From the IMG/VR virus record IMGVR_UViG_3300025305_001678, positions 1 to 24,454 of that record: DNA of 24,454 nucleotides. One strand, written 5' to 3'. Below are positions 1-24,454 of this stretch, piece after piece. This DNA comes from a virus. Every line of letters begins with the position of its first letter. The first letter of the stretch is position 1. Both the position numbers and the translations under genes were made by a program. Below the pieces are notes generated by a model that had not been told where the DNA came from, ran no database searches, and saw only the letters and a list, made by a program, of their open reading frames with translations.

Positions 1-242
1 TACTCGTTATATGTCATGCGTGACTCATACTCAATTTATATCTAAATATATGTATCTCTATAACTTAAATAGATATGTATCTTAGATTAAGGTTATTACC
101 TATCTAACTATCATTAACTGTTATTCTATCTATTATTTACCCTTATCTAGGCTATTATCTATCCATTCTCCTATCCTGCTAAATAGTTACGGTATTACCT
201 ATCTTTAGTGCCGAAGGGCAAGGGAGCCCCCTGTCTATATGT
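1..242. other. AT-rich non-coding leader upstream of terminase genes
   Basis: No gene is visible in this stretch. It is very AT-rich and carries scattered copies of TATCTA (39-44, 101-106, 127-132, 144-149, 156-161) plus near copies TATCTC (53) and TATCTT (about 78 and 200). An 11-base string, ATTACCTATCT, occurs twice (95-105 and 194-204). The last 35 bases are GC-richer and hold the probable ribosome binding site of the first gene. Its place just before the terminase genes is where packaging (cos/pac) sites or a late promoter often lie, but nothing in the sequence proves either. No tRNA or clear terminator is seen. Confidence 0.6.
39..205. repeat. Dispersed TATCTA iteron-like repeats
   Basis: Five exact TATCTA hexamers and three near matches occur within about 165 bases, together with a duplicated ATTACCTATCT string at 95-105 and 194-204. 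Spacing is irregular (12 to 57 bases), so this is not a regular iteron array. It may be a binding region for the small terminase or a transcription factor, or simply a low-complexity AT-rich spacer. Confidence 0.4.
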
Positions 243-893
243 ATGGACTTACTCTCAGCGTTGAGTTATATTAGGTATATGCCTTATAAGAATGGTAAGT
301 ACACGCAGTCTTTTGCTACTAAGCGATTGAGTATGCTGACTCCTGGTGGTTTGAGGATGAGGATATTGGATGCTATACCTAATTGGGAGAAGTGGAGTCG
401 TATATTGAGGCAGGTATATATATTACTTCCTACGCATGGTGATTTAGACTCTATAGCAGAGGCTTTGGAGAGGGAGCCTAAGTATTTAAAGGAGCTGATT
501 ACCCATAATCCTGATTTCAAGAAATTTTTGAAGTCTTATCATGATTCAGGCGAGTATCCTATCCAGAAAAGTAGGGGTATTCCATTGAAGCATAGTCATT
601 TAGTTGAGCAAGTTGCGAATGAATCGAGTATAGTTGCATTGGTTCGTCTGGAAATGGGTAGCAGGTCTAGTCTTGACCAGAAGATAGTTGATGATGCTGG
701 ATGGTACTTGAACATGAAGCATGATTCGGAGAAGATTCGTCAGTATATTGAAAGCAATACAGGAAAATACAGGAAGAAGCTTGATCTTCATACAGAGAAG
801 GAGTCTGTGGAAACGATTAATGCGGATAGTGGTCTGTTATTGTTTGATCAAAATATAACCCCAGAAGAATTAACAGATGGTTCTAAAGAATAA
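243..893 (+). CDS. Putative terminase small subunit
   Basis: This 216-residue protein lies directly before the large terminase and overlaps it by 17 bases, the usual position of the small subunit, which recognises viral DNA and hands it to the large subunit. Residues about 66-97 (starting GDLDSIAEALEREPKYLKEL) look like the helix-turn-helix region found in small terminases. The rest is charged and mostly helical, with an acidic C-terminus (PEELTDGSKE). The chosen ATG has a purine-rich AAGGGAG 221-227, rather far (15 bases) upstream; an in-frame ATG at 279 would shorten the protein by 12 residues. Assignment rests on position and the HTH-like segment, not on a recognised family signature; a small transcription regulator is the main alternative. 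Confidence 0.6.
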   Translation: MDLLSALSYIRYMPYKNGKYTQSFATKRLSMLTPGGLRMRILDAIPNWEKWSRILRQVYILLPTHGDLDSIAEALEREPKYLKELITHNPDFKKFLKSYHDSGEYPIQKSRGIPLKHSHLVEQVANESSIVALVRLEMGSRSSLDQKIVDDAGWYLNMKHDSEKIRQYIESNTGKYRKKLDLHTEKESVETINADSGLLLFDQNITPEELTDGSKE

Positions 894-2424
894 TGTTGTT
901 GTAAATTATATTCCCTGTCTTTGGCAGAAACGCTTACATAGCGTAAAGGCTAGGGTGAAGTATATATGGGCTGGTAGGAGAGCTGGTAAGGGAAGGGCTG
1001 TTATACAGGAAGCCTTAAGTCTTATAGAGGAAGCATCACTGAAGCCTTTTATTATGAATGGCATTGATATGACTAATACCCTTGTTCCCCCTATTCATGT
1101 ATGGACTGTTGCACCTACTAGGGCACAGATGAGGCAGGTATGGAACGAGATGAAGGCATTTATACCACCACATCTTGTCAAGAGGAGGGTGGCAGGTCAG
1201 GCTGGTGGTCGTGGATCTGGGTGGAAGGAAGATGAACTCTATGTGGAATTAGAACTCAGGGCACCAAATGGAAAGTGGCTGAAGGGAAGGCATAGGAGAA
1301 CTGTATTATGGGAGTTGAAATCTGCTGATAACCCTGAGTCTTTACAGACAGTGGGACTTGATTTTTTACATATAGCAGAAGCACAGGACATTAAGGAGGC
1401 AGCATGGAACAAGGTACGACCTACCCTAAATTCTCCAGGAAGGCTGGGAAGGGCTTGTATAGAAGGCATCCCACCTATTTCCAGGTCGCATTGGTTCTCA
1501 AGGAGGTTCAGGAATGCCGACCAGACTCCTAATTCGTCAGCAGTAGCGATAAAAGCTACGACATTCGACAATCAGTATTTAAGCAAGGATCAGATAGAGG
1601 ATATCCAGAGGGAGAGGGATTTGACTACTGATAATATATGGAGAAGGCACTACTTGGCAGAACAGCCAGAAGGTGCTGGAGGATTTTTCAGTAAAATAAA
1701 TGAGGCAGCTATGGGGGAGGAGACCTCTAGACCTAATGGCGAGAGGCAGTATGTAGCAGGTCTGGACTTAGGTAAGCAGGTTGATCCTACTGTTCTGATC
1801 ATCAAGGACAGGGTAACTAGGCAATCCTTATATGCAGTAGAAATGCTGAAAACAGACTGGGTGCTGCAGAAGGAGACTATAGCTGTAGAATGTGCGAACT
1901 GGAGGGTGCAGGAGGTAAGGATAGACAGCTCAGGCATGGGTGGTGATGTGATATATGATGAATTACTGTCTATGAATGTTCCAGTGGTGGGATTTAAGTT
2001 TACCCAGCAGTCTAAGTACCAATTATTTTTAAACTATGCTATAGCACTGCAAAATCTTACTGTGCAATTTCCTGTTAGTTGGAGTAAACTAGTTAATCAG
2101 CTAGAGGCTGTAGAGGTTAAGCAGTCTGGCTTAGGATATTCTTTTAGCCATACAGATTCATTACATGATGACTGGGTGGATGCAGAATGCCTAGCTTTAA
2201 TGGCTTGTGATCCTGCTATGGTGGATTCTGACATGAAACAGATAATACCTAGTATCAGGACATTTGAACCATTGGGTAGTACCTCATCCAATACGTCTAA
2301 GATTATACAAAGAATAAAAAGGGCGAGAAGAAGAAAGCAAATAGAGGAGGCACAAAGGGAGTTTCCTGATTTGCAGGTTAATGGAGTACCATTAATTCTT
2401 GAGGAGAATATTAAATGGCGATGA
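877..2424 (+). CDS. terL: Terminase large subunit (packaging ATPase/nuclease)
   Basis: This 515-residue protein is the motor that drives DNA into the procapsid and cuts it. Near the N-terminus, residues 32-39 read AGRRAGKG, a Walker A-like loop in which the usual final Ser/Thr is Gly. A Walker B-like strand follows at about 163-169 (FLHIAEA), with the catalytic Glu at 168 but Ala where Asp or Glu often stands. The RNase H-like nuclease is intact: D297 in GLDLGKQVDPTVL, D350 in RIDSSGMGGD, and D431/D432/D435 in HDDWVDAECLALMA. Length is normal for the family. It overlaps the preceding gene by 17 bases and the portal by 10, so it is probably translationally coupled. Functional assignment is firm; only the ATPase motif variants are odd. 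Confidence 0.93.
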   Translation: MVLKNNVVVNYIPCLWQKRLHSVKARVKYIWAGRRAGKGRAVIQEALSLIEEASLKPFIMNGIDMTNTLVPPIHVWTVAPTRAQMRQVWNEMKAFIPPHLVKRRVAGQAGGRGSGWKEDELYVELELRAPNGKWLKGRHRRTVLWELKSADNPESLQTVGLDFLHIAEAQDIKEAAWNKVRPTLNSPGRLGRACIEGIPPISRSHWFSRRFRNADQTPNSSAVAIKATTFDNQYLSKDQIEDIQRERDLTTDNIWRRHYLAEQPEGAGGFFSKINEAAMGEETSRPNGERQYVAGLDLGKQVDPTVLIIKDRVTRQSLYAVEMLKTDWVLQKETIAVECANWRVQEVRIDSSGMGGDVIYDELLSMNVPVVGFKFTQQSKYQLFLNYAIALQNLTVQFPVSWSKLVNQLEAVEVKQSGLGYSFSHTDSLHDDWVDAECLALMACDPAMVDSDMKQIIPSIRTFEPLGSTSSNTSKIIQRIKRARRRKQIEEAQREFPDLQVNGVPLILEENIKWR

Positions 2425-4331
2425 GCAGTACAGAGATAGAGAACTCTGCAGAAGAAACGGCTGGTCTGCTTTCTGCATCACCAGAAGATGAGCCAGAATT
2501 ATCCTTACAATGGATAATGGCACAGCTATCGCAGGAAGGAGCTATATCAACTTTCCGAAATTTTTACAAAAACTGTCAGGAAGCTGATGAGTTTTATATA
2601 GGTGATTTTGACTTCTCTGTTCCTGAAGGTGGAAATCAGGTAAAGCTTGGAACATTCCATTCTATTATTGAAACATTGGTTTCCCATGCCAGTCCTAAAT
2701 TTATTGATATATCAGTTCCCCCACCTGGTCCTAGAGGTCAGGTTAGGTCAGAGCTTATAGAAAAGTTTTTGCAGGGTGCTCACCACATGATCCAGCAAAA
2801 CACCCCAGTACAGAGGGAAATCGTAAAGCATCAGGGCTTATATGGAGTTGCGTGGGCTAAATATGAATTTGCAGGACATTTATGGAGTGATTTTCCAGAC
2901 CAGTCTAATGGGGAGACGGAATCTGAATACAAGGAAAAAATACAGGAGATTATTAATCGAAGAAAGTTTACCTTCCCGATTATTTCAGAAGTAATTAATC
3001 CCCAAGAATGTGTATGGGATGTAGCATCTACAAGTCCAAGATGGGTAATTAAGTTTTGTGATATGGAAGCTTCTTGGGTAGCTGCACACTTCCCTCAATG
3101 GGTAGGCAAGACAAACGGCATTGTAGAATTTCTTGAAGTATGGACATCCACTCATGTAGCTTATGTGGGGGATAAAAAATGGGCTATGAAGCCTAGAAAA
3201 CATACTTATGGAAGAATACCTTTTGTTAAGTATTATCCACAAATGGGGGTAAAGACCATAGGCAGGAAACCTGAACACTTATATAGGGGTATAGGACATG
3301 GTAACTTTGGTATGCTGAGGGCAGAATCAAGGTTAGCATCACAATACTTGGATATAGTAGGCAGGAATGCTTGGGCTAATCTTTCATTCAGGGGACCTAG
3401 AGGACTAACCGAAGAAGTTATGTCTGAATACTCACAAGAGCCAGGAGCCAGGAATTATATTCCAACTAATATAGAGATAGTGTCAGATCCTGTGGCAGAA
3501 GCTCCACAGAGCATATTGATTGCCATGCAGACAATTAAGGGTGCTATAGAAGCTAATACTGTTCCTGCAGTAACTAGGGGAGAAAGACCAGTAGGTGCTG
3601 CTAGTGGTTATCATACTGCTGTTTTGGCAGGTATAGCCAGTCTTAACTTTAGTGCAGTAATAGATGCCACTGAACGTGGTATGCAGGAAGCCAATGAAAT
3701 ATTATTAAAGATTGTAGAAAATGTTATAAATGACGAGGTTACTGTATTCGGCAAAACTGAGTCAGGAGATCTTGATGCTAAGTTAAAACCCAACGATATT
3801 CGTGGACATCATGTCAGCTTGGTAAGGCTAAGCAGTGTGAGTCCAGAAGAACAGGAAAGGAAGTTAAGCTTGTGGAGGGATACGTGGAGAGCTGGTTTTG
3901 TGGATTGGGGTACAGCTCTTAGAAGTGCTGGAGTAAGTAATCCGTTAGAGGTAATAGGTAACAGGATAGCTGAGGATTTCTTCAATATACCTGAAATAAG
4001 AATGTTATTTGCCCAGATTGCAGCAGAAAAACTGCCACAGTTATCTCAGGCTATACAGGCAGCAACTGGTGCTACGGGGAATAGTGCAGAGGAGATAGCC
4101 AAAAATGTAATGAATACTCAGGGTGGTATGCAATTACCTAATACTGGAAACTTTCAGCAGGGCAATCAGGCAGGAGCAGGAGCACCTGCAGGGAACCAGA
4201 CCAGACCAGTAATGCCTGGAAGCGTGGAAGAACAAAATTTAATAGGCAGACAAATGGCAGGTCCTAGATCTGGACCTAGAAGAACAACAGCAGGAGCAGA
4301 TTTAGCTCCAGGAGGGGGAGCTTATGGCTAA
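2415..4331 (+). CDS. Portal protein
   Basis: This 638-residue protein follows the large terminase with a 10-base overlap and has GAGGAG (2401-2406) as ribosome binding site. Its place, size and composition fit the portal of podovirus-like phages, the dodecameric ring at one capsid vertex through which DNA is packaged and ejected. Features seen: an acidic N-terminus, a Trp/Tyr-rich body (for example PQECVWDVASTSPRWVIKF), a long helical stretch after ERPVGAASGYHTAVLAG (about residues 390-440, the likely stem and crown), and a low-complexity C-terminus rich in Gly, Gln, Ala and Pro (about 565-638). That tail may be disordered in the head interior. No enzyme motif is visible. The call relies on synteny and overall character rather than a short diagnostic motif. 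Confidence 0.8.
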   Translation: MAMSSTEIENSAEETAGLLSASPEDEPELSLQWIMAQLSQEGAISTFRNFYKNCQEADEFYIGDFDFSVPEGGNQVKLGTFHSIIETLVSHASPKFIDISVPPPGPRGQVRSELIEKFLQGAHHMIQQNTPVQREIVKHQGLYGVAWAKYEFAGHLWSDFPDQSNGETESEYKEKIQEIINRRKFTFPIISEVINPQECVWDVASTSPRWVIKFCDMEASWVAAHFPQWVGKTNGIVEFLEVWTSTHVAYVGDKKWAMKPRKHTYGRIPFVKYYPQMGVKTIGRKPEHLYRGIGHGNFGMLRAESRLASQYLDIVGRNAWANLSFRGPRGLTEEVMSEYSQEPGARNYIPTNIEIVSDPVAEAPQSILIAMQTIKGAIEANTVPAVTRGERPVGAASGYHTAVLAGIASLNFSAVIDATERGMQEANEILLKIVENVINDEVTVFGKTESGDLDAKLKPNDIRGHHVSLVRLSSVSPEEQERKLSLWRDTWRAGFVDWGTALRSAGVSNPLEVIGNRIAEDFFNIPEIRMLFAQIAAEKLPQLSQAIQAATGATGNSAEEIAKNVMNTQGGMQLPNTGNFQQGNQAGAGAPAGNQTRPVMPGSVEEQNLIGRQMAGPRSGPRRTTAGADLAPGGGAYG

Positions 4332-4542
4332 ACCTAAACAGACAGTGGTAAATATGGGTTTAAGTAATTTTATGGATTATGCTACCTTAGCATTTAAGGC
4401 AGTAGAGGAAAAATATCAGGATTTAGATATTCCCGAAGTTAAGGTTAAGGAGACTAGACCTAAACTTAGTTTTCCATATACTAAATATAAAGAACCTACT
4501 AGTCCAGAAAAACCTATTAGTCCATTTGAAGGAGTGAGGTAA
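4324..4542 (+). CDS. Small hypothetical protein
   Basis: I do not recognise this 72-residue protein. It starts inside the last codons of the portal gene (8-base overlap), has a strong Shine-Dalgarno tract (GGAGGGGGAG, 4311-4320), and ends directly against the next start codon, so it is very likely translated as part of the operon. The first half is probably helical (FMDYATLAFKAVEEKYQDLD). The second half is rich in Lys, Pro and Ser/Thr (KLSFPYTKYKEPTSPEKPIS) and probably extended. The tight packing suggests a minor virion or assembly factor acting with the portal or with the long protein downstream, but no function can be assigned. Confidence 0.7.
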   Translation: MAKPKQTVVNMGLSNFMDYATLAFKAVEEKYQDLDIPEVKVKETRPKLSFPYTKYKEPTSPEKPISPFEGVR

Positions 4543-7518
4543 ATGGTTAGTTATAATAATTATGGAATGACTCCATTTATGGTTGGTCCATCTGGTAAAA
4601 GTATGGAAGAAGAAATGGAACGAGTTATGCAAAGAACTCAAGCAGCACCCCCTCGTCAGACTTCACAACAAGCTTTATATGGAATGCCAGATCTTGCTCA
4701 ATCTTGGGCGAATATATCTACTCCATTTAAAACTCCTACTAGTTTACAAGTTCCTAGTGGAATGCCTACTGTTAAAGGTTGGGAAGGTATAACACAACAG
4801 CAAGATGAAAGAGCACGACAGCAAGAGATAGCAGGTAGACAAGAACAGGTAGTACTACCACCTACACCTACACCTACACCTATACCTAAACCTACAACTA
4901 CTGGTGCAGGATCACGAAATATCGAAAGACAAAGAAGTAGTATGAATTTTCAAGCAGCACAGAGTATTGACAGTAATATAAAAGATATGATTTCTTTCTT
5001 GCAAGTTCCAGGAAAATTTCCTACTCCTTTAGAAGCAGCAGCAAAAGTAAAAGGACTTGGTTGGATGGGAAATATACCTCTTATGGGACAAGGTGAGACA
5101 TCAGTAGAAGAAGTACTTCAAGAAGCTAATATAAATTATAGTAAATATCAAGATGCTCTTATAAATAATAAAGTAGATACATTATTAGAGATAGAACAAG
5201 ACCTAGTAAAATTTGCACAAGTTATGGGAGAAGAAAAAAATATAGAGGCTCCAGATATAGCTAGATTTGGAGACCTAGCAAATAAAAATAGAATGGTTGT
5301 AGGAGATATAGAGCAAAACCTAAAAGCTATTGTAGGAGAAGAAGCTGCAGATCAAGCTGATACTACTAGAGGTGAAGATCCATTTACTGAGGAAGATAGG
5401 ACTAGGATCAATAGATATATAGATCTACTTAATGTGGTTGGTCCAGAGGACATTATCCCTACAATACCAGGAGATTTAATTAAAAGTTATTATAATTTTG
5501 GAACTGGAGGATGGGAAATGACTCCTGAAAGCAAACAAATTACAGAAATGTTTGCAGAGCTTCAGGATGCGAAAATAGTATCTGGAAGAATGGAACTGGA
5601 ACAAGAAACTCTAGGAGAACGTGAACAGTCTATGGCAGAACTTACAGCAGGTTTTCAAGAAGAAAGGCAACGCCTAACTCAGGAACATGAAAGAAGTATG
5701 CTGGATATACAACAAGAACAGGAAATGGATCTTGTGCGAGAGCAAGGAAGAATAGGTATGGAGCAGTTGCAGGAACAGTTAGCTATTGAAAGAGGAAAAT
5801 TAGATTTGGAAAGAGAAAGAGCAGGAACTGAAGCATATAGAGCTAAAGGAGAATTTGTATTAGGCTGGGGTCAGTTAGAACAGCAAGGCTATGAAACTTA
5901 TATACAAGATCATCTTGCCCATGTCAAGATGGCACAGGAAGATAAAAATTTAAGATATTCTACTGAGCAACAAGAGCAGTTAGCTAGGATAACTGGTCAA
6001 GATCAAGAAGATATAGCTTCTATATATGCAGATGCACAAACATTTGTTGCTAGAGAAAATGGAAGAACTCAAAAGGAAGTGGCTGAGATAAATAAAATGT
6101 CTGCTGTAGAAGTTGCTAAGCAGAATAAGTATAGTGCTACTTCAGTTGCTGATATCCAAAGGAAAATGCAGGAGTATATAGCAGAACAAACAAACTTAAC
6201 TGCAGAGGAAGTAGCTAGTATACAGACAGAAGGACAAAAATCTATTGCTGTAACTCAAACAGAAGCAGAAAAACAAATGGTCCTTGATAATAATATAAAT
6301 AATCTAGCTATAGCAACTATGACTACCCAGACTGAAGCTGAAATTGCTGAATTATCTACGGATGCTCAAATAGATATTGCAGGGAAGAATAATTTAACTC
6401 ATGTTCAAGTGGCTACAATCACTTCATCTGCTACTGTGGAGGCTGCAGAAAAAACTGGTTTAAGCACTCAGGAAGTTGAGAAAATAAAGGGTCAGTATAA
6501 TTTAGCTATAGCAAATGCCACTGGGTTGGATCAGAAAACAATAGCAAATATACAGGCTACGAATGCTCAGATTATTGCTAACATCCAAGCTGGGGTTGCT
6601 TTAACTGAAGCAGATATTCAAGGAAGAATAGCAGAACAGCAGATAGCAGAAGGAAGATATGCTACTGATATACAACAGCAAATAGCTGGTATTCAGGCAG
6701 GTGTAGCAGGAGCTCAAACTCAGGCACAAAGGGAGATAGCAGAATTACAAAGACAGGCTCAGGAATATACAGCTAGAACACAAGGTTTATCTTCAGAGGA
6801 AGTAGCACGAATACAAGCACAGGGAGGACTAGGGGTTGCACAGGCACAGGCTAATCCTTTCGGCTTAACTACTCAGCAATATTTAGATCTTCAAGGACAA
6901 CAGGCTAGGGGTGGTTTAACTCCAGAACAAAGACTTGCAGAGTTAGCTTTGCAGACTACTGGTGGATTAACTCCTGAACAGCAGTTACAACAAACTCAAA
7001 TACAAACTGCAGGTCCTAGAGCAGGATTAGGAGTAGAGCAATATATAGATTTACAGGAATCTCTTGCCAGAGGTGGTTTAACACCAGACCAGCAAATTCA
7101 ACTATATCAGGCACAGCAACAAGCACAGGGAGCTGCTACTAGGGGTGGCTTATCACCAGAGCAATATATGGGATTACAGGAATCTGTAGCTAGAGGTGGG
7201 TTAACGCCTGAGCAAAGATTGACTGAACAACAGCAAGGACAACAGGTTCAGAGCTTAACATCATTATTAACATTATTATCTAATCCTAGTGCATTAGGTG
7301 CATTGTCTGGATTAATTACAGGTCAAACTCCGTTTGGCGAATCAATACCTAGTGCTGCAGCCTTACAGGGCAGGTCTAATGAGTTCTTAGACTTTCTGCA
7401 AGGTGCTTTTGGAGCTTTAGGTGTAACTCCTTCAGCATTGGTTAACTTAATACAGGGTGTAACTCCAGGTGGAGTAACTAGTCCTTTTGGAGCTTTAGGA
7501 GGAGCAGTAGCTTACTAA
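4543..7518 (+). CDS. Long Gln-rich repeat protein, putative internal virion protein
   Basis: A 991-residue protein with no recognised enzyme domain. Ribosome binding site GGAGTGAGG lies at 4531-4539. An N-terminal low-complexity part contains a Pro/Thr tract (about 107-120, PTPTPTPIPKP). Residues about 330-450 are strongly charged and heptad-like (for example QERQRLTQEHERSMLDIQQE), indicating a long coiled coil. From about 480 to 770 a degenerate 20-25 residue unit recurs with the core (L)xxxxVAxIQ, as in NLTAEEVASIQ and GLSSEEVARIQ. The C-terminal part has five GGL(T/S)P(E/D)Q units (first Gly at residues 790, 807, 844, 868 and 885). The end is Gly/Leu-rich and could associate with membrane. 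A fibrous internal or ejected protein is the best guess; an unusual tape-measure-like or core protein is the alternative. Confidence 0.6.
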   Translation: MVSYNNYGMTPFMVGPSGKSMEEEMERVMQRTQAAPPRQTSQQALYGMPDLAQSWANISTPFKTPTSLQVPSGMPTVKGWEGITQQQDERARQQEIAGRQEQVVLPPTPTPTPIPKPTTTGAGSRNIERQRSSMNFQAAQSIDSNIKDMISFLQVPGKFPTPLEAAAKVKGLGWMGNIPLMGQGETSVEEVLQEANINYSKYQDALINNKVDTLLEIEQDLVKFAQVMGEEKNIEAPDIARFGDLANKNRMVVGDIEQNLKAIVGEEAADQADTTRGEDPFTEEDRTRINRYIDLLNVVGPEDIIPTIPGDLIKSYYNFGTGGWEMTPESKQITEMFAELQDAKIVSGRMELEQETLGEREQSMAELTAGFQEERQRLTQEHERSMLDIQQEQEMDLVREQGRIGMEQLQEQLAIERGKLDLERERAGTEAYRAKGEFVLGWGQLEQQGYETYIQDHLAHVKMAQEDKNLRYSTEQQEQLARITGQDQEDIASIYADAQTFVARENGRTQKEVAEINKMSAVEVAKQNKYSATSVADIQRKMQEYIAEQTNLTAEEVASIQTEGQKSIAVTQTEAEKQMVLDNNINNLAIATMTTQTEAEIAELSTDAQIDIAGKNNLTHVQVATITSSATVEAAEKTGLSTQEVEKIKGQYNLAIANATGLDQKTIANIQATNAQIIANIQAGVALTEADIQGRIAEQQIAEGRYATDIQQQIAGIQAGVAGAQTQAQREIAELQRQAQEYTARTQGLSSEEVARIQAQGGLGVAQAQANPFGLTTQQYLDLQGQQARGGLTPEQRLAELALQTTGGLTPEQQLQQTQIQTAGPRAGLGVEQYIDLQESLARGGLTPDQQIQLYQAQQQAQGAATRGGLSPEQYMGLQESVARGGLTPEQRLTEQQQGQQVQSLTSLLTLLSNPSALGALSGLITGQTPFGESIPSAAALQGRSNEFLDFLQGAFGALGVTPSALVNLIQGVTPGGVTSPFGALGGAVAY
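4861..4896 (+). repeat. Hexanucleotide repeat encoding Pro-Thr tract
   Basis: Six consecutive copies of a CCTANA hexamer (four CCTACA, one CCTATA, one CCTAAA) encode the alternating Pro-Thr/Ile/Lys linker of the 991-residue protein. Such in-frame six-base repeats can change copy number without breaking the reading frame, so linker length may vary among relatives. Confidence 0.8.
6847..7230 (+). repeat. GGLTPEQ repeat region within coding sequence
   Basis: This part of the 991-residue protein encodes five GGL(T/S)P(E/D)Q heptapeptides and three related EQY(I/M/L)xLQ(E/G) blocks, alternating about every 17-37 residues. The DNA copies differ at silent positions (for example TTAACTCCA, TTAACACCA, TTAACGCCT), so the repeat is old and kept at protein level rather than a recent slippage product. 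Confidence 0.75.
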
Positions 7519-7519
7519 T

Positions 7520-10500
7520 ATGGTAGGACCTAAATTTGAAAGTCCTTTTGATAGGGATGACAGGGCAGATACTATTACTAGGTCAACTTATTATTTAACT
7601 AGAAGGCAAAGAGAAAAGTTAAAAGATAAGATGTTGCGTGAACAGGCTAATCGTGTTAGGCAGCAACTTTTAACTAAACCACAATTTACCCCTATGGACT
7701 TTAATAAGTTTGATGTTCCCAGCCTACCTGAAGATGCACAATCGAGCATTCTTGTAGCCCAAGCTAATGCCAACAATCCAGATCCAGTTTCTAGGGAGAA
7801 AAATGCTAACTGGTTTATGAAAGCTATGCAGAAATGGGATGACTGGACTGTATCAGCATCAGCATCACCCCTTAATCCTATAACAGGAGCAGCTAAGTCA
7901 TTTAATCCCAGATTTGGCAGGGAATTAGCCAGAAAAAAGAAAAGATTTGAAAGAGAATATTTAAAATCAGGCAAAACTTCAAAAGAAGCTCATACATTAG
8001 CATCCAGAGCTGCTTGGAGAGAGACAGAATATGCTAAAACAAAGATTTTTGGATGGGAAGTAGATCCTATTAAATTTGGTATAGAGGTAACATCTGATCC
8101 TAGTAACTTTTTATTTTGGGGTGCAGGAGCAGGTATAAAGGCTGGAGTAAAAGCAGGTGCTAAGAGAGGAAGAAGAATAATAGCAAAAGCAGATGTGAAG
8201 ATAGGAATACTTAAAGGTAGGGGTGTAGGTAGGGAAGAAAGGATGACTATACCAAGAAATTATTGGCTAAATCAAAGTAAAATAACTATCCATAAAGTCC
8301 TGTTTAAATCGGATGATGCAGCATTAAATAGGGAAACTACAGATAAGTTTATTAGGTGGCTTAAGTTGGGAGAAGAAGGATTGGATGAGAGAACATTATC
8401 TAAATTCCTTAATGATAATAATATAGCTAAATCCTTTAACACCTCTAATAGGCAGTTAAAACAGGTTTATAAGTCTCCCTTATTTAAAAGTTCAAAAAGA
8501 TTCCTGCAAAATGGAAAGTCTGATTTTGAGAATTTGAGATTGCTTAACGATCCAAATGCCATAAGGGACTTAAAAGCTACGGGACATTGGGTGGCATCTA
8601 CTGAAAGTAAATGGTTAGGTCCTTTAAGATGGATGTGGTATTGGGCTGATCCTGCTCCTACAAGATACCAAACAAAATCTGGCAGGGCTTCACTTCTTCA
8701 TGGTATTGGGGAAGGAGAGAATAAAACCTTTGTAGCTGCTGCTGTACGAGAATATCAACAGAGATTCGTAAAATTAGGTGTTGATTTTAGGAAGTTGGAT
8801 GAAGGAAATATGTTTGGGGATTTTATAGATGATTCAATAATAAAACTATCTAAAAAGAAGGGTGGTTTTGGCAAAGATGCAGTATTTGCAAGAGATCAAT
8901 TAAAGGACTGGCATACTTTTTTGGAAAATGCTTTTGACAGTAAAGGAAATGCAGCTAAATGGCTTAAAGTAAATGAGAAGCAAAAAGCTAATTTAAAGGA
9001 TATCGTAGAGGCTTGGGGAGAACACGCTTATCATTTAATCGAAAATGGAATCGCAAAGCCTGAAGCATTCGGTTTAGAGACAATAGTAGAGAAAGGTGCT
9101 CTTAAATATGAGTTGAATAACCTAAGAGCTGGTGGAGCATATATAGGTAGGATAGTAGACAGTATAAAGGATAGGCAGATAAGAAGTGGCAGGACAGCAT
9201 TTACTAAAGCGAGTGCAGAAAAGAAAAGGGTTTTTAAATCTGTTGATCTAGATCCAGATTTTGACAAGTTATTAAATGATGATTGGTCTATAAAAACATT
9301 AGATCAGGCAGAAGAACAGGGCGTTAAATATTTAAATCCGATTGCTACTTATGATATTAAGAGTGGAGAAATTTTACAAAGGGTAAATGATAATAAATTT
9401 ACAAATAGGTTAAAAAGTATAGGTATGAAGAAGTGGAATGCTTCTACAGAAGTAGGAGAATGGAAGGATAAGCAAAGACTTATAATAGAAACGATTAGTG
9501 AGTTCAAAAAACATATACTGAAATTAACCCCTAAAAATCTTTTTAGCAGTTTAAAATATGCAGATGACCTGCAAAGATTAGTACAGAAAACTTTAAAGAA
9601 TCCTGATGCAACTGATCTTGAGGATGTATTAAATAGTATGGAGTCTGCTTTAAATGGACCGATTAAGCAAAGGTCGCATCATCTGGAAAAGACTATACAA
9701 GTAACTAGGGGTTTGAATAGAGAGTATACGGAGCAAAATGAATTAGCTAGGGAATTACTCCTTCATTTAAGAATAGCTCAAGAACCTGATCTTAAAAAAC
9801 TATGGGCAGATAGATTAGATAGAAATATCATTAAGAAGGATAGAAAGCTATTTGGACCTAAAGGAGAGTTGACTTTAAGTAAGGAACGAGAAATTGCGAG
9901 AAAAGCTAAGATAAAACCTAGCGTATGGAGTGATGATATAGAATCAGCTCTTAGGAAGCAAGATTTTGTTGTAGGAAGGTCAGTAGGGGGAGTAGTTCAA
10001 CATGGAACCCTGCTGGAACTGCCTTTATTTAAAAAATATATAAAAGATAAGCTCTCTTTTAAAAAACCTCTAAATGTTACGCAGATGCGTGAGTTATTAA
10101 CTGGAAAGGGAATTAAGGAACTTCCATCAGGCAGGGGAGTGCTAGATGAGTTCTACGATCAGGTTGAGAGGCTTTTAAGTGATCCCCTTCGTACACCTGG
10201 TGCTGTAAACAGGGTACAAAGTTTGAAGGAATTAAAGAATGAGATAGATGATGCAAAGGATGTTTTTAGAAGGCTTATTGATTGGCATGATGCTAATTTA
10301 GCTACCAGGACAAGGGCAACAACAGGAATAGGAAAGTTGAAGGAGGTTATAGATAAGATAGGTACGCTGGATCGCAAAGGTATCTTTGATAAAAATATTA
10401 ATAAGGATTTTTATAATAAGCTGAACAGATTTGTTACCGATTATACTTCTCCTGCTACTAATAAAGAGTTAAGGGATCAAATAAAAAATGAATTAGCTGA

Positions 10501-13393
10501 GAGCCTGAATAAACTTATAGTAAAGTCAGACAATATTATAATGGATAATGATGGACTTTATCGGAATCTTAATCTAATTAAGGATAATCCTGGAATAGCT
10601 AAAAAGGGAATATTAAGGAACTTCAGGAAAAAAGACGGCAGATTTTCACAAAGGGAATTTGATGACATGATGAATAGGTATCCTAAGCCTTTAGCTAGTC
10701 TTTTAAGGGAATTTCAGCAAGATCCTACTTTTGCGAAAAGTATAACAGGGGGTATCGAGTCTGTTGAAAAAGAATGGAATCAGGTACATAAGGCATTGAT
10801 ACAGCAACATGAAAATTTAGATGAGGTTATAAGTAACTACCAGAAAACTTTAGAAGGCAAGGGTAGGTTAGTAGATCCTAATGACAAACTTAAATTTAAT
10901 GAACAGGCTAAACAATTTCTTGGCAGGGATTTTGAAAAGTTTGAAATGGTGGAAAATGTATCTCTTAAAAATGGAATACCTACTAAAGAACTTGAAAACT
11001 ACTTTTTTGATCCAAAAACTAAAAAGGCAGTAGAAGCTTTTATGGGAACTGGATCAAAGAAATTTGCTCAACTTGAAGCTGAACATCTAGGAAAGGTAGG
11101 GGATATTTTAAGGATATTTAAAACAGCATTTGACTTGGGTGCTCCTATGATACAGGGGTTGCCGTTATTTTTTACAAGTCCTGCTGGATGGGCAAGAGCT
11201 ACAAAGAATCATGCAAAGGTGATGTTTTTCGGCAAAGAAGCTATAGCATCTTTTTATGCTTCAAAACGTGAAGTTATTCAAAGATTGATGGATGCAGGCG
11301 GGAATGTATCTGGAGAAGGACTGGATTATTATGCTGCATTAAGAAAAGGGGAATGGTTGCCTAGAGCTTTTTCAAAGTTTGATGATGCTTCAGCAAAAAC
11401 AGGGATCTATGGGACTACCCTTAAAGAAAGGGCAAAAGAAGGTCTTGAACCTATTTTTGGTGCAGGTGCATTAGCAGGAAGATTTAATGATGCTTTTGAT
11501 ACTTTTGGAGATATGGCAAGGATAGAATTATTTGAGGCGTTTGAAAAAACAGCATTAAAAAAAGCATCAAAAGCAGGAATGGAAGAAGGGTTAGCTATGC
11601 AGCAGTTAGCAGATATGGTTAATAAAATGACTGGTGCTTTTGACTCTAGGGCATTAGGTAAAAATAGAGGAAGTATAGCTTTGGAAAGAGCCTTTATGTT
11701 CTTTTCCCCCAGATATACTAGGGCTAGTATGTCTGTAATAGCAGATGTTTTATTAGGTGGCAGTAAAAATGGTATTCAGGGAGAAATGGCTAGGGATACT
11801 CTTTTGAGAATGTTGAGTGGTGGAGTAACTATGTATACAGGAACAATTATAGCTAAAAATATGTTAGAAGCAGAAATGGGGGTTCCAGAAGCAGAAAGGG
11901 CAAAATTATATTTAGATCCCAGACCTACTTCTGAAGGTGGAGATGGTGGTAAGTTTATGAAAATACAAATCGGAGAGGATTTTATTGGTCCAGGTTCATT
12001 TTGGGTATCAGCATTAAAGCTTACTGGAACTATATTAGGAGATCCTGCATTTAGGGGAGATAAAGCCGATTCTCCGTTATTTTTCCAATCAGAAGAACCA
12101 AGACCAGTAACTGCAAATCTTTTAAGGAATCCTATAGTTATGTGGCTGAGAGGCAGGACTGCTCCTATATCAGGACTTGCATGGGATCTTCAGCAGAAAC
12201 ATACTTTTATTGGAGAGCCTTTAGAAAGTGCTGTAGATATAGAAAAGCATATAGCAACGCAATTAGCTCCATTTTGGCTTGAAACTGGTGTCTTAAAAGG
12301 TGGGATTCATGCTGCAGGAGCAATTTTTGAGTTTGGAGGATTTAACGCCAGAGAAACTACAGATTGGGAAAAACTAGAGGATGTTCAGGATCAGGAAGCA
12401 CAGCGTATTCATGATGTTAACTGGAATGACTTAACATTATTGCAGAAAGAGGAAATTAGAATAGCGAATGTAGGAACTACTGGTGATATAGCTGCAGAAG
12501 AAGAAAGGATATTTAAAGAGAGGAGGAAAAGTCCGTTAGGAACAGAGGCACAGGCAGTTATGGGTGATTGGTATCAGGAAATGGATGTAATTAAAGGTAG
12601 GTGGGATGAGCAAGTTCAGGCATTGGATTTAGCTGTGCAGGAAAATACACTGGACTTACCCCAGTATATTCGGTTAATAAAAAATGTTAATAATGAGAAA
12701 AGGATGTCTTTTAAAAGATTGAAGGTTGATCCGATTTATCAGCCTGTTTATGAGAATATAAATTACAGGAAGTTTGAAGATACGGATAATGTAGGTGATT
12801 ATTATTATGATGAGTATATGAGGATACTTACTGATGATGTTACCCATTCATTACTACCTGCTGAATTGCAGGAATTAGGTATAGTAGATGAGGAATTTGT
12901 GGATTGGGATGCTAGGAATGCAGAAATAGCATCATTTGAGGAAGTAGCAGGACCACAGATTATGGAATATATACAGGCTAGGCTGGAAATACCAGCAATA
13001 GGTGAGGGAGCACATCCTTTATATCAGGAATATCTAGCAGGTAGAAAAAAATACCTGGATCTTTACTATCGTGGAGTTGAGGAAGAAACTATAGCTTATC
13101 ATGGAGAACAGGCTAAGGAGGCTTATAGGGAATGGAAGAATGCTGTTAATTATGCAGTTAGGGCAGAGATGGAAAAGAGATCACCTTTTATCAGGATGTT
13201 ACTTAGGGATATGAGAAGGGCTAGGGACATAATGAGAAAAACTAACGTTGAACTGGATGCTTTCTTATATAGATTTGGCATAGGTAACACTACTACCTTA
13301 AAGCATCCTTATAATAAATTTGATTTTAGGAAAGGTGAGTTAGCTATGCCTTTTCCTATGCAGACCTATGTACCTACCTTTACAGAAGATTAG
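7520..13393 (+). CDS. Giant internal/ejection-type virion protein (1957 aa)
   Basis: This is by far the largest gene here. The protein is Lys/Glu/Leu-rich and mostly helical, with a few hydrophobic or Gly/Ala-rich stretches that could insert into membrane: about 195-215 (SNFLFWGAGAGIKAGVKAGAK region), 1202-1227 (FDLGAPMIQGLPLFFTSPAG region) and 1428-1447. Residues about 1314-1414, containing FNDAFDTFGDMARIE and MFFSPRYTRASM, remind me of the LPD38-type domain of phage large polyvalent proteins; this is recollection, not a search result. I see no soluble lytic transglycosylase GLMQ motif, protease triad or polymerase motif. Size and helical character fit proteins packaged in podovirus heads and injected at infection, like T7 gp16 or P22 gp16/gp20 in role. 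Start is weakly supported: GGAGGA lies about 15 bases upstream. Confidence 0.6.
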   Translation: MVGPKFESPFDRDDRADTITRSTYYLTRRQREKLKDKMLREQANRVRQQLLTKPQFTPMDFNKFDVPSLPEDAQSSILVAQANANNPDPVSREKNANWFMKAMQKWDDWTVSASASPLNPITGAAKSFNPRFGRELARKKKRFEREYLKSGKTSKEAHTLASRAAWRETEYAKTKIFGWEVDPIKFGIEVTSDPSNFLFWGAGAGIKAGVKAGAKRGRRIIAKADVKIGILKGRGVGREERMTIPRNYWLNQSKITIHKVLFKSDDAALNRETTDKFIRWLKLGEEGLDERTLSKFLNDNNIAKSFNTSNRQLKQVYKSPLFKSSKRFLQNGKSDFENLRLLNDPNAIRDLKATGHWVASTESKWLGPLRWMWYWADPAPTRYQTKSGRASLLHGIGEGENKTFVAAAVREYQQRFVKLGVDFRKLDEGNMFGDFIDDSIIKLSKKKGGFGKDAVFARDQLKDWHTFLENAFDSKGNAAKWLKVNEKQKANLKDIVEAWGEHAYHLIENGIAKPEAFGLETIVEKGALKYELNNLRAGGAYIGRIVDSIKDRQIRSGRTAFTKASAEKKRVFKSVDLDPDFDKLLNDDWSIKTLDQAEEQGVKYLNPIATYDIKSGEILQRVNDNKFTNRLKSIGMKKWNASTEVGEWKDKQRLIIETISEFKKHILKLTPKNLFSSLKYADDLQRLVQKTLKNPDATDLEDVLNSMESALNGPIKQRSHHLEKTIQVTRGLNREYTEQNELARELLLHLRIAQEPDLKKLWADRLDRNIIKKDRKLFGPKGELTLSKEREIARKAKIKPSVWSDDIESALRKQDFVVGRSVGGVVQHGTLLELPLFKKYIKDKLSFKKPLNVTQMRELLTGKGIKELPSGRGVLDEFYDQVERLLSDPLRTPGAVNRVQSLKELKNEIDDAKDVFRRLIDWHDANLATRTRATTGIGKLKEVIDKIGTLDRKGIFDKNINKDFYNKLNRFVTDYTSPATNKELRDQIKNELAESLNKLIVKSDNIIMDNDGLYRNLNLIKDNPGIAKKGILRNFRKKDGRFSQREFDDMMNRYPKPLASLLREFQQDPTFAKSITGGIESVEKEWNQVHKALIQQHENLDEVISNYQKTLEGKGRLVDPNDKLKFNEQAKQFLGRDFEKFEMVENVSLKNGIPTKELENYFFDPKTKKAVEAFMGTGSKKFAQLEAEHLGKVGDILRIFKTAFDLGAPMIQGLPLFFTSPAGWARATKNHAKVMFFGKEAIASFYASKREVIQRLMDAGGNVSGEGLDYYAALRKGEWLPRAFSKFDDASAKTGIYGTTLKERAKEGLEPIFGAGALAGRFNDAFDTFGDMARIELFEAFEKTALKKASKAGMEEGLAMQQLADMVNKMTGAFDSRALGKNRGSIALERAFMFFSPRYTRASMSVIADVLLGGSKNGIQGEMARDTLLRMLSGGVTMYTGTIIAKNMLEAEMGVPEAERAKLYLDPRPTSEGGDGGKFMKIQIGEDFIGPGSFWVSALKLTGTILGDPAFRGDKADSPLFFQSEEPRPVTANLLRNPIVMWLRGRTAPISGLAWDLQQKHTFIGEPLESAVDIEKHIATQLAPFWLETGVLKGGIHAAGAIFEFGGFNARETTDWEKLEDVQDQEAQRIHDVNWNDLTLLQKEEIRIANVGTTGDIAAEEERIFKERRKSPLGTEAQAVMGDWYQEMDVIKGRWDEQVQALDLAVQENTLDLPQYIRLIKNVNNEKRMSFKRLKVDPIYQPVYENINYRKFEDTDNVGDYYYDEYMRILTDDVTHSLLPAELQELGIVDEEFVDWDARNAEIASFEEVAGPQIMEYIQARLEIPAIGEGAHPLYQEYLAGRKKYLDLYYRGVEEETIAYHGEQAKEAYREWKNAVNYAVRAEMEKRSPFIRMLLRDMRRARDIMRKTNVELDAFLYRFGIGNTTTLKHPYNKFDFRKGELAMPFPMQTYVPTFTED

Positions 13394-13445
13394 GTCTAGG
13401 TTTAATATGTAAATAATAAACATTAAGTAAGAGAGGCTACGGCTA

Positions 13446-14219
13446 ATGACTACTAATGATAGTGCTAAGGCACAAAAGCAGGGAGCTAACGTAGATGCTA
13501 CGGCAGATAAAGATGTTAGTAACCAGGCAAAAGAAGCTGTTAAGGAAGCAGCAGAGAATCCTGAACCTTCTTATCTTACAAAAGAAGATGTGAAGGCAGA
13601 ATTTGAGGGATGGGCTAGTGAACGGAAAGTTGTGTTTGACCAGGCTCAAGGTAGAGCCCAGAATATGACACAGGAAAAGATAAAAGAAGTTCAAGATCAT
13701 GCCCGAACCGAAATAGATTCTATAGTTCAGGACTTTGAAGAAATGTTGGATGAAGATACTAGGGAGGCGTTTAGGCATAAACGATCTCAAAGAAAGGCTG
13801 AGGAACAACAGGCAGAAATGCAGGAAGGTCTAGAGCTTTTAAGAGAGTTTAAACAAGCTGCCAAAACTACTGTACCTAGAGGAACTCTGACACAGGAACA
13901 ACTTAGATCTTTAGAGGCAACGATTAATAGCGTTGCTAAGAACTTAGGTTCAATTGCAACTGCAAGAGATGAATCAGTGTGGAAAGGTTGGAGTGCACAG
14001 ATGGGTTATGATGAATCAGTAGCATTAGCTACTAAAAATATTAGTGGTTTAAATGCAGTTAAGCCTAGAGAGTCTACTACATCTAGTGTTCCACCTTCTA
14101 CTCAAGGTGCTCCTGCTACAGCTAAAAAAATGTATAATTCGCAGGTGGATTTGGCTAGAGCCTTTTCTTCAGGTGAAATAGATGTACAAACTTTTAATAA
14201 AATGAAAAAGCAAATCTAA
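13446..14219 (+). CDS. Capsid assembly scaffolding protein
   Basis: This 257-residue protein sits immediately before the major capsid gene, the standard place for the scaffold. It is hydrophilic and strongly charged, with long predicted helices and coiled coil between about residues 40 and 140 (for example FDQAQGRAQNMTQEKIKEVQ and DFEEMLDEDTREAFRHKRSQ). A Ser/Thr/Pro-rich linker follows (about 205-225), then a short C-terminal helix ending in KKQI that may bind the capsid protein, as in other phages. The N-terminus is rich in Ala, Asp and Asn. GAGAGG (13431-13436) is the ribosome binding site. A 52-base gap separates it from the giant gene. No protease is seen in this or neighbouring genes, so scaffold removal may not need a dedicated viral protease. 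Confidence 0.75.
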   Translation: MTTNDSAKAQKQGANVDATADKDVSNQAKEAVKEAAENPEPSYLTKEDVKAEFEGWASERKVVFDQAQGRAQNMTQEKIKEVQDHARTEIDSIVQDFEEMLDEDTREAFRHKRSQRKAEEQQAEMQEGLELLREFKQAAKTTVPRGTLTQEQLRSLEATINSVAKNLGSIATARDESVWKGWSAQMGYDESVALATKNISGLNAVKPRESTTSSVPPSTQGAPATAKKMYNSQVDLARAFSSGEIDVQTFNKMKKQI

Positions 14220-14232
14220 GAGGTAAATAGAT

Positions 14233-15138
14233 ATGGCGACAGGATTAACACTGTCCGATACTTCCAGTTTGGAAGATATGAGTGCAATAATGATAGCAAA
14301 TGCTATTGCCAACATTGAACCTGCTGGACCAACTAATCAGTTGGTTAGCCGATATGACATCGGAAAGGGCGTTAAGCAAATTAACGTACCTATCTGGGGT
14401 AGAAATACGGCTGCTGCTCTTACTGAAGGTATAGACATATCTGTTCCACAACAATTAGGCGTAACTGTAAGAAACCTTACTGCTACTGAGCATGGTATTC
14501 TTACTTTTGTGTCTGATAAACTTGTGAGACAGAATAACGAAAGTGTCATGGCTCATGTAGGAGAAGTTCAGGGTAACGCTGTTGGTAGGCTTTTAGAGAG
14601 TGATCTCATCACATTATTTGATGGATTCTCTGTATCAGCTCCAGGTGCTGGTAACGCAGGAACTTTCTTGCACGTTGCTGGTGCCATCTCATACTTGAAA
14701 ACCGATAATGACAGTTCATTTGGACCAGCTCCAGGAACACCAGTAGGTGTATTCCATCCAGAGCAGATCCGAAGGTTCGTTCAGGAATCAACTGGTATTC
14801 AAGGTGGAGGGTCAACTGGTATGGCTGCACAGCCAATTCCAGATGGATATTCGGCAGAAGTATTAAAGACTTACTATAGAGGAAATGAATCGGTATTTAA
14901 CGTACCAATTTATGAGTCAGGAGTCATCTCCAGAGATGGATCAGGTGATTCAAAGGGAGCAATCTTTGTAAAAGAAGCTCTCGCACTGGCTATGGAAACT
15001 GAAATTTCAGCAGAAGAAGAAAGAGATATCTCACTACGAGGAAATGAAGTAGTAACCACAGGAAACTGGGGTGAACTTGAAATCGTAGATACATGGGGTG
15101 CTGAGTTCTACTCTGCTGCAGATGCAGCGTTCTCATAA
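14233..15138 (+). CDS. Major capsid protein (HK97-fold likely)
   Basis: This 301-residue protein follows the scaffold by 13 bases and has GAGG at 14220-14223. Length, position and composition fit an HK97-fold major capsid protein: a short N-terminal arm, a region resembling an E-loop (ISVPQQLGVTVRNLTATEHG), a long helix (about 100-130, ending VGRLLESDLITLF), and an A-domain-like core with the pattern FHPEQIRRFVQES and a C-terminal FVKEALALAMETE followed by acidic and Trp-containing strands. Codon use differs from the neighbours: isoleucine is ATC 9, ATT 8 and ATA 4 times, and TTC slightly outnumbers TTT, where the flanking genes favour ATA and TTT. That fits adaptation for very high expression, as expected of the main structural protein. 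Confidence 0.82.
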   Translation: MATGLTLSDTSSLEDMSAIMIANAIANIEPAGPTNQLVSRYDIGKGVKQINVPIWGRNTAAALTEGIDISVPQQLGVTVRNLTATEHGILTFVSDKLVRQNNESVMAHVGEVQGNAVGRLLESDLITLFDGFSVSAPGAGNAGTFLHVAGAISYLKTDNDSSFGPAPGTPVGVFHPEQIRRFVQESTGIQGGGSTGMAAQPIPDGYSAEVLKTYYRGNESVFNVPIYESGVISRDGSGDSKGAIFVKEALALAMETEISAEEERDISLRGNEVVTTGNWGELEIVDTWGAEFYSAADAAFS

Positions 15139-15149
15139 TCAGGTGATTA

Positions 15150-15545
15150 ATGACTACAACTTCTAGTGCAGACATATTTGAATACCAGACCAATAGGCAT
15201 ATAAGCCGTCAAACTGGTTATGGTGGAATAGATCTGTCTGCAGAAGAAGGACAATTTACCATCATTTATGATGGTTTGGATGGTTCTCCTTTTAGGGTTA
15301 GAAAATCTGATGTTGATAGATATCTCGTTAAAACTAAACGAGAGTATATCTTGCAGAAGAATGGAAATCTTAAATATATAGGAGAACTATTTCCAGCATT
15401 TGTAATAAATAAGGAAGAAGCTCGTATTGTTTCTGGTAAAGCTAAGAAATTCGCTATTTCTGGTAAAGCCAACGGACATCATAAAAAGAGAAGGCGTGGA
15501 GGCAAGAGAGCAAGGAGAAGTTATGATAACTCAAGAGTTAGCTAA
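15150..15545 (+). CDS. Hypothetical virion protein with basic C-terminal tail
   Basis: I do not recognise this 131-residue protein. It begins 12 bases after the capsid gene, with CAGGTGAT upstream as a modest ribosome binding site. The middle is probably a small beta/alpha domain (GQFTIIYDGLDGSPFRVRKSD). The C-terminus becomes extremely basic: residues 112-123 are KKRRRGGKRARR, apt for contact with packaged DNA or another acidic surface. The same purine-rich codons supply the AAGGAG ribosome binding site for the next gene, which starts 23 bases before this one ends. A capsid-associated or head-completion factor is plausible from position, but that is inference. Confidence 0.65.
   Translation: MTTTSSADIFEYQTNRHISRQTGYGGIDLSAEEGQFTIIYDGLDGSPFRVRKSDVDRYLVKTKREYILQKNGNLKYIGELFPAFVINKEEARIVSGKAKKFAISGKANGHHKKRRRGGKRARRSYDNSRVS
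15512..15517 (+). promoter_or_regulatory. Ribosome binding site AAGGAG deciding the 15523 start
   Basis: AAGGAG ends five bases before the ATG at 15523. An alternative in-frame TTG at 15427 would add 32 residues but has no comparable site and would lie deep within the upstream gene. This site is embedded in codons for the basic tail of the upstream protein. Confidence 0.75.
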
Positions 15546-15981
15546 GTCAATGTGGGGTGATGTAGTAGATAATATTAAAATATCAGATCATAAAGATCTT
15601 TTAGAAAAATATCTAGTTAAACATGACCTAAATGCTTTACCTGTACCTGAATGGTCAGATCAAGCAGATATGGCTTACTTTTACTTGCAATCTCGCAGAA
15701 ACGGACAACTCGTCTGGGAAAAAACTAAGGCGAGGGCAACTTATGATGCTGTTATTAGGTTAATCGAGAAAGGTGCTCTCTTTGCTCCCCCTGTAAAGGA
15801 TGTTGAAGCTGAAGATAGTAGCACAGACAACGAGCAGCTCCCTAAGTTAGATACAGACGAGCTTTCTCCTAAAAAATATAAATGCGAACATAAGTTTAAA
15901 AATAATAGAGTGTGCAGGAAAGAGTATAAGACCATAGGTCGCTTTCTTGAGCACAAGAAAAAACATGGAGGTCAGAAATGA
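15523..15981 (+). CDS. Hypothetical protein with C-terminal zinc-finger-like motif
   Basis: The 152-residue product from ATG 15523 overlaps the preceding gene by 23 bases. The N-terminal two thirds look helical (LAKSMWGDVVDNIKISDHKD, then ARATYDAVIRLIEKGALF), followed by an acidic Ser/Asp/Glu linker (about residues 97-116). The C-terminus carries C121, C131, H144 and H148, that is C-x9-C-x12-H-x3-H. The Cys-to-His and His-to-His spacing match a classical C2H2 finger, while the Cys-Cys spacing is longer than the usual 2-4. It may bind zinc and nucleic acid, or be a structural zinc knuckle in a head-tail joining factor. I do not recognise the family. The gene ends in an ATGA overlap with the next one. 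Confidence 0.65.
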   Translation: MITQELAKSMWGDVVDNIKISDHKDLLEKYLVKHDLNALPVPEWSDQADMAYFYLQSRRNGQLVWEKTKARATYDAVIRLIEKGALFAPPVKDVEAEDSSTDNEQLPKLDTDELSPKKYKCEHKFKNNRVCRKEYKTIGRFLEHKKKHGGQK

Positions 15982-16322
15982 CAGTAGGAACAAGACAGTA
16001 TGAATCTGTTAATTCTACAACCACTACCATGTCTGGTAATGCTGATTTAACAATTACAAATGCAAGTGATAAATTACAACTTGTTGATCCTGGTGGATCG
16101 GCAAGAAATTTGGATCTGATTTTAGTTGACGCTTCAGAAACAGGTGTAACAACTAGTTTTGCTGAAGTTTATATTCAGAATGAAGCAGACGCAGACGAAG
16201 GACTTACTATTCGTGATGGCAATAACTCTGATAACGCTATTAGTGTTCTTGACCAAAACGCAGGTGGTTGGTTTAGATTTTGTGCAGGTCAGTGGTCATC
16301 TTCTACGTCTGGATTAAACTAG
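15978..16322 (+). CDS. Small beta-rich virion protein (decoration or fibre-like)
   Basis: This 114-residue protein starts within an ATGA overlap, with GGAGG just upstream (from about 15967). It is rich in Ser, Thr, Asn, Asp and Gly with alternating hydrophobics, typical of a beta-sandwich (NADLTITNASDKLQLVDPGG). The C-terminal ISVLDQNAGGWFRFCAGQW resembles the closing strand pair (Gly-Trp-x-x-Phe ... Gly-x-Trp) often seen in phage fibre or head-decoration domains. I infer an exposed capsid decoration or short fibre. It is the last gene before a 165-base non-coding gap. Confidence 0.6.
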   Translation: MTVGTRQYESVNSTTTTMSGNADLTITNASDKLQLVDPGGSARNLDLILVDASETGVTTSFAEVYIQNEADADEGLTIRDGNNSDNAISVLDQNAGGWFRFCAGQWSSSTSGLN

Positions 16323-16487
16323 ACATAGTATAGAATAAATAAATAGATGAAGGGCTTGTAAAGTTTAAATTAAAACATAAGAATCTTGTCGCTAGGGTTT
16401 AATAGACCTGACAAGGGAGTATTATTGATTTTTGGTTAGAACAAGGATAGCAACAAGCCCTTTATCTAAAATGGAGGAAATTAAAAT
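16323..16487 (+). other. 165-base intergenic gap with RNA-like structure
   Basis: This is the longest internal gap in an otherwise packed operon. It contains a long-range inverted repeat, a nested hairpin and, at its 3' end, the GGAGG (16473-16477) ribosome binding site of the next gene. No credible gene fits: an ATG at 16347 gives only four codons and one at 16471 only seven. No canonical terminator (stable hairpin directly followed by a T run) is seen. Confidence 0.7.
16344..16468 (+). ncRNA. Candidate structured RNA: long-range stem with nested hairpin
   Basis: The arm TAGATGAAGGGCTTGT (16344-16359) is the reverse complement of ACAAGCCCTTTATCTA (16453-16468) at 15 of 16 positions, and the one exception is a G-U wobble in RNA, giving a continuous 16-pair stem closing a 93-base loop. 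Inside, CTTGTC (16385-16390) pairs with GACAAG (16410-16415), and AGG (16394-16396) with CCT (16407-16409), forming a hairpin with a three-base bulge. CTTGT occurs twice and ACAAG three times (16411, 16441, 16453), so alternative pairings are possible. The 3' arm ends four bases before the next gene's Shine-Dalgarno site. It could be a translation regulator, a stable processed RNA or an RNA-stability element. I cannot match it to a known RNA class. Confidence 0.5.
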
Positions 16488-16790
16488 ATGTTAGGTGATG
16501 AAAAATTAGCAGTAGACGCAACTGTAAGAACTTTACAGGATGATGCTCGGCTTAGTGCTACAATGGCTTCTTTTAGTACTGAAACAGCAGCTATTAGGGT
16601 TAAGTTTAATGAAGATCCAGCTACTGCAGTAGGTCAATTAATTACTAATGGAGATCAATGTGTCATTTATGGTAACGATGCTATTCGTGCAGCTAGATTT
16701 GTTGAGGCTACAAGCACAGATTCAGTTATTAATGTAACTTATGGTACATATACTGGTGGAATGCATGGTCTAATAAATTATGGTTCGTAA
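16488..16790 (+). CDS. Small hypothetical virion protein
   Basis: This 100-residue protein follows the structured gap; GGAGG (16473-16477) is its ribosome binding site. It is probably an alpha-then-beta protein: a short N-terminal helical segment (LAVDATVRTLQDDARLSATM) leads into beta-like sequence with AIRVKFNEDPATAVGQLI and SVINVTYGTYTGG. The latter looks to me like small beta-rich domains in phage fibre or decoration proteins, but I cannot name a family. Its stop overlaps the next start by one base (TAATG). Being the only small gene with a long structured leader, it may be individually regulated or especially highly expressed. Confidence 0.6.
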   Translation: MLGDEKLAVDATVRTLQDDARLSATMASFSTETAAIRVKFNEDPATAVGQLITNGDQCVIYGNDAIRAARFVEATSTDSVINVTYGTYTGGMHGLINYGS

Positions 16791-17278
16791 TGGGTAAATA
16801 TAATAAATCTTCTGATAAAAATATATTTAAAAGTCAGCAGGATATTACTTGGACAGATACTATTATAGAAAAAGATGGAAAGGAAACAGTAATTTTTGTT
16901 CCAGATGTTTATAATGGTTATGGAGATAAAACATCATTAAAGCATCTAACTGAAGATGTAGTAGGTAAACATAGTGATAATGAAACAGCAGTTAAAGCAG
17001 GTCAAAAAGCTGAAGAACAACTTGAAAAAACTGACTTTAATCAAGTTATTAAAAAAATAAGACAAGAGAAGTTTCTTTCTCAAAATAGAGCTTTAGATGC
17101 AAACATTATAGTAGATCGAGTTACTGGTGAAACTATAGGATGTCAAGTTAGCCTTATGACAACTACTGATAGTGGATTTGTTTATCCTAGATCTGTTCAT
17201 TTTACTCAAGAGCAAATGTTAAATAACTCAGTTATGAAAAGCTTTGTGAGGAAACCAAATGACAACAATAACAGTTAA
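16790..17278 (+). CDS. Hypothetical virion protein
   Basis: I do not recognise this 162-residue protein. It is coupled to the preceding gene by TAATG and overlaps the next gene by 20 bases. The N-terminus is polar and Lys/Ser-rich. A helical charged stretch lies at about 65-100 (ETAVKAGQKAEEQLEKTDFN). The C-terminal part includes ANIIVDRVTGETIGCQVSLM and ends in an Asn-rich tail (KPNDNNNS). There is no signal peptide or membrane segment. Position just ahead of the connector-like gene suggests a head-completion or tail-assembly role, which is inference only. Confidence 0.6.
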   Translation: MGKYNKSSDKNIFKSQQDITWTDTIIEKDGKETVIFVPDVYNGYGDKTSLKHLTEDVVGKHSDNETAVKAGQKAEEQLEKTDFNQVIKKIRQEKFLSQNRALDANIIVDRVTGETIGCQVSLMTTTDSGFVYPRSVHFTQEQMLNNSVMKSFVRKPNDNNNS

Positions 17279-18572
17279 TACTATATTACCAGAATTTGCA
17301 GACCTTATAGGTGCTTATGTAGGTTCTTTTAGTACAACAACAGCTATTTCAACTACTACCTTCGTTGTTTCTACAGGATTAAGAGATTCTGGATTTACTG
17401 ATGATGATACTTTAAATGATTATTTTATCAGGATTACAAGTGGAAATAATGATGACGTTATAAGGAGAGTAGCAGATTTCAATGGTACTAGTGGAGAGTT
17501 AAACCTTACAGGTACAAATTTATCTGCTGATGGAAGTACAGGAACTACATTTGAATTATATACTTATGATCCTACTCAATTAGTTAATGCTCTGGATGCA
17601 GCTACAAGAAAATCTTTCCCTGCACTTCATAAAATAGTTCATGACAGGACTTTAACTACTGCATATGGACAATATAGATATACTCGCCCTACTTCTATTA
17701 TGCCTAGATATATAAGGCAAATTTACTTGGTCCCCAGATTTGGGGTAAAGACATTCTCAGAAAATATTTTAAATGACCAGAACTGTGACTTCGAGGAAAG
17801 CTCTAGCGCATTAACTGATTGGACTGATACGTCTAATATTACAGCAGCAGTAGAAGCTGACACTACATCTCCTAATAATTTTATGGTTTACAGAGACCAG
17901 AGGTCAGCTAAGTTAACTTGTGCTGCAACTAGCACAGGAACATTTACTATTTCAGCTACAAGTCCTACCAACTATGAGTCGGAGGAACTCAACTTTTCTA
18001 TATGGGTGTACTCAAAAACTGCAAGTGTTGTCAGTCCTATTATTCAGATTGATTCTGATACAGCTACTTCAGGAAGTGCTCATGCTGGAAGCGGATGGGA
18101 AAGGTTAACGGTGTCTGCAACCGCAGCAAATGTAGCAAGCACAATAAAAGCAGGGTTAACATTTGCAAGTAACAGTGCAATCTATACTGTATATGCTGAT
18201 GAAGCTATGCTTACGGCAGGACCATCAGAAGTACCTTTAGGTAATGAAACAAGGATTATGGACTGGAAGGAAGAAGGTGATTACTTGAGGCTCTTGAGAA
18301 GTCCACAAGGGCATTACCAAATTCATGTAGTCGGTGCAGCTCATTTAGAAACAATTAGTACTACTGGTACTACTACAGTAACCTTAGAACCACATCAAAG
18401 AGATGTATTATATGCTTTTGCTGCAGAAAGATTCTTTGAAAGTGAATTAGATCAAACCAGTTTTGAAGATCAAACTGCTATATTGAGGCAGATACAACAT
18501 TATAGAAATAATAGATTGGCAGGTGTGGGTGAAATGATCTTGCCATCCTTGATAAAGAGTGTAATAGCGTAA
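17259..18572 (+). CDS. Putative head-tail connector/tail tube protein with inserted jelly-roll module
   Basis: A 437-residue protein starting 20 bases inside the previous gene; GTGAGGA (17246-17252) is its ribosome binding site. Residues 1-168 and 323-437 seem to form the virion part: the former has a Ser/Thr-rich beta region and a helix (YDPTQLVNALDAATRKSFPA), the latter a beta strand region then helices (TLEPHQRDVLYAFAAERFFE) reminiscent of short-tail connector proteins. Between them, about 169-322, is a domain that begins NxDFE...W and ends with a YADEAxL strand, with SAKLTCAA and LNFSIWVYSK between: the pattern of a CBM4/9-type jelly roll. This module probably binds glycan and seems inserted into the connector. 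The name rests on position and the helical ends; domain identity is pattern recognition. Confidence 0.55.
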   Translation: MTTITVNTILPEFADLIGAYVGSFSTTTAISTTTFVVSTGLRDSGFTDDDTLNDYFIRITSGNNDDVIRRVADFNGTSGELNLTGTNLSADGSTGTTFELYTYDPTQLVNALDAATRKSFPALHKIVHDRTLTTAYGQYRYTRPTSIMPRYIRQIYLVPRFGVKTFSENILNDQNCDFEESSSALTDWTDTSNITAAVEADTTSPNNFMVYRDQRSAKLTCAATSTGTFTISATSPTNYESEELNFSIWVYSKTASVVSPIIQIDSDTATSGSAHAGSGWERLTVSATAANVASTIKAGLTFASNSAIYTVYADEAMLTAGPSEVPLGNETRIMDWKEEGDYLRLLRSPQGHYQIHVVGAAHLETISTTGTTTVTLEPHQRDVLYAFAAERFFESELDQTSFEDQTAILRQIQHYRNNRLAGVGEMILPSLIKSVIA

Positions 18573-21046
18573 TGCCTAGTAATTATGATATTAAGTTAAC
18601 TAAAACAGATGGTTCATCTAATATAGTATTAATTTCCTTAGATAGAACTGCAGAAACAGGTGGATATGCCATAGAGCATTTGTCCCCTGCACCACCTAAT
18701 CAAGCTACTGATGCAGCTAACTATCAACAACAATCTCCAGATTTAGGTTTAGTATATGACCAGGATTCTTTTCATAGAGGTTTTGGTCAAACAATAATAG
18801 AAAGGTTTGATACAGCAGATACTGCTAATAGAGCTAGGACTAAGTATTTTTATAGTGATGGTGTACTAGGTATGTTTAAGGGAGAAGCTACATTAGGATA
18901 TCAAGAAGATGATGTAGACTTAATTTTAAAGAACGGAAGATTGGAAAGAGGAACTGTTACAGATTGGACTGGAAGTAGCGTAACTGTAGCTACAGATACT
19001 GGAACAGTTAGAAATGGTACTTATAGTATGAAAGCGACTATGGGTTCTAGTAGTGGTACAGTTAGTCAGTCTTATGGAGGTACAGTAAGCGTATTAAGAA
19101 ATAGGGAGATAACTTTTACTGCTTTTGTTCGTAGGGAGAGTGGCTCAGGTACTATAACTGCTAAAATATTAGATAGTGATGGTTCTACTATTAATACCAC
19201 GACAGGTACAAGTGCAAGTGGTTCAAGCGACTGGGCTGTAATATATGCTACTAGAACAATAGATTCTGGTGCTACAAGCATTACATTTACCTTAACTGGC
19301 AGTGTTGATGAAGATGTATTTTATATAGATGATATAGGCGTAGTACCTACAGGTGGAGCTACGTTTACTACTCCTGTAGAATTTGAAAGTAAGATTTATG
19401 TTTCCTGTGGAAGGGTTTTATATCAATGGGATGATAGTAATGTATATTGGAAGGCTGTTTATGCAGATGCTAGTTATGCAATTACGGATGTGGAATCTTT
19501 TGATGGAGCTTTATATATAGCGTTTGGTACTAGCCAAGTGTATTATCGCAGTACCAACGGAACTACTTGGGCAGTTCCAGATACAAACTCAGGTAATAAT
19601 AGGTTTGCTATTTATTTTGCTAAAGCTAGGAATGCTAGTGGCAACTTAGCTTTATTTAAAAGTAGGGCTAATCAAATTAGTGTAACAACTGATCCCAGCG
19701 ATACAGCTAACTGGGGGACAGAAATACAATGTGGTGATTCAGATAGAAATATAACAAACGCTTTTTCTTCTAACGATATATTATATGTAGGTAGGGAAGA
19801 TGGTTTATTTGCTTATGACAGGGCTACCAATAAGTTTAGGGATTTACAGCCAGAAGCTAACTTCTTTCCTGATTCAGATAACTTTAAGGTAGCTACAGGT
19901 AGGTCAGGTAGTATATTTGCTTCAGGTGGAGATCAATCTTTTTGGCAAATAAATTCAGGATTTTTTGATGGTGCTTACCAATGGAATGATTTGTCTTATT
20001 TATTTAAAGCATCAGGAGTATCAGGATTTGGTGGTAGAGTATCAGCATTAGCACAAGATAGAAATAACTTATTTGTAGCATTAGCTGATGACTTACAAGC
20101 TGAAACTTCTTTTCCTTATGATCTAGATCCTGGCTTTAGTTTTGCTGGTGCTCAGAAATCCCAGACTATCAGGTTATTATCTGTTAGAACCCAGCAAGAA
20201 GAAGCTGGTTCAGGAGCTGAAACTATAGCTCATACCATATCTACATTTAGTGTAAGTTCTATATCTGCTATGGGTAAATTTAAAGGTGATGTCAGGACTA
20301 GTTTATTTATATGTGGTAACAAATCAGAAGATAGTTTAAGTGCTATAGATAATGATACCTTGCCTAGAGTTGTTAGGATTCGTATGCCTATCAGGAATGA
20401 AAACCCATCCACTAACTCTTTAACAGAGCAAAGGTTAACAGGTGCTTTATATACAGGATGGTTAAATTTTAACTTTCCAGATGTAAGCAAGTCTGCAGTT
20501 AAGCTTATTCTTACAGGTCAAAACCTGGATTCTAATAAGTATATTACTGTTTCATATAAAACTGATGATGCCAGTAATGATGATACTGGGGGATGGACTA
20601 CATTTGGAACTAACGGAAAGTTTACATCTTCTGGTTTAACAGTAACATCTACTTTACAGCTTAACTTTAAACGTATTAGGTTTAAGTTAGCATTTACCAG
20701 TAACGAAACTTCATCTGGTCCTAAATTAAATGGCATTGTATTTCACTCTATGTGGAATCCTATAGAGTATAGAAGGTGGACAGCAGCAACTAAGTTAACT
20801 GATAGACGTAGTATGTCATTAAGGAGAATTAGGAGGAATACATTAAGGACTGCTGATTTAGCTAATTTGGAAACCTTGAGAAAAGAACCACTAATACTTT
20901 ATACTGATTTAGATGGTAGTTCTCATTATGTGAATATGCGTTATACGGATGAACTAATAAGAAGCAGGGTGCAATCAACAAGGAATATTGCCTTAAACCA
21001 AACTAGAAGGCTAATACTCCAATTAACGGAGGTAAAAACAAGCTAA
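18572..21046 (+). CDS. Putative tail nozzle protein: jelly-roll module plus beta-propeller-like body
   Basis: An 824-residue protein coupled by TAATG to the connector-like gene. Residues 1-115 form an N-terminal part. About 117-260 is a second CBM4/9-like jelly roll, with NGRLERGTVTDW at its start, TYSMKATMGS, REITFTAFVRR, and a closing VFYIDDIGVV strand. From about 265 to 520 short repeating segments (KIYVSCGRVLYQWDDSN, ALYIAFGTSQVYYRSTNG, ILYVGREDGLFAYDRATNK) look like beta-propeller blades. The remainder is beta-rich with a basic C-terminal region (about 730-790, many Arg) and ends in RLILQLTEVKTS. Order (connector, then this) and the propeller recall T7 gp11/gp12 and other short-tail nozzles. 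An adhesin attached to the tail is the alternative. Confidence 0.55.
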   Translation: MPSNYDIKLTKTDGSSNIVLISLDRTAETGGYAIEHLSPAPPNQATDAANYQQQSPDLGLVYDQDSFHRGFGQTIIERFDTADTANRARTKYFYSDGVLGMFKGEATLGYQEDDVDLILKNGRLERGTVTDWTGSSVTVATDTGTVRNGTYSMKATMGSSSGTVSQSYGGTVSVLRNREITFTAFVRRESGSGTITAKILDSDGSTINTTTGTSASGSSDWAVIYATRTIDSGATSITFTLTGSVDEDVFYIDDIGVVPTGGATFTTPVEFESKIYVSCGRVLYQWDDSNVYWKAVYADASYAITDVESFDGALYIAFGTSQVYYRSTNGTTWAVPDTNSGNNRFAIYFAKARNASGNLALFKSRANQISVTTDPSDTANWGTEIQCGDSDRNITNAFSSNDILYVGREDGLFAYDRATNKFRDLQPEANFFPDSDNFKVATGRSGSIFASGGDQSFWQINSGFFDGAYQWNDLSYLFKASGVSGFGGRVSALAQDRNNLFVALADDLQAETSFPYDLDPGFSFAGAQKSQTIRLLSVRTQQEEAGSGAETIAHTISTFSVSSISAMGKFKGDVRTSLFICGNKSEDSLSAIDNDTLPRVVRIRMPIRNENPSTNSLTEQRLTGALYTGWLNFNFPDVSKSAVKLILTGQNLDSNKYITVSYKTDDASNDDTGGWTTFGTNGKFTSSGLTVTSTLQLNFKRIRFKLAFTSNETSSGPKLNGIVFHSMWNPIEYRRWTAATKLTDRRSMSLRRIRRNTLRTADLANLETLRKEPLILYTDLDGSSHYVNMRYTDELIRSRVQSTRNIALNQTRRLILQLTEVKTS

Positions 21047-23637
21047 TGGCTAATGAACTAGCACATAAAACAGTTGGAACCCAGCTTACACAAGCTGAAT
21101 GGGAAGCAGTCGGTGGTCATGTCTTAGACAACCAAGCTGCTGGAGATATTATATATGGAAGTTCCACTAGTCAATTATCTAAATTGGGTATAGGAACAGC
21201 AGGACAAGTCCTTATGACGAACTCAGGTGCATCTGCTCCTGAATGGTCAGCAGCAGTAACAGGAGTAACTTCTTTATATAGCACAAGTCTTGCATTAGGA
21301 TATGGTGCTTCACACGCTAATATAGACTTTTCTACAGACAATGCAATTATTCTTGATATTGATGGCACTCAGCAAATTAAGCTGGTAGATGGAGTGCTTC
21401 AGCCTATAACAGACAATGATATAGATTTAGGAACTTCTAGCTTAGAATTTAAAGATGCTTATTTTGATGGAACAATAACTACTGATGGCTTAACAGTTAG
21501 CAGCACTACTAACCTAGATGGTGCTATTCAAGCAGACAGTACTATAACTGTAGGTGTAGATGACACTGGACATGATATTAAGTTTTTTGGAGCTACAGCA
21601 GGTAGCTATTTATTATGGGATGAATCTGATGATGCGTTAGAGCTGACAGACTCATCACCAATTAAGATTGGAGATGGTGGGGATATGCAAATCTACCATG
21701 ATGGCTCTGATTCTTATGTAACTAATGCAACTGGTGGATTAAAACTAGCTACGGAAACAAGTGGCATAGCAGTTACCATAGGGCATACAACTTCAGAGGT
21801 AACTATAGCTGATAACTTAACTGTTACTGGAACATTTACTCTAGGTTCAAATGCTGAGCTAACGGAAGCTGAGTTAGAAATGCTAGATGGTATTACTGCT
21901 GGAACGGCAGCAGCTTCAAAAGCAGTAGTCCTGGATTCCAGTAAAGATATAGCTACTATAAGAAACCTTACTATTGATGGTGTATTTACAGATGGTAACT
22001 ATACTTTTGACACTAGTGGTAACGTATCAGGGTTAGGTACAGTAAGTTCAGGTGCTATTACTTCAACAGGTAGCAGCTCTTTTGCAACTGCAGTTAAGAC
22101 TCCAAAGATACAATATACTGATGCAGATGAATCTATGACTATAGCAGATGGAGGTATAGTAACCTTTGCAGCAGGTATAACTTCTACTGCAGGATCTAGG
22201 TCTTTAGGTGCTACTTCGTTTAATGATGCCGATATTACTAATGTGGCAGATATAGATGTAGCTACTATTAGTGCTGATAGTAATGATTTTGATATTGTTT
22301 TAACTGATAATCGAGCTTTAGCCTTAGAGGTTAAAGAAGGTAGTAATACTTATATGACATTTGTTACTACTAATAGTAGCGAAAAGATTCAAGTGGGAGC
22401 TAATGATGCAGGGTATGATGTTATATTTTATGGAGATACAGCTTCTGCAAATATGACTTGGGATACATCTGTTGATGATTTAATTCTAAACGGAGCAGCT
22501 AGAATTGTTGTTCCTGATGGACAACTTGTTTTAGGAAGCACAGCAGTTAGCTCAACAGCAGCAGAACTAAACTTACTAGATGGAGTATCTGGATTAGTTC
22601 AAGCTGACTTAACTAAGTTAGCAGCAATAGATGCAACATCTACAGAAATTAACTTAATTGATGGTGGAACTGCTAGGGGAACTACATCAGTAGCAAGTGG
22701 TGATGGTATTTTAATTAATGATGGTGGAACTATGAGAATGACTAATGTTGATACAGTTTCAACTTATTTTGCAGGTCATAGTGTAGGTGGAACTAGTATC
22801 GTTACTGTAGGAACTATTACAGCTGGTACTTGGAATGGTACTGCTCTAGTAGATGCGTATGTTGCTGATGCTTTAACTATTTCAGGTGGAACTGTTGATA
22901 ACTCAGTGATTGGTGGTAGCACAGCTGCTGCAATTACAGGCACAACTATTGATGCAGGAACTGATTTTACTATTGGCGATACTGTAATAACTGATGGTGT
23001 TATCACTGATTCTACTGGGCTATCAATAGCTGCTGCTGTTGATCTTGGCTCTAATACACTTACAACTACAGGTAGTTTACAAGTAAGAACTATTGACTAT
23101 AGTGATGGCGACCTTTCTGCGACTATTGCTGATGGTGGTGGAATTACATTTGCACAAGATATAACTATGGCTGAAGATAAAAGTTTAAACTTGCCACATA
23201 ACGCAAGTGTTAAGTTTACTGATGCTATTACACAAGACAGCATAGATGACCATGATGCACAGGGTATTATAATGACTTTTCAAGCAGGTTCTACTGTTAC
23301 ACCATTTAGTCCTGTATATTTACATACTGATGATGAAGTACACGAATGTAATGCAGGTGATATTGCAACCATGCCTTGTATTGGAGTATCTGTAAATGCA
23401 AGTGATGTAACAGATGGTAACTCCGTAGAAGTAATGGTTCTAGGTTTACTTAGAGATGAAAGTTTTACAGATTTTGGAACTAATGGTGCTCCATTGTTCT
23501 GTACTACTACAGCAGGAGTTATGAGCAATACTGCTCCAACAGCAGAAGATGATGTTGTTCAGATCGTAGGACATTCTATTGGTGAAAAGTTAGTCTTTGT
23601 TCAACCATCATTAACATATCTAACACACGCAGCATAA
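21046..23637 (+). CDS. Tail fibre protein with internal repeats
   Basis: This 863-residue protein is rich in Thr, Ser, Gly, Asp and Ala with almost no Lys/Arg clusters, typical of a trimeric beta-fibre. GGAGG (21028-21032) lies upstream and the start overlaps the previous stop (TAATG). An N-terminal attachment-like segment (about 1-60) is followed by repeats: VGxxDxGxDxxFxG...W blocks at 169-200 and 450-481; TIADGGxxTF blocks at 350-378 and 679-707; and E(L/I)xx(L/I)DG at 276-282, 507-513 and 534-540. The last has the ELNLLDG form common in marine phage fibres. The C-terminal part from about 740 (TVTPFSPVYLHTDDEVHE onward, then GVSVNASDVTDGNSVEV) is a compact beta domain that may cap the fibre and bind receptor. 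No chaperone or enzymatic motif is visible. Confidence 0.75.
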   Translation: MANELAHKTVGTQLTQAEWEAVGGHVLDNQAAGDIIYGSSTSQLSKLGIGTAGQVLMTNSGASAPEWSAAVTGVTSLYSTSLALGYGASHANIDFSTDNAIILDIDGTQQIKLVDGVLQPITDNDIDLGTSSLEFKDAYFDGTITTDGLTVSSTTNLDGAIQADSTITVGVDDTGHDIKFFGATAGSYLLWDESDDALELTDSSPIKIGDGGDMQIYHDGSDSYVTNATGGLKLATETSGIAVTIGHTTSEVTIADNLTVTGTFTLGSNAELTEAELEMLDGITAGTAAASKAVVLDSSKDIATIRNLTIDGVFTDGNYTFDTSGNVSGLGTVSSGAITSTGSSSFATAVKTPKIQYTDADESMTIADGGIVTFAAGITSTAGSRSLGATSFNDADITNVADIDVATISADSNDFDIVLTDNRALALEVKEGSNTYMTFVTTNSSEKIQVGANDAGYDVIFYGDTASANMTWDTSVDDLILNGAARIVVPDGQLVLGSTAVSSTAAELNLLDGVSGLVQADLTKLAAIDATSTEINLIDGGTARGTTSVASGDGILINDGGTMRMTNVDTVSTYFAGHSVGGTSIVTVGTITAGTWNGTALVDAYVADALTISGGTVDNSVIGGSTAAAITGTTIDAGTDFTIGDTVITDGVITDSTGLSIAAAVDLGSNTLTTTGSLQVRTIDYSDGDLSATIADGGGITFAQDITMAEDKSLNLPHNASVKFTDAITQDSIDDHDAQGIIMTFQAGSTVTPFSPVYLHTDDEVHECNAGDIATMPCIGVSVNASDVTDGNSVEVMVLGLLRDESFTDFGTNGAPLFCTTTAGVMSNTAPTAEDDVVQIVGHSIGEKLVFVQPSLTYLTHAA

Positions 23638-24454
23638 TGGCTAATAATGTAAAAACTATAATGGGTATTGCCGTAGCAGATGTAAAAACTATAATGGGTA
23701 TTGCAGCAGCAGATATTAAGAACGTAATGGGCGAAGAATTTACTGTATCAGCCGATCCTAGTACTACTACTCCTACGAATCCTAACTTTAACTTTGATAA
23801 TGGGGATTTAAGATCTACAGAACATACTTCAATATGTTATGACCCAGACAGAAACTTTATCGTGGTGTCATATAGAGATGCTGATAACTCAAACTATGGA
23901 ACAGTAAGGGCGGCATCTATAAGTGGAACTACATTAACTTGGGGGGCAGAATATGTTTTTGCCTCTGCTACTACTACAAACATAGGTATATGTTACAACA
24001 CAGGGTCAGATGTAATAATGATAGGTTACTCTGGACCTTCTAGTAACACAATCTATGTAATTGCGGCAACAGTTGGTGCGGCATCTAATGACCCTTCAGA
24101 CACTGATGATATTGCTTTTGGTAGTGCAGCAACAGTAGATTCTGGAGGAGATGGTAGTAACCAGTCTATAGCTTACGGAATGATAGAATATAATCCTACT
24201 TATGATACTGCTACAGTTGCGTATGAAAATGGAGGAGATTCAGGACACAACTATGTTGCTGCTGTATCTGTTTTAGGAACTACTTGCACAGTTGGAACTG
24301 CTGTAGAATTTGACGATACTTCAGAAGAGTTATTTGGACAATCTTATGACCCAGATATCACAAAAACAGTTCTTGTTTATGATAATGGTACAAAGATAGG
24401 TGCTAGAGTGATGACCCAAAGTGGAACAGGCAATCGTACTATTGCTTTAGGTAC
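23637..24454 (+). CDS. Partial tail/adhesin protein, beta-propeller-like, cut by window end
   Basis: An open frame of 272 complete codons starts at ATG 23637 (TAATG overlap with the fibre stop) and runs off the window without a stop. The N-terminus has three copies of an 11-residue unit: VKTIMGIAVAD, VKTIMGIAAAD, then IKNVMGEEF, resembling the VKxINGxAxAD repeats I know at the start of many marine phage tail proteins. The body then repeats YDP/YNP plus alternating beta residues about every 45-75 residues (ICYDPDRNFIVVSYRD, ICYNTGSDVIMIGYSG, EYNPTYDTATVAYENG, SYDPDITKTVLVYDNG), the look of beta-propeller blades. It is probably a host-binding tail protein joined to the fibre or nozzle via its N-terminal repeat. 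Its C-terminus is unknown. Confidence 0.7.
   Translation, partial: MANNVKTIMGIAVADVKTIMGIAAADIKNVMGEEFTVSADPSTTTPTNPNFNFDNGDLRSTEHTSICYDPDRNFIVVSYRDADNSNYGTVRAASISGTTLTWGAEYVFASATTTNIGICYNTGSDVIMIGYSGPSSNTIYVIAATVGAASNDPSDTDDIAFGSAATVDSGGDGSNQSIAYGMIEYNPTYDTATVAYENGGDSGHNYVAAVSVLGTTCTVGTAVEFDDTSEELFGQSYDPDITKTVLVYDNGTKIGARVMTQSGTGNRTIALG
23647..23704 (+). repeat. 25-base direct repeat, 33-base period
   Basis: A 25-base string beginning ATGTAAAAACTATAATGGGT occurs exactly at 23647-23671 and 23680-23704. It encodes the first two VKTIMGIA units of the last protein. Exact identity at DNA level suggests a recent duplication or ongoing slippage or recombination, unlike the older, diverged third unit. 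Confidence 0.85.

Follow-up and report, generated by a model that had tools for sequence, protein, structure and literature searches.

Tailed phages need far more copies of the capsid subunit than of the tail subunits, yet the genes for both are often transcribed in one late operon. Late-gene output in lambda is reportedly set mainly by translation initiation, and in T7 double-stranded stems between genes are a classical RNase III substrate. T7 also carries Tphi, a hairpin that separates gene 10 (capsid) from gene 11, has a six-T run after the stem and acts on the T7 polymerase, and in lambda the gaps immediately behind D (decoration) and E (capsid) contain hairpins. An apparent strong terminator, similar to that of T7, lies immediately downstream of the capsid gene of LUZ100, and phages therefore do regulate at the post-capsid junction (PMC10134795). 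In the E. coli malE-malF operon, differential decay depends on an intergenic protective structure, at which exonucleases halt so that the upstream mRNA persists (PMC5927463).

The DNA analysed here (the window) is a complete virus record of 24,454 bases. Its gene order is large terminase, a 638-aa product in the usual place of the portal, two very large proteins, the capsid protein, g131, g172, U114, a gap, D100, g162, g437 and g824. As the first-pass annotation had claimed, the 165-nt gap between U114 and D100 stands out, being the only inter-gene gap in the window above 60 nt; the one other gap of at least 30 nt measures 52 nt. The gap holds a hairpin element, present as a single copy in the record, and the features around it are the following.

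14233-15138, plus strand: major capsid protein gene, the first gene of the block closed by the hairpin; the product is 29-32% identical to annotated pelagiphage capsid proteins
15978-16322, plus strand: U114 (114 aa), directly upstream and the last gene before the hairpin, placed by synteny, a structural model and fold matches of modest Z
16344-16359, plus strand: 5' arm of the closing stem, from folding, comparison with relatives and pair probabilities in context
16360-16452, plus strand: enclosed segment of 93 nt, not conserved (3-93 nt in relatives)
16384-16416, plus strand: bulged hairpin nested within the 93 nt, from folding; the nearest relatives, L039 and L044, lack it
16453-16468, plus strand: 3' arm of the closing stem, from folding and relatives, with no U-run behind it
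16473-16477, plus strand: Shine-Dalgarno sequence GGAGG of D100, 4 nt 3' of the stem
16488-16790, plus strand: D100 (100 aa), directly downstream of the gap, a cupin-like barrel in the model

The block ended by the hairpin thus comprises the major capsid protein (MCP), g131, g172 and U114. The capsid protein matched Pfam Phage_capsid_4 weakly, under the family cut-off. Neither U114 nor D100 received a PHROG or Pfam assignment, and comparison with the sequences of solved structures and with PHROGs gave no functional name for either. The structural models suggest that U114 and D100 may be small virion proteins. The U114 model resembled tailspike and capsid-spike beta domains with modest scores (Z 9.4 for 24qj, 8.5 for 7rej and 7.6 for the Pa223 capsid spike 9ny6) and that of D100 a cupin-like barrel, fold scores of this size showing no function. 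The C-terminus of g172 (15463-15981), CEHKFKNNRVCRKEYKTIGRFLEHKKKH, resembles a zinc-finger Cys/His pattern, and a 1957-aa protein of the head region (7520-13393) had no match in an NCBIfam search. No DNA similarity was found between the gap region and cultured phages.

Folding bore out the geometry initially described. The two arms pair at 15 Watson-Crick positions and one G.U across 93 nt, the nested bulged hairpin was recovered at 16384-16416 (previously given as 16385-16415), and the 3' arm stops just short of the GGAGG. The structure has a predicted energy of -39.2 kcal/mol (z = -5.18), and none of 200 dinucleotide shuffles was equally stable. When the stem was folded in its context, the probability of the closing pairs was 0.88-1.0.

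Relatives were gathered by scanning viral contigs with U114, D100 and the capsid protein as queries. About 50 related viral contigs, of uncultured marine phages, preserve the flanking gene order; 53 loci, 41 of them distinct, have U114 with sufficient sequence behind it, and the gene order is common to all. Just behind the U114 stop codon, a stem was present in every distinct gap examined (38-41), beginning 2-22 nt past the stop and usually followed by the next Shine-Dalgarno sequence 0-10 nt behind it. Under a strict test, in which an ungapped helix was scored when anchored no more than 30 nt from a stop codon, 33 of 38 U114 ends passed, as compared with two of 33 capsid-gene ends, none at the ends of five other genes and 1.3% of randomly chosen positions; the related loci are not independent of one another. 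The five that missed the ungapped score (L044, L059, L093, L075 and L078) nevertheless carry shorter or bulged stems. A similar helix scan over 401 kb found 56 helices elsewhere, or roughly one every 7 kb. When z-scores from shuffling were computed for pieces of a fixed 125 nt behind each gene, U114 stood apart only to a moderate degree, since short gaps are diluted by the coding sequence that follows them; anchoring the helix score at the stop codon gives the cleaner test.

The sequence of the gap is not retained with the stem. The first 26 gap sequences fell into 12 groups that align poorly, and at least 12 unalignable groups are present overall; hence the stem has been kept or remade many times. 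Stem length is 11-17 bp in most cases, and several members amount to short, plain hairpins. Several groups enclose only 3-6 nt, among them L024, whose loop is UUCG, and the window with its 93 nt is thus the extreme of a simple hairpin. In one group (L022, L023, L024, L025 and L028) the hairpin remains behind U114 although a small ORF separates it from D100; this inserted ORF, confined to these five loci, is lysine/glutamate-rich, encodes about 32-40 aa beginning MAEFKFE and has its own Shine-Dalgarno sequence. Nearly identical hairpins in L043 (7005-7104) and L053 (6920-7020) stand behind U114 genes only about one-third identical to each other's group, and the same holds for the clearly related hairpins in L044 (6998-7104) and L039 (7100-7222). 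Gene exchange may take place at the hairpin, and the junction may be a recombination point. What is conserved is the stem and its place, whereas the sequence, the inner hairpins and the repeats proposed to act as a switch are variable.

The base changes within the stem point to the molecule under selection. When the Watson-Crick cores were extended under a symmetric rule that treats G.U and A.C alike, the stems of the relatives contained 20 G.U mismatches, no A.C and four others. A preference for G.U with no A.C indicates that the plus-strand RNA is the molecule under selection; this asymmetry is not expected from a DNA cruciform or a minus-strand RNA. The compensatory changes sought in near relatives were found, and they keep the pairing. 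Between the window and L039, pair 3 changes from G-C to A-U and pairs 4, 6 and 15 show one-sided changes that keep the pair, and among L053, L050, L052 and L028 G-C is swapped with A-U, and C-G with U-G and U-A; in the alignment used, L053/L043 are misaligned at their two outermost pairs and L044 in part. Thus, the proposal of a selected RNA structure holds, as judged by its conservation in relatives, the compensatory changes and the fixed place in the late operon. The proposal of a discrete new RNA family is not supported, given that the groups cannot be aligned, several members are plain hairpins with loops of 3-6 nt and Rfam returned no match, no family reaching the gathering threshold and a permissive threshold giving nothing credible. 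The relatives share a simple intercistronic stem as the conserved unit. On this strong comparative support the RNA element is judged real and conserved, and it is of a known kind, the intercistronic hairpin. No description of a hairpin behind U114 was found in the open-access literature.

The interior of the element was the basis for proposing alternative pairings, as in a switch. The two CTTGT and three ACAAG copies are indeed present in the window gap. However, the closing pairs are near probability 1, and the repeats, the inner multiloop and the inner hairpins of the window are missing from L039, L044 and most other relatives. The members of one group share an inner AGGUUUAAUAAGCCU-like hairpin, to which a stretch of the window is similar; no inner element is common to all groups. 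Conserved alternative pairings, as expected of a riboswitch-like RNA with two states, were not found among the relatives, and a switch is not supported. Three further readings, namely a switch with a regulatory role, a separate small structured RNA and the remnant of a mobile element flanked by terminal inverted repeats, would account for the long interior, the nested hairpin and the 16-bp inverted repeats at the ends in the window, but not for an interior that is absent from the plain-hairpin members, and as a set they are considered highly improbable. In particular, a MITE-like remnant was rejected because the record contains one copy only and no empty site was seen, every relative carrying a hairpin.

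The explanation considered best, to which about an even chance is given, is an intercistronic 3'-protective (mRNA-stabilising) hairpin that would close the capsid block, the protection and its effect on protein ratios being inferred. The hairpin would mark, on the plus-strand late mRNA, the 3' end of the MCP-g131-g172-U114 block. An endonuclease would cut the long late transcript further downstream of the hairpin, and 3'-to-5' exonucleases would then halt at the stem, so that the capsid-block mRNA would outlast the downstream mRNA and yield more capsid protein. Only the stem and its place would matter, and loops of 3 or 93 bases would be equally allowed. Both at malE-malF and in the window, a stable stem lies between two genes of the same transcript, 3' of the gene to be kept, and lacks the U-run of a terminator. 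Protection was measured at malE-malF and is inferred for the hairpin in the window, and structures of the malE-malF type are often located inside coding sequence or are themselves repeats, whereas the window has a unique stem, placed at a single junction of the late operon of a phage (PMC5927463). The malE-malF protection is the best-supported analogue and fits an element with free loop and sequence; the reported control of lambda late genes mainly by translation initiation speaks against the protective reading.

The main rival is a partial terminator or pause site that would lower transcription downstream of the capsid block, like T7 Tphi. The positions of Tphi and of the apparent terminator in LUZ100 (PMC10134795) favour such a site, as do the tails of the lambda hairpins, and the hairpin in the window resembles Tphi in preceding the next Shine-Dalgarno sequence. 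Neither of the attributes of Tphi, the T-run and the T7 polymerase, was found here. The U-run is absent behind the stem in the window and in nearly all relatives, and a T7-like polymerase was not found in 13 related records of 36-42 kb, which may be incomplete, with T7 as the positive control. The lambda D and E hairpins also differ from that in the window in their shorter stems and T-rich tails. Since the U-run is almost universally absent, the hairpin is not a standard intrinsic terminator, for which a U-run behind a G+C-rich stem is required, and a terminator scan of the window gave no site at the hairpin. Factor-dependent termination or an unusual polymerase are possible variants, and partial termination as a whole is regarded as rather unlikely.

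The closeness of the stem to the next Shine-Dalgarno sequence would also fit a translational role, in which the stem stops a pyrimidine-rich 3' arm from masking that sequence, or insulates D100 translation from, or couples it to, that of U114. Removal of the 5' arm was predicted to make the Shine-Dalgarno sequence less accessible in most loci, but this effect may merely reflect the pyrimidine-rich 3' arms, and the estimate for the window varies with the context folded. Moreover, the following gene differs in the group with the lysine-rich ORF and an open site needs no long stem; a translational element is considered unlikely. An RNase III-type site, at which the late mRNA would be cut between the capsid and downstream genes, has its precedent in the intergenic stems of T7. 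Good substrates of this enzyme have roughly two helical turns, which is longer than most of the stems behind U114, several of which are short, and such processing is considered improbable. The preferred reading remains the 3'-protective hairpin, of which two marks are seen here: a stable stem where the gene upstream ends, and no U-run behind it.

The place of the hairpin relative to the capsid gene recurs in other phages. In the relatives g131 begins 7-25 nt past the capsid stop codon, with no hairpin there; the capsid gene and g131 nearly touch, and the hairpin therefore falls at the first real gap behind the capsid gene. Seven cultured pelagiphages (HTVC026P, 027P, 104P, 111P, 112P, 202P and HTVC011P) have a hairpin without a U-run in their first gap, directly after the capsid gene. 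Like that in the window, these hairpins precede the next Shine-Dalgarno sequence, and a G-rich 5' arm is often a shared trait; unlike it, they follow the capsid gene directly and not three genes later. They are unannotated and have no clear sequence relation to the hairpins linked to U114. In HTVC011P, which is T7-like, two successive hairpins without a U-run (L128, 6578-6763) follow the capsid gene at the site of Tphi in T7. Strong hairpins also occur in distant capsid relatives, either behind the capsid gene or one to two genes further along (L110, 2742-2790; L113, 5469-5520; L116, 6649-6726; L105, 7196-7352). In the helix ranking of each record, the post-capsid helix of cultured phages ranked 1-10 and was not always among the strongest, and lambda and HTVC202P had none above threshold. 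Given these uneven ranks, the wider post-capsid pattern is a lead and not a proof.

What gives the element moderate interest is that only place and structure are conserved, and that hairpins recur behind the capsid gene of other phages. Possibly, though this is on balance doubtful, the hairpins represent a widespread unannotated phage device, in which a hairpin without a U-run at the first post-capsid gap would act after transcription to set how much capsid mRNA there is relative to downstream mRNA. Only its structure and position would then be preserved in unrelated lineages of marine phages, while its sequence and loop would turn over freely. A junction hairpin that persists through complete sequence turnover points to a simple dosage device at the mRNA level, and the presence of similar hairpins in cultured pelagiphages makes this idea directly testable.
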